NCBI GenBank assembly: GCA_948470475.1
Contig: OX419337.1
Location: 40,213,255 to 40,277,254 of the forward strand
Direction of reading: 5' to 3'
DNA from: Galaxea fascicularis
Taxonomy: Eukaryota > Cnidaria > Anthozoa > Scleractinia > Euphylliidae
DNA: 64,000 nt
The position numbers and the translations under genes are program-made. Below, piece by piece: positions 1 through 64,000 of this stretch (its first letter is position 1; each line of letters opens with the position of its first letter). The notes below the pieces were generated by a model, which saw nothing but the letters and a program-made list of their open reading frames with translations, was not told the DNA's origin and made no database searches.

Positions 1-3000
1 AACCAAGAGCCAAACTTCAGTTCACATTGCTGTTCGTCAAACGGAAAGTCACGGACGTCAAAATGACACGATGTCTTGAAGACAAATGGCGCAGCCCAGT
101 AGCAATGGCCATCATGGTGGACACGAATGCGGGTCTTCACGTTGTCCATTCTACCATCAAATTCTTCAAAAACACTGCAAAAACGATGAGTGAAATAATG
201 ATTATGTAATCGCGGAAGATTGAACATACGAACCGAAGCTGCGATTGAGTAATAACTCACTTGTTATATAAAACAAGGTCGGGTTGCCATATTTTCGAGG
301 AGTCAACAGTTATTTGCTCCAGTCCTCCATACTCCGCAGGCTCCCAGTTAACGAGCTGATTGGTCCATTCCTGTAACACGCAAAGAGAAGCATGTATACT
401 AATTATTGTTTAGATGCAGAGAATGGAGTCAGGCAAAGCTACGGCTTTGAGAATGTACTGCTCTGGCAGAGGTGTTTTAAGTGGGACCATTCGAGTAGAT
501 AATTTACAGACATACTAGGGGAGACTTGTTTGTACAAGATCCTTTGCGTTGTACATAGAATTGCTGCAAATCATTGCGATATCAGAAGATGGCAGCGCAT
601 GCTTCCAGAAGCTAAAGACGTTTCTATTGTTTCACTGGCTTTATCCTAGAAAAGGTTGAGTCAGCCTTGCACATCTCTTCAGCGAAAGTATGCATTCGTG
701 TGCGGGGCGCTCGCTAGGTACAAACATACTGTACCAGTCGGACTCATTGAACTGCATGAGTTCTGTAGAGAGGAAACGACATCAATCGAAATGTTGTTTG
801 TCCTTACCTGTCTCAACCAGATGTCTGTCGTGAGAATTTGGTATTTTTCGTCCTGGAAAAGTAAGCAGTTACTGAGAGTGGGTTTTATACCCTTCGTACC
901 CAGCCCTCTCTTGTTCGCTTTTGAATTATTTGCGACCTTTATTTTGAGTAAACCGTCTGAAAACAATGTTCGCTTGCAGATTCATTTCACCGAGAGTTCA
1001 CCTGCAGGATAACGCTATAGAAAGGGCTGAGAACGAGATCTTAGTCTTGGTCCCAGGACTCACCTGTCTGACCCAAACACTACTACAGAGAATTTGATAT
1101 TTTTCGTCCTGGAAGGAAAATTAGAACAATGAGGTGGTTAAAATGGGTTAAATTAGAAGTATTAGCGTCACTTGTCATCATTCATTATAGTCTCAGGTTT
1201 ACGTCCCCTTTGTCTCATCAACCAAACTGCAAACAAACAAAAGGCAGACAACTGCCACATCAACGAAAATGACAACAACAACAACAACAACAGAAACCTT
1301 ATTACTGTCATTCACCAAACACGCAAACGTTCTGCCGGTTTGGCTACTGAAAGCCCAATGCACACGTCTCCGTTTGGTCAGTCCTAAAATGAGTTACGTC
1401 ACGGGTTTTGAAAGAGGACTTGAATGATTCAGCTTTGTTTAGCCTCTCTGGCTTTGAATGGATTGAAACTTAAAAACATTGAGCCCCGTGTTTCAAATTC
1501 TCCTCTTGTTTTCTAGAAAAAGAAGGCTAAATACAGATTATGGATCGCTCAGTCACCTTTGAGAAAATGTCTTGGTATCTTTCATTAGGTGTTGTAGGAG
1601 CATTTTGGATACAAGAAAAGGTACTTGCTTTTAAATTGATCACCGTCTCACCCTCGTGACGTAGCACGTTCGTGTTACTGTAACCAGTAGAAGGTTACTA
1701 GTTTACTTGAATGGCGGCAATCAACCCCTTTCAGACACAAGTACGTTGAAATATAGCCGGCGAGCAAAGCCCTCCCAGGGGTAGGGGGTGGGGAAGGGAC
1801 GGTAGGAACCCCCATCCCCCGAGAGAGCTTGCTCGCAGGCTACTTTTAAATCACGAACTACAATAGATATCATAAATAAAACTCCCACAGAGTGTCATGT
1901 CTTCAGGTGGCAATACAGCAACTGGCATTTCCCTTGGGTGTTGACGTACAGATCACATTCTCTTCAAGTGTGGGTAGGGAATGGCAAAAGTCTGCACGCA
2001 AGCTACGCTTTTACCATTCGGCTAGAAATTTACAAGATTTTATTAAAATCAGGGGAATTACTAAAGCCAAGCGACCTATTTCCATCTTCAGATTGACTGC
2101 AGATGTATCACGTTTGGAGCAGTGCGACAAAGGAAAAAGGTTGCATGATTGTGACAAATCGATGGCCAAATATGCTTTCTGTCGCCAACGCAGGTTCATA
2201 CATGTGTGGGATCGAGGGCATACGTTCATAACCATTCCCTTCATCTGAAATCATTGTTCTTCAGTTCAGTGATCCGTAAATAGATACTATTCTTGTATTT
2301 ATAGAATGGTATTTTAAGGAATTATCTTAGTACAAACAAATGGCCCTAATAACATTCAAAACAAGAATTATCAATTGGTTGAAGGCTAAAAAAAAGGTCC
2401 TCTTTCTACATATGAAAGAAAAAAAGACCTCAACAGGCTCATCGTTTCACGAAATGGAAATATTATAGTTCCGTTTTCCTGGGTGGATTTTGCAAATACA
2501 TAACATTCGTCTCCAATTTCGACTAAAAAATTCCGGAAATAGCGAATATCCGCCGGAAATATTAGGAAAGCAGCCATGATGTGGGAACGTGAACAGGTTG
2601 AAATGTACTGTTTATACGGTTAGTTCGTCAGTGTCTTGCTTTAGCCGCGGATTATTTACCGCGCATATAGATGTCCGTTTAATTCGTTTGTCCCACAGAA
2701 GGAATGAAGCGGCAAAAGGAATGAAGAGAAGAGCATGTCACCAATTAACATTGAACAGAGAGAGGGAGGGCAATGAATTGCACTGCTTGTGCGTAGTTCA
2801 CTGTTTCAGTGATGCTTGCCTTGTTTCTCCATTTGAGATTGCGGTTGCCAATCCAGAGCAATACACGACTTACTGATTGTGCTAATAAATTCGCTTGAAA
2901 AAACTTGCCGAGCAGACACGACCGAGACAACAGAGGAGTACTGAAGGAAGCGTTTTTTTCTGGAATTTTTTTCGTATCTTATTTCAGTTCTGACATGTTA

Positions 3001-5734
3001 ACTTTCCTCCGGTAGTGGGAACGCTGTATTAACGCCGGTCAAAATCGCCGATTCAATCACTATATAGGCAATCGGTAAAATTTTTCTTAACTCTCCAGTA
3101 AATATTTTATTTTATCGCTCAAGAGGGTTTATCTTATTTGATAAAGTTATTTGCTCCTAAAACAAACAGTGAAGGGTTTCAAATCGGTGTATGGTATCGA
3201 AGAATACTTTTGCCGCTCGTTTATACACAGGACAACAGCGAACCTACCTTGATGCCAAAACGTCTAATAAGACTTATTATGTACTCGTTTTTTTAAGCAC
3301 ACTTTAATATCTGTTCTAATGTATGTTTGTAATTTTACGATAAATTTGCCTTGTTTTTGCCAACATCTAAAATGGGTAATCCGCTTCCGGACGTGACGTA
3401 CACATGTAATCTAATTTTAGTTCCCCTCGGCTGAGTCACCACACAACGCGACAAACTGCTGTGCTGCAGAATACCCTGTCACACACCATTACCAATGAAT
3501 AACAACACTGTCCATTCTTCGATTCCCGGGTATTAACGGCTAAATTTGTGCTTTTTGTAATATACGGAATAAGTTTTTGGCTATTTTTTTTTTGTTTTAT
3601 CTGTAAAATGCGTTTGTTGCAAAATTCGCCTTCGCCCAAGTGATGTTCGTGACGCGATGATATGCCTTGTTCCTGCATATAATTTTTTTATTTTCCTTGT
3701 CGGTTTCAGACTAGTGCTCTAACCCGCTAATCATTATTTTGACTTTGCTTATGAATTTGAGAAGTGTTTTGTGTTTTCATGCGACAAAAAAAATAACAGC
3801 CATGTCATGACCTAGTGAGTGTTTGTCGTTGTTTAGCGTCAAATGTTATTAAACGCAGCAGGCTATTGAAATCGGTCGCTGAACTGGTGAAGTGGTAGCA
3901 CAGTTTATCGGTTCACGCGAACTGTTCAGGGAAAACTATTTGATAAAGATAAATAGCGGCGAATTTAGTTGAGATCCAATTGACACAACAGTTTCAAAAA
4001 CAAAATCGTTTCAATTTTCTCCGCACCCCAAACGAGGAACAACGAGAAAGAGGAAGAACACGTAAATTAAAAAAGCATTTTTGGGCTTTTGATGAAACTG
4101 AGAGAACCCGTTCGTGATGCCGATTTTCTCTAGGCCAGATAGCTGACATAAGTACTCCGGTAGTGCAGTTCAGTGGCAATTTGCTCGTGAGTATTACAGA
4201 AACACTACAGCTGTTCGAAACTTGAAAGACGATCAGCACATGAAAAATGGATGCAAACCAAATTACCGTTGAACGTCAACGGAACAGCAGGTGTTTTAAA
4301 AACAATTAAAAATTATAGATGCTGTAGCTTGCTCGTAAATAATGACATTTTCACTGACTCGGGTAATATTTAAAAATTTATAGAATTAAGCTCAACGCAT
4401 TCAAATAAAATTCAAGAGCTTCCAGTATTAACCTCACTGAAAAGCTCCGTATTACTAATGTTTACATCCCATGAAATCTAACTATTCCTTCTTCAGTTTG
4501 CTTCGAAACTCACATGAAGAAGACAAATTCAAGAGGGTGAGGAAGTGTTAAGCCCCAGGGCGTCTGTTGATTAAAGCGGGCAATACTAAAAGTTGTTTAA
4601 CGAGCTAAAACAGACAAATGGCAAACAAGTGACACGAAACCTGGATGACTGTTCTTGAGTCCTGCATTTGACATGAACGTTACGGCTGTGAAGAAAAAAG
4701 GCGATTCTCTCACTATGTTCAAATATCTACATGCGAATAGTCAGTCTTTCTTTGGTAGACGTTTATTTTAGAAATTAAAACAAACATTTGTCGTCGAGGT
4801 CAATACCAACCTCGCTCAGTGTTTCAGCGAAATATTCTATAGAGAAACTAAGAAACATGGCCGAAATTTGTCCAATATTTTGATGCTTTTGAATTGTATT
4901 TGTTTTAGTCAAAAGAAAATATGACATATTTGCTTAGTTTTCCATTAAGGTGTCGATGCCGAGTTCGATTTTATTCAACAAAGTTGTTATTAGTCCCGAG
5001 GCAATCTTTGGTATGTCGAATAATTTGTTCTTATATCAATGACGTTTACATCTGAGGTCTGATACAGTGAAAATTCTCTTTCGTGCCCTTTCAAATGAAG
5101 GTTGACGGGGATTAGATTCTCGTGGTACACCTAGTTCTCCCGTTTCCAGAATTATGACAAATCATTCAAGCATGAGCTAGATCGAGGAATGTTAGCAGAA
5201 TACAGGAAGTCATTTCCTGTTGAATCGCCATCGTGACTTGAAAAGTCCGCTAGCGAAATAAACCCGTAAAATGACATTATTTCAAAGTTATACCCAACTA
5301 TAAGACAATATAGGATGTTGCCGTTACCATTTCAATGACGCCATGGAAAGTAATATCAAGAGTTACGTTGACTGCTTCTAAAGAGTTGTTCACAGGTCGC
5401 ACGTTTGGGTTGGTGATTTCAGCAACTCGGTCTACCAACAGTTTCTCATGCGAGCCCGAGGCTCCTAAAGGAAGCAAAAAACACGAGTTAGGTTTACCAG
5501 CGAATAATCACGACAACTTTAACAGTAGCCACTTCAAACAACAAAATCATGTTGTCAAATCAAACGGAACGAAAACTGAAATAATAAATTGGTACAGACA
5601 GTCGGTAACGTTCTCTTTCGATTACCTTCGACGAAGTTTGTCCTGCCACAAAATTGGAGATCAGGCGCTAAGAGAATCCCAGTGGTGATGAAAATAATGA
5701 AGCACGAAAACTTTAAGGGTCCTGCTGCGGTCAT
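1..5734 (-). CDS. Nicotinic-acetylcholine-receptor-like Cys-loop channel subunit, N-terminal half (partial)
   Basis: Subunit of a pentameric ligand-gated channel in the plasma membrane. Coding exons, 5' to 3': 5734-5626 (signal peptide), 5464-5328, alternative 45-nt exon 1108-1064 or 852-808, 370-261 (110 nt), 174-1 (cut by the edge). All junctions have GT/AG and matching phases. The start is ATG at 5734, followed by a basic residue and a hydrophobic stretch typical of a signal peptide. Visible features: HEKLLVDR and NPNVRPV near the N terminus, loop D WLRQEW (W94), loop A WQPDLVLYN (125-133), and Cys170 and Cys184 with 13 residues between them (C-x5-R-D-F-P-F-D-E-Q-Q-C). The 45- and 110-nt exons match the conserved nAChR exon sizes. 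Potential N-glycosylation sites are NNS and NVT. Loops B and C and the membrane segments lie outside the window. Agonist and ion selectivity cannot be told. Confidence 0.93.
808..852 (-). CDS. Receptor exon 3b (45 nt, alternative loop D exon)
   Basis: Phase-0 exon between CTTTTCCAG and GTAAGG. It encodes DEKYQILTTDIWLRQ. It lies 211 bp downstream of exon 3a and differs from it by 13 of 45 bases, mostly in the codons around the loop D tryptophan. Its TTDIWLRQ is the form closer to typical nAChR subunits. Confidence 0.88.
1064..1108 (-). CDS. Receptor exon 3a (45 nt, alternative loop D exon)
   Basis: Phase-0 exon between TTCCTTCCAG and GTGAGT. It encodes DEKYQILCSSVWVRQ, the loop D segment of the receptor's ligand-binding face. 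It is the upstream member of a tandem exon pair and shares 10 of 15 residues with the copy at 808-852. Either copy keeps the frame into the 110-nt exon. Confidence 0.85.
1754..1842. mobile_element. Short MITE in receptor intron 2
   Basis: Imperfect terminal inverted repeats: left TAGCCGGCGAGCAAAGC; right end, read on the other strand, TAGCCTGCGAGCAAGC. Between them is a G/C-rich centre with runs of G and C. No coding content. The rest of intron 2 (1109-5327) shows no other recognisable feature. Confidence 0.55.
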
Positions 5735-6291
5735 TGTTATAGTTTACTGGCAAATATAACACAGGAAAAGATAAACTTGGTTTTTACGCCGCACAGTGCA
5801 CAGTGGGTGAGTGCAGCCCGACTGTAATATGTATTTTTAATTAATAATAAAAAATGATGATGAAAGAGTATTAATGACGTCAAACCAAGTCATAATTTGC
5901 TTATTTGTGTTTAAAGTAATAATTAATAATTAATAATTAAAGACTTTGTTGGATGCAATAACAACAGAAATAAAAGACCAGCTATGAGTCGGCAGTATTG
6001 TTTAACGTAAAGGTAAACATTACCATATTACTGTCGGCTTTACAATCAAATTTATTTGCCTTACTTTATCCTGTCGATCGAGCATTCTAAGACAGTCAGT
6101 CACTTCAGTAAGCTTCATTGTCTAAAGTTGTAAGGAATGCAAGGAATGATTTATGGGACTGTGTGTAATGGACCTGATGAAAAAGATCTTGAAAGTGGGA
6201 CTGAAATGCAAATATAACCAAATAATACAAAGAAGGAAAATCAATAATTAAGCCCTCGGGATTCAAACTTATGGCCTTTCCGCTTTATAGG
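5735..6291. other. Region upstream of the receptor gene
   Basis: AT-rich sequence with repeated ATTAATAATT-type words near 5835-5940. It must hold the 5'UTR and promoter of the minus-strand receptor gene, but I see no defined TATA box or initiator and no other gene. Confidence 0.4.
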
Positions 6292-6709
6292 TTTGGATAA
6301 ATTTTGCCGGCAGAATTTCGAGCAGAATAAGTGGTTTTTGAGGCGAGTACTCTGCCGGCAGAATAAGGCTTTTTTGAGCAGAGTTTGAGTATAATAAGGG
6401 AAAATCAGCAGCACTAATGATATGCATAAGAGTTGTAAGAAAAAGTTAAAACTAAATTTAAAAAAAATGGAAAATACCTAATAGTTGTGACCAAAAGTAA
6501 GATGAATTACAATTTTGCTACGCATAATGAATTTGTAATTAGTTTTTGGAAGTAAGGCCCAGTCTTCCCTCTATATTTGTGAAAATAAGTACGGCTCGAA
6601 AGCCAAAACATTCTATCGAATACCAAGCAGGATTCGAGCAGAATAAGCGATTTTTACGAGCACTGCCGGCAGGCAGAATAAGCCATTTTACGAGCAGAAT
6701 TTATCCAAC
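6292..6709. mobile_element. MITE with TTGGATAAATT termini
   Basis: Ends carry inverted TTGGATAAATTyTGC and internal copies of GCCGGCAGAATAAG and GAGCAGAATAAG in opposite orientations at the two ends. About 420 bp, no ORF. Confidence 0.65.
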
Positions 6710-7140
6710 GTGAGAAGATCATTATTTTGATCGATTTAGCTAGTTCAGGATGTTTTTCGAAGAGAGTATTTTCAGAAGAGGCGTGGCGTATCCTAGCCTA
6801 GCCTAGCCGAGCCTGCTTCCAGGCTAGGTGAGGCCTTGGAATTGATGCCACTTTGCTACTTGTTTACGATCCTGTCGTCTGTTTGGTAGGGACAAATATG
6901 TCACTCTTATAAAGAAATCAAAGAGAAATTAAATTATTTGCACGTGTCGCAAGCTGTTGCATTTTTCCTGTCAATTTCTGTCGGTTGTAGATGTGTTGGG
7001 AGAAGATTGTCGCCAGTGTGTCGCTTGTCGCTTCTTCCGCTTGGACAACACCTGGATGCTGCAATGTGTTCTTTAATTCTTTACCACTTCTATTTTCAAT
7101 TTCATCAATTTAAATAATTGTTCTTCTTCATGTAAGTTGT

Positions 7141-7582
7141 GTTAATCGGCATGTACTAAAACCCGAAACAACGAAACGAAACGACCGAAACGAAACCCGG
7201 GAACGAAACCACCGAAACAAGCGAAACGAACGAAACGAAGCCAAGAGCCAGCAAAAGACAGAATTATCTTACATTTAGGTCTTCAAGAAAGAAAATGGTT
7301 TCGTATTTTTTTATGTAGTTTTAGGGCGGAGCACCGACCAAAGCAGATGGGAAAAGAAAAGATAGGAAAATAATTGAAAAGAAGTATTCACTGATAACGT
7401 CTCAGTCATTATCGCTACTTGTCTCCCTGAGACTACGTTTAAACTGTATAGTAGCGGAGGAGATTGTGAATTACAAGGACAGAATATAGGAGACCAAAAA
7501 TCCATGTAATCACTTTGTTTCGGTGGTTTCGTTTCGGTCGTTTCGTTTCGTTGTTTCGGGTTTTAGTACATGCCGTGTTAAT
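7141..7582. mobile_element. Fold-back repeat with GAAAC/GTTTC-rich arms
   Basis: The left arm (about 7141-7240) reads CGGCATGTACTAAAACCCG followed by repeated CGAAAC words. The right arm (about 7515-7582) is its inverted copy. The middle (about 7245-7510) has no recognisable gene. Confidence 0.65.
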
Positions 7583-8325
7583 CTTGTGCCGAGCCTCACA
7601 AATCTCCCCGGCGTGGTCGTTTGTCATACGGACTTGCAAGTTAACCTTTGCGGACCGCAAAGTTCGTGTCTGCTTGGTGAGAAAAAAGCTTCCCCCTGTT
7701 TGTTTGGAATGGTGTTACGAATTGAGAAAGCACGAGGAGTCACAAGCTGGTGAGTACCAAATACTTTGAAAATATGGTAATGTCAGTTTGTTCGCCAAGC
7801 TGTACCCAGCAAGTTCTCTTTGACAATTCGCCGTAATGTTTCACATTGCGAACTAAGCATTGTTATTTTTTCATGTTATTTTTCATCTATTTGGCGTTTT
7901 CTTTCAAGTTAAGCGGCTATTATTTTGGCGCTTAACAATTTAATTTCCCCTTTGTTTTCAACAACAATGACAAAATTTCCCAGGCCATGCTCAGGAAATG
8001 AAAACAGTTGCTATCTTCCTATTTACCTGAAATGTCTGGCTTAAAATTCAGTCAAAAGAAGATATTTTTGATAGTAACAACAAGTTTCGTTATTGTACTT
8101 TTAGATAACTAGCACTACCACCAATTTGTTAATGAGTATAAAACCACACCAACAACAGAGATCCAACACGTGCTTTTCTAGCGGGGGAAGGGTACTCCTC
8201 AGAATTCTCGGTGGACACGAGAAGAATGCGAGCACATAGTAATAACACACTGTTGATGATGATGATGATGATGATAGTTTATTAACACTTCTGGCAGTTA
8301 AAAAGACTAAATAAACAGTGTAATG

Positions 8326-8602
8326 CACCTATCAATGTTAAGCCCCAGGATGGGCGGGTGGGGTAGACCCACGGGAATTTGACATTTTCAAGGGAGCCTG
8401 AGTCAAATTCCCCATCCCTGGGCACCTAGTAAATGTCAAATTCCCACCCCTGGGTAACCATTTTCAGTCTTCCAAGATGGCGGCCATGTCAAATTCCCGA
8501 CCCCAGGGCAGCACCCAAATGTCAAAATCCCTACCCAGGGAAAACCTCGCAGAGTCAATTTCCCGTGGGTAGCCTCACCCTGGGGCTTAACATTGGTAGG
8601 TG
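8326..8602. mobile_element. MITE with CACCTATCAATG termini
   Basis: Inverted termini CACCTAyCAATGTTAAGCCC, extending inward through CCACGGGAA. Inside are several copies of TGTCAAATTCCC. No ORF. A (GAT)n run lies just outside at about 8253-8274. Confidence 0.75.
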
Positions 8603-8772
8603 AATAATTTTACAAGGATACTAATACTAATCTTACTGGATACTAATAATTAAGTCTATTTACAATAATAAGTATTACAATAATAATAGTAAGTACACTC
8701 AAGAAAATTACTCAATTCTGATTGGTCAAGAGTAGTACAATTAATCCCAAATAGTACTCCATAGGCATAACT

Positions 8773-9349
8773 ATTGGCCGTTCCGAAATTCAAAAGGGAA
8801 CTGGGGTGAGTTTCAAATTTTGAAGTAATCGGTAAATTGACACCATCACATGAAAGATATCATTGAGGTTGGTCGTTTGACTAAGTTTGATTCTTTTGGG
8901 TTGAACAGAGACCAAGTTATGGACCTTGAAAGGTCCATAACTTAATAAGTTGGTCTCTGTTCAACCTAAAAGAATCAAACTTGGTCAAACGACCAAAAAT
9001 TGTATTGGTTTTCCTGCCTTTCATCAGGGCTTCCCAAGCCAGTGATGAATGAAAAGCTTTTGTTATTCTCTTTAAGTCGAGGCTTCTCGTTAAAGCTGTT
9101 CAAGAGTTGCAGATACTTCATTAGAGGAATTCATTGAAGGCCAAGAAAATGAAAACACACACTCCCAAAACAAAGTTCTACAGAATGTCACTTTGCCAAA
9201 ATAAATTAATGGTCGACGTCAATTCCATTCACTTTGTTCCTTTATACAGACTAAACTCAACAGTATCTTTCATGTGATGGTGTCAATTTATCGATTACTT
9301 AAAATTTGGAACTCGCCCCAGTCCCCTGTACAACTTTAGAATGGCCAAT
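8773..9349. mobile_element. MITE with nested hairpin
   Basis: Outer inverted repeats: ATTGGCCGTTC...ACACCATCACATGAAAGATA at the left and its complement at 9258-9349. Inside, 8869-8995 forms a second hairpin centred near 8933, with arms containing GGTTGAACAGAGACCAA. Non-coding. Confidence 0.65.
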
Positions 9350-10703
9350 TCCTTGGTGAGTTGCAACCTCATTTCCAGTGTGTCAAATTGACTTTCCTGC
9401 AGACGAATTGATAGACTCGAGTTGCAATATAACTTCCAGTGAGTTGGGTCTTCATGTCCCTTTTTAAACCTGGACCTGACTTTCCGTGAGTTGAATTGTC
9501 TGTGTTTGCTGATGATTAAACTCGATTTGGGTATATTGGACATGTATGTCAAAACTTACAAAAAACTAAGCATCATTTGTTCCATGACAGAGTCACAAAG
9601 GGCGTTGGTTTGTTCCTGACTTTGACATAAATGGTTTCAACCCAGGAGTCGTATCAATACAAACATTAGTCTAACAAAAGACGTTTTAAAAACTCACCAG
9701 TCACTATTTACTACAGACAAACAACAGACCAACTAATTTTACTAAAAATACACATACACACATTAGACTAACAAAAGACGGATTGAAACGCACCAATCAC
9801 TGTGTACAGTCCTCACAGCAAATGACAACTAGGCTTAACTGACAGTCGACCAATAACATCATGACTTCATTGACCTACATCAGTAAATAGAGCAGAGGTA
9901 TATTGATGACACGATTCATTACGCAACTGGAACCTTTAATGAGTCTGAGCAATCACAGAAAGAGTTGATGTACACCCGAACACAAGGGCTGAGCAAGAGA
10001 GTCCCTACTGCCCCTGTCTGTAACTAATGTACCGCTGACCGGTACTGGCGCTATCACATCAACGACCAGAGTGATTTGCGTGTTTAAAAAGACTTAATGG
10101 AATGCAAATCAGTTTGACGTCAAATCAGGACTAGATCCATGCCCCTTCTGACTTGGTCATGAACCAAAATTAATGATCGCAAATGGTTTGAACCCAGGAG
10201 TCATATCATGACTAAGTGGAGTATAATCGTCTGGGTGAGTGTAGTCCTGAAAAGGACTGTTTGAGCTAAAAAGTCTAGATTTATAATTTTAAAAAAAGGA
10301 GAAAGAGCTGTAATACATTTCAAACGGGCAGAAAGATTATTTTACTTTAACATTTTAACAAAAAATATTTTGTGGTTAGGTGCACTTTAACTTTCACCTT
10401 ATAGCCATGGCAAATTGCAAGTTTTCACAATAAGGGTTGCAAAGACCCTTTTGCAAACTACTTCATGTTGAGTCAAAGAGGAAACTTGTTTCTTGTCTAC
10501 AACTTGAGCTTTTTGTATAACCAAAACTTAATCGTTCTTGGTTTCCTGTGTATTAATGATATGCTTGGTGAAGTTATAGATAGATATGTAGTTATTATAA
10601 AAAAAAAGAATTTATCATGCAAGCACACATCAATATTGTGAATGACATGTTTGCAGTTGTTTCCCACCACTAAATTCATACTACCACTTTAGACTTGAAA
10701 ATA
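9350..10703. other. No gene seen; diverged direct repeats
   Basis: Two direct-repeat pairs are visible: CATTAGwCTAACAAAAGACG at about 9664 and 9762, and a segment containing CAACCCAGGAGTC at about 9637 matched by GAACCCAGGAGTC at about 10187. No coding exon is recognised. Confidence 0.4.
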
Positions 10704-10987
10704 CAGCCAAACCTCCTGTGTTAGTGGGCATCCTCAGGACCAAGCAAGGTGTCCGCTCACAGTGTGTTAAGTAAGACTTAGAGTCACCTTCCAACTGAAA
10801 CTATGACAGGTGTTCACCTACAGGTTAAAATTGTGAAGTTTCTAGTTAGAAGTCGACAGAGCTGTGGTTTGGCCTGGGGTCTGCTTATGGGAGGTTTTAC
10901 CTACAGTCGAACACCTATTAGTCAGCCTGTAATCAAAGTCCTGATGAGGGTTCTCTTAAGGATAGCTGCTTAATAGGGGTTGAACTG
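10704..10987. mobile_element. TA-flanked MITE, CAG-type termini
   Basis: Ends CAGCCAAACCTCC and GGGGTTGAACTG, each flanked by TA. Belongs with the elements at 14953, 45037 and 62318, which share CAGTnrAACCTC-like ends. This is a Tc1/mariner or pogo/Tigger-like signature. Confidence 0.6.
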
Positions 10988-11665
10988 TATTGAAGACATC
11001 CAGAAGGAGAGGTTGCACTGTATTGGCCCCCATTCCTTTTGAAATTATCTTGCCTATGGGGCTGAAACCTTTGTGTGGCCACTATGTTTGAGTAACTACA
11101 TGTAATAATATTACAAATCAAAGTCGCTAAGAGCCACTGAGGTTGAGGAAATGAATATCATTATGAACCACTAATTGTGGGGTTGTAAAAAAGATTTTAA
11201 ATAGAGTGAGAATTCAGGAAAGTAGACAGCACTCGGGGGCTAACAAAACCATTTTTTCCCAACATTATTTTTCTCTTTTCACCATAGCCAACAAACCCAG
11301 GAAAGTAGCCAGTAATATTGCTGGTCGCCAGTGCTTTTTATCAACCACATGTCAACATTAGTCTGCCTCATTGATGGTGATGCAGGCAGCCCTTTTTCAG
11401 TCAGTCAGTTATTGGCTCAGCAGGACTAGGTAGAGTGAATGGGCCAAGAGGGGAACTGGAGAGAAGCAGTAAAAAAGGGACATGCAGACTCTTTTGCAAC
11501 CAACTTCAAATTTGCCATTGCCCTGGCAATGGAGAATTGGATTGGTTCATAAACAGTAGGAAGATGTCAACATGGTGTCATGTACATTTGACATATTCCA
11601 ACATTTGACAGAAAGCTCCTAAATACAGTAAAGAACAACAAGAGCTTTCATTTAAAAGTGACACA

Positions 11666-11960
11666 ATGGATGGATGGATGGAATACACTTTGGATGTCTG
11701 CACTTTGGATTTAGTATGCTTATCAGAGCACCTTGGCAGTCTGATTTTGAAGGAGGAACAGAAGATTGTGATTACAGCACTGATGGTAGTTAGCTGTTTC
11801 ACTGACCGGCTTTGGAAAATCTTTCACTTCTCAAAGGCTCTGATTGTGAAGGATTTGCCTACCATCGTTGTTATTGTTCCTCTTTGAAGGGTTACTGATG
11901 ATCAACTTCAATCAAATAATGACGTTGGTGTGAAATCATGTTTCCAAAAAGAAACCACAG
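11666..11960 (+). pseudogene. RecQ-like helicase fragment, frameshifted
   Basis: One frame reads LGSLILKEEQKIVITAL, like the segment before motif I in RecQ-family helicases. Around 11790 the similarity moves to another frame, reading LAVSLTGFGKSFTSQ, a Walker A-like motif resembling LPTGFGKS. A later VVIVPL resembles the motif Ia region. The frame shift and the stop at 11885 make it a relic, probably spread with mobile DNA. Assignment rests on short motifs. Confidence 0.45.
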
Positions 11961-13059
11961 TTTATAATGTTTTTGAAAGACTTTCCTGCAAACAAATTTC
12001 AAGTCATTTAATTTTCAGGGGTTTCCTTAGAGGCCGGCAACTGGCAAAAACCGCTGTCTACTTTGTCAGAATTAATAATATTAATATTACTTCTCACGGT
12101 TATCTCACAAAAGTTAAGGACAATGAAAGATTCCTGTAGGGATGGCATTATTGTGACATATTGATGTGAAGTCAATCAAGCTGGTTGGTGTATATGGGTT
12201 CTTGCCCTTAGCAGGTGGAGTTACGTGAACATGCTTGGTACAAAAGAGACTGCAGTCTCTCTCTTGTTGCCTCTTTCCCAGTTTCCCCTTGGCTCAGTTG
12301 AGAGACTGCTCACAGTCTAGGACAAAGTTATCAAAATCAGCTTCCTCCTCATCTATAGATCTTTGTCTTTTGTAGTATCTTGATGAAATTGTTTCTCATT
12401 TTGCAATCTTTGTGATCATAACTTTGGTCATACTGTTTTATATAAGTTTGCACAAATTTAATATTTTGGGCTGTGCTCTTCTTCAGTGTGACAACAAAGT
12501 GAGCTAATGTCATACAGTTGAAAAGTAACTGTGAGTGTGGAAATGTGGAATACAAGTTAAAAGCTTGACTATAAGTGTGTGTGTGTAGACTATACATGAG
12601 AAATACAGTTAATTTCAAAGGTAAAGAGTACAACAATAACATCATGTCACAACCTGCAGATGGGGTGAAGCAGTGATTGTCCAATAATGTAATCTCTATA
12701 TCCAGGAAGCAAAATGCCACCTGTCAGACCACACAATGCTGATTCCACACAAAAGAATCAGAAAATAAAGAAGATCATCACAGACTTGGTTGCCAAGGTT
12801 AAGTTAATCCCAGAGTATCGCTCGGCATTTTTTCGTTACCACCCAAGCTGCATACATTACTGATATGTCTTTCTTTTGCTTGACCGTACATGTTATGGAA
12901 GGTACATAGGCTAAACAACCATGGGCGAACTATTATCTGCATGCAGCTGGCCCTCTGAGAACACTGTGTACAGTACACCCTAATGAAGTGATGCCCGTTC
13001 CTTTTGTTGCCTCATATAGGATACTAACCATAGTCTGCAAATCTCTGACTCTCCAATTT

Positions 13060-14030
13060 GATGAATCCAAAACAAGATCTCACTTTTTGTTTGTTATGAA
13101 CTTTAATTCGCTGTAAATGGTTATTCCTAATGATGGTAGACTGACAAGCTATTTCCTTGACCAACAAACTGTGAAGGAGCCAGCTACCCACATGCTGACC
13201 TGATTCGCTGAACATGTGCTCACCCTCGACCCCTTCTCATTTAATGGCCAGTACTATTACCTAATTGGTGGCATGGCAATGGGAAGTGAAATGAGCCCAA
13301 ATAATGCATTTATTTGTCGGTGTCATAGAAGAATAATCTGCGCAAAAATGCTTCATAAACAACATAGGAGTTTCACAATGCAGTTGCCATGACCCAGAGG
13401 AGTTCATAGGCTCTTCAGTCTACATATACTGTCAGTGAACAAGAACTGCTATCTCTTAATATACAATTATTGAAGATCAACAACAACAACAACATACAGA
13501 TGTCAGTGCACTACAAGGACAACAATGTGCACAACTACACTATCTTCGTCACATGTCACTTCATCCAGACCATTGTAAGCTGGCCAATCCTTATATCCAG
13601 TTTGTTGGACTCTGTTGCATATTTTTTCCTGATGAAGACTGCTTCATAGCTAGAGCGGTAGATTGAAGGCCTTTCCTCTGATGTGCTTCTGTCCTGAGAC
13701 TCCACTCAACAATGATCTTCATAGGGTGTCCAGCACTCCACACAGTATGGTACTATCTCCTGCACATTCATCATCACATCATGTTAACACAAACAATAGT
13801 CTCTCTGGATTTGACATACACTCACTTCAATAAAGCTGCAAACATCTTGCACATCTCGTCCTTTGACCTTGACATGCATGGGATTTTTCCCAAATCTCTT
13901 CTCATGGCATACCGGCAGGAGAAAAGCCTTCACTCTACTGATGGTTCATTCTCACCTAGTGTTGCTGGGTCCTCTCCCTGCTTCTGTTGGCGGTGCAAGA
14001 CTTGCAAGTACATATATGCACTATTGACCA
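13060..14030 (+). pseudogene. Degenerate Penelope-like retroelement
   Basis: Broken frames read VKEPATHML, then FSFNGQYYYLIGGMAMGSEM, which matches the conserved FxGxxYxQxxGxAMGTxMxP block of Penelope-like reverse transcriptases. Farther on are LHPDHCKLANPYIQFVGL, like the IPYSQFLRLRR block, and CFCWRCKTCKYI, like the CxxxRCxTCPxI block. Stops and frame changes break it throughout. A (CAA)n run lies at about 13480. Confidence 0.7.
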
Positions 14031-14952
14031 AGCGTGAGCTCAAAAAGAGAACTTGGCCAATATCCAGCCATCTTGAACAAACTAGCTTGGTCAATAAAGG
14101 ATTTATTATTTGGCATAAAGAACACTAAAAAAATTATCTTCATACTTATTTATTTTCGAGCACTGAAAAGGAAGCCAGTTATACAGGGCTGTCATTAAGG
14201 GCCAGTAGCCGGCCAAAACAGATGGCTACTTGCCCATCCTCTGCCATCTACTTCCGTTTCAGTTCACTGTTACTGTTGAAGAGAAAGCTTGCAGTAATAA
14301 AAAAAAAAGGTCCACTGAGATTACTTGTAAGACATTCTTCACTAATTTTTTAGTCGAATTAAAGATGCACATCAGTATTACTACAGTTTCAAACGCGGTT
14401 GGCAGCCAATCTCTTTCAAAGTTAACAAATGTCTGTGAGTAGCGCCTGAAACATTTTTTGCAGAATGGTTCCCAGGCTTGTGCATCATGTCCAGAAAAAA
14501 GCATAACATCCACCCCGAAGAAGCCGAGGCAAAACATTGTACTTTTTTCAAGCATGGCAAAATCAAACTGTCAGACAGTTATTACAAAAACAGCTCCTTT
14601 CTAATTTGTTTTCTTATAATGCCAAACAACCAGGTTCTTTAAACAGCCGTTTTCTAGCCATTGATGATGAGATCATTGACACTTTGATCAGTCCACAGGT
14701 AACCCAGCTTCTCTATTTGCTACAATAGAGGTTTTATATGGGAAAATACAGGGCACTTATGGAGCAAAGTTCAAGTTTGGAAATTTGTAAGAAATAGGAA
14801 ATAAAAATTGAGGTCACTTACCATAGTTGTGTATGGTTGCGGTTGTCCTTAAAACTCACAAGGAGTTTCAGAAAATCAAGTCCAGTTCACCCTATTTTCT
14901 GCCTTATCTCTACTAAGAAAGTGGAGTTCAGGGAGAGGGTTAATGAGAATTA

Positions 14953-15549
14953 CAGTAGAACCTCTCCAATACAGACACCAAAGGGACAGAGCAAAGTGTC
15001 CGTATTAGAGAGGTGTTGGTTGTATAGAGGTCATGAATATTGCGTTACTTCAAACACTCCATTGATGGTATTAAGTGTTCTTTAAGTCAAAACTGGCCCA
15101 AACAAGTCTTTGAGGTCCATGTCCATAAAGATAGTCTTTCAAGTGAAAATGTCGAGAAGAACAGAGATAGGAAAAGGAAAGCAACAACTGGAGAGTCTTC
15201 AAAGAATATGAAATCTTGATGATAAATGGCAATGACATGTCGATATATAATTTTTACTGATTGAAAACAAATGATACTGTTATCGTATGAATAATGAGAC
15301 AATTGATTACACTTTGATATGTAACCACCAACAGGAAATCGTGTTAAATAAGAACTGTCATCACTGGCCATAGTAAGGAGGTTAAGTTTGTAAGAGTTTT
15401 CTCGCTGGGGCCGAGATTTCGTGTCTGTTGTCCATATTATAGAGGGTCTGTATTATAGAGGTTATTTTTACAAAGAATGTATGGGCACTTTCCCGGGCCC
15501 AAGTGAACTGTCCGTATTAGAGAGGTGTCCATAAGGAGAGGTTCAACTG
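14953..15549. mobile_element. TA-flanked MITE, CAGTAGAACCTC family
   Basis: Ends CAGTAGAACCTCTCC and GGAGAGGTTCAACTG, flanked by TA at 14951-14952 and 15550-15551. Subterminal sequences repeat TGTCCGTATTAGAGAGGTG. No ORF of note. Confidence 0.8.
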
Positions 15550-18500
15550 TACCACATATGAAATTCTGCTGTTGTATTATGCAATAAACCGATGCACTCC
15601 TTGTGTTAGATTCATAAGAATTTCCTTCTATTGCTAAGTGCAGCCCGTCAGGTTAATTTAGTAGTTCAAAGTGTTCAAGACATGCACTTACAGGCTTGGG
15701 CCTTTTGGTCAAGAAAAGTATGCCCTGTGACCTAAAGCTGGTGACTCATTCTATTCAGGATTTGTTTGCAATCACCCCCCTTTTTTTTGGTTTAGTTTTG
15801 CTTTAAATTCCTGCACAAATAAATTTTATTGTGGCTTCAAGTCTGTTTCATTGTTCAAATAGCAACATCAGGACCTGCCTCTGTCACATGTTCATTGTAA
15901 TTATTAAAAAGTCTCATGATAACAAAATTCAAGGAGGGTACCCCTAACCCCTCCTCTCCTGTGACCCCTTTGTAGAACCCCGCTGGGGTTTTGGGTATTC
16001 TACATGTCTGTGATTTAGAAGGTTCATTGAAGTCAAAAGGCATTTCCATGTCTATTTTTATTTTTTATGTTCAAGGGCTACAATAGCTTGTTTAACTAAA
16101 ATTCCCTGAATATTTTTTCATTTTCCAGGAATGACTGAATTAAATGTAATGGAAATTCTCAAGTGGCTGAGAAAGTAATAAAGAAGTCCATGGATGCCAA
16201 GGATAGAAAGTGGATGCTATGACAAGCACTTGATTTGATTTAATTTGTGTTCTTAGAGGTGATCATAAATAAGTGACAGAAATGAACAAGGTGGATACAG
16301 ATAAATTTTTGACCCAGCCTGGGAGGTCTTTGAATGTGGGGTACAGCTGGCCTGGGGTTTTCCTCCTAAGGGCAAGTGGACATACAGGGAGGTCTTTCAC
16401 CCAGCTGTTGTTCCACAACCCCCATTCAATGTCATAGCTGTTGCTGAAGGAGAATATCTCATACTCTTTCAAGAATTATTAGAGTTCAACACTTGTTTGT
16501 ACCCAGTTGGGGGGATAAGTACCTCCATCCTGTAATATGGTAGACTTCAGCATGGCATTTTTGTCATGTCTCGTATTGATCTTAGGTCATAACAACAGCA
16601 CATTTTCTCACAGCAGTGATGAAACTATAAAGAGTTCAATGTAATGCTCCTTCTTGCAACATTTACTCTAAATTTCTGTTGAGTGTTTTCAGTGTATTGT
16701 AGTACATGGTTGTATTCTTATTGGGCTGAACAACAACCTCGTTCCCAAGGTCTCACTCACACTCCTGTCAAGGGACAGGAAGAAGAGAGACATTGGGAAT
16801 GAGGTTGAGTTGACAACGGCACTTTCCCTTTGTCTTATTATCCATCACTGCTTTAGTGAGCCTTTCATTTTCTAAATTTCACTTGTAATCATGTTGAGCA
16901 ATCACATTTGTGAGACTGTTTTTGACCATTATAACAAATTCAAATCACATTATTTGCACAAATTTCACTTCAGAAATAACCAGTCAGAGTTTATTGCAAA
17001 CAGCTGAACAAACCTCGTCCTGTTCTCTTCAGATTACCAGTTAACTAATCTCAAGCAGTAGAGTCAAGCAAAACATTACTTCATGTCTATGGTCGATCAG
17101 CAAAGGTCACCCAGTGGTGAGAGTCGCAAAGATCAAAGTTCCTAAATAATCATGTCAGCTAAATAAATCTCATCATGCAAGAAATCATGCAGTCTCTGAC
17201 ATGGGATTAGGGATCTGCAGAAAGTTTTATTTCTGACTTTGAGGTCAGGCCCAGTAAGTGGAATTAAATGTGGTGAAAGCTCAAAATTAGAATGATTGCA
17301 ATGCTGCTGTTTTTCTAACCAGGTACATGGAACTAAGTAGAAATCAGTAGTTGTTTCTGTTTCAATTTTTCCAAAACAAAGGAAGCAGTCTACTTTAAGT
17401 AGTTGTATCATAATATTGTAACTGGGCATTTTTCTCCCCAGTTAATTTTTTTCCAAACCAACATTGAACATGTCATTATGACTGGAAATACTATTGATGT
17501 ATAGTTTCTTTTACTTTTCACTTTGTATTAGTGCCTTGTCTATCTTGTTTGGTTTTAGTACACAAGAACTGAAACATTGCTGCTTTCTTTTTTGGAATAC
17601 TTTAGCTTCTTGATATTAAATAAAGAAATAGAATTAATTAATAACATTATTATCATGTTAATTAGTATCATAATTTATCAAACAATTTACGATGTTAATC
17701 AGTATTGGTCAGATCAAAGCTTCCAGCTCCTTAACACATCGATTAGGCATATGTTAGAAAAGGAACTTCAAGTTCAACTTCCATTTTGCATAAATGGTGT
17801 GAATATGATAAAAGGATTCAAGAATCTGGTAGGACTGGGGTTTGTGTGGCTGGAAGATTTGTTCAGGCATTTTTCAGAGTTATATAGCTTGATTTTTTCG
17901 ACTTTATGTTAAGTTCCTTAAGCAGATGACACCATCTGGCGACACACTCACAGTCTAGCCAATCACCTCCTTGCTTGGTTGTGGAAACTCTGGCTCTGAG
18001 AAGGTCTTTGTTTCTGGTGTCCTATGCAGTATTCCAATGGAGAGATTCTGAATAGTTCCATCTGATCAACCAATTCCTGATGAAGTGATGTGGACACTGA
18101 GTGATTCTCTGTTGATTCACAAGGGGATGTGGCTACATGGAGTGAGGTGAGGGTTTGTTCCTTTTATCTTCTGGGTTTAATTCAACTTTGTCAGAATACC
18201 ACAACACCAAAGAATGTTGTTTTGGCCAGGATGCTTGTTTCACTTCCACTATTGTGGATGGGAAAGTGGGTGTTGAAGGGAGAGGATGTCAGGCAGGTGC
18301 ACCTCAGAGGATGGTGTGAGGGGGACACCATGAGACCTTGCAACTCGGTCCACCCGCTCTGTTGTCTAACGTATAGCAAATCAGATTGAGCTTAAGTTCA
18401 TGTTGAGGGAGCTCTTTGCTATATAGCCGTGTAGTCTGTGAGCAGAGTAGGGTTTGGCCAATCATCTAGCAGACTATATGCTGTTGCTGCCATGCGCTTT

Positions 18501-19969
18501 AAATGCATCACAGGGGTAGGTTTTCTTGTACTCGCAATATCTTTGCCAAAATTTTCTTTTCCCCTAAACATTTAAGTCCAAAGAAGAAAAGATAGTCAAA
18601 TCAAATAATCAGTAAACAATCTTTAAAAAAACATCACCATATCTATGTTCTTAAGGTTAAGCCAGGACTCGCCTGCAATGGACTAATAATGTAAAGAACA
18701 TTCTGTTTCCTCTAAACAAGTCTCTTCTGCAAGTTAACTCCAGTTTAACGTTTACTGTACGAATATGATGTCCAACCAAATTGGACGCTCTTATTTTTCG
18801 ATTATACCCATCTAATCTCTTTAATTAAAAATTAAAATTATTAATCGAAATGGGATTATGAAAAATTTGTGTTTTGTTAATATCAGTCGGAACTTTTTAT
18901 ATGTAAACTAATTCGATCACAAGCACACCAAGGTCCAGCTAGCAGAACGGTTTTTGATGAAAGTGAGGCTCAAATTAGAGTGGCGCACGTTCATTGCTTT
19001 GGCGTTTTGGGCACATTTTTGTACTTCAAACAAGTTAGAGCAATGTTGGCCTCCCAGAGCAACTTTTGGGGAACAATTGATAATTCTGAGGAAGTGTTCA
19101 TTCTACTTCTAGGGCGCGTTTTTGCGCAAAGTTTTCTGGCAGACTGACGCAACTTAATAGTTCCTTTGAGTCACCTGTATTGCACTTTATCGCCGAGTTG
19201 ACCTGTCCTTTTGGGAATCTGTAAAGTTTGCTCTTATGTTGCAAACGAATATCGGGATGAAATAATAATTAAATTAAAACGCAACCTTTACGGCACCAGA
19301 GTTTTTCATGGTCGTCAATTTTTGTCAATGTTAAGGGAGCCTGGGTTCCATATGCATTGGCACGTGAGGTACTGTCGGAAAACATGGTGTCGAAACAAGG
19401 AACACTCCTGTGTTTTTTCAATCATCTACTTCGGTTCATGGATTAGTTAATGAAACAAGATATCACGGAAATCCCTGTGGGTAAAAGCTGCCTCGCCCCA
19501 GTCGCTGTCTACAAAAAGGTCCTCTAAATGCCAGTTTTTGTTTTTTTTTTAATTATCTGAAAAAACTAATTCGTTGACCTACCGTTTTTATTCCTTTGCT
19601 GGGAAACTCCCTAAACTCTTTAACTTTTCAGGCAGTATGAGAAAAATTTATCTAGTAGAATTAAAGATAGTTTTAAAAAAAAAAGTGTTTTATGGCTTAC
19701 AGCAAATTCTACCATATAATTTTCCCCCAAACTTTTATATTTGAAGTGTCATCGTCTATGTTGCTTGCATGCAAAAAATCAAGATAGGTCACCGAGCAAA
19801 ATTTCGAGCTAAAAACAAATGTTTTCGGCAGATTTTATTTCCGTTCGCGCGATTTTACGCAGTATTTAACTTCCGGTGTGCTTGATTTTGATTCATTTGG
19901 CTGGCGCGTCCGTCTTATGGCGTGAGTAGATTGCGCACGCGCGTACAGCTAAAAACCCTTTCTAGCCTC
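15550..19969. other. No gene or clear element recognised
   Basis: AT-rich sequence. Short open frames (for example 17577-17912) have no recognisable domain and no convincing splice signals. A single relic exon could be missed here. Confidence 0.4.
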
Positions 19970-19973
19970 TTAA

Positions 19974-20638
19974 GGTGATTCCTTAGAAATAAAACTTCCC
20001 GATGAATTTTTTTTAAACTTTCCCTGAATGTTCTCTACCGAGCACTGTTTCGAAAAATACAATAAAAATGATAGCTCACCATTCTCGTTTAAGAGATGCG
20101 ACGGGCCAATCTTGCCCCATTTATGCGTGTACTCGTTCTAATCACGCACGTTATTCATCGGTCCACGTTACATTTTGCGGTAGCTCGAAACATAGTTTTT
20201 AAAAGAAATACTCGGGAAAAAACTTGACAGGTAGAAAGTGTCGAGCATATAGGACAATATCATATAAAATTTGTGGAAACATCACACTATTTAAAATGAC
20301 GTGGACGTAAAGAGTTGGTAGAGTCGTTATTTTCGCGGTCATAATTTGCATCACAGAGCAACGGTTTCGTGCACTCTTTCACCTATATCTTTTTTTCCTT
20401 CCGATAAAATTGTTTCGTTTTTTTTGAAATAAAGGAGGATAATATGTACACTATTATTATGCAATAAAAAATATAGGTCACCATGCTCGTTTAAAAGAAA
20501 ACGAACATTTATTTCGCTATCGAGTTAAACTTGATGGAAATTCTTTCGTTGTCAGTACGTGCACGCGCTAATTTGTGCGTGCTAATGACGCGAAATCGTG
20601 CGCAGTAGGGATGCGCAATGCAATACTGAGGAATCACC
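19974..20638. mobile_element. TTAA-flanked MITE A (piggyBac-type)
   Basis: Inverted ends GGTGATTCCTTAG and CTGAGGAATCACC, bounded by TTAA at 19970-19973 and 20639-20642. TTAA duplication is the mark of piggyBac-superfamily insertion. No coding content. Confidence 0.75.
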
Positions 20639-20642
20639 TTAA

Positions 20643-21312
20643 GGACGTTCGCGCCTCGTTGCGCCCATTGCTACTGTGCACCTCTAGTGCGCATGCTATT
20701 CATTGGTCACGAGCGTGCCACGTCATTTTCAAGCGCGCGCACAGAGTCGAAAACTCAACAAAATATAGGGTTGATGACCTTTGCGTTAACTTTGTGTGCG
20801 AATATTTTTGTTGGATGCTCGGTGACCCCCACTTTTTTGTCAGCAGATCACTTCCTTTTCTGATTCTTTCCATTATACTAAAAAACAAAAAAAATCTGTA
20901 CGTGGGAAGCTTTAATTATTTCTCATATACTATTCAAATAGGGCCGAATTGGTGCGTGAAACACAGGTGTGCGTAACTTAGAAGTTGTATTTTTTTAAGG
21001 CTAATTCTAGCTGATTTAATGACATATGTAGCAAAGATCTATCAAATAGGCCTATATATGCTGTTTTAAACACACACAACTGAGATACGATTCTTCAACT
21101 TAAATATATGCCGATAGTAATGAATCCGGCCAGAATTGCCTCGAGTGACTGGAAATACTAGAAATGCTATGGTCTGAGCTGCGCCTTATCTTCAAAACGA
21201 GTTCGGTGACCCCCGATTTTTTTTACGTTTTTAATTTAATCTTATCACTTTCTACCTGCAGTCAAAGTTTTAAAAAAATCTGTACGTGGGAAGTTTTGGG
21301 GCGCAAACGTCC
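20643..21312. mobile_element. TTAA-flanked MITE B (piggyBac-type)
   Basis: Inverted ends GGACGTTCGCGCC and GGCGCAAACGTCC, bounded by TTAA at 20639-20642 (shared with MITE A) and 21313-21316. Inside, the words CGGTGACCCCC and CTGTACGTGGGAAG each occur twice. No gene. Confidence 0.75.
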
Positions 21313-21352
21313 TTAAGTGGAGCACCAGTTTTCTCATGCATCTGCCATACAG

Positions 21353-21458
21353 GTAGTCTCCTTCGCAGCCGTTTTTAGGCTCGTCACGCAACGCTCCTCC
21401 CCACTAGTGGGGAGGAGCGTTGCGTGACGAGCCTAAAAACGGCTGCGAAGGAGACTAC
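21353..21458. mobile_element. Perfect 106-bp palindrome with target duplication
   Basis: Two 53-bp arms, each the exact complement of the other, meet at CACTAGTG with no spacer. The ends are GTAGTCTCC and GGAGACTAC. Both flanks read CATACAG, suggesting a 7-bp target duplication. Confidence 0.85.
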
Positions 21459-21602
21459 CATACAGGCTAACCAAGATCTTTTTACTGTCGTGCTATCAAC
21501 ATTCCTAAAACCTAACCACTAATGGTTCGCCAAAGAACGATAGTACTGAATGGCAACTTATGGAGAAAGGTATTTATTGTGGCATTTCTCTGAACCATTT
21601 AT

Positions 21603-21649
21603 TGCCAACGAGTCACCCTTGCGAGGACGCGAGGGTGACGAGGCGGCAG
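21603..21649. repeat. 47-bp hairpin repeat, copy 1
   Basis: TGCC...GGCA hairpin with stem GTCACCCTyGCG/CGCGAGGGTGAC around AGGA. An almost identical copy lies at 23274-23320 in the same orientation. Confidence 0.7.
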
Positions 21650-22276
21650 CATTAGAGACTTTAAGGAGGCTCGAAAGGGTTTTAGCCGAGCGCGCTCGCG
21701 CGCGTAAGCAACACACGCCATATCTATAAAAAGTAAGAGCACGCGTGTGTCGCACATGCTCAAATGCTAATCTTGTCGACTCAAAATTTTTGAAGTTTCG
21801 TAACTTTAGTCGCTTATATTTCCGATTTCGCTCGGTAGATTTCTTTCATTTTTTCGGTAACAACTAAGATCAATTGGCAGCGTATATAGCCCGACTTTTA
21901 AAAAATTCTGTAGGTAGGAAAAGAATTAAGAAAGCAATAATCAAAAATTAGTATCATTCTTAATCTGCCCTACAGAATTTTTTGAAACTGAAATATTTTT
22001 GAAGACCATTCCTGGTAACACATAATGAAAAAGTTTGAGAAGATTTCACCGACCTGTTTCTTAAATAAGATAAAAGATTTCGATTTTAGGGGCTCAACTG
22101 AATGCGTCGTATGGTTGCCATGGTAACAGGTTTTCTAAAATAAATTCATGTAATGAATCTATGATGTTTCTTTTATTTCTGTGCTAAATTTCATAGTGAT
22201 ACGATGAACCAAACATGATTTGGAAAAGAATTTGTAGAACTTGTCTCGGGAAAATGAAAACTATTTCGAACCACCT

Positions 22277-23258
22277 TAAGCACCGGCACCGGCAACGGCA
22301 ACGGCAACGGCAACGTGGATACCGAAGGAAAGACTGGGGAGACAACGCGGTTGAAATTGTAAACATTAAGCACTTGCCAAAACCACAGCGGCGACGGCAA
22401 CTTTTCTAGGTTGTCGATTAGCTTCCATTTCATCGTTGTCTTCTTTTAAGGCGGCCAGAAATCACCTTTTCATTAGTCATTACGAAGGCGAGTGATAGAT
22501 AACGAAGAATTTTTACTGTTATGACATAAATAAGTGATCAAATCCTGACAACAATTTTTTATCAGTGTTTCGGCTTCGATGAACAAGAAAACGAGTGTCT
22601 GTCGGAATTTCGTTCCCATAAACAAAATATACCATTCCTTGCTGAGGTACATTGTATATCAGTTTATTAATTTTTAAGTCAGAATACATGAAGAGAAAGA
22701 TCAGAATAAAATGAAATAAAGTCCCAATTTGACGCTGTTGTTGCTTCGGAATTCGGCCCAAACAGCGAACATACACATTAAAGTACTGAATTTTCTTGTC
22801 AAATTATTCCAATGAAGTGATAACCGCGTACTTTATCTGCGTACTGAATAAAACTTAAGTTGTGAAAATAAGATCAGACGTCCTTTACCTTTAGAAACGG
22901 ATGAAGGCGACAGGGAATTTCATACAAAGCAGCCCGATCATTTCACTTCAGCCTTGATTTATATATTTCGCTTTACAGCAGGCAAAATAGAGCTTAATTC
23001 CTTAATGTCTGCAAACAAGAATACCTGTAAGCAACCTTCAGGCTCTAATTAAGGTTGCTGCGTTATCAAATACAAAGATTTTCGAAAAAAAAGCCTAAGA
23101 AAATGGGATTTTCAGACTCACGTTTTCACAAGACGGCAAAATCCTACTTCTCACGTTACGACGTGACGGCAACGTCAAGATAGACATGCGCATTAGATGA
23201 ATTGGGTTTTCCCAGTGGCCTCTCCCGTCGCCGTCGCCGTTCCCGTTGTCGGTGCTTA
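22277..23258. mobile_element. Element with AGCACCG(G/A)C termini and GCAACG repeats
   Basis: The left end is AGCACCGGCACC followed by GGCAACGGCAACGGC. The right end is the inverted form, ...CCCGTTGTCGGTGCT. About 980 bp. No transposase fragment is seen inside. Confidence 0.55.
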
Positions 23259-23273
23259 TAAAGTCTCTATTAT

Positions 23274-23320
23274 TGCCAACGAGTCACCCTCGCGAGGACG
23301 CGAGGGTGACGAGGCGGCAG
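23274..23320. repeat. 47-bp hairpin repeat, copy 2
   Basis: Second copy of the TGCC...GGCA hairpin seen at 21603-21649, with stem CACCCTCGCG/CGCGAGGGTG. Confidence 0.7.
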
Positions 23321-23501
23321 CATTATAAAGCCGTGTGTGCGAGTTGATTTTGGTACAGGGAGACGAAATCTCGAATGAAAAAAGTTAGTGTAAGGTAATG
23401 TAAGAGTGACGTCATCGGTTATTGTTTTCGAGTTAGCCAATGGCATCGCGGTATTTTTTATCTAAACCAATCACATCAGGAGGATCATGATCGGTGACAA
23501 G

Positions 23502-23806
23502 GGGTGCTTACCATTTAGCCAAAAAATCCGGAAATTTCGCTTTGAGGTCAAATGGAAAGGCAATTTTCCGGAGAATCTTTTCGGAAATTGTGGACAACCT
23601 CCAGAGGTAGTCCACTTTTTCCGTTCGGAACGGAATTTGGGAAATGCCCTTACCATTTGCCAGATCGAGTAAAATATGTGGGATGGAATGCTGGGTAGTT
23701 AAAGGTAAGCGCCATTCTCATCCGGTTGGTCATTGAATTCGGAAAATCGCTTACCTTTATGCAACGTTTATTCCATCCGGATTTTTTGGCTTAATGGTAA
23801 GCACCC
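23502..23806. mobile_element. MITE with GGGTGCTTACCATT termini
   Basis: Inverted ends: GGGTGCTTACCATTTAGCC at the left and the complement of GGGTGCTTACCATTAAGCC at the right, flanked by AAG on both sides. About 305 bp, AT-rich palindromic interior. Confidence 0.75.
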
Positions 23807-24569
23807 AAGATGACCACATTGACCTCATTGACAACATGCTGGTCGCTTGTACTGCAGGAAAAGTTGAGTGTAAATATTGATATTATTCACTCGTAAGCGT
23901 TGTCTTCTTGCGTGTACTTTAATTTAGTGTTTTTGGGAGCCAGAGTGTCACAAATCTAACACCTAGCAGGCTGAAAAATAGCCCAGCGAGGCAGTTATCG
24001 AAATCAGCTCGAAAACGGCTAGTTTGCCAAAACTCGACAAAACAGTCAATTGCCTTGACAAGATCGGCCAGCGTGCCATTTAAGAACCAAAAAAACAAAA
24101 CCACTTGAACATAATCACTATAAACTCAATCAGCGAGCGTATAAAGCCTCTTCTTTTATCGAGCTAGTGTGCTCAAAATTACAAATTTGACAGTCACGGC
24201 GAGCGTGCCAAAACAGCAATCTTGCCAAAACAACAGTCAATTGTTTACAAAATCGGCCAGCGTGCTATAACTAAGGAAGAAAAAACACTTGAACACATAA
24301 TCAGAGGGAATATAAAGCCTCTTTCCAATCGAGTCACGAGTCACACGACGTGTCGCTGTTAGTTCAGTTGTGCTCATCCATTAGCGTTCACAAAAACGAC
24401 GCGTCTAGATACCCGGCAGTCAGAAGTTTTGACCAATTTCCTTGAAATAGCTCGTTTAATTCCCGTAAGAACATAAGTTATTTGTTTAGAAATCTCAAGC
24501 GATTATAAATATTACCTTGGGTTAAAAGTAGAAGCGACTGTCGAGCTTGGGCATAGATAGTCTCCTTCG

Positions 24570-25246
24570 TATGGCGTTCCGTTGCGGACAAAATATCCAA
24601 ATAATAAAATATCAAGTCAAAAATAAAAATATGTAATCAAAAATAAAATATCAGTCCAGATGTGTAAAATATCAATTCGAAAAGTTCAAATACGTCCTAC
24701 AAAAATATTGACACACGATCGCAAAGGTACGCAAGGTCTGCCACAACATTTTGCAGAGCAGGTAGACTCCCATTAGTCTACATAGCTTTCCTGACTCTTG
24801 ACTTTGAAAGCGTTCTTTCATACTCATCCAGGCGCCGAAGCAAACATTCAGAGGTGTCATGGGAGGCTGAACTAAGCTGTCTATCAGTGTTTTCCATAAG
24901 ACTAGCAAGGGAGAAGAAAAACTCTCCGGTGTTAGGCAGCCATCGTGCCGCCATTTCTCAACATATCCGTATTTGTGAATCAACAAACTGATATGACAAC
25001 TGGTCAGCGTTCTCCCCCATTTTCTCGACTTCGAATGTTTTTTTTTCGACTCATCGAATTTTTTTTTTCGACGAAATATTTTTGTAGGACGTGTCGTTTC
25101 AATAAATATAGTTTTAAATCAATTATTTGAACTTTTCGAATTGATATTTTACACATTTGGACTGATATTTTATTTTTGATCACATATTTTTATTTTTGAC
25201 TTGATATTTTATTATTTGGATATTTTGTCCGCAACGGAACGCCATA
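24570..25246. mobile_element. Fold-back element 1 (TATGGCGTTC termini)
   Basis: Begins TATGGCGTTCCGTTGCGG and ends with its complement. Long inverted arms run to about 24710 and from about 25072. Flanked by CCTTCG at 24564-24569 and 25247-25252, a 6-bp target duplication. The centre has no recognisable protein. Confidence 0.88.
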
Positions 25247-25280
25247 CCTTCGCAGCCGCTCGGGCCGGAGTCACGCAACG

Positions 25281-27067
25281 TATGGCGTTCAATGTCCGCC
25301 AAAATTCAACTTTTGAATTTTGCTTGTATTTTTGGCATTCGATGTTGTAGTTTTACAATTTGTACCTACATCTGCAATTGAACATTCAAGTTTCCAATTT
25401 CTCTGCTCAACTTGTCGATTTGACATTGTTTGTTTCACGATTCAACTTTGTAGTTTGAAGTATTCAACATTCAAGTTTACGCAATTCAACATTCAACTTT
25501 CGAAGATGCATGTTTTTGATATCCAACCGCACGCCAGTCAATGACAGTCAGTGTGGGCTCAGCAAACTATCAAAATTCTCCCTTAGTAGGGGCTGGCAGA
25601 GGCAAGTCACACTACCCTAGACAGTAGCTTTTACCACGGAAAATGGCGCCGCATTTCATTCTTGTTGTACCTAACACCCGATCCTACGTAAGAAATTTAT
25701 TTTACTGTTCAGATTTACTACAGTCATATATCTAAATGTCCTATGCAGTCAAGTACAATATATGTCAATGGAAATATAAGAAAAGTTTAATGGTTCATAC
25801 ACCTGGCTATACGTATAGCGATGTAAATTTTTAAAATACGCTGTGGCTATATGGCCGGTAACCGGCCAAGGTGTTAAAAACACTAAATGGCCGGCAGTCC
25901 GAGATTTTTCTAAAAATTGTCGAATTAAAGAATCCTGGCTAATCCAGACCATCGTATGTCAATTAGGAAAAGTCAAGCGATCCTGAAATGATTTTTAAAT
26001 CTCAAGTCCAGCGCTTGCTTTATGCTGGCCTTATAGGACGAACCGTATTTTCGTGACACTTCGACTGCCGGCCAAGATGTTAATAACACTAAATGACCGG
26101 CAGTCCGATAAAAATTACAAGATCGAAGAATTTCAGTCAATTTAAACTGTCAAAGATCAGTCATCTATGCAACCGGTTTTGTAGGATTTATCCATCATTT
26201 CTACAATTTTTATCGGACTGCCTGTCATTTAGTGTTTTTAACATCTTGGCCGGCAGTCGACCTGAAAAAAATTCCAAGTGTCACGAAATACGGTTCGTCC
26301 GATAAGCCCAGCATATTAAGCAAGCGCTGGACTTGAGATTTAAAAATCATTTCAGGATCGCTTGACTTTTCCTAATCGTCATACGATGGTTTGGATTAGC
26401 CAGGATTCTTTAATTCGACAATTTTTAGAAAAATCTCGGACTGCCGGCCATTTAGTGTTTTTAACACCTTGGCCGGTTACCGGCCATATAGCCACAGCGT
26501 ATTTTAAAAATTTACATCGCTATACGTATAGCCAGGTGTATGAACCATTAAACTTTTCTTATATTTCCATTGACATATATTGTACTTGACTGCATAGGAC
26601 ATTTAGATATATGACTGTAGTAAATCTGAACAGTAAAATAAATTTTTACGTAGGATCGGGTGTTAGGTACAACAAGAATGAAATGCGGCGCCATTTTCCG
26701 TGGTAAAAGCTACTGTCTAGGGTAGTGTGACTTGCCTCTGCCAGCCCCTACTAAGGGAGAATTTTGATAGTTTGCTGAGCCCACACTGACTGTCATTGAC
26801 TGGCTTGCGGTTGGATATCAAAAACATGCATCTTCGAAAGTTGAATGTTGAATTGCGTAAACTGCGCGTAAACTTGAATGTTGAATACTTCAAACTACAA
26901 AGTTGAATCGTGAAACAAACAATGTCAAATCGACAAGTTGAGCAGAGAAATTGGAAACTTGAATGTTCAATTGCAGATGTAGGTACAAATTGTAAAACTA
27001 CAACATCGAATGCCAAAAATACAAGCAAAATTCAAAAGTTGAATTTTGGCGGACATTGAACGCCCTA
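25281..27067. mobile_element. Giant fold-back element 2 (TATGGCGTTC termini)
   Basis: Begins TATGGCGTTCAATGTCC and ends ...GGACATTGAACGCCCTA. Arms of about 830-860 bp (25281 to about 26115, and about 26209-27067) are near-identical inverted copies around a spacer of about 90 bp. The same 67-residue open frame appears in both arms (25749-25952 minus, 26383-26589 plus). Flanked by GCAACG at 25275-25280 and 27068-27073. Confidence 0.92.
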
Positions 27068-27119
27068 GCAACGCTCCCCGTCCCGTGAAATTTCATTGTT
27101 CACTTAGAAAATATTCAAG

Positions 27120-27560
27120 TTCTGACACACTATAGCATGTGAGATTTGCATCTCTAATCTCTCACAAGTTTGCATTTGTAATCTCTGTTACAAGTTTAGT
27201 TCTTAACGATTAAAAAAAAAACAAGGAATAGGATATCGGAGTGGAATTTGCATTTGCAATCTACGTTACAAGTTGTTTTTAAATACATTTAAAAAAACAA
27301 AGAAGACCATATTAGATGTGCATTTGTAATCTACGTTACAAGTTTTGTTCTTAAAAACATTTTAAAACAAGAGCATGTGGGATTTGCGTTCTAAGAACAT
27401 GTTAAAACACGAACATGTCACATTTGAATTCATGCTCACAGTTCTAACACCAACGTTGGTTTAATGCAAAAGACTCATATTTCACTTCTAATCTACCCTA
27501 CAAGTTTAATTCTTATAGACATTTTCAAAAACAAAGAAAAACATGTGAGTTTTGCATTGC
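27120..27560. repeat. Degenerate tandem repeat
   Basis: Repeated words TTTGCATTTGTAATCT, TACAAGTTT, ACATGTGwGATTTGC at irregular spacing of roughly 75-110 bp. Non-coding. Confidence 0.5.
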
Positions 27561-27964
27561 TTTTTTAAACAACGATTCAGTTTAAAAAAATCGACTGTAC
27601 TCTGGTTACTTCTTAATTTTCTCTGAGCACACAACTTTGCCAGTGTTTACTCGTTGGCACTCTACCGGCAGGTATTCCTAGTCTTATTGGGTAAGACAAA
27701 AAAAGTTGCTACCACTTTTTAAGGAAGCATATATTTTTCATTCACATTTACCTACTGTTTCCCTCCGAGATATTTGGTATTCAGCTTTCAACTGCAAAAG
27801 AAGTTCTGTATGGCGAGCATGGCAAATTTGACTTCACTCCTGTCATTCATTGGAAATTTTAAACTCAAAACAAAAACTTTTAAGAAACGAGTTATCGTAC
27901 AGTATTCCTTAAAACATGTTGTCAATAGGTTGATGCAGCCCCAGCATCGAAGCCTCAAAATCGG

Positions 27965-28119
27965 GCATTTCCGAATTACCTCAGGCCTCCTTTTCAAAGC
28001 GTGTCTTAGTTCTCAACGCAAATTCAACTCATTTTCATGTGAATGAAAATAGATGTGCATATGAAAGGTGAGCACCAAGACTCCGTTTGAAAAAGAGGCC
28101 TGAGGTAATTCAGAAATGG
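27965..28119. repeat. Inverted repeat, about 155 bp
   Basis: Left arm GCATTTCCGAATTACCTC, with AGGCCTC inward, is complementary to the right arm GAGGCCTGAGGTAATTC. Short hairpin repeat, probably a MITE. Confidence 0.55.
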
Positions 28120-29469
28120 CCTATTTTGATGTGGGGAAAGCAAGATACCATAAAACTGTAGAAAGTGCTGTCGTTCTTACAAGAACCATTTTTTATCCAT
28201 CATTAGATAAACTTACTCGTGCACTAAGGCACGGTTTTTCATCACTCGTGTATTTAGGACCAAGCCAACTTAACAAGCTCTGGATTAAAGTTGGGCTCGA
28301 GCTACAGCGGTGCACCCATGTTGCTCTTTGCGAGTAAACTTTCAACGATTGCGGGTATCTAATTTGGGAAATGGCAGCTTCACAGAAACATCTCCACTTC
28401 ATGAGACTTGATGCTCTTTGGTTTGCTGTATGAAAAGGCAGCAGGGGTCATGGTAGTCGGCGGGTGTACTGGGCTCGTCCCCCTCCTCCCGTGACGAGAA
28501 CCCTGGCTCCTTGAACTAAAGCACTTTCACTTTTCAATCCATGGCTATGGAAGCCTCCCAAAAAAAATCGCAAAATAATCAAATCGATTTTTGCCGAAAG
28601 AATTTAAACTAGTTAACCAAATCATGAAACAAGCGTCATGTAAAAAGTTGCAAATTGGCTTTTTGAAAATTGTGGTATTTACACTTAGTTGGATTGGACT
28701 CAAGAGACAGAGGAACGAACCCTCACTTCATTTTAGGTGGCCATGTCCACTTGTGGATCAACAGGGAATTTCTCAGCGTCTAGTTCACGCTTTCATGAAC
28801 TGGGAGATCAGTTGGAACTTGAAAGAATCTCAAAGTGGGAATATCTAAGAGGGACTAGAAGAACATAGAACAGCTCGGACCACAGTGGAAGCAACCTAAA
28901 GGTATGGCGGGTGGCTGGGTAGACTTTTTTCTTTTTTTTACTTTTACTGATGTAACAATTTATTACAATAAATATGTTTACAGCAACAGTTTGTTATTTG
29001 TCCACGAGATTTTTTAACCAAGCACGAAATATTTGCAGCAGTTACCAATAACTTGCAATCCTTCTAAGAGCAGTTTTCTTAGACATCCTGCTGTCAGATT
29101 TTGAATTATTCTGGGAGGATTAAAAGGCAAAATTGATTTTGAGACCAATTCAAATTAAAGAAACAAGTCACTCCCAAGGTACCTCACTCTAAACATTCCA
29201 CTGCATCAGCTTGTGAATTCAACTTCCAAGTTTGTTTATAATGGCAGTGATGTCATACAGCACACTAGACACATTTCAGTTTCTTCCATTTAAATTGCCT
29301 GAAAGACCATCTTTTTTTGCCTTGAAATCTAGTCAGGATTCATATTAAATTTCCACCTCAGTGATGTTCATGCAAACTGAACTCAAACTTCTTTTGACTG
29401 TTTGTAACTGTTGCAAAGAATTCACATGCCAAGTGACAATTCTTGAACACTTGCCACCTTTTACCTCGG

Positions 29470-31240
29470 GGTAAACCTTTTCCTATTTCAAAGAGGAGTA
29501 CAGAAATTATTCTTAAATGCTTCTAAAAACTCCGAAAACATTATTTCTATTCTCATTCGAGCTGGGTGCAAGATTTCAGCAAAGTTGAAATTTTGAGCAA
29601 AACCCAAAGGGGTTAACCCATGGTTTTGGGTCAAATTTTGAATTTGGCTGAAACTTTGCCTATTTCAAAGAGAAGTAAAGATATTGTTTAAATGCTTATA
29701 AAACCTTCAAAAACATTATTTCTATTCTTATTTAAGCTGTGTCCAAGATTTTAGCAAAGTTGAAATTTTGACCAAAACCTTCTAAAACCTCCGAACCCAT
29801 AATTTAAATTCTTATTTAAGCTGTGTCTAAGATTTTAGAAAGGTTGACACTTTTACCAAAACCCAAAGGGGTTAACCCATGGTTTTGGGTCAAACTTTGA
29901 ATTTGGCTGAAACTTTGCCTCTTTCAAAGAGGGGTACAGCACTTATCTTTAAATGATTCTAAAAACTCCGAAAACATTATTTCTATTCTTATTTCAGCTG
30001 TGTGCAAGATTTCAGCAATGTTGAAATTTTGACCAAAACCCAAAGGGGTTAACCCACGGTTTTTGGTCAAATTTTCAATTTGGCTCAAACTTTCCCTATT
30101 TCAAAGAGGAGTGCAGAAATTATGTTTAAATGCTTCTAAAACCTCCGACAACATTATTTCTACTCTTATTTGAGCTGTGTGCAAGATTTCAGCAAAGTTG
30201 AAATTTGGACCAAACCCAAAGGGGTTAACCCATGGTTTTGGGTCAAATTTTCAATTTGGCTGAACTTTGCCTATTTCAAATTATGTTTAAAAGCTTCTAA
30301 AACCCCCGAAAACATTATTTCTATTCTTGTTTAAGCTGTGTCCAAGATTTTAGGAAACTTGAAATTTTGACCAAAACCCAAAGGGGTTAACCCATGGTTT
30401 TGGCTCAAAATTTGAATTTGGCTGAAAGTTTGCCTATTTCAAAGAGGAGTAAAGATATTATGTTTAAATGCTTGTAAAAACCCTGAAAACATGATTTCTA
30501 TTCTTATTTGAGCTGTGTGCAAGATTTCAGCAAAGTTGAAATTTTCCCCAAAACCCAAAGGGGTTAACCCATGGTTTTGGGTCAAACTTTGAATTTGGCT
30601 GAAAGTTTGCCTATTTTAAAGAGGAGTAAAGATATTATGTTTAAATGCTTTTAAAAACCCCTAAAACATGATTTCTATTCTTATTTGAGCTGTGTGCAAG
30701 ATTTCAGCAAAGTTGAAATTTTGAGCAAAACCCAAAGGGGTTAACCCATGGTTTTGGGTCAAACTTTGAATTTGGCTCAAACTTTGCCTATTTCAAAGAG
30801 GGGTACAGCACTTATCTTTAAATGGTTCTAACAACTCCAAAAACATTATTTCTATCCTCATTTGAGCTGTGTGCAAGATTTCAGCAAAGTTGAAATTTTC
30901 ACCAAAACCCAAAGGGGTTAACCCATGGTTTTGGGTCAAATTTTGAATGTTCCTAAAACTTTGCCTAGTTAAAAAAGGAGTACAGAAATTATTTTTAAAT
31001 CCTTCTAAATCCTCCGAAAACATTATTTCTTTTCTTATTTGAGCTGTGTGCGAATTTTCAGCAAAGTTGAAATTTTGAATTTGGCTAAAACTTTGCCTAT
31101 TTCAAAGAGGGGTACAGCACTTATCTTTAAATGATTCTAAAAACTCCGAAAAGATTATTTCTATTCTTATTTAAGCTGTGTGCAAGATTTCAGCAAAGTT
31201 GAAATTTTGACCAAAACCCAAAGGGGTTAACCCATGGAAT
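29470..31240. repeat. 177-bp tandem satellite, about 10 units
   Basis: The marker GGGGTTAACCC recurs at 29609, 29868, 30045, 30221, 30383, 30560, 30737, 30914 and 31223. The commonest spacing is 176-177 bp; the irregular gaps reflect partial units. Each unit also has TTTCAAAGAGG and GCAAGATTTCAGC. Units are diverged by point changes. Confidence 0.9.
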
Positions 31241-31485
31241 TAAAGGGGCTATTTCGAGAAAACTGGTCAAAATTTCCGAGTGCTGGGTATCTATTTATTT
31301 GAAAACACTTCCCGGTTGCCGGGTATCTGGACACATCCTAATAGGAAAGGGAGAAAGGGTTTTACAGAGCAATTTTTTACGTTTAACACGTTTTGCTATG
31401 GCCAAGCAGCTGGAAAACGGTTACTTTATCTTACAACAGACTAAAAATATGGTTTTCACGATTTATGAAAGCTCTAAAGGGGCCT

Positions 31486-31518
<33 letters not shown>

Positions 31519-31924
31519 CCAACATGTTGGCTGCATGTTGGACAGTGCAACATGTTGAAAATTAGGGGGTGGCTGTTACGGTAGTCACTTAGTTTTTTCC
31601 TTATATGGTTAGGTTTTTATTTCTTTGGCCTACACAACCTTTGGACCCTTAGGGGCTCAAATTACTGGCCATGCCTTTTGGTTGACCTTTAGTCAGATCA
31701 AGTTTAGTTTTCTGTTAGCCTGCTCAGTTGCACGTTGATCGTTGTCCAAGAAAGAACCAGTTTCTCAAGCAAGTTACATCCTAATCTTAGCCTTACTGTG
31801 TGGGACAGATATGTGAGTTACTTTCTTTGTTTTATGCCTGCTCCCTATGGAATTAGTCCCCTGAGGAGTAATTGTCTTTAGTGTATGCCTTTATGTTTAT
31901 GTTGGAATTTGCATATCATATATA

Positions 31925-32183
31925 AATAATAATAATAATAATACTTTATTTACCCTCGGATTTTATAGTAGCTTGTGCAGCTAATATCTCCGAGCATTTT
32001 ATCAAATAAACTTAACATGATAAGAATCCCAACCGGCGGGAGGCAAACCGGTTGGCTATTTTACAAGGAGTTGAACCAGGTACTTACCCAGAACAACACC
32101 AGCTAGTGGCCAGAGCGGGATTTGAACCCGGGTCACACGCATTCAAATCCAGCGCCCTAACCACTCGGCCACCCTGCCTCCCC
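31925..32183 (-). mobile_element. tRNA-derived SINE
   Basis: On the minus strand the head reads GCAGGGTGGCCGAGTGG (A box TGGCCGAGTGG), then GGTTCAAATCC (canonical B box), a body, and an (ATT)n tail. The 3' part (CTTTATTTA..CTCGGATTT) is shared with the LINE relic at 36545, suggesting that LINE mobilised it. Confidence 0.85.
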
Positions 32184-32674
32184 TATCATGAAGTACTTCT
32201 AAGCCGTTTTATGATGTTTGGCCCAATAGTGGCTTCCTATAGTAATTAAGTTTAAGTAGAGTTTGCCAGTGTTCCAAGGTTATGTTTTGTTGTATTCAGT
32301 TTATGCCTTTGTGTGCGGAACACTTGGTTTTTATCATTATATTTGTTACAATGTTTGGGGTTCCGCCCCCAAGATGTAAGGGTCATGTTTTGATCCTTTA
32401 GTTGTTTGCTTTGTTTGTTGATTTAGTTGTTGATTTAGTGCTATTGTAACCCTTAATTTTCAGTTTACGAGAATCATCGATCATTGTTTTTGTTGCCGAG
32501 AAATAAACGGCTTTGACGGAACTTTCATTGCCTTCATTAAATATCTGCATCGTAATCTCCGTAAAGTACGCCCATAAATTCCGCGACACATCTTGATTCG
32601 GCCGCTTCTTGATAGTCGTCGAAGCTACAGTGGCCAAACGATACCAAACATCCATTCAACATCTTTGATCAATT

Positions 32675-32777
32675 ATGAGACGCAACATGGTGGAAAGGAA
32701 AGGGAGATTTAAGCGACGTTTATCAGTGTTATTCGTGCTCGACCAGCTTGAAGAAATCGAGGATAGAGCAAGTAAAC

Positions 32778-32830
<53 letters not shown>

Positions 32831-32920
32831 GATATTGTTCGAGAACTAGCTGCCAAAGACACGCCAGCTTATCACCAGATGATAAGAATGAAGTTCGAGG
32901 ACTTCACGGTGATCAATTAA
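32675..32920 (+). pseudogene. Harbinger transposase N-terminal fragment
   Basis: 81-residue open frame. Its second half, RQWIRRRQENGYFTDIVREL, then a segment ending FEDFTVIN, resembles the region before the catalytic domain in PIF/Harbinger (HARBI1-like) transposases. The DDE domain is missing, so it is non-functional. Confidence 0.45.
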
Positions 32921-33198
32921 GCGGTCAGTTTCCCTGTCGCCCCAACGTCTTGCTTTTTGTTTTGGTGTTTTTTTGCTAGAAGTTTGATCGATATTCTGCG
33001 CTGCTTCCTCGCTCGCTGACATTTTCAAACTACACTGACACGAGCAAACGGTGTCTATGGTAACGACTGAATTTGCAGTCCTAATGCGCGTGCGCGCATG
33101 TAACATGTTGTTCAATCTCGTCCCCAGAGGTCGCGTTCCCCTAGTCCCTTGCGGGCGTGAAACGAGAACCTCTGGGATAATCCATTTCAGGGCAACTT

Positions 33199-33293
33199 CA
33201 ATCTCGTCCCCAGAGGTCGCGTTCCCCTAGTCCCTTGCGGGCGTTTCACGCCCGCAAGGGACTAGGGGAACGCGACCTCTGGGGACGAGATTG
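33199..33293. repeat. Near-perfect 95-bp hairpin
   Basis: 46-bp arms starting CAATCTCGTCCCCAGAGG, with a 3-nt loop (TTC) at 33245-33247. A direct copy of the left arm lies just upstream at about 33114-33164, ending in a different inverted partner (GAACCTCTGGGAT). Confidence 0.85.
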
Positions 33294-33902
33294 CATGTTG
33301 TTGAGACCGGCCAAACCACAGGCAGCCCAAGCTCACCTTTAGAGAAAGCGAAGAATTATTATACATTTATTCATAAAAGCTGTGCGAGTTGGAACGTGAC
33401 CTTTCATCTTACGCGGTGTTAGGTTACAGGAGAACCGTTGAGAATTTGAGCGCGTTATAAGACTTTGTATGGGGAAAAAAATATCGTTGATTTACAGCGC
33501 TAAATGCTTTGAAATATCCACGTTTTTTAAGTAAGATGATTAAAACAAACGTACCCCATGTGTGTCCGTTGTGTTTTTTCGTTATTTTCGCTGTTTTGGG
33601 CGTTTTATGCCATCACTGTTCTTCCCTTCATAAGACGGAGTCAAACATGAGAACAAAAGAAATGTTGGATGATGTTGGATCAAATGTTTGATACTGCATC
33701 AAACATGTTCAAACAGCGGCCAGTTGGTCGGTCAAAAATAATACCCAAAACTGCGAAAAAAACATCCTGTCACATCACCAGAACATGTGAAAAACTAAAA
33801 AATAACCTTTGCAGTTACATTCTCGTCTCTGGTGAAAGTTCTAGCGAAAAAAATGGATAAAAATGGAATTTTACCACAACACAAAGGCGCCACATCTGAA
33901 CG

Positions 33903-34548
33903 GTGTCCAGGAACACCGGAACACCGGAACACCCCGGAGCAGCCCGGAACAGCCGAAAAATCCCGAAACACCGAATTTGATGGTGTTGTTTTGTTTACAG
34001 ACCACGGTAAAAAATTAAAATGTCAATGTATTTTGTTTACCCATGTAACACGAAAGAGCTTAGAAGCATGCTCTAAAAATATAAAAAAAAGGTGAAAAAA
34101 GACAGAAAGAAAGAACGAAGAAATAAAAAATAAAAGGAAGAAATAAGTTAATAAATTACCTATCACAGACCGCGTGATATTCTCAGGGAAAAAAAATTCA
34201 TATTCACGCGACTCTGAATTGAAAGTTTCTCAAGACTATGATCACATAGGGGCAGCTGGAATGGTGGAATGGCGGAATGGCACTCGTCTCCCACCAATGT
34301 GACCCAGGTTCGCTCCCCTGACCCGCCGTCATATCGAAGTAGAGTTTGTTTGTTTTTCTCCCTCCACAAAAACCAACACTTCTAAATTCTAATTCGATCT
34401 CAAGCGAACTCTAGGCTCTTTCGTTATGCGTGGGTAAACAAATTACATTGATATTTAATTTTTGACAGGGTCCGTAATGGGAAAACAAAACAACACCGTC
34501 AAATTCGGTGTTTCGGGCTGTTTCGAAGTGTTCCGGTGTTCCTGGTTT
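33903..34548. mobile_element. Fold-back element with CCGGAACACC arms
   Basis: The left arm (about 33903-34065) contains CAGGAACACCGGAACACC and GGTGTTGTTTTGTTTACAG. The right arm (about 34420-34548) is its inverted copy. Between them lies a SINE-like segment (34250-34420) with the same TCTCCCACCAATGTG core as copies at 41672 and 51026. Confidence 0.65.
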
Positions 34549-34647
34549 AAGTACATGCCAACAACGTGAGCGTGTAGGTTTTGGGACTACAAAGCATAAC
34601 ACGTGACAAACACGTGACCAAAACCGAGAAGGGAGGAGAGTTTGAAT

Positions 34648-35318
34648 ATTAGCCCCAGACACAAATATCAGGATATCTTTTGAGATATTAAGAAGATTTT
34701 TAGATATTTAGAAAATCTCATCATATTTAAAAAGGAATTGGGATATTTAGAATTTTTATAGGAAAATTGATTAAAATCTTTTTTTTCCTAGCAAAATTGA
34801 GAAAGAAAGCTATTTCAATGCTAACCAGGGCAGCAATTGACAGAAATTCAAAAAAATAAAAAAATTCCCAATATGGGCCTGCAGTTATCAGATGAAGTAG
34901 CATGCTCCATTTATAATCTATGCCATGCGTGTCTGATGTTAGCGTTTGCTTGTTCAACAAAATGGCGGATACTGAAATGCAGTTCCAGATGGCGTACTAC
35001 TCTCTGAACCTGAACCTGAACAGTCACGCACAGACCCAGTAGTGTCCATTTTAGACCGCTTAAGACCTCCAGCACCTAACGATCTTTCAAGGAAAACAAA
35101 GATAGCGAGTAAAGCTACAGGTAACCGACGAAATAATGGAAAGTCGGTTGCCATTTCAGATGACAGGCTACTTTTTGAGGTTATCACTGTAATATTTATG
35201 AGAATAAAGCCAGACATTTTCGAGATATTTAGAACTTTTTCGAGACATTAAGAAAAAAAATTGGGAATTTCCGGAAAGATATTTAGGCTATTTTGCGTGA
35301 TGTTTGTGTCTAGGCCTA
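34648..35318. mobile_element. hAT-like non-autonomous element
   Basis: Ends TAGCCCCAGACACAAATATC (left) and, inverted, TAGGCCTAGACACAAACATC (right). Both flanks read GTTTGAAT, an 8-bp duplication as in hAT insertions. Ends are rich in GATATTTAG words. No transposase. Confidence 0.7.
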
Positions 35319-35945
35319 GTTTGAATCAAATTCCGAACCTGAAATAACCGAGGAAATAACCTAGAAAGTAGTAACAGGTACCGCACCCCCCCCCCCCTCC
35401 CTCGAGTCGGAGTCGTAATCAGAAGCGTAGGGCGATGAGATCTAGTGAAAATGAAACCGTCGTCTATGATTCAGTGATTCATAACTGTACATCCTTACTT
35501 TGCGATCCTGTTTTGTCTCAGACACTTCGATTGTGCTTTGCAGCCTTAATGAACTAGTGCAATACGTGTTTCTCTTAAGTACTTTTGCTTTTTCGGTAAT
35601 ACGTTTCTTTTTCCTTTGAACAGAGGTTACCAGATTTCACTTATTTTTCTTTCTCCTGGCCCGCCTCGACTAGCTTTCGCTACCTGCAGTCCCAGGTCAG
35701 TTATTACTGTATCCTGTGTAAAAATAATTTTAAGTTGTCTTGTCTTGTCTTGGTATCAAGCTGCAATCAGAGAGCATGAGAACAAACACTGTGATTGGTT
35801 GGTTCTTCCGCTTCTGCTTCCGACTCCGGTAACATAGTTTCCACTGGATCATAAGCGATGGAGGGCTTAACTGCAGAATACGCGGCCACTCCGACCCCAC
35901 TTACGACTCCGATCTTCGATTTTCACTAGGTTGTAAGGGCCCTTA

Positions 35946-36520
35946 TGCACTAGTCATTTGGTCCCCCCCCCGCACCCCCGGGACATAGCGGGGGAAATCG
36001 GAAATGTCCTATGGTCATTTAAATTTAATTTCCCCACCCTGTCAGGCAAATACCCACCCTCAAGCGATACCCTTCTTTCAGCATTTCAAGGACAACAGAC
36101 AGATTTTTCAACACAACAAATGGCCAGCGCGGGGTACAACGAAATGGGAAATATTAGGTCTTTGTTAATAGCATTCAAAAGAGATATTTTTATTTAAAAT
36201 ATAAAATACACCAACCAATAATCTTGTCCACAATGCGGCCAATCTTCCGAGCACAAAGCCGACGGAAAAGTTCGTCATACTGTACGCGAAGGTTCACGTC
36301 GACAAAGCACAAAGTTCGCGTGGAGCACATGTGCGTGACGTCATGAAATAGCGGTAATTCCCCCACTACTACCCCCCGGGAGAACACAAGATCAGGTAAA
36401 TTTAAGGTAAATTCCCTGAGGTCAGGACATTAAATGAACACAAAGTTACGGTATTTCCCCCACTATGCCCGGTAAAATCCCCGCAGGTAGCGGGGATAGG
36501 GGAACCAAATGACTAGTGCA
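35946..36520. mobile_element. Harbinger-type MITE
   Basis: Inverted ends TGCACTAGTCATTTGGT and its complement, flanked by TTA at 35943-35945 and 36521-36523. A 3-bp TTA duplication is typical of PIF/Harbinger. It sits inside an older repeat with ACGACTCCGA words on both sides. Confidence 0.82.
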
Positions 36521-36544
36521 TTACGACTCCGACTTTGACTCCGT

Positions 36545-37085
36545 CATACATACATACATATAACTTTATTTAAACTCGGATTTAGAATAGCTCGAGAGAG
36601 CTAGTATCTCCGAGTATCATAATATTAAAGAAATGCAACAAAATTAATAAAAATATAAAAAACATCTACACAGTAATATTATGAACAACGCGCTTAAAAG
36701 CAATGAGAGATTCAGAAGTTCTTATGTTATCAGGCAGCATATTGCATACTTAAGGAGCAGCATATCTGAACGATTGTAGTCCATTGGAGGGTGTACTAAC
36801 TCGTGGTTGATTTAATTTTTAGTACCTCTGAGGTTCTACGCCGTTGTTCGTCCCTCCAGTAGTGATCTGAGATATGGTGGAGCAATTCCATAAAGAATAT
36901 TGTAGGTAGTGACCAGCATGTTCTGAACACGAGGAGATTCAAGATTCACAGACCTTAGTATTCTAAGTAAAGTTTAGTTTCATAGTCAAGATTACTGTTC
37001 AGAACCGTCTGCCTATTTAAGCTTGTTCCCAGGCCACTACTCGTTTTTAAATGCTTGTAAACAAAGGAAAGTGAAAAAGTTGCGT
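36545..37085 (-). pseudogene. LINE 3'-end relic
   Basis: Broken minus-strand frames read NMLVTTYNILYGIAPPYLRS, then INHELVHPP and NMLPDNIRTSESLIAFK, the C-terminal part of a jockey/CR1-like reverse transcriptase ORF. It ends in a short 3' region and a (TATG)n microsatellite tail at 36545-36560. Several stops. Confidence 0.75.
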
Positions 37086-37249
37086 TGTTTTGTACAATAA
37101 GTACTTCGAGCAAAACAATCAGAAATTTGATCGAAGTAATTGTCATTTAGCTCCCAGAAGGCGAGATACTGCCTTAGTCAAACTATCGCTGAAACTGAAA
37201 TTTGTTTGTAACATTCTCTTCAAATCAAATATCTCGAAGGGGCACAAAG

Positions 37250-37633
37250 ATGTCATCCGGCAACCTCGACTCTCTTCCTCCCGAAATCGTATTGCAAATA
37301 ATGTCTTTTTTAGACACTCAAAGTTTATGTCAAGCTTCACAGACTTGCAAAAGATGGCGCGATTTCATTTACAACACCGATCTTTTGTGGATAACGAAGT
37401 GTAAAACGCTGGATCAAGGTGAAGTCAAACGAGACATACAAGAAGCGGAAGAAGGCCGTTGGTGGCGAAATATTTTCATCAGAAACTATGGCGCTAATGC
37501 AATCAAAAAACGTTGGTTTGAAGGGAAATATCGGCATGTGAAATCACCGGATGAATTGCCAAAGAACCACTTTGGACCGATGAGCACGGAGACGTGGGGA
37601 TGTATTCTGGATGTTGTTCAAAATCTCACATAG
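37250..37633 (+). CDS. FBXO48: F-box only protein 48-like
   Basis: Complete 127-residue single-exon protein. F-box at residues 7-48: LDSLPPEIVLQIMSFLD, LCQASQTCKRW, then a W-containing end. F-box proteins link substrates to SKP1-CUL1 ubiquitin ligases. The remainder matches human FBXO48 in order: GRWWRNIFIRNY (human GYSWRVILLRNY), KKRWFEGKYRHVKSP, and TETWGCILD (human DTWGEILE). No separate substrate domain is present, as in the human protein (155 residues). The start is the first ATG in an open stretch beginning near 37202. It lies 165 bp after a LINE relic and 335 bp before another LINE. Confidence 0.88.
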   Translation: MSSGNLDSLPPEIVLQIMSFLDTQSLCQASQTCKRWRDFIYNTDLLWITKCKTLDQGEVKRDIQEAEEGRWWRNIFIRNYGANAIKKRWFEGKYRHVKSPDELPKNHFGPMSTETWGCILDVVQNLT

Positions 37634-37968
37634 AAACAACTTCAAATCCTATGATACGTGGCTCTTTGAAGGAAACGGTGCGTGAACACCAATGTGAGTT
37701 GTCCGTTTACTGTACCGTTCGTTTCAAACACAGATCTATCTACTGATTTCTGACTAACTTGAGGCAAGAAACAGGAAATCTCTAAGCTATGTCACGGTTC
37801 AGTTTTCACGATTCATGGTGAAGTGGGACAAGACGTCAGCCGGAAAATCGATCGATAGCAACAATAGGAAACAGCTGATTTCGCCCCCTGCCGAGTTCGT
37901 CCTCAAGAAATGATGGAAAGTGAACGTTTTAAAGAAGACTAGTTGTGAACTTTTGAATTTGATTTGCC

Positions 37969-39015
37969 ATGTGCCAAGTTTATTTTCAGTTGGACTCCTA
38001 CTTCACTGATCGGTACAATAGGGTGAAGTTGGGATCCACAGTGAGTGAGTGGGAGAGGGGGTCAAGGGGATGTCCACAGGGCTCCGCATTTGGACCATTG
38101 ATATGGAACATGTTCCAAAATGATCTGACATACAGTGTAAATTCTAATTCTAATATCAATATGTATGCAGACGACCACCAGTTCCATGCTGCAGGCAGTA
38201 ATGTTACTGAAGTGTATGATAAGTTAATAGCAAGTGCCGAATTAGCCTCCAGATGGTATAGATCGAATTTCTTAAAAGGGAACTATGACAAGTATCAGAC
38301 AATGACACTTGGGAATAAAAATAATGATATGGATAGTATTATAATTGATGACAATGAAGTTAAATCTACCAAGTGTTTAAAACTTCTTGGGGTATATATA
38401 GACAATAGGCTTCAATTTGATGAACACATTGCTAACATTTGTAAGAGGAGTAGCCAGCGTGTTGGAGTCCTGATGAGGCTCAGGAATATGATACCAACAG
38501 ACACCAAGCTGAAGTTGTTTAAGGCAGCCATTCTTCCTTATTTAACATACAGCCATCTTGTCTGGCATTTTTGTAGGGCGAGTGATACTAGAAAATTGGA
38601 ACGTATTCAAGAAAGGGCACTTAGGGCAGTTTACTGTGATAAGGGGAGTAGTTATGATAAATTATTAGACATGGCTAACCTAAGTACACTGCAGAACAGA
38701 AGACTACAGGATATAGCCATTCTTATGTATAAGGTAAAGAACAATTTATCTCCTAATTACATATGTAGCCTTTTTCAAATTCCACAACTTAAGTACACAC
38801 TGCGTAATAATGATTTTGGTATACCTAGATTTAATACTGTTACTTTTGGAAAACATTCGCTTAGATATATGGGACCCAAAATATGGGCAATTGTACCAAG
38901 AAATGTAAGAGAACTGACATCCATATCATCTTTTAAATGTAACATACGTAGAATAGACCTTGTTTCTAAATTGACTGATAGTAAATGTGAAAACTGCCTT
39001 TTATGTAAGACTTAG
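37969..39015 (+). CDS. Non-LTR retrotransposon reverse transcriptase, 5'-truncated
   Basis: 348-residue open frame without stops. It holds the second half of a LINE reverse transcriptase: RVKLGSTVSEW, GCPQGSAFGPLIWNMFQNDL, the YADD catalytic box, a thumb region with LKLLGVYIDNRLQFDEHI, and a tail with ILPYLTYSHLVWHFC and LERIQERALRAVY. The endonuclease and the N-terminal RT blocks are absent, so it is a 5'-truncated insertion. The 3' region (39016 to about 39175) has a long T run and AATAAA. The intact frame suggests a young copy. Confidence 0.9.
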   Translation: MCQVYFQLDSYFTDRYNRVKLGSTVSEWERGSRGCPQGSAFGPLIWNMFQNDLTYSVNSNSNINMYADDHQFHAAGSNVTEVYDKLIASAELASRWYRSNFLKGNYDKYQTMTLGNKNNDMDSIIIDDNEVKSTKCLKLLGVYIDNRLQFDEHIANICKRSSQRVGVLMRLRNMIPTDTKLKLFKAAILPYLTYSHLVWHFCRASDTRKLERIQERALRAVYCDKGSSYDKLLDMANLSTLQNRRLQDIAILMYKVKNNLSPNYICSLFQIPQLKYTLRNNDFGIPRFNTVTFGKHSLRYMGPKIWAIVPRNVRELTSISSFKCNIRRIDLVSKLTDSKCENCLLCKT

Positions 39016-39040
39016 GTTAGATTTTAAATTGTACATATAT

Positions 39041-39043
39041 ATT

Positions 39044-39076
<33 letters not shown>
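39041..39076. repeat. Long poly-T run in LINE 3'UTR
   Basis: About 35 consecutive T, followed by AAATTTC. Possibly expanded or an assembly-sensitive run. Confidence 0.8.
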
Positions 39077-39081
<5 letters not shown>

Positions 39082-40299
39082 CTTAAAAATTTTAGGTACT
39101 ATTTAGTGTCCCCAGTTAGTGGTTGTATAACTGCTATTTTAGATTTGACACATAAATAAAGGTTGTTGTAGTTTAGGCTTGAGTCGAAATGGAATTAAAT
39201 GAACAATCCAGTAAATGGTAAATGTACCATGTAAGTTTGGATTTATTTTTTCAAGAAGAGGTTCATCTACGTATTTTTGCTGTTTCTGCTCATTCACTGG
39301 TAATCAAAGGCTGTATCTAGAAACTACGTCCTGTAAGCAGCTATTGAGATTAAGTGCAATGCAAATAATAATATTAATAATAGAAATTTCTGAAACACCA
39401 TTAAATAAATGAGGACTAAAAATAATATAGTATTAATGGTCCATAGGGGCTTTGAAAGTTGGTTATCTTTCTAGGAAATGGTGATAATCATTACACTGTT
39501 AGTATTAAATATTGTTTTCACAAGCCAATTTTGAGTGACAGTTTATAAATCCCTTTTATGAATTAAATGCCCATTCTAAAATTATGTTTTTTTGCCAACA
39601 ACAATATGATTTAAAGTGCTATGCTCTGTTTATTAGTGTTCAAAACAATATCACAAATATCCTTCAAAATCTTTTAAAATGATCTAAATACCTTAAAATA
39701 TAGCTGTACAAATGATGCATCAAGTTAAATTAACATAGAAGTGAGTTCTGCAAGAAGCAGTTACACCTCAGTAACAAAGTATAAATTATCTTTTTCTTGA
39801 CCTTTCCCAGAGAACACAAGAGGAAAGGTGACAACAAAAAAGCACAAATTATATTAGTTTTGCTCTATCTCAGGCGTAATTGCAACTCTTGCTTTTTTTG
39901 TGGGCCCTGTTGGCTCTGCTCTTTCTTGAAACTTAGCATTATGTCTGTGCACATGAGGATCTTTAGAGGGGCTCCCCACTTCAGTAAATCACTTTTAGAC
40001 TGTTACTAAAATGTAAAATAAATAAATTGAATTAATTAATTAATAAGGCAAGCCATTAAACATAAACTGTTTCACTGCAACAAAGAAACTTCAAGTGTGA
40101 ACAGAACCTCTCACATATATGTATATGTTTTTGCAAGCTCATTTTAATAGCCCATTTTTGCAACTACATGCTCAGTGACATCTACATCAACATCTAATCT
40201 TTATTGAGTCTGTAAACTCCTCATAAGATATCATACTAACTATTTGAATAATATGAAATTCCTACTTATAGGAACATATTAAAAGTGATTGGCTAATTT

Positions 40300-41060
40300 A
40301 GATTTAAAATGAACAATTGAAATTGCCATGACAAATTCAACAAAAAGAGAACAAAAACAGAGCTTGGCAATTTTCCTTCGTAAATTAAGAGCTCCCCATT
40401 TTAGTTCCTTCAACATTTCTGTGATGCTAGCATAGCGACTGGCATTTTCATGCAAAAGGCTGCAGCTTTCCTTTGAGCTTTCTCCAACATTTGTATGTTC
40501 TTCTCGTAAGTGTTGAAAGAAAATAAAATTGTCAGGTACAAGTGTAAGTGTAAGTAGCTCTATTGTCAGTAAGTAGTGTAATGCACATATTTAAGTAGCG
40601 CTAGTGTGTCTTTGTTAATAAGAAGTGTCTTTTTTGTGAATAAAAAAAATATCTTAGAAAAAAATGTTCTTCTCGTAGAAGCAGGGGTATCATAAGAACC
40701 TGGCAACCAGCGAAACTCAGATGATCAAAAATATTAATCAGGTCACAACCCACTTTGGTTAGCTCAGACAGCTATTTCAAAAATTATTAAAATCCCTAAA
40801 AGTATGGGTCCCATGCTGAACTTGCATATTTTAGAGTTGATCTGACTAATGTATTATATGCTGTTTCTCTGTTTCCAGTAGGTTCCGCCATACCATCCCC
40901 AGTACTTTAGATGCTTTGTTGGAAATTTCTGATATGTGTTGAGACCATGTCATTTTATTTGTTAAGTTGACTCCTACAAAGGATATATCCTGAGTTTGCT
41001 CCAGTTCAACTACTCAGAATATAAATTTCTTTCCAGGTGGGACCTCTCATTAGAGATGTA
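40300..41060 (-). pseudogene. Degenerate LINE fragment
   Basis: Minus-strand pieces: QDISFVGVNLTNKMTWSQHI followed by SKASKVLGMVWRNL-like residues (about 41000-40870), and RYASITEMLKELKWGALNLR (about 40445-40385). Both match conserved C-terminal blocks of non-LTR reverse transcriptases. Frames are broken. Confidence 0.7.
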
Positions 41061-41224
41061 CAATATTTTTCATTTGGATGGATAAATTTCACAGCATTTC
41101 ACCCATGCCTTATGACCTGGCCTATGAATGGAAGCAAGGCTGGCAGTAAGCTTGTTTTGTAGAATGACGTAGAAACATGTAAATTCTAATTAAAAATGTC
41201 ATAACCAATTGGCCAACTACAACT

Positions 41225-41300
41225 AGCAAGTGTGGTGCTTAAACCTAGGGCTTATGCACTGCCAGTCCAGTACCCTACCTGCTCAGCCATGCTGCCACCC
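41225..41300 (-). mobile_element. tRNA-like SINE head fragment
   Basis: On the minus strand, GGTGGCAGCATGGCTGAGCA with a weak A box, then CCTAGGTTTAAGCACC in the place of a B box. Too diverged to be a working tRNA. Confidence 0.4.
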
Positions 41301-41512
41301 TATACAGACTTCATTGCTTTTTTCATGTGAATCATGTTGTTCTTAAGCTAATTTGGTCACACTTACACTGATGATAAGAATAATAAGAAACAAAGAGAGG
41401 TTTGTCAAAACAAGGTCACCTCTAGCCTTGGTTCTACACAACAGTAAAATAGTTTATTCTACTGCACCAATAAATTACTGAGATGCCATTTAGATTGTCA
41501 GAATAAACTTAC

Positions 41513-44500
41513 CACTGCGGCCCTTGTGCTTTATTTTATCCTATAATGCAAATAGAATATCAATAAATATTTAAATACAGAGTTCATGTCATCCAGTAAT
41601 CCACATCAAAGTAACTACATTGTGGGACAAATGATTAATAAAGAGCAGGGTTGGTGCAGTGGTGAAAGCACTCATCTCCCACCAATGTGACCCGGATTCC
41701 ATTTCCAGACAGACAGTTTGTTGTTGGTTCTCTACTCTGCTCCGAGGGGTTTTTCCCTCTCCTCAAAAACCAACATTTCCAAATTCCAATTCGATCTAGA
41801 TGCAGGACCTCCCTGAAAACCACTTTGGTGAGCGGAGCTTCCTGGGTGAATAAATATGTATCATGATTTCAAATCATCATAACATCTTTCTGATAACTCT
41901 ACCAGTCTGGTACTCCAATAAGGGCCCTTAGGAGGTCAGCGACTAGATACCACTCATTATTAACTAAAAGCCAAATACAGAGAATTTCAGCTACCAGTTT
42001 CCAAGTTAGCAAATCAATCCATTCTTGCATTTCTGCCTCAGAGTCTGCATACAGGAAAAACGTTCTGAAGGGGAAAACTAAGCTGAAATGAAAAGTTAAC
42101 CACATTTAGTCTTAGAAGGAAAATTTAAATTCTTAAATAAGACATAAAAAATATTACCAAAGAAGTATTTGCAACTAAACTTCAAATTATTTTTTAACTA
42201 ATGTTGACATTCAAAGACCCAGCTAAAACTGTCAATCATCACCATGTATATAGGTAGTTTTGGTTAAACCTAATGTTCGGTGAATTTACTGGGCGGTCAA
42301 CACAATGTATTCAATAGCCAACAGTCAGGGTTCTCAGTGCTGAACTCACAAACTTGCACAATACTTATCATTTACAGTAATTTTCTTTTTCTCTATCTGC
42401 ACTCTTCATGGTTTTATTGACAATTTAACAATCTAATCTAGCAAGCTACAACCAGTTGCAAAATTGTTAAGACATTCGCAATTAAAAACATCTTTTCTTT
42501 CTCTAAAATGCTCATGTAACAAATCTGAGGGGGAGAGAAAGTGGAAGATCCTGGAAACATCATTAAAGGTCAAATGATGTACAGTGTATCAAGTATTTTT
42601 GCAACTCGTTGTCTAATTAAAGGTGTAAAAGTGAACTTTGTTTTCTCTAGTATGAAGGATGCAAGAATGGAGCTTTGGAATTAACTTTGAAGAACTATAT
42701 TTCCTAATTATAGTTTCAGACATTTTGACGTTCTAGTTGGTCAGAGAGTACGCAGAAAACTAAATTCGATTTCGTTGAATTTTCCGAACTTGCAGTTAGT
42801 GAAGTAACAGATCGGAGTGTGTTCTCTGCTTTTGTTCATGCAATGAAATCGTTTATAGCTCAAACATAGATGCCCAACCTAAAGCGTTTGTAAGATATGA
42901 CAATTAAGTGTGAGGCATTTCAAGAGTTAACACTGTGAATAGAAAGCAGACCATAGTCAATGAGAAGTGAAATTATTGACAATACTATCAGTCTACCATT
43001 TTTAGCAAGGTCTACCATCACTTGAGTAGGATATATGATATCTCATGTATTTTAATGGTAGACTGTTGAATTTCATAACAGTTGTTTGTGGAAATTAGTA
43101 AAAACGTTTTTAATCAGTGTAACATAAATGATGCAAAGCACTGACTGCACTTTGGGATTTCATTTTATGCATCCTGCCCCTGATTTCTAAGCAGCATGCA
43201 GTGGATTTAATGGGATGCGATCACATTAGAATGTCTTTATGTGGCTAATTCACATACATCAACAACAATAATATAATTTATCTCCTCAATCTAGTGTCCA
43301 TTTTGCATCATTTGAAGAGGTAAATCTACTTGCGCAGCCCAGATTCACAGTAAATAGCTTGGAATCATGCCCTTACAAACCGTAAGAGCTAAAACGGAGT
43401 TATATCGCTAGTTTAAATAATTGAAACTTAAGAGTGTTTTTAGGCTTGTTCCCTAAAAGCAATGAAATGTGCTCTGATTACGTCATACGAAAAACAACAA
43501 CAACAACAACAACATCTTTAATTCTTACATTAAATATACAAATATCACACCACCTGCAAATAGCAAGGCTAATCGAGGCAGGTGGTGTGTGGACGGCTTA
43601 AGATTTATTACGCTAGTTGAAGTGAAAAAAAGTACCGTATTTATAATAAAAAGGTCAGTCATGAGAGAAATTGAGATAAGAAAATCGAGGCAGCTATTTA
43701 GATAAGCAGGGGCTAATATTTTTTTAAAATCGGAGATAGGAACAATAGGAAACAACACAAAATGAGCTTTATTTGCTGGCCATTTTTAATCCATGTGATC
43801 TAAGACAATGAAACCCTATTTGTTTTAAAGACCTCATTGAAAGCAAAAAGTACAATAGCTCTCACACAGATTCCCAAACTAATTTAATGATCATACAGTG
43901 CAATAGCACTCAGACAACCAGTTGCAAAATTGTTGAGATCATTCACAATCAAAAACATCTTTTCTTTCTCTAAAATGCTTGTGTAAGAAATGTGTGGGAT
44001 ACAATACACACCCCCTCCCTCTCCCCCTTTCAAAGTTGTTCCTCAAAGTGCGAGCATGGTGTTGCACTGTTATCAACTTTGATGAGAGGGGGAGGGGGAG
44101 GGAAAGTGGAAGATCATGGAAACTGCATCATTCAAGGCCAAATGACATAGAGCGTCTCAAGTATTTTTGCAACTCACTGTAGCAACCTGTCAATATTAAT
44201 TGAGTAAACTAACTAAATATAAGTTGATACCTCATTGGGTTATTTTTACATACCTAAATGCATTTGGCTTTCCACATGTGTTATTCCTCAATGCCTCTTC
44301 TGCTTGCTGCAGGTCAAGTACTCTGATAGGTTTCTTATCCTTTAACAAAAACAAAATTCAGTTGAATGATCATTACCTTATTATGGGCGCTCCTGATAAC
44401 AAACCAAAAACTTTATGAATCTGGTAAGAAAATAAGTCAAAAAACGGTTTATTTCAGGCACTGAATACAGTTGTCAATTGAAGGCTTTTCTGTAAAAGGG

Positions 44501-47500
44501 GTGTATATTGCTTTTTGTATTAAAATCTAAAATTAATTCAAACTCCATCTACTTTGGCATACAGACTGGGAATGGTGTCTGCAGAAACAAAGTTCTGCAC
44601 TTATAATTGTAATTTTGTGATAATGAACCCTATGATTAGCTAATGACTTTAGCCAAAACCTCACATCAAAATTCCATTGTTATTAAAAAGTAACAATATA
44701 ATAGTTTCTTACCCCTCGTTCATTATAGTATTTAAGAATGTTCCTGTTTGTAACAAACCATCGTCTCTTCCAGTTCTACAATGTAAAAAAAAGATAAAAA
44801 TGCCCTTAAAAGACTGTCTGTCAGTGACTGCATGAAAAGATTGAAATGACTGACAAAAAAAATAAAGTGTAGCAAAACTTAAAGGAGTTTCTGAAAAAGT
44901 TACATTACTTTATGAATAGCTCCTTGCTTGGTGAGAAAACCTTCTTTGGATGCAATCTTCAAGTGAACAAATTCAGAATGCATTGAATGTTTGATATTTT
45001 TCAACTACAATGAGTAATAACAAGACAAAGTGTGTACAGTTAAACCTTGCATAAGTGACCACTGAAAATGCCAAGCATTGGTGTTTCTTACTGGCGGTGG
45101 TGCCAATTACAAGAGGTTAGACCATAGGGGTGTACATTTGGAATTAGCATTTGACATTTCTGAAGACAACAAGACATTGCTAATTTTGCCAAAATAAAAA
45201 ATCAAGACCCTTGGATATGACTAATGGAGCAAAAAGAGAATGCATTGACAGCTAGCTTTTCAAAAGACTCGATTGCCAAGCATTCTATACATTGCTTTGA
45301 TTTCATGTAGGTTCTGTCAGGATGTTGACTTACTGTTGGTATAAGGATGTAATTACCAACAGTATTACAACCACACATAATTCAGGTGAAAGAGTCAAGC
45401 ATGTAAAAGTATTCTCAAGATAATAGTTTGTTTGACAAATAGTTTGAATAGTATAATAGTTTGTTTGACAAATATTTCAATCTCCTTGTTCATCTTACTG
45501 TAAAGTGTAAGTCACTATGTCTATTTTGGGACAACAGTTTGTGATGTTTGTGGTTCTGATGTTGGTCAAGAGTGAGCCAAAATGTGATGACTAACAGTTT
45601 TTATGCCATGAAGAGATAGGATTAAGTGACAAGTGGTTGTTACCAGAAGGTTAAAACCAAAAGAAAATTTAAAACCATCAACTCTTAACGTGACATGGCT
45701 GCAGTTGCTTCCAAGAGGTGGGTGCTTCCTAAAGGTTCAGTGATTTGTTTGGGAAAATTGTGGTATTTTGAAGATGAGGTTGTTTATGAGAGGTGGTAGC
45801 TCATAAGAGGTGGTTGCAGAGGAAGATTTAACTGTATTATATACTCTCCATTTTATAGGGTCCCCACACCACCTCAACACAAAAAATACAGTCTAAGATA
45901 AAAACTTTTGTGTCCTTCAAAAAGTAACTGATAACAAACAAATCGAAGTTGACAAATGCCCCAAATGTTTATGACTGGAAAGGATGCATATTATTAACTT
46001 CTGCTTGGTAAGCTCTAAACATTACTGTAAGTTATGAAAAGTCACAGTTTCATTACTCAAAGAATTTAATTGTAGAATTTAAAATAGGCAGGTACCCCTA
46101 CTAAGGTAGAGACAGTGGGTTTTTTCAGCTGCCCTATTTGATTTCTTAAGGGAAGGTACTGTGTTCTGAGTATACAGGTGCCATCACCCAGGTTCTGACT
46201 TCCCAGAAAAACCCAGAGTACATGACACTCACAGACCAATCTATATCTTCTGGATCCTTTTCAGAAGTACAGGTTGATGAATTACGCCACTTTAATGACT
46301 TTCCACAGACTGCATGCTTACTGATATCGTCATATATTGAAGGTTCCTCAATTTTGGAGCTGTATGGATGTGCTAGAGTAATAGGCTGACCTGTTGATTA
46401 AGAAGACTAACACAGTCAAATGTTAATTATCCAGACTTGTTGGGAGACCAAAAAAAAGGCTGGATAATCGAGAGTCTGGATGATGGAAAATAAGAATATT
46501 AATGAAGTTGCATGTGTAATTGTGTACCACATTCAAATAACTAGTCAGGCATGTAATGTTACCCAGCAACAAAGAAACTACTTGTACAACCAGTCACAAA
46601 CCACCTGGCCCCCGTTGTTCAAACGTTGGATAGCGCTATCCATCGGATAAATCACTATCCAGCGGATAACTAATGGGAAACCTATATCTGGTAATTGCAC
46701 TATCCACTGGATAGATATTTATCCGGTGGATAGCGCTATTCAGCTTTTGAACAACCGGGGCCTGATTTAACAGTTTGAAAACATGATCCGCAAAGCAAAA
46801 AATGCTTTTCAGGCTCAAAAGTAAGACAAACTAGACAAACTCATGGAATAAACAATTTCAGTAATATTTCCGAGGATCATTTCTGCAACAAATCAACATT
46901 CTCGAAAAAACAGAAACTGGTCAGAAATGAACAGATATCTAAATGTCTGGATAACTTGAGTCTGGATAAGCAACATTCAACTGTAGCTTTAATTAAGCCA
47001 GTTTTGCAAATCTCCAAGGTTAGGGTATATACAAACAGGTTCTGCACCATACAAAGTTGCATACTTTTGTATGCCTTTTCATGAATCATATTTTATTGAT
47101 TTCGTCATGTTTCCGAGCCCCAGATGGGGCTCAGCTTTCTTTCCAAGTTCCCATTTGAAGATGCAAAAACATCTTTTATGTATTTCTCACATGACTTGCT
47201 TGGGGGGTTGGTTGGGTGCATCTCTGATATGCCTTAATGAGACTGTGTGTGCAATGCAGCTAAAAGTCATTAAAATTGGACTATGTGACTGCATGATGCA
47301 GTCATAGTCTATACCCACACTTCACCTGTACTCGCCACAAGAGTCTCCAGTAGCTCAGTGGTTAGAGCATCCGTACTAGATCTTGGAGGGTCAATTGGGT
47401 TCAAATCCCATCTGGGGCTTGGATTTTTTTCTGAGTTCCCATTTGTAGATGCAAAAATATCTTTCATGTATTTTTCGCATGACTCACTTGGGTGGTTGGT

Positions 47501-50500
47501 TGGTTGCATCTCTGATATGCCTTAATGTGACTGTGCAATGCAGTTAAGAGTCATATAATGGTTAAAATTGGACTATGTGACTGTGTGATGCAGTTGTAGG
47601 CTATACCCACATTTCACCTGTACTCACCACAAGAGTCTCCAGTCGCTCAGTGGTTATGGCATCCATACTAGAGGGTCCAAAATAGGTTTGGCGGGATGCG
47701 GCTTAAAATCAAGGCGGGATGCAGTATACGAAAAATTTTAGGGGCGGGATACAGGATGAAACTTCCCTGGCGAGACCGGGATGCTTGTATTTTCGCAGGC
47801 GGGATGTGGGATGTTTAAAAAATTAATGGCGGGATGCGGGATGGAACATGTGAAAAAAGACCTTCAAAAACGGCCAAAAAACCTCTTTCAGCAAGATCTC
47901 TGTTGATAAAGGAAGTTTTATTTTGGTACACGGTGCTCAGTGGCGATCTGTCTACACTAAAATAAATACTTCATGATGCATCTGTCATTACACGGAGTGC
48001 AATTGGTTGGTGCTGGGACCCAATTTGACCCCAATTTGGATCAATTTGCGTGTACATTGGTGTTCGTGTTCGTCCATTTCCGGTGATCTAGGAAATCAAG
48101 GCGCGCAGATACTGATCTGACTGATACCTTGTTTTACAATGTGAAATGAGTCTGTAGTCTCTTAAAACAGCTTGCATTTTTTGACTTTTTTAAAGGTCAC
48201 TTTAACTCTTAAAATCTTTTAGTTATTTAAAGTTGAAAGTAGGGTATTATTGTACTGCGCGAATAGAATCTTGTTGCTTTGTCTTAGTGAAAACAAGACA
48301 GCATGCATAAAATAGACCAAATAATAACTATCTGCTTGTTAGACCATCGCTCAAAGATCGACAATATGAAACGCATGTCACGATAAAACAACAGATAGGA
48401 GATAGGACAAAGAGCTCATCAATATATATTTTATTTAGAATTATCTCCAAGGTTTGACTAGTTTACTTTATAGATTATAGAGGGCGGGGCGAGGTCGTTT
48501 CTGGGCATTATGGCGAAACCGCCAGTAGCCTCGGGCTCATCGGAGGCAGAAAAGGAAGAAGGTGATGTTATAAGTTGTGTAGCAATTTTTTATGAAAAGG
48601 GCGCAAGTGGAAATAATTACGTCCGGAAGGAAAAATTCCATGCTGTTTTACAGAAAGGCGAGAAAACTGTTAAGAAGATTCGGGAATAACAGTCAATTAA
48701 TTTTGTTTTTTAATTTCTGTATACCTTAAGTGGCCCTAGATGAAGCGAAGCTCACGTAAGTAATTCTCTGAAAACATATTAAAATTAAATTAATTATTAA
48801 AATCTGAATTCCCATTGAGCTAATCAGTCACAGTTAGTTAAAATGGGTATAAAATTGACTTTCTCATTTACTATAACGATGAATACTTACGGAGTTTTAT
48901 GGCGGTATCGGGATGGAGGCTGTCAATATGGCGGGATGGCGGGATAAGGCCGAAAAGGGTGGCGGGATGCGGGATTGCAAAACCCTATTTTGGACCCTCA
49001 TACTAGATCTCAGAAGGTCATGGGTTCAAATCCCATTAGAGTCTCAGATATTTTTCTACGAGCTCCCATTTGAAGATGCAAAAATATATTTCATGTATTT
49101 CTCACATGACTCGCGTGGGTGGATGTTTTTCATAGATATATAAAATTAAGTTTGATAAGTTAAGTGACATCGAACCTGTCTCTCCTGCAACGATGGGGTA
49201 ATTTTGAAAATGTTCCATCAACTGTTCAGCATCAGAAAATTCTCCGACTCCAAAGACAAACTTTCCTTGATCACACCTCAATGAAAAGTGCTTTACAGAT
49301 TCAAGGCTTCTGTAGAAATACACTCAATTACATTTTTTTTACAACAAAGGAAAAGCAAAATTAGTAAGTGCTGTTTACTTTATGGTGCAACCACTTGAAC
49401 CGGGCCACTCCGAACAAAGTCAACCAATCAAAGCGTTAATTGAGAACAAAGGATGGCTTCTTTTTTTGTAAACGGGCCAATGAAACTCAAGAAAGCAAAC
49501 AACAGTTTAACAACAAAAATTGGAAACCCAACAAAGTTGCGTAAGGTTGCAGACGTCTCAGGAAACTTGGTCAATTTTTGATTGGTTCGTTTCGATCCTA
49601 TCTTTTGAAACCTTTTTTCGGCTTTTCAACGGTTTCAAACGGTTTGCAGAGTTTTTCATTTTCTACATATTGCACTAAATCTCCCCCGAGTTTTGATCGA
49701 GGTTGCGTTTCTCTCATTTTGGGCATAGACGAGTTGTTTTGATCATAGTACCTAAAAATGTTTCGCACAAAGTGTCGACTACTTTTTACTTCATTTGCAA
49801 TCAACTGTGGACTCATTCCATCGTGGTGAAGGTCTAAAACATGCTCTCGTAGCAGTTGCGAAAGTCGACGACCATTATCATATATTCCCCCCCACTTGAT
49901 TCAACCTCAATTGAACGCGGTGGGTAAAGGCCATCGTCAAGATCTTATAATTTACCGAAGCCGTTTGAAACCGTTGAAAAGCCGAAAAAAGGTTTCAAAA
50001 GATAGGATCGAAACGAACCAATCAAAAATTGACCAAGTTTCCTGAGACGTCTGCAACCTTACGCAACTTTGTTGGGTTTCCAATTTTTGTTGTTAAACCG
50101 TTGTTTGCTTTCTTGAGTTTCATTGGCCCGTTTACAAAAAAAGAAGCCATCCTTTGTTCTCAATTAACGCTTTGATTGGTTAACTTTGTTCGGAGTGGCC
50201 CGGTTCAAGTGGTCGCACTGTAATTGTGTGGCTCGACACAAATATTAAGGACATGAATGCAGAGACTGTGCATGTCCACAGTCAGTTTCCCTAATCACTT
50301 TTCAGAAGAAGTAATGAGGTCAACTGGGGATAAAAGTACACTATTTATGCCCAGAAGCCTTTAATACAGCCAGACGACCAGCTCAGTGCTCTAGGTTCAT
50401 GCTGAGAAGTTAAGCTCCAGAAAATGTTACATTTGAGTGAGTCAATCTTATAGTTCTAGGTCAAATGACATATCATAAAGGTGATCTGTTAATTAAGTAA

Positions 50501-51090
50501 ATAAAATAAAATTTCAAACCTTACTGATACAGCATAATGTCCAGGATTGTTTTTACTTGGTCTGATAAGATAACTTCCTTGCTTGCCATAGGCTAACAGC
50601 AATGCCTCAGAACTGTTCCTACTTATATCATGGTACCATCTAAAGTATTCAGTAACAAATCATAACTAAGCTAGGACATCTGATATAATGAATCAATATT
50701 ATTTGGTAATTTGTACTTTCAAGGTTCTGTTTTGTTACTTGGCTTTCGTACTTAACTCTCTGATGGTAACTGTTTCAGGAAATCAAATTACATATTATCT
50801 TACAGCTGACATCATTTCTTGTTATGGTAAAAAGACAGTGCTTACAAAGTATTACAAGCACTGTCAAACACTTCTTTTGCCTCATTTGTCTCAAAATGAT
50901 CAGCTGTGAATCTTCCTGGAAAAATTAACAGCAGAACTACGACATATCAATGGTCAATAAACCGCCTAGCTAATTTAATGCCAGGAAGAGCTTGGTAAGG
51001 TTATGTAAGCTTTAGCACAATTTCCGTCTCCCACCAATGTGCCCGGGTTCGATTCCCGCCTTTAGCGCCATATGTGGGTTAAGTTTGTTT

Positions 51091-51124
<34 letters not shown>

Positions 51125-52458
51125 CGGGTACTCTGGTTTTCCCCTCTCCCCGAAAACCAACATTTCCAAATTCCAATTCGATCAGGAATGCACGGATATG
51201 AATTATTTCATATATACTTCACATGTTTGAACGAGTTCTCTTGAGCTCTTTGGTGTTCCGTAAGTAGACAAATTACATTTACATTTTATATTTACTTTAC
51301 TCCTTATGTGTAACCATTTATTAACTGAAACTTAACTGTAACTCACTTCTTATTTTGAAATCACTAAGTAACTGTATTAACTTCCGTCTCTAAGCCTATG
51401 TATATTCAGGACGTAACATGTCGATCAAAGTCGATCATCGAAAACGTAGTCGATAAGTCGATACTACTCGATAGTTGTCGATAATTGTCAATCGACAAGT
51501 TAAATTTGTCGATAAAAGTCGATAATCACAAGATTTTTAAAACTGATTATCGATTTTATCGACAAAAACACAGACAAATGTCACGAAATTCAAGTAACCA
51601 AACCAATAATAGCTCGAACGACTTTTTTGATGAAAGTGTAACCAGCTCTAAAGTTAATCTGTATGGCAATAAAGCTAAATAAAAACCTCAACAACCAAGT
51701 GGTCTGTTATTCATTGTAGAATAGAATGTTTAAATTACCTCGAGAAATGATCGATTAACAGTTTCAGCTTAGCGAAATCGCGATCTACAACTCGGACCAA
51801 CCTAGTTCCCAGGGTCTCTCTAGGCGGGAAAGATGAGAAATCCTGTTTCTTAGGGGAGACAGAACGTATTTCAGAGATTCCATATGAAATGATTTGCGTA
51901 ATAAAAAACTTTTGCTGGAAGAAAAGGGTACTTTTCTCTGTGGTTATTCAGGTTTATACGAGCTTACAATTACAGTGCAAAAGCGGTAAAATGAAGTCTT
52001 GGTATAGCCAATGCTGCTTTATTGATCTTTGCTGGGCAACTGTACTCTTTTTTTCCCGCCTTACATAGTTTTTTGTATTTCCGATTCTTGTCGATTGAAA
52101 TCGATCGAAATCGATCAAAATCAATCATAATCGAACAAAGTCGATAATCACAAGAAATTGTGTGATCGACTTTTATCGATTTCTGATATTTGTCGATTGA
52201 TTAATATCGACAACAATCGACGACGATCGAATTTTATCGACTATCGGAATTATCGACATGATACGTCCTGGTATATTCGAAGGAACAACAGAAACATGGG
52301 GGAAGACCTGGTAATTGACCTATACTAAGAGAAATTATCCTATTAGGGTGAAAAATAGTAATAATTACATCCGCTCTTAGTCCACAGCATTAAAACAAAC
52401 GGAACAACCCACAAACTTACGGGATGTCCTCAATCCTCTTCGATCGACATCCCTCCAT
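41513..52458 (-). CDS. DAPP1: SH2-PH adaptor, DAPP1 (Bam32) orthologue
   Basis: Cytoplasmic adaptor that binds phosphotyrosine through SH2 and PI(3,4,5)P3/PI(3,4)P2 through PH. Exons: 52458-52421, 50639-50520, 49309-49176, 46390-46233, 44956-44909, 44775-44713, 44339-44254, 42082-41995, 41540-41513. GT/AG and phases agree throughout. The start is MEGCRSKRIEDIP, whose last codon is split onto WYHDISR. SH2 residues 14-98 include the phosphate-binding arginine in GSYLIRPS (R39), SVKHF and ETG. Then EEPSIYDD with Tyr117, aligned with the Src-target tyrosine of human DAPP1 (EEPSIYES). PH residues 154-245: KEGFLTKQG, WKRRWF, PIRVLDL, LVFPFRTFFLYAD, EWIDLLTWKL. Exon 9 (DKIKHKGRS) parallels the human tail. 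The final short exon was not found. The introns carry many repeats. Confidence 0.93.
41640..41870 (+). mobile_element. tRNA-related SINE, copy in DAPP1 region
   Basis: Core TCTCCCACCAATGTGACCCG, then GGTTCTCTACTCTGCTCCGA and AACATTTCCAAATTCCAATT. Same family as 34250-34420 and 51020-51290. In the 51 kb copy the B box is intact (GGTTCGATTCC); here it is mutated. Confidence 0.7.
42446..42611. mobile_element. MITE, CAACCAGTTGCAAAATTGTT family, copy 1
   Basis: Left end CTACAACCAGTTGCAAAATT. Right end AAGTATTTTTGCAACTCGTTG, its approximate complement. Lies in intron 7 of the DAPP1 gene. Confidence 0.65.
43912..44182. mobile_element. MITE, CAACCAGTTGCAAAATTGTT family, copy 2
   Basis: Same termini and same inner words (AAAAACATCTTTTCTTTCTC, GGAAAGTGGAAGATC) as copy 1. 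It is longer by a CT-rich/GA-rich inverted insert at 44011-44105. Also in DAPP1 intron 7. Confidence 0.7.
45037..45834. mobile_element. TA-flanked MITE, CAGTTAAACCTT family
   Basis: Ends CAGTTAAACCTTGCATAAGTG and, inverted, CAGTTAAATCTTCCTCTGC, flanked by TA. Internal AGAGGTGGT words resemble those of the element at 62318. In DAPP1 intron 4. Confidence 0.7.
46413..46983. mobile_element. TA-type MITE containing a second MITE
   Basis: Left end CAGTCAAATGTTAATTATCC; right end, inverted, CAGTTGAATGTTGCTTATCC, followed by TA. A second element (46607-46762) with GGCCCCCGTTGTTCAAA/TTTGAACAACCGGGGCC ends and ATCCAnyGGATA hairpins is nested inside. In DAPP1 intron 3. Confidence 0.65.
47672..48998. 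mobile_element. hAT-like element with GGCGGGATGCGGGAT repeats
   Basis: Ends AGGGTCCAAAATAGG and CCTATTTTGGACCCT. Flanks CATACTAG at 47664-47671 and 48999-49006 give a clean 8-bp target duplication. Within 200 bp of the left end and 100 bp of the right end there are repeated GGCGGGATGCGGGAT-type words, all in one orientation, probably subterminal binding sites. No transposase seen. Confidence 0.85.
48510..48689 (+). CDS. Small unknown ORF inside the hAT-like element
   Basis: 59 codons from ATG to TAA, beginning MAKPPVASGSSEAEKEEGD and ending KGEKTVKKIRE. Rich in Lys/Glu, with a hydrophobic VISCVAIFY. The start follows GGGCATT. I do not recognise a family. It could be the first exon of a longer element-encoded protein or a captured host exon. 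Confidence 0.3.
   Translation: MAKPPVASGSSEAEKEEGDVISCVAIFYEKGASGNNYVRKEKFHAVLQKGEKTVKKIRE
49383..50220. mobile_element. 838-bp element with 260-bp inverted repeats
   Basis: The arms 49383-49642 and 49961-50220 are near-identical inverted copies, each exactly 260 bp. Both flanks are TA (49381-49382, 50221-50222), the Tc1/mariner-type target. The 318-bp centre encodes a paired-domain-like fragment on the minus strand. In DAPP1 intron 2. Confidence 0.9.
49640..49891 (-). pseudogene. Paired-domain-like helix-turn-helix fragment
   Basis: From 49891 the frame reads GGIYDNGRRLSQLLREHVLD, then HHDGMSPQLIANEVKSSRHF and VRNIFRYYDQNNSSMPK. This follows the paired-domain plan (GGVFVNGRPLP...IVELAHQG.RPCDISR.L.VSHGCVSKIL.RYYETGSI.P). 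A second part, LGGDLVQYVENEKLCKP, resembles the start of the second paired subdomain. The frame then runs into the inverted repeat, so the catalytic part of any transposase is gone. Confidence 0.7.
51020..51290 (+). mobile_element. tRNA-related SINE
   Basis: Best copy of the TCTCCCACCAATGTG family: GCCCGGGTTCGATTCCCG (B box GGTTCGATTCC), then CTCTGCTCCGAGAGGTTTTT, AACATTTCCAAATTCCAATT, and an AT-rich tail. Confidence 0.72.
51407..52270. mobile_element. TCGAT-rich element, hAT-like
   Basis: Ends CAGGACGTAACATGTCGAT and ATCGACATGATACGTCCTG. Flanks share GTATATT (7 bp, or 8 bp with one base offset). Both ends (51415-51565, 52085-52258) are packed with TCGAT/ATCGA words every 5-15 bp. The middle has no recognisable gene. 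It lies in DAPP1 intron 1. Confidence 0.8.
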
Positions 52459-53524
52459 GTTTTGACGTTAGTTCAAGACATCATAAGTGGTTTTACACCA
52501 AGTACAGACCTTACATAAAGTAGACAGTTTTGCAAGACGTCACGGTTTTGAGCTCAGCTGGTTCTTGGATTACGGAAATCATACACATTGATGTTGAAAC
52601 TTCGGTAACTCTCTCATCAAAAGAGAAGTGAGCTGAATCCAAGCCATGGCAGAAAAAGGTTTGTTTGGATAACTATTACTATATTTGAAGTGTAGAAATA
52701 TAAGGCAAAATACCCGACGTCGGATTATATATCTGTGGAGCAAATTATGAAGAATTGAATACAATGTTTCCGGGTTTTATTGCAGGATAATAGGCCTTGT
52801 TTATTTATTTTCCGATTCAGCCTACCCGATACTTGAGGACTGTTGGTTATTTACAGTACATTCAACCCCGCTCAGCATCTTGTCTACCTGCGAAAGCTTT
52901 GTCCTCGAGTTTCAAGTTTTGTCCGGGAAAAATTGAAGCAGTTCAACAAAAACGAAGAAAGGGTCAGTAAATGGGTATATTTCGTATTTTCGTTATGTTA
53001 GCCTATGCAAATTTAAGTGAAATTTGATGCGAAACTCGAAATGTTCAGTCACGCCTCCGTCAGAAGTTCACGCAAAGCGAGCGCGGAGTCCCCGCGCGAA
53101 ACGTGAGTTGGTGCGAGTAAGGTTCTGAAAACTGAAGCTCATCGTCTCATCCAATGGCACCACATTCATCGCATTGTAGGCACGAAAACCTACCGAGCTG
53201 GCTTGATTAAATTCGATAGGTCTATCATATTTTACCTAATGACTTGTTTCAGTCGGCAGGCCCGTAGGGAGGAGGGGTGCGACAGGTGCGTCCGCATCCC
53301 CCACCCTCCCCCTTCCGCGGGCTGTGGAGGTTCGCCTCCTGGGTCCACCTATTATGAACTCAAACGAGAAACGGCTCAAACGAGAATTTAAAAACCAAAC
53401 TAGCTGACCAAGTTTTAATCAAGTGGTCCACCCGAAGAACAGTCACCAGTTCACCAGTAAACCAAAACTTAAATTGGAATTTGGACCGAACATTGTGTAA
53501 AAATTCCGTCACTAAAATCTTGGC

Positions 53525-53900
53525 AGAATGCATGACACACGCATTCCCAAGAGATTGTTTTATGGCGAATTGGTGCAGGGGAAACGCTCAAATGGTGGAC
53601 AAAAGAAGCGCTACAAGGACTGTCTCAAAGCGTCGCTGAAAAGCTTTGAGATAGAGTGTTGAAACCCAGGAGACCATGGCTCTAGACCGGCCTACCTGGC
53701 GTAGGAAAGTCAACAAAGGCACTGTCCTCTTCGAACAAAACAGGGATAGAAGAGGCTCAGAGGAAGCGTGAGGTGCGAAAATCCAAAGTGATCCCCTTAC
53801 ACCTGCTCGAGAAACTCATCAGTGTACGGAATGTGGCAGAGCCTTCAGTGCCCGTATTGGATGAATCAGCCACAGCCGGAAACACCACACCTAATAGAGA
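53525..53900 (+). pseudogene. LINE ORF C-terminal fragment with zinc finger
   Basis: One frame gives RMHDTRIPKRLFYGELVQGK followed by KKRYKDCLKASLKSFEIE. After a frameshift, another gives MALDRPTWRRKV and finally CTECGRAFSARIGLISHSRK, a C2H2-type finger. These are the end blocks of a cnidarian/fish non-LTR polyprotein. Stops and frameshifts show it is dead. Confidence 0.65.
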
Positions 53901-53976
53901 GATTAGGCATGACGTTTTTGGCCAACGGCAAACGGCAGGCTCCTGCTCAACGTCCTGTAAACGTCATGCTTAATCT
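53897..53976. repeat. 80-bp hairpin repeat
   Basis: AGAGATTAGGCATGACGTTT is complementary, with small differences, to AAACGTCATGCTTAATCTCT at the right side. A short MITE next to the LINE fragment. Confidence 0.65.
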
Positions 53977-54299
53977 CTCTAATCCCTCTACCACGTGATG
54001 TTCATTGTTATCGTCGATACCGACAGACGAACAATTAAAATCACGAGGGTCAAAACTTTTCCTTGTGTTATGGTTCTGAAAACAGCCGTTTTGTGTGGCT
54101 CTGAAAAGAGACACCCCTACCAATTAGCGCCGGAGGCGCTCGAGTGGTCCTCCATTAGCGGTCTGACATACCCCTCCCCTCCCTTGAAAATCCTCGCCAC
54201 GGTCATGATCATGGTCAGACTAGTATCATTATCGCTGTTGTTGGTTTTACTGTTATTCACTACGTTTTTTAATATTTTGCAGCGAGCGATTCGTTGGCA

Positions 54300-55340
54300 A
54301 TGGAAACATATGACGATAGCAGTGATTCGCTCGAAAATCATGACTCATTTATTGTGAGCCAAATCACGGAACAGTTTGAGCAGTTACGGAGACTTCGAGA
54401 GGACTTGCAAAATGCCTTTGTCAGATGGATACCGATAAGACGGCGCACACGGGAACAGTTAGAGGAACTGGCCACAAAACTACATGAGCACCACAGGAAT
54501 GTGAACATCACAACTATCACGGGAGCGTCCATGGGTACCGTGGGAGGGATCCTGTCAGTAGCTGGCCTTATTGCTGCGCCTTTCACATTTGGGGCCGGGA
54601 TTGTTGTGTCACTGGTTGGAGCCGGGATTGGTGGCGCGGGAGGTCTCGTTATGTCAGGGTCCAAAGTAGTTGAGATGATCCTGGAAAAATTAGGCCTCAA
54701 AGAGGTGCAGACGGCAATTGAAGAGGATCACGAAGCTTCCAGAAATCTTACATTGTTACTAGACTCCATGGAAAATTTCATCTCTCAGCTGACACAGTTC
54801 CTTAAGCCACTACACGATGACGCAAGGCTCATCAGGGAATTAGAAGGGAGTGGATTCGATTTCCTTCGCGATCGGATATTCTTTGAAGACATCGGCTCGT
54901 CAACAGAAGAGAAAGTAGATTTCGGCGCTAGGTTCTTTCGAGCGGCAACGTCTGCTGCTACAATATCAGCTTCAGCAGCTGCCACTGTGGGTGTGGTGGC
55001 GCGAAGCGCGGCTCTCGCGGGTACGCGCGCGGCACATATCGCTGGGTCTGTGATTGGTGCCGCTCTCCTGCCACTGGATATTACGCTACTCGTTAAATCA
55101 TCTTTGGAGCTGCATCGCGGATCCACTTCTACAGCAGTGGAAGATATCAGGAAGATTCTGAGTGACCTAGAATGCCCTGATGAAGATGAAGTTGAAGGTT
55201 TAGTCGAGAGTTTTATCGACGAGAAGTTTACTGAAGCGTATAACAAGATTGAGAATAACACAACAGGAGAAAACCAGGCTGATGATGATGACGATGATGA
55301 CGACAGTATTGATAGCCAAAGAGAGAACGAGAATAAATAA
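54300..55340 (+). CDS. Apolipoprotein L-like protein
   Basis: 346-residue protein in one exon, from ATG 54300. ApoL-family proteins are membrane-inserting helical proteins. Visible: an N-terminal amphipathic part (QITEQFEQLRRLREDL), the ApoL signature helical hairpin at residues 72-120 (Gly/Ala/Ser-rich, with GGILSVAGLIAAPFTFGAG and GAGIGGAGG), a middle helical part, and a second Ala-rich hydrophobic stretch (AATSAATISASAAATVG...IGAALLPLDITLLV). The tail has eight consecutive Asp, then SIDSQRENENK. No signal peptide is seen, unlike human APOL1. A strong acceptor (ATTTTGCAG at 54274-54282) just before the ATG suggests an upstream, probably non-coding exon. Family assignment is firm; function is not known. 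Confidence 0.8.
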   Translation: METYDDSSDSLENHDSFIVSQITEQFEQLRRLREDLQNAFVRWIPIRRRTREQLEELATKLHEHHRNVNITTITGASMGTVGGILSVAGLIAAPFTFGAGIVVSLVGAGIGGAGGLVMSGSKVVEMILEKLGLKEVQTAIEEDHEASRNLTLLLDSMENFISQLTQFLKPLHDDARLIRELEGSGFDFLRDRIFFEDIGSSTEEKVDFGARFFRAATSAATISASAAATVGVVARSAALAGTRAAHIAGSVIGAALLPLDITLLVKSSLELHRGSTSTAVEDIRKILSDLECPDEDEVEGLVESFIDEKFTEAYNKIENNTTGENQADDDDDDDDSIDSQRENENK

Positions 55341-55859
55341 CGACTGGAAACCGATAAAAAAGACTACAGAAATGAGACGGATGAAAGATAACTGAAGATT
55401 TTTAAAAATCGGGTTTAGTTAAAACGGTGTAAATAAACGGAATACTCAGTATACGCTTTTAAAAATAAAACCGTTTAGACAAGTTCAATGTTGAGAAATT
55501 TAACTAGTATTTATTTCCAAGCGGGATTAGCCTAAACTCGCTGCGCCAGTTCTTATTGTTCTTACTTCGTTTTACTTGGCAAAATGGAAAAAGCGAGGAA
55601 AGTTTCCAGCCTGCATGAAGCAGTGCTCTGAAGTACAAAAACTAATGTAAAGGACACCACGTTTGAACTGTAAAGTTGACGCCCGTGGAAGATCCAAGAA
55701 ACAGGCGAGCAGAGAATGCGTTCTCTGCTCTCTTTCCCTCCGTAATCGTCGTTCCTGCATCCCCACGTGCTACAAGCTGCTATAGACACGGTTGCAAAAC
55801 TAATACTGATCCTAGGTCAGCTCAACCAAGCTTTTCTCCGTTGGACCATACTAAAAGAA

Positions 55860-56160
55860 ATTGATATAATACAATAGAATACATTTTATTAGCCTTCCCC
55901 AAGGGGTAATTCAAGACTAATTTACATTCCTTTTTTGAGGACTTTTCCAGACTGCACGGTGCAGTTTACTATTATTTTTAGAGAAGGAAAAGATGCCCCA
56001 AGGTCAGCTCTAGGGGTGATCACAGCCAGGGTTCTTTAACGTCCCACAGAATTAATTGTGGAGAGTTGTGAAACGGGACCTCCGGTTTATCGTCCTTATA
56101 CGAGAGAATAAGGACGATGTCAATGACTTCGAGAGTGAAGACCAAGATGTAGCATGTGCA
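55860..56160 (-). mobile_element. SINE-like repeat fragment
   Basis: Contains GGGTTCTTTAACGTCCCACA and GAAACGGGACCTCC, words I associate with a repeat common in coral DNA. An AT-rich tail (ATTGTATTAT-like on the minus strand) is at 55864-55885. The tRNA-like head is missing. Confidence 0.45.
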
Positions 56161-56950
56161 ATTGTACTTGGACAAGAAACTTAGAATACAAAAATTTGAC
56201 AGATGTAGAAAAATGGATAACTCCCAACTTTATTTAAAATCGAGAGGTATTCGTAGAAGTCATTGTACATACATAATTCCATCTAAAGCAAAAAGATTTG
56301 ACCAGAAGAGTGTAACTACACAAACATGTTACACTCAGCGAAATCGCAGGAATTGAAACGATTAACACCTCTGCTCACATTTTTCATCGGTTTACTAGCA
56401 CAGAAAGGAAAGGAAGCCATATGAACCTACTGATAACTCAACGTTTTGATTTTGCAATATAGTTCATAAATCCTTTCGCTTTTTTCCAAAGGATGTTAGA
56501 AATACTCGGTAAAGCCCTCTGCTTTAAAAATAACTTCGAACTCGAAATACATCAAACCACTTACCCTTATTCACTTAACATTACTCTAGAGAATTGTAAA
56601 CACAACTTTAATTCCAAAAATAAGTACAACAAAATAAGGAATGTAATAATTTTCTTGATACAAATTGAAACTTAAAATGTTTAAAATAGAGAATGCCACT
56701 TTGAAAGTAAATAGTACAAAAATGTCCATGTTTTGCTGAAAAGAACGGTTCAAAAATAGGAACGGACAACAGAAACAACTGTTTACCGAGCAAACATTCT
56801 CTTCATAATGCGTTTCACCACAGTGGATATCAGCTAGCGGAACTCAACGGTTGTCGTGGAAATCATACAATGTCACATAAGAGTCACGCCAATCGAATCA
56901 TACCAAGCAGGGCACGCAAGACCGCGACTGTTGACCCAGAAAATTAAACT

Positions 56951-59900
56951 TTACAGTTCAAAATCACTGTCTTCGTCTTCTGACTCTGAATTGTCAAGCT
57001 GCAAAACAAGATGCAGGAAAAGTAACATGAATAATTTGTCAAAAAATTCACGTTTTAAAGGGTGGAATGCATGGCCATACAGCCAAAAAATGTACTGTGG
57101 CGCAAAAATATATACTGTGTCGGACAAAAGGGGCGAAAACCGCGATAGCTAGCCTTAAGGAAAATTGAATTGTTTTTAGAGAGGAAAGCTTTTCGATCAC
57201 GACCCATAGACGCAGGGAGATCTATTCTTCACCTTCATTTTCATTTGCAGACACGTACCAAAAGGGTTACCGGTTTTATCACAACTTCACCACAAAGAGC
57301 TGCTAACTACTTAAGTATAAAAATGTTGTTACTAAGTACAGTATTCGGCTTTCTAGAAATAACACTAATACACGTTAAAACACATTTTCACAAACGGTAT
57401 TTGAAGTTACCTCCTCAAGTTCTTCCTCGGTGTAGAACTTTGTCAACAATTTACGCAGAGGAATCAGGCAGATTATGAAGAAAGGGAAAGATGGTGCGAG
57501 CGATGTTAACTTGACCGCCACCAAGAACGCCAAAGCCAGTATTTGAATTATTGTGTAGACGTGTATCTTTCTGGTTTTCACCTAAACACAGCAAAAACAA
57601 GAGGCTAAAATAAGCCTTAACTCAGGTCTGCAAAAATGGTTCCCTCGATTAGCGCTAAACGAAAGAAGAGACACGTCTGTCCTTAGGCGATACATCTCTT
57701 CAGCTTTCTACCAATCACAGAACAGCTTGCCACGTAGCAAACCACACAAGAGGGGAAGATTGCTTAGAGCGACTTTTCGTTCGAAAAGGTGTGTGCGTAA
57801 GTGGTAACACCCCCACCCAGCAAGACCATGGTAGTTTGCCCGTGCTTCATAACTTACCTTCCTCACGTATCCGACGTCAGGGTGATGTTTAGCGGGCATG
57901 AACATCATAACAAATCTGTCCATCATTTGCAGTCCATACATTGAACAGATACCAAGATACAACAAAACACCGAAAAAAATTGGAATGGGAATCAGATGCA
58001 GGCCTGGCGCTAGCAGAATGGAGAGACCTGAAACAGGGAAAGTAGAAATATAGCGTTAAGTAGGGGAGTTGCATTTATTTCTCCATAAGGCAAATGTATA
58101 AGGGAAAGTACATAATAAGAGAAAAAGGGCAAAAGGTGCTTAAAACAAATAACAGGCCTAGCAGGAGCAGAATGATCAGGCGTGAAATGAGAGGATAGAC
58201 AAAATGTGAGAAGAATGAAAATATACGCTGGCGTTAGCAGGAAGGACGAATGCTCATTTCTCCTCCCAGTCAAATATCTATGAATGCCGTGACTCTAACT
58301 ATTATTTGAGGTAATTATTTAAAACAGTTCGAAATTCACTCAGAGATCCTACTTTCCTGGCATTATGGGGCAGACTGTTCCAGAGGACCGCACCACTGTA
58401 GTAAAAAGTATCACGAAACTAGTTTGTGCCTAGTAAAGGAACTGCAAGTTTCAGAATCAAGGAGTGAGTTTGGCGTGACATCATTACGGTTCACAAATTT
58501 CGAAAGTAAATACTCCGGGGCAAGGCCATGATGGATTTATAGACAACCCGGAAAGCTTTTTGTAAATTATGCTGAGTACTAAGATTTCTCCATCCCAGAG
58601 ACTCGAAAAGAAAAGAAGCATCAGTATCAAAGCTAGAGTAGGTCAACAGCCTGGCTACACGATTTTGGAGCCTTTGTAGCTTACTGGAAAGCTTTATGGA
58701 ACAATTTCCCCAGACGACACTACAACAATCGAAGTGTTGTTGAATTGAAATATTGTAAATGCAAAGAAGGGTCGACGGGGGTACAAACTGTCTCACCCGT
58801 TTAAAGGGCTGCAATACTGGATGCGATCTTTTTGGCCAATTTATCGATACGATCGTTCCAGGTAAGATTTTCATCTATGATAACTCCTAGAGATTTACTT
58901 ATAGAAACTTGGTTAACGGGAGTTCCATTAATTTACAAAGGCTGGAGATGAAGTCAAGGGGACAAACTTTTGCCTCGAGCCGATAAACATGAATTAGGTC
59001 TCAACCATATTCAGCGTAAGTTTGTTTGCAAGTGGCCACTTTCTGATGTTTTCCAAAATATAATCTTGAATGGCATTAATATCGACACCAGCACAAGTAT
59101 GGAAATGAGAGACAATTCGGTAGGTCATTTATGTATAACAAGAACAAGAACAAGTCTCGACAATCCCACAGTTAAAAAGGGGTTTGTGAATAGTCTAGGA
59201 TTCAACCTATACTCACCTGTTAGGATGTGTATAATGATATTTGTTACCCGCTGCTCCTTCACTTCAAGAAGACGCGGTTTCTCTCCAGGTGCGTGTGATG
59301 TGCTCCATATGGACAGTGCATTCACATGAGAAGCTGAGCGTACGGTGTCTGCGCACATCCATGGCAAGCCCAACAGTGAACACCCAAACGCCAAGACTCC
59401 CACAACAACCAGATCCAAATTGTAACCAGGACCCTTTCGTAATTTATGCTCTTTCTTGCTCAAAAGAACACCAGTCATTTCAGTTTCCATGAACAGCAAG
59501 ATGCCAACGAAAATGGCGGGTATGATTGCAGCAAAGATCCAGGGCATTGACATGCCGGTTTTCATCCCCCCGGGGTTAATGAACCAGTCCCTGTCAGGAT
59601 GTGTCGGATGGAAGCCATAGATCAGTGTATTGTTAATGGAGACATGCGGAGTAATAACTTTGTCTCCCAGAGCAAAATCAAGAACAGCCATGCAAACCAT
59701 AGCTATCACCACGCTGGAATCGCTGACGAGTCTTCTGGACTGCAACAAAGCAATTCAAAACATTGTTTAGAACACCGTTTTATTTCTCATATGAAAGCTA
59801 CTGAGCAGCAACTTTCCTGTGGTGCTGTTTTTTATGTGAAAAAACTGATTCTTGCGTTACATGTAAGTCCATTGACATGAACATTTAGTGTCTAAAGAAC

Positions 59901-62146
59901 TCTGCAGCAAAAAACCAACCACGAAAAAATTGAACAAACCCGTTTTCCAAAAAAGTGGCTTGTCCGAAACTTGCGCATGTAGAAGGCCACGAAGAAGGTT
60001 CCAAGAACCAATATGGTGGATAGCAAAGCCGTGTTAGGCTCTCCCTTCACTTCATCCCCGTAAGATTTCCCGGACCCTTTACGGCTTAGAGGATTCTTCT
60101 TGTATAGCTGCAAAACAATTTTTTCCATAATTAAATCTCAGAACGCAATTACCGACGGAAATTCCTGTAAATTCTACACAGTATTCCTACTTTAGTAGTT
60201 TTGTAGCTGCATTACTACTACAGTTGAGCTTTAAACTGAGGTAAGTTACTTAGTTGTGTAACAGCTTTAGTATTGCCCATTTCTTAAAAGCTTTCAGAAT
60301 TTAACCAATAAGTGGGCTTTTATCGTATCTTTAGGCTACCCCTTCCTTAGTGAATAATTCTGGAATAATTCAAAGGGTTTCTAATATTTCCGAAACTCTG
60401 TCCTCTCCCTTACCTACTCTCGTACATTTCCCAACCATAAACTCTCTAGTTCCCATAATTCTCACCTTAATCAGCAATGCAATTGGTTCATAAATAAAGA
60501 TTGCAGATATGAGTAGTTCAAAGATGTCCTCAGTGAAGCGGGTGAAATATTTGATCAAGAAGCAGCCTTCCAAGGCAACCACACCAAACAGAATGATCAT
60601 AACCCAGAAACCAATCCAACAGCGCCACGTGAGGAACTCCACGTTATAATCCTTACAAAACTGAAAGGTAATGCAGAATAAAGGTACTAAAATGAGAACT
60701 TCTAATCCAAGTCAAGGTACACTACAGTACTTCAGTACATGAAATACCTTATGAGGGAGGGGGATGTTACCCTCACATCAGCCAGCAATCATCTACAAAA
60801 ATTTGAAATGGATGAAAAGCAAAGATTATAGCAAAACTCTTTGGTACTGGTCTGTCGTAAAAACTGAAAGGAGCAAGGAAATGCTAAGTGAGACTGGGAA
60901 GAGACACCTAAGAATGTGCTACGAACACTCACAAGAATCCAAGCTTTGGAGGCCTTGCACCATGAAAATTTGAACTTACAGCGATTCGTGGCTTCTCCGT
61001 AAATTGCAAGGCAAAAGAATGAATACTACACAGTATAATTTAAAGTTACGCCAGCTAAGTAAAGCAGTACTTTACATGAACGTGCGGCGTTCCTGCCCAC
61101 ACTTTTATATGTAAACACCACTTTTTATGACAGTTAAATTAAACACTTTATGTTCTGTTTTGCGGAAGAACGTGGTGCAAAATAAAGAAATTATCCTTCG
61201 AGATCAGCCCAATTCTTCTCACCGTGTGCCATCTCATTTCCCTTTGTTGTACTCAATAGGAGTTTAATTCTGATACTTACATCATAAATACTCTGTTCAA
61301 AGACCAATATGGGACCAGTGGCTCCTATGATCATCATCGGCTGTCCAGCAAACAGTCCCAAGAGTATGCTGCAAGCAGAGGCTGCAACAATCACTTCTGT
61401 CAGCCCCAGCCAGCCATCTGTCTTGTCTTCAAGGAGACCACCAAATGCAATATTTGTGGCGAACAAAGCAAAGTACAGAAAGAGAGATGCAAACAGACTA
61501 TGTAGATTGAATCCATCTCTGAAATCGCTGAGGTAGAACTTTCCACGGCGCTTGATGTCTTGGAATAGACCACCAAAAAACGTGCCTGTTCGCAGCAAGG
61601 CAGAGTCTCCCTCTGAGTGAGAAGATGATACTAGAGGAAGTAAAGCAAGTAGTACTTAAATCAAATTGTTGTTTTGTCAGTTATAAAAAGAAACAACATA
61701 TGCGACACTTGACGACTTTAATATTCAAATGATTTTAAATTCTTCAAGCGTAGTTGAAACATTAACCATCAACGAGTTAAAAAGAAAAGTCGTTACAAAT
61801 TGATGGCAATCTGAAGGTGACATAGGGCAGATGACTAAATATTACGGACTACAGGCTTAAAATAGCACCACATCGCTCAGCTGGGTCAAAACTTGGATGA
61901 AATTTATCTCTCCAATTTGTTGGGGTGACGCATCACTGCTGATGAGAAGGTAAACACCATAGTCTTACCAGCCTTGGCCATCTTTCTCCTGAGTGCTATG
62001 GCTCTGCTTTGCGCAATGAGGATGGGTAACAGCACATTTCTATCCCAGTTGCCTGGTGGCAATACTACAGTATCCTCGAGAAACTCATTTATAGCTGTTA
62101 GGAGATGCTCACGAGAATCTGCACGGTATGCAACATCATGAAAAGC
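56951..62146 (-). CDS. SLC4-family bicarbonate transporter, C-terminal part (partial)
   Basis: Plasma-membrane transporter of bicarbonate with Cl or Na. Exons: 62146-61969, 61630-61281, 60660-60466, 60107-59940, 59739-59217, 58027-57858, 57581-57411, 56998-56951 (stop). Phases match at every junction; about 599 residues. The first exon is the end of the cytoplasmic domain (AFHDVAYRADSREHLL, FLEDTVVLPPGNWDR). Then the membrane domain: GTFFGGLFQDIKRR, YLSDFRDG, FGGLLEDKTDG, GATGPILVFE, WIGFWVMIILF, FTRFTEDIFELLISAIFIYE, KKEHKLRKGPGYNLDL, LGLPWMCADTVRSASHVNAL, APGEKPRLLEVKEQRVT, MPAKHHPDVGYVRKVKT. It ends in the acidic tail ESEDEDSDFEL. Residues resemble both AE and NBC/NDCBE groups, so the substrate subtype is open. 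The N-terminal exons lie beyond 64000. Confidence 0.95.
58285..58985 (-). pseudogene. LINE fragment in SLC4 intron
   Basis: The open part reads KRVRQFVPPSTLLCIYNISI, then HFDCCSVVWGNCSIKLSSKL, LQRLQNRVARLL and ESLGWRNLSTQ. After a break comes YYSGAVLWNSLPHNARKVGS. These are the end blocks of a CR1/jockey-like reverse transcriptase ORF, 5'-truncated and frameshifted. Confidence 0.8.
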
Positions 62147-62317
62147 CTAAAACAATAGAGCATCCAGGAATTACTTGGTGATGAGGACGACAACAGTGGT
62201 GGAGTAAATAATAGCAAAGTATCAACTTCCTTAGTTTATGATGTTTGATGTCCATCTGTAAATCTGGTATTCTCCCAATCAGTGTTCGCGTTTATGCACA
62301 AATTGTGCATATACTTA

Positions 62318-63668
62318 CAGTCGAATCGCTGCCGTAAGCGACCACCCAAAATGTCAAGTCTTAGTGGTCGCTTACGAGAGGTCAGGCCACAGGGGGTCTG
62401 AATTTTGCGTATTCGCAAACGGTAAATGTGAGGACGTTGACCTTTTGTTATTTTTCATCTACACCCATAGTAATACCTTTTAGTGGCCACAAAGATATTG
62501 CGACTGATCCAAAATATTCTCAGAAAAAATCTTGGGATCAATGGTGATTAGACTACCATCTGCGAGACACCAGTAAGCAATTTTTTTCTTGTTACTTCAA
62601 GTGCAAAACAAACTGTCGCGTTTGTTACAGACATCATAATAAATCAAAATATCATCAAAGTCTGTCTATAGGTCTTTTACCTACTCAGATACTAAACTCT
62701 TTACAACAACCTAAATACTGCTAGAAAACGTTTAAGCTCAATTAAGTCATTTTCAAACAATTACTGGTCTGACATGTGTAGATTTTTTGTAATACAATAA
62801 TGTTTTAAATTAGTACTTGTAATTTGTTGACGTTACAGTTTCGCCACAATTTTTTCTGAGTAAAAATTTTAAAAAAAGGTTGATAGTCATGCATGTACAT
62901 GCGTAGTATTCACATGATAAAAGCGTTGTCCCTACAAGGGATTCAGGCTGATAAAAGTTAATTTCAGTACATTTTGTGCATGTGTGTTTTAGCAATATTT
63001 TGTTTCAATGCTTTATTCATGTGGTAAAGTTATTTTCGGGAGGAAGTTCCGGTAGCTCCGACTGTGAGATTTACGTCCGATTTTAATTTAGTTAAATGTC
63101 AATTTAACAAAGTTAGCCGCCACGAGCTTTGTGCATGGCCAGCGGTCAATCTCACAAGTGCAGGCTCACGTGGAACGTTGCAGCTCGATCTTCATGTTTT
63201 CAGTGCAGTTTTGGACCGGGCATTTTCAGTGGCCCTGAGCGGTTTGGCGCTGTTGTTTTCAAGCATTCCCCCACCCTTGTTGATTTTATTTCCCCCCTCC
63301 ACTGATCTAATCAGTGTTGACGGGTGCCTGGAATGGGGGCTCATGGCTGGGTTGCAGGGATTTGCCAGCCATGGGGGCTGTATTCTATCTGGGGGCTGGC
63401 TGGACACAGTGGAAGCCCCTGGATACTCCAGGCACCCACCTTCCATTTTAAGCGAGGCAGCGGTTAATGTATGATATGGCAAATGTTACAGCAGAGAGAT
63501 ACAGCAGGGAGAGATACAGCAGATTTTGTGTCAAGTGGTCGCCTACGGGGGTTAAAAAAAAAAATAGAAAATTTGAAACAGTCATCTCTAAAAAGTGTTC
63601 ATTTACGAGAGGTGGCCGCTTAGGAGAGGTGGTCGCTTACAAGAGGTTCCAAATATAGTGGTTTGACT
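62318..63668. mobile_element. Large CAGTCGAA-type MITE
   Basis: Left end TA-CAGTCGAATCGCTGCCGTAAG then CGACCAC. The right end has repeated GAGAGGTGGyCGCTTA words and GGTTTGACTA. An internal GGGGGCT-rich inverted region lies at 63330-63450. It sits upstream of the first SLC4 exon seen here; the open frame 63064-63474 is not convincing. Confidence 0.55.
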
Positions 63669-63695
63669 AGAAAACTTTCGATATTTTGGAAAACT

Positions 63696-63931
63696 GGGGT
63701 CCGTTTCTCGAAAGTTCCGGTAGCTTAATGGGCCCGCAAACCATATTTTGAACTCAAAATCTCAAGAAATGTAGGGTGTCTTCTGACCTCTAATGAAGTC
63801 CATTTTGTTTCTTTAGCTGATAACTCATTTACTGTACAATTTTCAAAAATTTTGAAACTCCCATCTGGAATGGAAAACAAAACTGTTTAAAGGGCCGGGT
63901 AAATTACCGAGAGCTTCGAGAAACGGTCCCC
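63696..63931. mobile_element. MITE with GGGTCCGTTTCTCGAAAG termini
   Basis: Left GGGTCCGTTTCTCGAA; right TTCGAGAAACGGTCCCC. About 236 bp, no coding content. In the long intron before the SLC4 exons. Confidence 0.7.
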
Positions 63932-64000
63932 TGGTCGGTTAAGAAAGGTGGTTGCCTACGAGAGGTGGAAGACACAAACATGGGGCCTGACACCCTAAAA

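Follow-up and report, generated by a model that had tools for sequence, protein, structure and literature searches.

Our analysis suggests, with good confidence, that in a nicotinic receptor gene of the stony coral Galaxea fascicularis an ancient 45-nt loop D exon was duplicated in tandem, and that either the upstream copy of exon 3 (here 3a) or the downstream copy (3b) is spliced between exons 2 and 4, changing the receptor. Judging from the sequence, the exon pair is real and very probably functional; its alternative use, its exclusivity and its functional effect in this gene are what we infer from it.

The 5’ part of this alpha-10-like gene occupies the left end (1-5734, minus strand) of the 64,000-nt stretch of DNA that was analysed (the window), where six exons are readable. 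The coding part of exon 1 (5626..5734, 109 nt) is an open frame from ATG to a GTAATC donor; its start resembles a signal peptide and it ends in phase 1. Exon 2 (5328..5464, 137 nt) ends in phase 0 with ...FHGVIEM, and an exon-2 ORF in the protein database (P0075) has 100% identity with it across the aligned part. There follow, on the same strand, 3a (1064..1108, 45 nt, DEKYQILCSSVWVRQ) with loop D version 1, an intron of 211 nt (853..1063) that contains GTCCTGG at 1059-1053, and 3b (808..852, 45 nt, DEKYQILTTDIWLRQ) with loop D version 2. Exon 4 (261..370, 110 nt, minus strand) covers the loop A region, WQPDLVLYN, and the start of exon 5 (1..174, minus strand), with the loop E region, a C-x13-C Cys-loop and loop B (FGSW), runs off the window. 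The introns flanking the exon 3 copies thus measure 4219, 211 and 437 nt. The sequence-only reading of this DNA had claimed two phase-0 exons of 45 nt lying 211 apart, and its coordinates, sizes, phase and spacing all hold, as does its point that the frame is shared whichever exon is used and that using both would add 15 residues in frame: with 3a, 3b, both or neither, the translation stays open, without a stop, as far into exon 5 as can be read.

The readable translation, 191 residues long, matches the Pfam neurotransmitter-gated ligand-binding domain (PF02931, Neur_chan_LBD) with an E of 1.9e-44 when 3b is used and 2.7e-42 when 3a is used. The best PDB match of the window protein is alpha-7 (E 1.3e-36), and W94 aligns with the Trp at precursor residue 77 of that chain with no gap over exon 3; this Trp we take to be the loop D Trp, W55 in mature numbering, which bears out the earlier claim that the two exons swap loop D of a nicotinic-type receptor. 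The translation also contains CHFDVRDFPFDEQQC, WQPDLVLYN and FGSW; the Cys-loop with its C-x13-C spacing, the loop A Tyr (in WQPDLVLYN) and the loop B Trp (in FGSW) are thus present. Two database proteins, P0015 and P0016, are identical to the window over VFEEFDG...FGSW and include a full last exon of the exon-5 kind. Both have the loop C Cys pair (YDCCPDE), and P0015 has the membrane domain PF02932 (E 2.5e-31); loop C and the membrane helices of the window gene itself lie beyond the window. The nearest named proteins are neuronal acetylcholine receptor subunits of alpha-10-like type from Acropora, Montipora, Oculina, Pocillopora and sea anemones. By these similarities the window gene most likely encodes an alpha-type nicotinic receptor subunit of a stony coral, and its readable part is intact.

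Of the 45 bases of exon 3, 13 differ between the two copies (32 identical), as do 5 of the 15 residues, at codons 8-11 and 13; the copies have in common the Trp, the Arg two residues past it and the final Gln. By the same alignment, that Arg would sit in both versions at the loop D position numbered R81 in beta1 of aphids, R79 in beta1 of whitefly and Q79 in alpha7 of chicken (PMC10906874). Both exons begin with GAC and end with CAG: 3a lies between CCTTCCAG on its acceptor side and the donor GTGAGT, and 3b between TTTTCCAG and GTAAGG. On a PWM built on the exon 3 splice sites of 19 paralogue exons, the 3a donor scored 13.6 (tied top of 22) and its acceptor 16.9 (5th of 22), and those of 3b scored 9.7 (20th of 22) and 10.6 (19th of 22), respectively. 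Both exons look usable, as had been proposed, with splice sites present, frames open and each loop D type carried by proteins of relatives, that of 3a in annotated ones. The fear voiced in the sequence-only reading, that 3a might be a dead or cryptic duplicate, was not upheld, and we consider this explanation highly improbable because the 3a frame is intact, its donor and acceptor outscore those of 3b and its motif type occurs in relatives. More improbable still is an assembly artefact that set two alleles or paralogues side by side, since the 45-nt exon is the only part clearly repeated, its copies differ to the extent just given, and there is no near paralogue: among the matches listed in the genome, none other exceeds 55% identity.

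To place the pair within its gene family, open AG-45 nt-GT/GC exons were scored on our own exon-3 residue pattern. Both 3a and 3b scored 27, and the maximum among 503 control candidates, taken from the antisense strand of 20 paralogue loci of 10 kb each, was 14, so chance is excluded for both copies. For the genome (416.6 Mb) 70 matches are listed and the counts are lower bounds; at least 31 places are exon-4-like, one of them the window gene, and of the others 20 were scanned across 10 kb and 10 across just 1.3 kb. The scan detects 45-nt phase-0 exons only; genes matched through exon 5 alone were left out of it, and one 1.3-kb locus holds N. One exon 3 candidate above 14 was found at 26 of the 30 paralogue loci and none at the other four (L026, at 14, and L043, L047 and L051, lower), and a second copy at none of the 30 (20 over 10 kb, 10 over 1.3 kb only). 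Within this 30-locus scan, a 45-nt phase-0 exon 3 is thus the rule of the family and is doubled only in the window gene. The exon 3 candidates at L045, L048 and L052 are without the loop D Trp (DDKNQLLITRAEIRE, DEKHLRIALDVRIKM and DNKAQVITTDTVIKQ, respectively), and it is possible that these loci encode coral subunits with an altered or lost complementary site.

Proteins of relatives carry loop D motifs of both kinds. From 66 related proteins 28 were fetched, and exon 3 was compared in 13 of them (P0001-P0003 and P0005-P0014); P0004 and the distant P0017-P0020 were left out of this comparison, and the other fetched proteins begin past exon 3. Nine of the 13 are from corals or are placed with them, four of TTD type and five of SSV type. 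Carriers of the 3b-type motif, TTD[I/T]W[L/V], are Acropora muricata P0001, A. digitifera P0002, Montipora capricornis P0003 and P0006 (a 523-aa spliced ORF from a 2063-base contig, with TTDTWV), and the 3a-type motif, [S/T]SSVW[VI], is found in Oculina P0005, Montipora foliosa P0007 and P0009, Pocillopora P0008 and A. muricata P0010. The remaining four, from anemones, have TTSIWV, SSSVWI (the 3a-type motif of Nematostella P0012), TVNMWL and SLNMWI. Over all 15 residues 3b is identical to M. capricornis P0003, and 3a departs from SSSVWVRQ, the sequence shared by Acropora P0010 and Montipora P0009, by a single Cys/Ser; the 3a Cys is replaced by Ser or Thr in all six SSV-type proteins compared. 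Vertebrate alpha-7, with TTNIWL, is close to the TTD type. Each relative’s protein shows one loop D type, and the two-exon layout is seen in one genome only. P0001-P0003 and P0005 bear the source label ‘isoform X3’ or ‘X2’, so these genes have several annotated transcripts.

Short-protein searches for transcript pieces gave 8 and 20 proteins, none across exon 3; they covered exons 1-2 plus intron, or else exon 2 or exon 5 plus flanking sequence; coral DNA of a relative was found neither in viral contigs nor in prokaryote genomes. Two of the fetched proteins are unusual as gene models. A. digitifera P0002 starts like P0001, ends like P0010 and looks like a fused model, which suggests tandem paralogues in Acropora. 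Actinostola P0004 holds two receptors in one protein: in the first half exon 2 (VIDM) joins exon 4 (EWTN) directly, without exon 3, and the second half has DEKFQILKTSIWVRQ.

The distribution of these motifs on gene trees bears on how old the pair is. When nine coral sequences were placed on a tree with exon 3 left out, P0006 (TTD) paired with Pocillopora (TSS), and the Acroporidae fell into a TTD clade of P0001 and P0003 (support 91/94) and a sister SSS clade of P0007, P0009 and P0010 (100/98). The window gene, which has both types and was placed through the C-terminal part of P0015, adjoins all Acroporidae, also with anemones included (95/100); a tree from the window part alone has no resolution among corals. 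P0002 was omitted from the second tree for its fused-model look, and if it is included the Acropora rows group otherwise. Forcing the three TTD rows together was rejected (AU p 3.3e-6), a grouping that was picked after an earlier tree had been seen. Exon type is therefore at odds with the gene tree, suggesting that the pair is old and shared. The simplest reading is one old gene with both exons, of which each database protein shows one, and the pair would then be older than the split between Oculina/Pocillopora and Acropora/Montipora. The isoform labels on P0001, P0002, P0003 and P0005 fit a single gene with both exons; no such label is attached to the SSS-type proteins in the other Acroporid clade, so that gene copy may retain one exon.

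A young duplication confined to one lineage would account for the same motifs if the SSV and TTD types of other corals arose separately, with one exon 3 per gene, and the tree leaves room for this, as two state changes suffice for the loop D types on it and TTD may have arisen more than once, the similar TTNIWL of vertebrate alpha-7 pointing the same way. The exons themselves point both ways. Codons 1-7 are identical at 20 of 21 bases, which counts against an old pair because old silent sites should differ more; among the paralogues the same residue has the same codon in 239 of 528 cases, giving a P of about 0.04 for codon sharing as high as this (≥6 of 7). The second half, in contrast, differs at 12 of 24 bases (Fisher p 0.0009 between halves, with the cut picked post hoc), and the surrounding introns add little sign of recent copying, the 150-nt upstream flanks being no more alike than shuffles (56% of 200 as good) and the 150-nt downstream flanks giving a weak match (4.5% of shuffles as good). 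The near-identical codons could be due to local gene conversion or to a constraint that splicing places on the first half, and either conversion or such a constraint at the RNA level suits an old pair better, as do the matches of 3b to P0003 and, but for its one Cys, of 3a to P0009 and P0010. We regard a young duplication as rather unlikely.

If the two exons are used one at a time, something must choose between them. Steric exclusion between the 3a donor and the 3b branch point was considered and rejected, as every branch-like site is separated from that donor by over 100 nt; upstream of the 3b acceptor there is an AG just 17 nt away, with branch-like sites at -10 (yTnAy) and -17 (nTrAy) and the next yTnAy at -97. 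U2/U12 incompatibility was ruled out, there being no U12-type donor, and so was frameshift decay of wrong forms, every combination being open as far as readable. Frame rules enforce no exclusivity, because both or neither also read through, and the devices that remain are RNA pairing or protein regulators. Duplexes of the last 400 nt of intron 2 with the other two introns were no better than shuffled sequence (81% and 95% of 100 shuffles as good), and for the remainder of intron 2 there was a windowed scan with no shuffle control. The duplex of the 3a-3b intron with the 3b-4 intron was equalled by 3% of shuffles. The local fold of 808-1108 has a z of -2.03 (3 of 100 shuffles as good). Pairing of the 3a donor region with the 3b acceptor came to 8.8 expected pairs vs 2.1 (matched by 3% of 164 intron shuffles). 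The 3b acceptor is less open than in 95% of shuffles, and the 3a donor (0.51 vs 0.36) and 3a acceptor (0.62 vs 0.57) are more open than the shuffle mean.

A short element could link these sites. Within the 5.8 kb of sense strand GTCCTGG has a single occurrence, which begins five bases into the intron that follows 3a (1059), and its complement CCAGGAC has two occurrences only, at the exon 3 acceptors (1112 and 856). Pairing with the 3b acceptor would mask 3b, and pairing with the 3a acceptor would loop 3a out. That GTCCTGG and CCAG/GAC (the slash marking the exon boundary) might act in this way as an exon selector is an idea only, formed once the predicted fold had been seen, and the folding and pairing figures above are likewise post hoc.

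Since all four forms are in frame and no classical exclusivity device was found, the exons could be alternative without excluding each other. Forms with both copies (longer by 15 residues) and forms with neither would then be common and would yield subunits that are non-functional or dominant-negative. Excerpts of PMC1919356 describe double inclusion in silkworm alpha6, and excerpts of PMC5111602 exon skipping in Tuta, Bombyx and Tribolium. The former, however, also quote tandem duplicated exons as mostly exclusive (99.4%), and the candidate RNA pairing of the 3b acceptor with the donor side of 3a speaks against non-exclusive use, which we think unlikely.

A more far-reaching proposal joins age and selection: the pair would be an ancient coral switch that predates the Oculina/Pocillopora vs Acropora/Montipora split, with its forms divided between the Acroporidae duplicates and the choice made by one GUCCUGG element. 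One Acroporidae copy (P0001, P0003) would have received TTDIWL and the other (P0007, P0009, P0010) SSSVWV, and the window’s species would retain the undivided state. We find this proposal doubtful as a whole. A possible parallel for the division, with one Acroporidae duplicate having TTD and the other SSS, comes from SKI7/HBS1 and PTC7 in fungi, whose splice forms were later divided between duplicate genes (PMC3597508 for SKI7/HBS1). If true, the pair may show splice forms becoming separate genes in stony corals.

In the preferred reading, with 3a or 3b spliced in, the subunit would retain its acetylcholine-facing (principal) residues and the loop D Trp and Arg in either form. Loop D contributes to the agonist pocket from the complementary side, and subunits with 3a or 3b would accordingly keep their own principal face and present a neighbour with a different wall, so that two complementary faces, T-T-D-I-W-L or C-S-S-V-W-V, would be on offer. 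The clearest swap would put Ser in place of Asp at the second residue ahead of the Trp, with loss of a negative charge beside the site; strand geometry suggests that this position is on the same strand face as the Trp. The isoforms would be expected to differ in agonist affinity, gating or the choice of partner subunit, and skipping both 3a and 3b would remove loop D. In human alpha7, exon 3 is essential for function, as stated in the available text of PMC5111602.

The closest known system is insect alpha6, whose exons 3a and 3b, of 45 bp and 15 residues each, encode loop D and are mutually exclusive (excerpts of PMC5111602 and PMC1919356). The sequence-only reading had mentioned alternative exons in nicotinic genes of some insects; such exons exist, and the likeness was understated, since these same excerpts describe the same loop D exon pair in alpha6. 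Like the coral gene, alpha6 of Tuta, Drosophila, Bombyx and Tribolium has a tandem exon 3 of 45 bp that covers loop D and leaves the frame intact if skipped, and in both cases the intron between the copies is the shortest of those around them (899 bp in Tuta alpha6 in the passages of PMC5111602 available; 211 in the coral). The excerpted parts of that paper give 50% 3a, 33% 3b and 17% neither among alpha6 clones of one moth strain, and report transcripts with neither exon from two moths and a beetle; in silkworm, both-exon transcripts increase from pupa to adult (PMC1919356, excerpts). Unlike insect alpha6, the coral gene has anthozoan alpha-10-like proteins as its nearest relatives, and the origins in coral and insects are apparently independent, because the 30 other loci show at most one copy and the honeybee has a single one (PMC1919356, in the part available).

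Other Cys-loop receptors vary the same region. In insect RDL and GluCl, exon 3 alternates near loop D (available text of PMC2064938); these are GABA-gated and glutamate-gated chloride channels, whereas the coral gene is nicotinic. Among tandem alternative exons of other channels, those of the NALCN pore have a single exon 15 form in cnidarians, according to excerpts of PMC3557258. The nAChR genes of Nematostella, with P0012 carrying SSSVWI, and of other anthozoans belong to the same large receptor family; none of the terms ‘splic’, ‘isoform’, ‘exon’ and ‘loop D’ appears in the main text of a paper on Nematostella nAChRs (PMC6825365), and the available portion of a survey that includes A. digitifera nAChRs (PMC6896357) has no passage on alternative exons. 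Among the matches listed in the open-licence PMC literature there is no report of a cnidarian loop D exon pair. As the principle is known from insects, what is new here is the phylum and the apparently separate origin. If the pair is used as proposed, insects and corals independently reached the same tiny exon to vary the receptor pocket, and cnidarian cholinergic signalling gains two receptor versions from a single gene. The 45-nt phase-0 loop D exon would then be an evolutionary hot spot, because its duplication is frame-safe and alters one side of the ligand site only.

Elsewhere in the window, two ORFs of an SLC4-type bicarbonate transporter lie on the minus strand at 59128-59754 and 61194-61655 (PF00955, E 6.1e-55 and 1.6e-36, respectively), and a 345-aa open-frame stretch that contains the Apolipoprotein L domain (PF05461, E 7.5e-24) lies on the plus strand at 54303-55340. 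A 100-aa minus-strand ORF at 49601-49900 has a partial paired-box match (PF00292, E 2.9e-6) and could be a Pax exon or part of a Tc1-type transposase. Finally, the plus strand at 37217-39012 holds an F-box ORF (PF12937, E 4.2e-17) followed by a retroelement reverse-transcriptase ORF (PF00078, E 3.8e-9).
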